DNA of 6,415 bases from a bacterium (GTDB taxonomy: Bacteria > Desulfobacterota > DSWW01), in assembly GCA_030609865.1 (NCBI GenBank), contig JAUWSZ010000156.1, forward strand, positions 1-6,415. The letters are read 5' to 3'. Within the stretch, counting starts at the first letter, position 1, and the number at the start of each line of letters is the position of its first letter. Made by a program: the position numbers and the translations under genes. Of this stretch, positions 1 through 6,415 are shown in pieces. The notes beneath the pieces were generated by a model. It was not told the DNA's origin, ran no database searches, and saw only the letters and a program-made list of their open reading frames with translations.

Positions 1-215
1 AGAAGATCAGGGAGATGGTCCGGGACTGGAATGCGGACGGCATCGTGGGCGAGCGGATCGTCTTCTGCCAGCTCTGGGGCTCGGAAAAGGTGATGACCAA
101 CCTGGAGGCCCAGGAGACCGGAACCCCGACCCTGTGGCTGGAGCGGGAGTATCATATTGGCGGGACCGGGCACACCAAGACCCGTGTGCAGGCCTTCCTG
201 GAAAGCATGGAATAG
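1..215 (+). CDS. BcrC/HgdB-like reductase or dehydratase subunit, 3' end only
   Basis: This is the last 70 codons of a gene whose beginning lies left of the window; the first whole codon is at position 3 and the stop is TAG at 213-215. The tail has the layout of the 2-hydroxyacyl-CoA dehydratase D-component / benzoyl-CoA reductase C-subunit family (PF06050). A cysteine at 66-68 in the context VFCQLWGSEK sits where the family has its third cluster-ligating cysteine. A LEREYHIGG stretch follows, and the protein ends in KTRVQAFLE, matching the usual (K/R)TR(V/I)(Q/E)AFLE ending. Family members hold a [4Fe-4S] cluster and pair with a second homologous subunit in the cytoplasm, which is presumably the next gene 38 bases downstream. 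This C-then-B order is that of bcrC-bcrB and bzdN-bzdO. The family assignment is firm. Whether the enzyme reduces an aromatic ring or dehydrates a 2-hydroxyacyl-CoA cannot be told from this fragment. Confidence 0.85.
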   Translation, partial: KIREMVRDWNADGIVGERIVFCQLWGSEKVMTNLEAQETGTPTLWLEREYHIGGTGHTKTRVQAFLESME

Positions 216-240
216 AACCAGAACCAGAGGATCCCAAAAA

Positions 241-245
241 GGAGG
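241..245 (+). promoter_or_regulatory. Shine-Dalgarno site fixing the start of the BcrB-like gene
   Basis: GGAGG lies 8 bases before the ATG at 254. It is the only good ribosome-binding site near the start of this frame. It argues against the in-frame upstream start at 134, which would overlap the preceding gene and add 40 residues of low-complexity, non-family sequence. Confidence 0.8.
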
Positions 246-253
246 ATTCGGGC

Positions 254-1552
254 ATGGTAGCTCCCATACAGTTCAACAGAGCGAAGTTCAACGAAGTCTT
301 CAACGATCACCTTATCGCGGTCCAGAACATGGCCGAGGCGATGGAGGCGATCGGCGACCCGAGGGATGTCTGTGTCGTCGAGATCATGAAGGCGATAAAG
401 GTCCATCTGCAGGAGCTCTTCGATGCTGTGGAAAGCGGCAAGAAGATGCTTTGGCACGAGTTTCTGTTCTTTCCCGAGATCTTCCGCGGGTTCCCGGATG
501 TGCATCCCTTCTTTGCCGAACTCCTCTGCGGTTTCCTGCCCATGCTGGATCCCGAGGGGCTGAACCCGTACATAGATGCGGCCGAGAACCTGGGTCTTCC
601 CGCGGACATCTGTCCTGCGGACAAAGGTCTCATAGGTGCCGTCCTGCAGGAGGTGCAGCCTCCGGTGGACATGGTCGTCGCCCCCACCTCCCCCTGCGAC
701 TCGGCCATCACCGCATATCAGATCCTGCAACAGCTTATCGAGGCCCCGGTTGTCCAGTGCGACGTGCCCTACTGGCAGAACGAAAGGGGGGTCGACCTGT
801 ACGAGCACCACATCTGGAAGATGATCCGCACCGTTGAGGAAGTATGCAAGACCAAAATGGACTGGGACCGGTGCAAGGAGTCGATGATTCTGGCCAACGA
901 TGCCATCGAATCCTTCATCGCTGAGAACGAGCTGCGGAAGCTCTCCCCCTGCCCACACGCGGGCAAGCTCGGGTTCTACCAGTTCCTGACCCTCTCCGCG
1001 ACTTCCGGGACAGAGCTTGGCAGGGATCTGTGCCGGTTCATCCTCGAGGACGCCAAGCGGTTGGCCGCCGAGAAGAAGGGGGCCGTGGAGGACGAGAAGG
1101 TCCGCCTCTTGATGTACAATCCGGACCCGTTCTACGACCTGGCCGTGCACGACTGGATGGAAGACGAGTTCGGCGCGGTGACGGTGTTGACCTTCTTCGG
1201 CCATGCCACCCAGACGCTGATCGACCCGAGCACGCCGGAGTCGATCGTCCGGGACTACGCCTGGAAGATGATGAATATCTGCATGGCCCGCCAGTACCGG
1301 GGTCCCCACGAGTTCTTCATGGATGATTTCATCACGGCCCTCGAGGGATGGAACGTCGATGCGGTCATCGTCCCGGCCCTGATCCAGTGCAAGCACGGGC
1401 AGGCCACGCACGGATTCGTGCGTGAGGCGTGCAGGGAAAGGGAGAAGCCCCTGCTCCTCGTGGAATTCGATCCCATGGACGCGCGGCCGGTCTCCATTGA
1501 CAAGATCCACAGCACGATCGAGGAGTGGATGGAGACCCAGGTCATCGTGTAG
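254..1552 (+). CDS. BcrB-like subunit of a benzoyl-CoA reductase / 2-hydroxyacyl-CoA dehydratase family enzyme
   Basis: The predicted protein has 432 residues, close to the length of BcrB/BzdO-type subunits (about 430-450). Three cysteines fall in family-like contexts and spacing: Cys120 in LPADICPADKG, Cys148 in PTSPCDS and Cys379 in ALIQCKHG. In characterised dehydratases of this family, three cysteines per subunit hold a [4Fe-4S] cluster and the fourth site is open for substrate or water, so these three are the likely ligands (inferred from position). No signal peptide or membrane segment is visible, so a soluble cytoplasmic protein is expected. The preceding gene encodes the homologous partner, so the two probably form the catalytic heterodimer. 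It would receive electrons from an ATP-dependent activator such as the pair encoded at the right end of the window. The C-terminus (LLLVEFDPMDARP, then a short helix) is family-like. Benzoyl-CoA reduction is possible but not shown; the subfamily could act on another acyl-CoA. Confidence 0.85.
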   Translation: MVAPIQFNRAKFNEVFNDHLIAVQNMAEAMEAIGDPRDVCVVEIMKAIKVHLQELFDAVESGKKMLWHEFLFFPEIFRGFPDVHPFFAELLCGFLPMLDPEGLNPYIDAAENLGLPADICPADKGLIGAVLQEVQPPVDMVVAPTSPCDSAITAYQILQQLIEAPVVQCDVPYWQNERGVDLYEHHIWKMIRTVEEVCKTKMDWDRCKESMILANDAIESFIAENELRKLSPCPHAGKLGFYQFLTLSATSGTELGRDLCRFILEDAKRLAAEKKGAVEDEKVRLLMYNPDPFYDLAVHDWMEDEFGAVTVLTFFGHATQTLIDPSTPESIVRDYAWKMMNICMARQYRGPHEFFMDDFITALEGWNVDAVIVPALIQCKHGQATHGFVREACREREKPLLLVEFDPMDARPVSIDKIHSTIEEWMETQVIV

Positions 1553-1561
1553 ATGCGCAAC

Positions 1562-1566
1562 GGGAG
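1562..1566 (+). promoter_or_regulatory. Ribosome-binding site for a TTG start
   Basis: GGGAG lies five bases before TTG at 1572. The ACS-like reading frame has no ATG between the end of the preceding gene and its conserved region, and the upstream in-frame ATG at 1422 lies deep inside the BcrB-like gene. This site is therefore the main support for a TTG start. Confidence 0.5.
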
Positions 1567-1571
1567 CCCCT

Positions 1572-2363
1572 TTGGCAGAATTCGACGAACAGATCCTGGC
1601 GATCCGAGGATTCACGAGGAAAAGGGAAAAGGAAGGAAAGCCTCTTTCCGAAATACAGTGTGCCGGCTCACCGGATGATCTGGTCGGGGGGTTGCCGGTC
1701 CGTTTCGGACCCGATAACCCACCTTTCGTCATCCTCAAAGAAGACACATTTGCGGAACTGGGCAATCCCGTGCACGGATCCGCCTCGATGGTCCTGTGGA
1801 CGCGGCAGGACGAGCTGATTCGAGATGGCCTGATCACCCGCATCGGTCCCGACATTCCGGAAGCGGAGGGGCAATCCCTCCCCTTCGGCCAGGTCATCCT
1901 GCTGGGTGGAAGCAGGTTGGAAGAAAAGGACCTGGCAAGACTCGAGCGTGCGAGCAACCTGTCCTCTCTCCTCGAAGGCTACATGATCCGCCACGTACCC
2001 CGCAAGCTTTGGAGCCGGGTGAGCCAAGAAGCGGCGGTCAAGGGCTTCTGTTTCGAAACGCTCGGGCGGGCCCTGATGGCACACTACAAGAGGACTTTCC
2101 CCCTTCTTGAAGCTATGGAACTCCTTTTTGTTACCTCCTCGAAGGCGGATGTGGGGGAGCTCGAAGGCATCGGCTTGCAGGCAAAGGGCAAGAGCCTGTC
2201 GATTCGCAAGCTGACACGCACCGAAGAAGGCACCTACGAATGCGACGATCTGACCTGCGACGACTGCCCGGAAAAGCCGATCTGCGACACGATCAGGGAT
2301 GTACTGGTGATCCGAAAGAAGGGCAAGGTCGTAGGTATCGAGGTTGTCCGGGACGGAGGATAG
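1572..2363 (+). CDS. Truncated acetyl-CoA synthase (CODH/ACS) beta-subunit-like protein without the A-cluster domain
   Basis: This frame gives 263 residues from the TTG start. Residues 50-200 resemble the part of the ACS beta subunit (CdhC/AcsB, PF03598) that precedes the A-cluster. Landmarks are FVILKEDTFAELG (52-64), an RIGPDIPEAEG stretch (90-100), SLPFG (102-106), LEGYMIRHVPRKLWSRVS (134-151) and a LGRALMAHYKRTFPLLE helix (164-180). Full-length ACS then has C-x2-C-x8-C and a large C-terminal domain with a Cys-Gly-Cys nickel site. Here there is only a compact C-x4-C-x2-C-x5-C motif (Cys224, 229, 232, 238) and a short basic tail, and no Cys-Gly-Cys. It cannot perform classical acetyl-CoA synthesis. 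A role as an Fe-S electron-transfer, scaffold or docking protein is inferred. It begins 19 bases after the BcrB-like stop and ends 4 bases before the next ATG, so it is probably co-translated with the reductase. Family similarity was judged by eye from remembered conserved blocks. Confidence 0.7.
   Translation: MAEFDEQILAIRGFTRKREKEGKPLSEIQCAGSPDDLVGGLPVRFGPDNPPFVILKEDTFAELGNPVHGSASMVLWTRQDELIRDGLITRIGPDIPEAEGQSLPFGQVILLGGSRLEEKDLARLERASNLSSLLEGYMIRHVPRKLWSRVSQEAAVKGFCFETLGRALMAHYKRTFPLLEAMELLFVTSSKADVGELEGIGLQAKGKSLSIRKLTRTEEGTYECDDLTCDDCPEKPICDTIRDVLVIRKKGKVVGIEVVRDGG
2355..2359 (+). promoter_or_regulatory. Ribosome-binding site deciding the start of the UroD-like gene
   Basis: GGAGG lies 8 bases before the ATG at 2368 and overlaps the last codons of the preceding gene. 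This favours the ATG over the in-frame TTG at 2344, which would add only eight unconserved residues and lie inside the upstream gene. Confidence 0.75.
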
Positions 2364-2367
2364 GAGA

Positions 2368-3423
2368 ATGGAGAAACTGACAGGGAAGATGTACCTGGTG
2401 AGCGCACTGAAGGGACGTCATGCGGATCGGGTACCCGTTACCGTTCTGCCCGGCCCCTTTTGTGCCGGGTTTGCCGGCATCAGCGTGAGGGAGTTCCTGA
2501 CGAACGCGGCGAGCAGCGCAAAGGCTCAGGTGGCCTTCTATGAACGGTTTCAGCCGGACAGCGCGATCGTGGTCAACGATGTCTACCTGGAGAGCGAGGC
2601 CCTGGGCTGCGAGCTCGACTTCCCGGAAGATGACATCTCCCATATCAAGGCGCCTCTGCTCAAGGACAAAGGAGACCTCGGAAGGCTCAAGGTAGCAGAC
2701 CCGCAGCGGGACGGCCGTCTCCCCTACTATCTCGAGGTCTGCGAGCGGATGTCGGCTGCGCTCCCGGATGCGGCCCTGGGAGGGAGTCAGGCAGGGCCGT
2801 GGAACATCGCCATGAACCTTCGAGGCCACGAGACGCTCATGATGGACACCTATGATGATCCGGGCTTCGTGCACGATCTGATGCGGCTCGCCACCGACAC
2901 GGTCAAGGCCTTCTGTGACGCATCCCTCGGCGCACGGGTCGGACCCGCCGTGCACGAGGCGTCTGCCTCCTGCAGCCTCATCTCCCCGACGATCTACAAG
3001 GAGTTCATCCAGCCCTACCACAGGGAGCTGAGAGACTACTTCCGGGCCAAGAAGGTCCACGTGAGCCTCCACATCTGCGGCTTCATCGATCCGATGGTGG
3101 AGGACGTGATCGACGTGGGCTTGAGTCCCCTGAGCATCGACAACCCCACTTCCCTGGAAAAGGTCATGGGCCTGGCCAAGGAGAAGAAGATCACCGTCAT
3201 GGGGAACGTGGAGACGATCTTGTTTCACAGAGGGACAAGGGAGGCCATGGAAGAAGATGTCCGGAGGTGTATCGATACGGCCGCCCCTCACAGCCACTTT
3301 ATCCTGGCCTCGGGATGTGAGATCCCGAGAAACTCGACGGTCGACCGAATCGACCACTACTTCACATACGCAAGAGCCTATGGCCGGGAGTTTATGGAGA
3401 AGCTTCAAGGGGGAGGAAAATGA
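2368..3423 (+). CDS. UroD-superfamily corrinoid-type methyltransferase (MtaA/MtbA/CmuA-like)
   Basis: The 351-residue protein belongs to the uroporphyrinogen decarboxylase superfamily (PF01208), but to its methyltransferase branch. It lacks the MRQAGR-type N-terminal motif of true haem-pathway UroD. It has the H-x-C ... C zinc signature of MtaA/MtbA/CmuA-like enzymes: His235 and Cys237 in LHICGF, and Cys317 in ASGCEIP. Other superfamily marks are SPLSIDN (253-259), MGNVETILFHRGT (278-290) and VYLESEALGCELDFPEDD (72-89). Characterised relatives are cytoplasmic TIM-barrel proteins in which zinc activates a thiol that accepts a methyl group from a methyl-corrinoid protein. Here the acceptor and the corrinoid partner are unknown, and no corrinoid protein is in the window. 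Placement four bases after the ACS-like gene and overlapping the next gene at its stop suggests a shared pathway. UroD-like genes without a known role are common in anaerobic aromatic- and acyl-CoA clusters, so a methyltransferase activity remains an inference. Confidence 0.85.
   Translation: MEKLTGKMYLVSALKGRHADRVPVTVLPGPFCAGFAGISVREFLTNAASSAKAQVAFYERFQPDSAIVVNDVYLESEALGCELDFPEDDISHIKAPLLKDKGDLGRLKVADPQRDGRLPYYLEVCERMSAALPDAALGGSQAGPWNIAMNLRGHETLMMDTYDDPGFVHDLMRLATDTVKAFCDASLGARVGPAVHEASASCSLISPTIYKEFIQPYHRELRDYFRAKKVHVSLHICGFIDPMVEDVIDVGLSPLSIDNPTSLEKVMGLAKEKKITVMGNVETILFHRGTREAMEEDVRRCIDTAAPHSHFILASGCEIPRNSTVDRIDHYFTYARAYGREFMEKLQGGGK
3412..3416 (+). promoter_or_regulatory. Ribosome-binding site for the small ATC-hydrolase-like gene
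   Basis: GGAGG lies at the very end of the UroD-like gene. It is 9 bases from ATG 3426 but only 3 bases from ATG 3420, so 3426 is the better start by spacing. Either start leaves the ribosome-binding site inside the upstream gene and implies translational coupling. Confidence 0.65.
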
Positions 3424-3425
3424 CA

Positions 3426-3935
3426 ATGGACAAACACCCTGTGCTGCCTGAGGACAAATGGCCGGAGATCCGGAAGGTCAAGGCCTCGAACAAGACGGGA
3501 TGGAGCTACTTCGAGAACCTGGTCAAGACCCTCCATCAAGAACTTGGGGAGGAGAAGACCGCAGAGTTGCTGGAAGTGTTCATGAGGGAAAATGCGAAAA
3601 GATTTGTTGTGCCCGCCATGAAGTCCTTCGGGCTCGAAGGGAACGACGCGTGGTCCCTTGCAAGCTACTTCAAGCTGGCCACCGGGGACATCATCGGCTA
3701 CAAGACGGAACTCTCGAGGCCCGAGCCGAACGTGGTCAGCTACCGCCTTTACCCCCCCTGCCTCTGGTTCCCGAATCTCGACATCCCGCCGAGTTTCTGC
3801 GAGGCCCTGGGCTGTTTCGAGAAGGAAGCGGCCAAGATCGTCAACCCGAACATCGAAATCAAGCATACCAAGCTCATGACCGCCGGGGACGACTACTGCG
3901 AGATCCTCTTCATCGAGAAGGACCCCTCCTCCTAG
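3426..3935 (+). CDS. L-2-amino-thiazoline-4-carboxylate hydrolase-like family protein
   Basis: The protein has 169 residues from ATG 3426; ATG 3420, which overlaps the previous stop as ATGA, would give 171. The second half has the layout of the ATC-hydrolase-like family (PF14196): PPCLWFPN (110-117), a cysteine pair in SFCEALGCFEKE (123-134), NPNIEIKHTKLMTAGDDYC (140-158) and a closing hydrophobic strand. The conserved cysteines are Cys112, 125, 130 and 158. The named member opens the thiazoline ring on the way to cysteine, but most relatives next to anaerobic enzymes have no known substrate, so that reaction should not be assumed. No signal peptide or membrane segment is visible. Tight coupling to the UroD-like gene suggests the two act on the same substrate or form a complex. 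The several cysteines could bind a metal or take part in catalysis. Confidence 0.65.
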   Translation: MDKHPVLPEDKWPEIRKVKASNKTGWSYFENLVKTLHQELGEEKTAELLEVFMRENAKRFVVPAMKSFGLEGNDAWSLASYFKLATGDIIGYKTELSRPEPNVVSYRLYPPCLWFPNLDIPPSFCEALGCFEKEAAKIVNPNIEIKHTKLMTAGDDYCEILFIEKDPSS

Positions 3936-3973
3936 CAGGCAAGTGTCGCTGTATTGCCCGCGAAGCGCGACTC

Positions 3974-4729
3974 ATGAGAAAAGTGCAGTTGTACTGCCTG
4001 ATCGCTCTGAATATCGTTGCCTTTCATGCCCCCGGCATCTGGCTGTTCTTCTTTCTCCTTTTCCCGGAACAGGGCAGCGGAGGCATCTCGGACGCCCTTT
4101 TCAATGCCCTTCTGGTCGTCTTCTGGGGGGGCACGCACAGTATCGTGGCACGGAAGTTTTTCAGGGATTTCCTGGCCGGGTTGGTGGGCAAAGACTTTGT
4201 CAAACTGGCCTTCACGGTCATTGCCGGCATCACGCAATGTGTAATGCTGTACTACTGGCGGCCCCTCGACGGAGTTGTCTGGCATGCCGAGGGAGTCCTG
4301 TATTGGGTTTCCGCCTGCTTGTTCGTTTGTGCCTTTGGAGCGGTCTTCTACTGTTCGATCCTGCTCGACTACATGGAGGTATTGGGCGTTCGAAAGATCG
4401 TGCGTCATTTCCGTGGGGAGCCGGACCCTGCTCCTGCCCTTTGCCTCAAGGGACCTTACCGGTATTGCCGCCATCCCGTGTACCTCGCAACGGTGGCTTC
4501 CCTCTGGGTGGGGCCTGTGATGACGACCGGCCGTCTCGAGTTCGCGTTCCTCGTCACGATCTACGTCCTGATCGGTACATGGTTCGAGGAAAGGGACACG
4601 AGGAAGGACATGGGCGAGGCCTACGACCTCTACCGTGCCAATGTGCCCATGTGGATTCCGCGGCTGACGCCCTGGGAAGGCGATGGCAAGGGGCAGCGCG
4701 GGCAGGGAAAACGAACCAGTAAAAACTAA
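3974..4729 (+). CDS. Integral-membrane methyltransferase resembling methanethiol S-methyltransferase (MddA/NnrU/ICMT group)
   Basis: The 251-residue protein has about five hydrophobic segments (roughly 7-30, 41-58, 75-95, 107-131 and 169-204). Its C-terminal half has the S-adenosylmethionine-binding pattern of membrane methyltransferases of the isoprenylcysteine-carboxylmethyltransferase/NnrU/PEMT group: GPYRYCRHPVYLA (160-172), VMTTGRLEFA (182-191), EERD (205-208) and AYDLYRANVPMWIPR (216-230). The GTHSIVARKFFRDF block (53-66), the YWRPLDGVVW block (94-103) and the MTTGRLEFA stretch are especially like MddA, which methylates methanethiol to dimethyl sulfide. Thiol methylation is therefore the favoured reaction, but other small-thiol, metalloid or lipid acceptors are possible. 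It starts 38 bases after the previous gene with only a weak purine-rich GAAG before the ATG, so it may be translated less than its neighbours or belong to the operon only loosely. The tail after residue 235 is basic and not conserved. It is the last plus-strand gene before the AT-rich spacer. Confidence 0.75.
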   Translation: MRKVQLYCLIALNIVAFHAPGIWLFFFLLFPEQGSGGISDALFNALLVVFWGGTHSIVARKFFRDFLAGLVGKDFVKLAFTVIAGITQCVMLYYWRPLDGVVWHAEGVLYWVSACLFVCAFGAVFYCSILLDYMEVLGVRKIVRHFRGEPDPAPALCLKGPYRYCRHPVYLATVASLWVGPVMTTGRLEFAFLVTIYVLIGTWFEERDTRKDMGEAYDLYRANVPMWIPRLTPWEGDGKGQRGQGKRTSKN

Positions 4730-4846
4730 TGAAACTAGGTTGTTTCGATTGTTATCTAATCTTCAGTATGAATAAACTCTAAGATTCAACATGAGATATT
4801 CACTATAACGTACTAGACTAAAAGGTAATATATCTAAACGAGTTTG
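4730..4846. other. AT-rich intergenic spacer between convergent gene sets
   Basis: This stretch is roughly one-third GC by eye, in sharp contrast to the GC-rich genes on both sides. No open reading frame of useful length, tRNA or obvious promoter pair is seen. A weak AT-only inverted repeat is present (AATCTT at 4758-4763 and AAGATT at 4781-4786), without a following T run. Both neighbouring gene sets end here, so it probably serves transcription termination. It may alternatively be a relic of an insertion. Confidence 0.6.
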
Positions 4847-4847
4847 C

Positions 4848-4875
4848 GGATGGGGACTTTGGGCTATCCGTCCCC
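4848..4875. terminator. GC-rich inverted repeat with interleaved arms, possible bidirectional terminator
   Basis: GGGGAC at 4852-4857 is perfectly complementary to GTCCCC at 4870-4875 across a 12-base loop. A second pair, GGAT at 4848-4851 and ATCC at 4866-4869, is interleaved with it, so the RNA could form one hairpin or an H-type pseudoknot. It sits between two converging gene sets, where a shared terminator is expected. No clear T run follows on the plus strand. On the minus strand an AT-rich stretch follows, so termination of the minus-strand genes is somewhat more plausible. This is structural inference only. Confidence 0.35.
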
Positions 4876-4884
4876 GGTATTGTT

Positions 4885-4906
4885 CGAGGACGACGACGAG
4901 GACGAG
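4885..4906. repeat. Short GAC/GAG triplet tract
   Basis: A 22-base purine-rich run of GAC and GAG triplets lies between the inverted repeat and the end of the D-like ATPase gene. It looks like a small microsatellite. On the plus strand it would encode an acidic Glu/Asp run inside a 38-codon ATG-started frame (4850-4966), for which there is no good ribosome-binding site. Confidence 0.5.
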
Positions 4907-4942
4907 ATTTGGGCAGGGCGAGTTTGTAGAGGGATAGCACCT

Positions 4943-5749
4943 CTAGGCAGCATTCTCACTGGATAGCAGTATCTTGGCGTAGCGTTCTTTGGCGAACAGG
5001 GCCGCCCCGAGAGCACCGACGATCTGGGGATCGATGCCCAGATCACAGACTTCCCTGCCGATCACCCTTTCCAGGGCCTTTACGACTGCCGTGTTTTTTG
5101 CTACCCCCCCGGTAATGCAAACCTCATCCTCCAGGCCGACCTTTCCGACGAGCCGGTTGACCCGGGTCGCGAGGGTCTCTGCAACCCCTAACGCCACGTC
5201 CTGCATGGTTCGTCCTTCCCCGAGGTGGACCATCACGTCGAACTGGGTGAAAACCGTGCATATGCTGCTGATCAGGACCGGGTCTACCCCCTCGAGGGCC
5301 ATCCGGCCGAGTTCGGAAACATGCACGCCGAAGGTCTTTGCGATGCCCTCCAGGAACCGTCCCGTTCCGGCGGCGCACTTGTCGTTCATCACGAAATCTT
5401 TCAGATCGCCAGCCTCGTCGACCCGGATCGCCTTGCAGTCCTGTCCGCCGACGTCGATGATCGTCCGCACGCCCGGGTTTGCCCAACAGGCGCCTTTCCC
5501 GTGACAGGAAATCTCGGAGATGTTGTGCCGGGCAAAGGGGATTCTTTCCCGCCCGTATCCGGTGCTCACGCAAAAGGCGATGTCCTCCAGCCGAACCTTT
5601 GCCTCCTGTAATACCGTATCCATGACCGTGGTGGCGGAATCCACCGGATTCGGCTTCACGATGATGATAGAGGACGCGATCATCTTGTCGTCATTCAAGA
5701 GGACCGCCTCTGCACTCATCGATCCGACGTCGACACCCGCAAAGATCAT
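4943..5749 (-). CDS. BcrD/HgdC-type ATP-dependent activator subunit (complete)
   Basis: The 268-residue protein has the length and full motif set of the BadF/BadG/BcrA/BcrD ATPase family (PF01869, ASKHA fold): the N-terminal phosphate loop GVDVGSMSAE (5-14), STGYGRERI (62-70), EISCHGKGA (79-87), the second phosphate motif IIDVGGQDCK (97-106), NDKCAAGTGRFLE (122-134), the adenosine motif ITGGVAKN (212-219) and GALGAALFA (245-253). Cys125 and Cys164 match the two cysteines, 39 residues apart, that hold one [4Fe-4S] cluster between two subunits. ATP hydrolysis in such dimers drives low-potential electron transfer to the reductase or dehydratase component. The region after Cys164 reads TVFTQFDVM instead of the usual AVFAESEV, which is a departure from homodimeric activators. 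The gene overlaps the upstream A-like gene by four bases (ATGA), with GGAGG six bases before its ATG. The likely client is the BcrC/BcrB-like pair at the left end of the window. Confidence 0.88.
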   Translation of the reverse strand: MIFAGVDVGSMSAEAVLLNDDKMIASSIIIVKPNPVDSATTVMDTVLQEAKVRLEDIAFCVSTGYGRERIPFARHNISEISCHGKGACWANPGVRTIIDVGGQDCKAIRVDEAGDLKDFVMNDKCAAGTGRFLEGIAKTFGVHVSELGRMALEGVDPVLISSICTVFTQFDVMVHLGEGRTMQDVALGVAETLATRVNRLVGKVGLEDEVCITGGVAKNTAVVKALERVIGREVCDLGIDPQIVGALGAALFAKERYAKILLSSENAA

Positions 5750-6415
5750 GTCGTACCTCCGTTGGCATTTGGGGCTCGCGCAGCACCGACAGCAGCGATA
5801 AGATCCGGTTCAGGTCGAAAGACGTGCAGCTTCTTCCGGAGGCCTCCCTGGAGCAGTTCGAAGATTCTCTCGTTGTTCGCGAGCCCTCCCCCGAGGACGA
5901 GGGCGTCTTTTGCATTGATCTTCTTGCACAGGGAGGCGATGTTCTTCGACAGGGAATCGAGGATGGCCGCGACGATGTTGGCCACGGATTCTCCATCGTT
6001 GATCAGGCTCACCACCTCGCTTTCGGCAAAAACGGCGCACTGGCTGCTCATGGCGAGCTTCTTGTCGGCGGACCGGGCGATGTCGGCGCTACTCTCTACG
6101 GTGCAATGAAGAGCCTCGAGGATGACCTCCAGAAACTTGCCGGCTCCGGAAGCGCACTTGTCGTTCATCATGTACCGAAGCACCCTTCCCTTATCGTTTA
6201 CCGACAAGGCCACGCTCTGTTGGGTCCCCAGGCAGAGCACGGACCGGCAGGATGGCTCCGCCCACACGGCTGCCCTGGCAAGGCAGTTGATCGTGGCTTC
6301 GGTTCTCCCCTTTGCCGAGGCCTTGCCCTGTCCCCAACCCGTGATCACGATGTCGTCGAAGTCGTCCGCCTTGACTCCCTTCTCGGCCGTGATGTTCTCC
6401 AGGGCCATTTCCATC
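5746..6415 (-). CDS. BcrA-type ATP-dependent activator subunit, N-terminus outside the window
   Basis: The last 222 residues are present. The codon ATG at 6414-6412 is probably internal, because the N-terminal phosphate loop (GxDxGS) is missing; comparison with the D-like paralogue suggests about 40 or more residues lie beyond the edge. Visible motifs are VITGWGQGKA (residues 23-32 of the visible part), NDKCASGAGKFLE (84-96), SSQCAVFAESEVVSL (123-137), LVLGGGLANN (172-181) and LIAAVGAARA (205-214). Cys87 and Cys126 are 39 residues apart, as in the D-like subunit and in HgdC, so the shared [4Fe-4S] cluster should be kept. The second phosphate motif is degenerate: the position of DVGGQDxK reads CLGTQQSV. 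That may change ATP handling in this subunit. It is translationally coupled to the D-like gene by an ATGA overlap, and together they probably form an A/D heterodimer that activates a benzoyl-CoA-reductase-like enzyme. Confidence 0.85.
   Translation of the reverse strand, partial: MEMALENITAEKGVKADDFDDIVITGWGQGKASAKGRTEATINCLARAAVWAEPSCRSVLCLGTQQSVALSVNDKGRVLRYMMNDKCASGAGKFLEVILEALHCTVESSADIARSADKKLAMSSQCAVFAESEVVSLINDGESVANIVAAILDSLSKNIASLCKKINAKDALVLGGGLANNERIFELLQGGLRKKLHVFRPEPDLIAAVGAARAPNANGGTT
5756..5760 (-). promoter_or_regulatory. Ribosome-binding site of the D-like ATPase gene inside the A-like gene
   Basis: On the minus strand GGAGG lies six bases before the ATG at 5749-5747 and within the last codons of the A-like gene. 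With the four-base stop/start overlap, this points to coupled, near-stoichiometric synthesis of the two ATPase subunits. Confidence 0.8.

Follow-up and report, generated by a model that had tools for sequence, protein, structure and literature searches.

The stretch of bacterial DNA analysed here (6,415 nt, hereafter the window) encodes a protein, short CdhC, that has the fold of the middle domain of acetyl-CoA synthase (ACS) followed by a cysteine-rich tail. At the level of sequence, we show that this protein belongs to a lineage separate from ACS and that, across relatives in many anaerobes, its gene is part of a conserved set that in most loci includes the genes of a reductase, its activase and a CooC-like ATPase. 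This arrangement suggests that short CdhC is a hitherto unrecognised partner, dependent on a metal, of that ATP-driven acyl-CoA reductase, a system whose metal, docking and substrate we infer below.

The short CdhC gene (positions 1572–2363, + strand) specifies 263 aa from a TTG start codon that has a GGAG motif five bases 5' of it. The gene is packed in an operon, the upstream stop codon lying 19 nt before it and the downstream ATG 4 nt after it. The Pfam model CdhC (PF03598) recognised residues 42–191 of the product with 60.3 bits (cut-off 24). The same model matched all 94 members of an alignment (A2) that took in 38 of the 120 listed homologues and 55 of the 62 short loci described below, leaving out L008, L038 and L050, which reach at least 300 aa by choice of start, and L010, L046, L047 and L059, which are cut. 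All 15 PDB sequences that matched short CdhC with E values up to 1 were ACS, and a profile–profile comparison of the 94 short proteins with 15 full-length ACS of the archaeal type gave a probability of 99.8 (E = 4e-29). The aligned region reached the first cysteines of the A-cluster; C224, C229 and C238 of short CdhC stood opposite three ACS cysteines, at which the alignment ends and which we take to be A-cluster ligands. C232 stood opposite a Phe of ACS, and neither the next ACS cysteine nor the Cys-Gly-Cys (CGC) had a counterpart in short CdhC. The window protein has six cysteines in total (30, 160, 224, 229, 232 and 238), the last four spaced C-x4-C-x2-C-x5-C and followed by 25 residues up to the C-terminus; it lacks the CGC nickel ligands as well as the C-terminal domain of ACS (PF19436). 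From the profile–profile alignment and the positions of the cysteines, it follows that short CdhC ends where the metal site of ACS starts, with a cysteine spacing of its own.

When the window and 62 related loci were translated in six frames and searched with the model of the ACS C-terminal domain, no match appeared at E values of 10 or less. In 39 comparison loci, the same model matched every one of the 27 that bear ACS. Therefore, no frameshifted ACS remnant adjoins the short gene, and a decayed or frameshifted ACS was rejected, given that the best homologues keep the four cysteines, that the loci lack the ACS C-terminal domain, and that the short proteins form a separate branch in the tree; short CdhC is no decayed ACS. 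The initial annotation, made from the window alone, had described a match to the part of ACS that precedes the A-cluster, a knot of four cysteines close to the C-terminus, the absence of the CGC and of the catalytic domain, and an operon fit too neat for a decaying fragment. All of these points were borne out, and the frameshift from a longer ACS gene that it had considered was not found in the six-frame search. The only other Pfam match, to the zinc finger zf-SCNM1 (E = 0.04), fell below the cut-off and was rejected, a zinc site as such being possible.

Within the short family, residues G136, Y137, M138, W147 and R149 show no or almost no variation; they lie within a stretch that is also kept by ACS, so that a face for CoA or for a partner may have been retained. 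According to the accessible text of PMC12289521, the middle domain of ACS is in contact with CoA; a published model also has it touching the corrinoid protein. In the predicted structure of the window protein the cysteine tail was poorly modelled (block pLDDT 41–63 from residue 211 on), and a second predicted short CdhC structure had block values of 53–74 from residue 221 on.

A genome scan yielded 99 relatives, of which the best 80 loci were kept. Loci L001–L062 encode short proteins, 16 others encode long ACS with the CGC, L063 encodes an ACS whose C-terminal domain is incomplete, and the short gene of L077, truncated by the end of its contig, was excluded from the 62. When 57 short and 20 ACS rows were placed in one tree, which left out L010, L046, L047, L049, L050 and L059, a single branch parted short CdhC from ACS (SH-aLRT 100); the root and the exact placement are unsure because long branches meet at this split. 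The short relatives occur in bacteria and in Asgard archaea, their hosts including Chloroflexi/Dehalococcoidia, Deltaproteobacteria, Ignavibacteriae, Bacteroidales, Spirochaetes, Helarchaeota and Jordarchaeia; among the host genomes is the complete one of Desulfoluna limicola strain ASN36. Cys224, 229, 232 and 238 were all kept in the 121 sequences formed by the query and the best 120 of 490 homologues. In the wider genome set, where 62 of 63 loci (the window and L001–L062) cover the region, C229 and C232 were present in 62/62, C238 in 61/62 and C224 in 45/62. The 17 loci without C224 are L034–L036 (Jordarchaeia), L048 and L050–L062, and most of them carry two activase genes. The conservation of the four cysteines, which the initial annotation proposed to check, thus holds for the nearest set and fails at C224 in the wider one; a universal four-cysteine cluster was rejected for the wider family, one part of which keeps three. 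Beside this three-cysteine subfamily, a conserved protein of about 417–539 aa (cluster 5, 11 loci) is encoded upstream of the BzdN-like subunit in L050–L057 and L060–L062; its L054 member had no match in Pfam or NCBIfam. Differing short CdhC loci were found together in the same assembly for L002 and L011 (isolate S015_6) and for L022 and L031 (one genome), so some genomes hold paralogous systems.

To describe the neighbourhood, models of four neighbours were run against the six frames of the 63 loci, and fractions are given for the loci whose flank sufficed. Of 55 such loci, 48 had a BzdO-like HGD-D subunit (s1) near short CdhC, 48 a BzdN-like one (s3) and 44 an activase; a frequent gene order was s3, s1, activase, short CdhC and CooC-like ATPase. 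Among the seven loci without s1, four have less than 400 bp upstream, and L020, L032 and L039 have about 10 kb. These counts, together with the tree, lend good support to the early proposal that the fold of the ACS middle domain has been reused by a separate family whose genes adjoin those of a benzoyl-CoA-reductase-like enzyme. The strongest clue, a CooC/AcsF-type ATPase of its own subfamily that adjoins short CdhC in most relatives and is considered below, was not visible from the window.

Genes for a pair of HGD-D subunits and for a BadF-type activase are present in the window, whose ends truncate one of the subunits and one activase. The products are the C-terminal 70 aa of s3 (3–215, + strand; PF06050, 50.8 bits), truncated by the window start; the 432-aa s1 (254–1552, + strand; PF06050, 154.2 bits); a BadF/BcrA-type ATP-dependent activase (4943–5749, − strand; TIGR00241, 236.9 bits with a cut-off of 125.4; PF01869, 194.4 bits); and a second activase-type ATPase truncated by the window end (5746–6414, − strand; TIGR00241, 152.2 bits; PF01869, 121.6 bits). 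The top NCBIfam match of the s3 fragment was double_cubane (40.1 bits over model positions 304–372, short of the cut-off of 350). None of the window genes reached the bzd equivalog cut-offs (TIGR03190/03191/03192), the scores being 15.2 of 448.6 bits for BzdO, 217.2 of 380.2 for BzdQ and, on the fragment, 11.8 of 453.8 for BzdN. In the alignment of s3, six cysteines were present in all 48 full-length rows and correspond to the double-cubane ligands of BzdN given in the accessible part of PMC11971306; this count refers to full-length relatives, the window s3 consisting of its last 70 aa only. Since 2-hydroxyacyl-CoA dehydratases have lost the double cubane, according to the same part of that paper, the six cysteines favour a reductase.

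The s1 proteins have Cys in two of the cluster-ligand columns, and in multiple alignments of s1 the third column could be read in 50 loci, 29 with His and 21 with Cys, beside one gap and 12 loci without s1. Aligned to the cysteines of the double-cubane protein DCCP, the window s1 occupies all three columns with Cys120, Cys148 and Cys379; examples of the His type are L006, L018 and L042, with the motifs GHMGHKDG or AHIGHRD. The third-column Cys of L005 pairs with Cys380 of BzdO (i-E 0.0072). When L018, of the His type, was aligned pairwise with BzdO, the first two ligand positions were confirmed; the third stretch, which was not significant (score −2.6), sets Cys380 two residues off the His. 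Judging from these alignments, His likely replaces Cys at the position of BzdO Cys380 in many s1 proteins, and the His-type subunits may hold a differently ligated active-site cluster.

Genes resembling that of linalool dehydratase/isomerase are present in six loci (L017:4474-6171, L025:6010-7992, L027:13307-15091, L041:4064-5734, L042:1927-3639 and L043:563-2275). The L042 protein matched PF18566 with 234.3 bits and the other five were assigned by similarity to it; their presence suggests a terpenoid substrate in these loci. The scanned genes upstream in L019 encode thiolase-like (PF22691) and ChsH2-type OB proteins (PF01796). The same clusters are found in L018, and both loci have a further cluster, represented in L030 by an acyl-CoA dehydrogenase, which hints at CoA-ester catabolism.

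Downstream of short CdhC, the window carries a gene of the URO-D superfamily (2368–3423, + strand; PF01208, 213.9 bits). Its product resembles the MtaA/CmuA methyltransferases, has an HxC at residues 235–237 plus Cys317, and scored 131.9 bits against TIGR01463, thus missing the MtaA/CmuA family threshold of 235.4. URO-D genes were detected in four of the 63 loci, namely the window, L001, L034 and L035, and lie on the other strand in the last two. The following gene (3420–3935, + strand) overlaps the end of the URO-D gene and encodes a 171-aa protein with no assigned family: searches of Pfam, NCBIfam and PHROGs gave no match above cut-off, the sub-threshold one being ATC_hydrolase (15.5 bits, cut-off 28.1). 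Its homologues lie in L001, after the URO-D gene, and in L009, distant from the short CdhC gene. The next product (3974–4729, + strand) is a membrane methyltransferase-like protein of the NnrU/MddA kind (NF045656, 126 bits with a cut-off of 270; PF07298, 26.6 bits) that resembles the methanethiol S-methyltransferase MddA. We are unsure whether this gene belongs to the operon; its L001 homologue is near the cluster but on the opposite strand. A phage origin was rejected, as no PHROGs match was found.

Of 58 loci, 42 have a CooC-like ATPase gene that starts at most 700 bases downstream of short CdhC on the same strand, and 16 lack it at this place; anywhere in the locus, it is found in 50 of 63. 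The closest solved relative of this ATPase is CooC of Carboxydothermus (E = 6.8e-11), with a CYC motif falling on Cys112/Cys114; as reported in the accessible text of PMC6006190, the CooC-1 structure has zinc bound to this pair, a site for which nickel competes with zinc. The CxC is invariant in the neighbour ATPases (39/39), which also match the MinD, ParA and NifH models. In a CooC tree of 62 rows, the 39 short-linked genes, drawn from the 50 loci having one, and 8 from elsewhere shared one branch (SH-aLRT 94, below the 95 mark), and one label change sufficed among the short-linked and ACS-linked rows. A leftover of a CODH/ACS operon was not favoured as an explanation of the ATPase gene, in view of this branch and of the lack of the ACS C-terminal domain in the 63 loci. 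Among 29 host genomes, sampled from 30 of the 62 loci, 15 have a real ACS and 14 gave no ACS match, an absence that carries little weight because the genomes are mostly draft.

Within its 6,415 nt, the window has no CooC-like gene. Its nearest relatives in the tree, L001–L003, have s1, s3 and an activase near short CdhC and no adjoining CooC-like gene; in the window and L001, short CdhC is followed by the URO-D and 171-aa genes instead. Elsewhere in genomes G001 and G002, CooC-like genes (L091 and L093) group among the short-linked ones, as does L094 of G003, L095 falling just outside.

Across 148 genomes of one class (centre G009; L018, Dehalococcoidia), short CdhC was present in 12 and the matching ATPase in the same 12, each of which has the two as a pair on the same strand, less than 100 bases apart. 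The thresholds, at least 250 bits for short CdhC and at least 57% identity over the full length for the ATPase, were set at gaps in the lists, the next matches having 95.8 bits and 43% identity. At least G005, G006 and G009 among the 12 had already yielded loci, and the naive p value of the co-occurrence (6.9e-18) ignores shared descent. A second short CdhC copy, without an ATPase neighbour, was found in G009 and G116. Over 31 loci, correlations of 0.76–0.86 were obtained between the distance matrices of short CdhC, s1, s3 and CooC, and for short CdhC against CooC none of 1000 permutations reached the observed correlation; such correlations are also expected from joint inheritance of an operon without physical contact.

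We give a little under an even chance to the idea that short CdhC is a metal-cluster accessory subunit of the ATP-driven acyl-CoA reductase, loaded by the CooC-like ATPase. The template for this loading is AcsF, which acts on ACS. The ATPase would bind a metal ion through its invariant CxC and, driven by ATP, pass it to short CdhC, either to the cysteine tail itself or to a cluster bound by the tail. The metallated protein would then be a partner subunit of the reductase, with its ACS-like surface (GYM...W-x-R) as a putative docking or CoA-handling face, and its cluster could tune the BzdO-type catalytic cluster or relay electrons to it; an ATPase encoded elsewhere would serve, in trans, the short CdhC of the window's clade. 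Docking with the reductase, or feeding electrons to it, had been the role first suggested for the protein, and the CooC-like neighbour points at least as much to the loading or assembly of a metal centre as to electron feeding. Several observations count against an accessory subunit: the poorly modelled tail, the loss of C224 in 17/62 loci, the absence of the CGC, the resemblance of the ATPase to MinD, ParA and NifH, the window and L001–L003 without an adjoining CooC-like gene, the 16/58 loci without it downstream, the 7/55 loci without s1, and the two of 12 genomes whose second short copy lacks the ATPase. It is unlikely that short CdhC and the ATPase define, among the ATP-driven BCR/DCCP reductases, a new branch that depends on nickel or another heterometal; nickel is suggested by the CooC-like neighbour only, because the CGC nickel ligands of ACS are absent. 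Such a branch, if real, would join an ACS-derived metal site, a double-cubane store and, often, a His-ligated catalytic cluster, and might achieve reductions beyond the reach of the known enzymes of the class.

A doubtful, though sizeable, possibility is that short CdhC acts with the CooC-like ATPase as a scaffold or maturase, which would build or insert the unusual clusters of the reductase and then depart; these might be the double cubane or the catalytic cluster that in many loci seemingly has His for Cys. The cysteine-rich tail would suit such a helper, as would an ATPase of its own subfamily adjoining in most loci, and the His of the third s1 column in 29/50 readable loci means that the reductases may carry a non-standard cluster. 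However, loci with three s1 cysteines, the window included, have short CdhC too, the ACS-like stretch has been kept although a pure scaffold does not obviously need it, and BzdNO was produced and its structure solved with no such helper mentioned in the accessible part of PMC11971306. We consider it distinctly unlikely that short CdhC is an Fe-S electron carrier to the activase or to the double-cubane subunit, the CooC-like gene being incidental or a helper in cluster building. The position of the cysteine tail, at that of the ACS cubane, and the linkage to genes of an ATP-driven reductase are consistent with a carrier, but part of the family has three of the four cysteines only, the large ACS domain would make it an unusual one, and the tie between ATPase and short CdhC in 12/12 genomes of one class exceeds that of an incidental helper.

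Very improbable, in our estimation, is an adaptor role, in which short CdhC would bind CoA or a corrinoid protein and connect the reductase with the transfer of methyl or acyl groups, while its cysteines would hold a structural metal such as zinc. The contacts of the ACS middle domain with CoA and, in the published model, the corrinoid protein would fit this role, and so would the MtaA/CmuA-like gene directly downstream in the window and L001 and the sub-threshold zinc-finger match over the tail; against it, there is no corrinoid protein among the annotated genes of the window, and URO-D genes occur in only 4/63 loci.

An accessory subunit loaded by its own ATPase suggests that uncharacterised ATP-driven acyl-CoA reductases of anaerobes not yet cultured may depend on an additional metal centre and on a dedicated metal-insertion ATPase; if so, a reductase expressed without the short CdhC and ATPase genes might be inactive. 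Part of ACS, a central enzyme of the Wood–Ljungdahl pathway, exists as a widely spread separate protein in another enzyme system, which bears on the modular assembly of ACS and on the role of its middle domain. Given the six loci with linalool dehydratase/isomerase-like genes, terpenoid breakdown is one candidate substrate area.

Known kinds account for each part taken singly; what appears new is the existence of a separate family and the way the parts are combined. A search of literature mostly outside subscription found no published account of the short CdhC family or of its pairing with these genes. The accessible text of PMC4443539 counts PF03598 as one of the Pfam families richest in putative partial domains and gives UniProt B8FZT4 as a protein that carries one structural part alone; these "partial domain" proteins are mentioned there without family, neighbours or function. 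Short CdhC has the middle domain PF03598 in common with the beta subunit of ACS (CdhC/AcsB), and differs from it in lacking PF19436 and the CGC and in its cysteine spacing, its own N-terminal stretch and its gene neighbours. The CxC metal site is likewise common to the neighbour ATPases and the nickel-insertion ATPases CooC/AcsF, whereas the short-linked ATPases branch apart from the ACS-linked genes and lie in loci without the ACS C-terminal domain. As in the class I reductase BzdNOPQ, DCCP and the 2-hydroxyacyl-CoA dehydratases, these loci encode two HGD-D subunits and a BadF-type activase. In contrast with BzdNOPQ, however, the scores fall under the equivalog cut-offs, the third s1 ligand column holds His in 29/50 loci, there is often one activase, and short CdhC and the CooC-like gene are added to the set.
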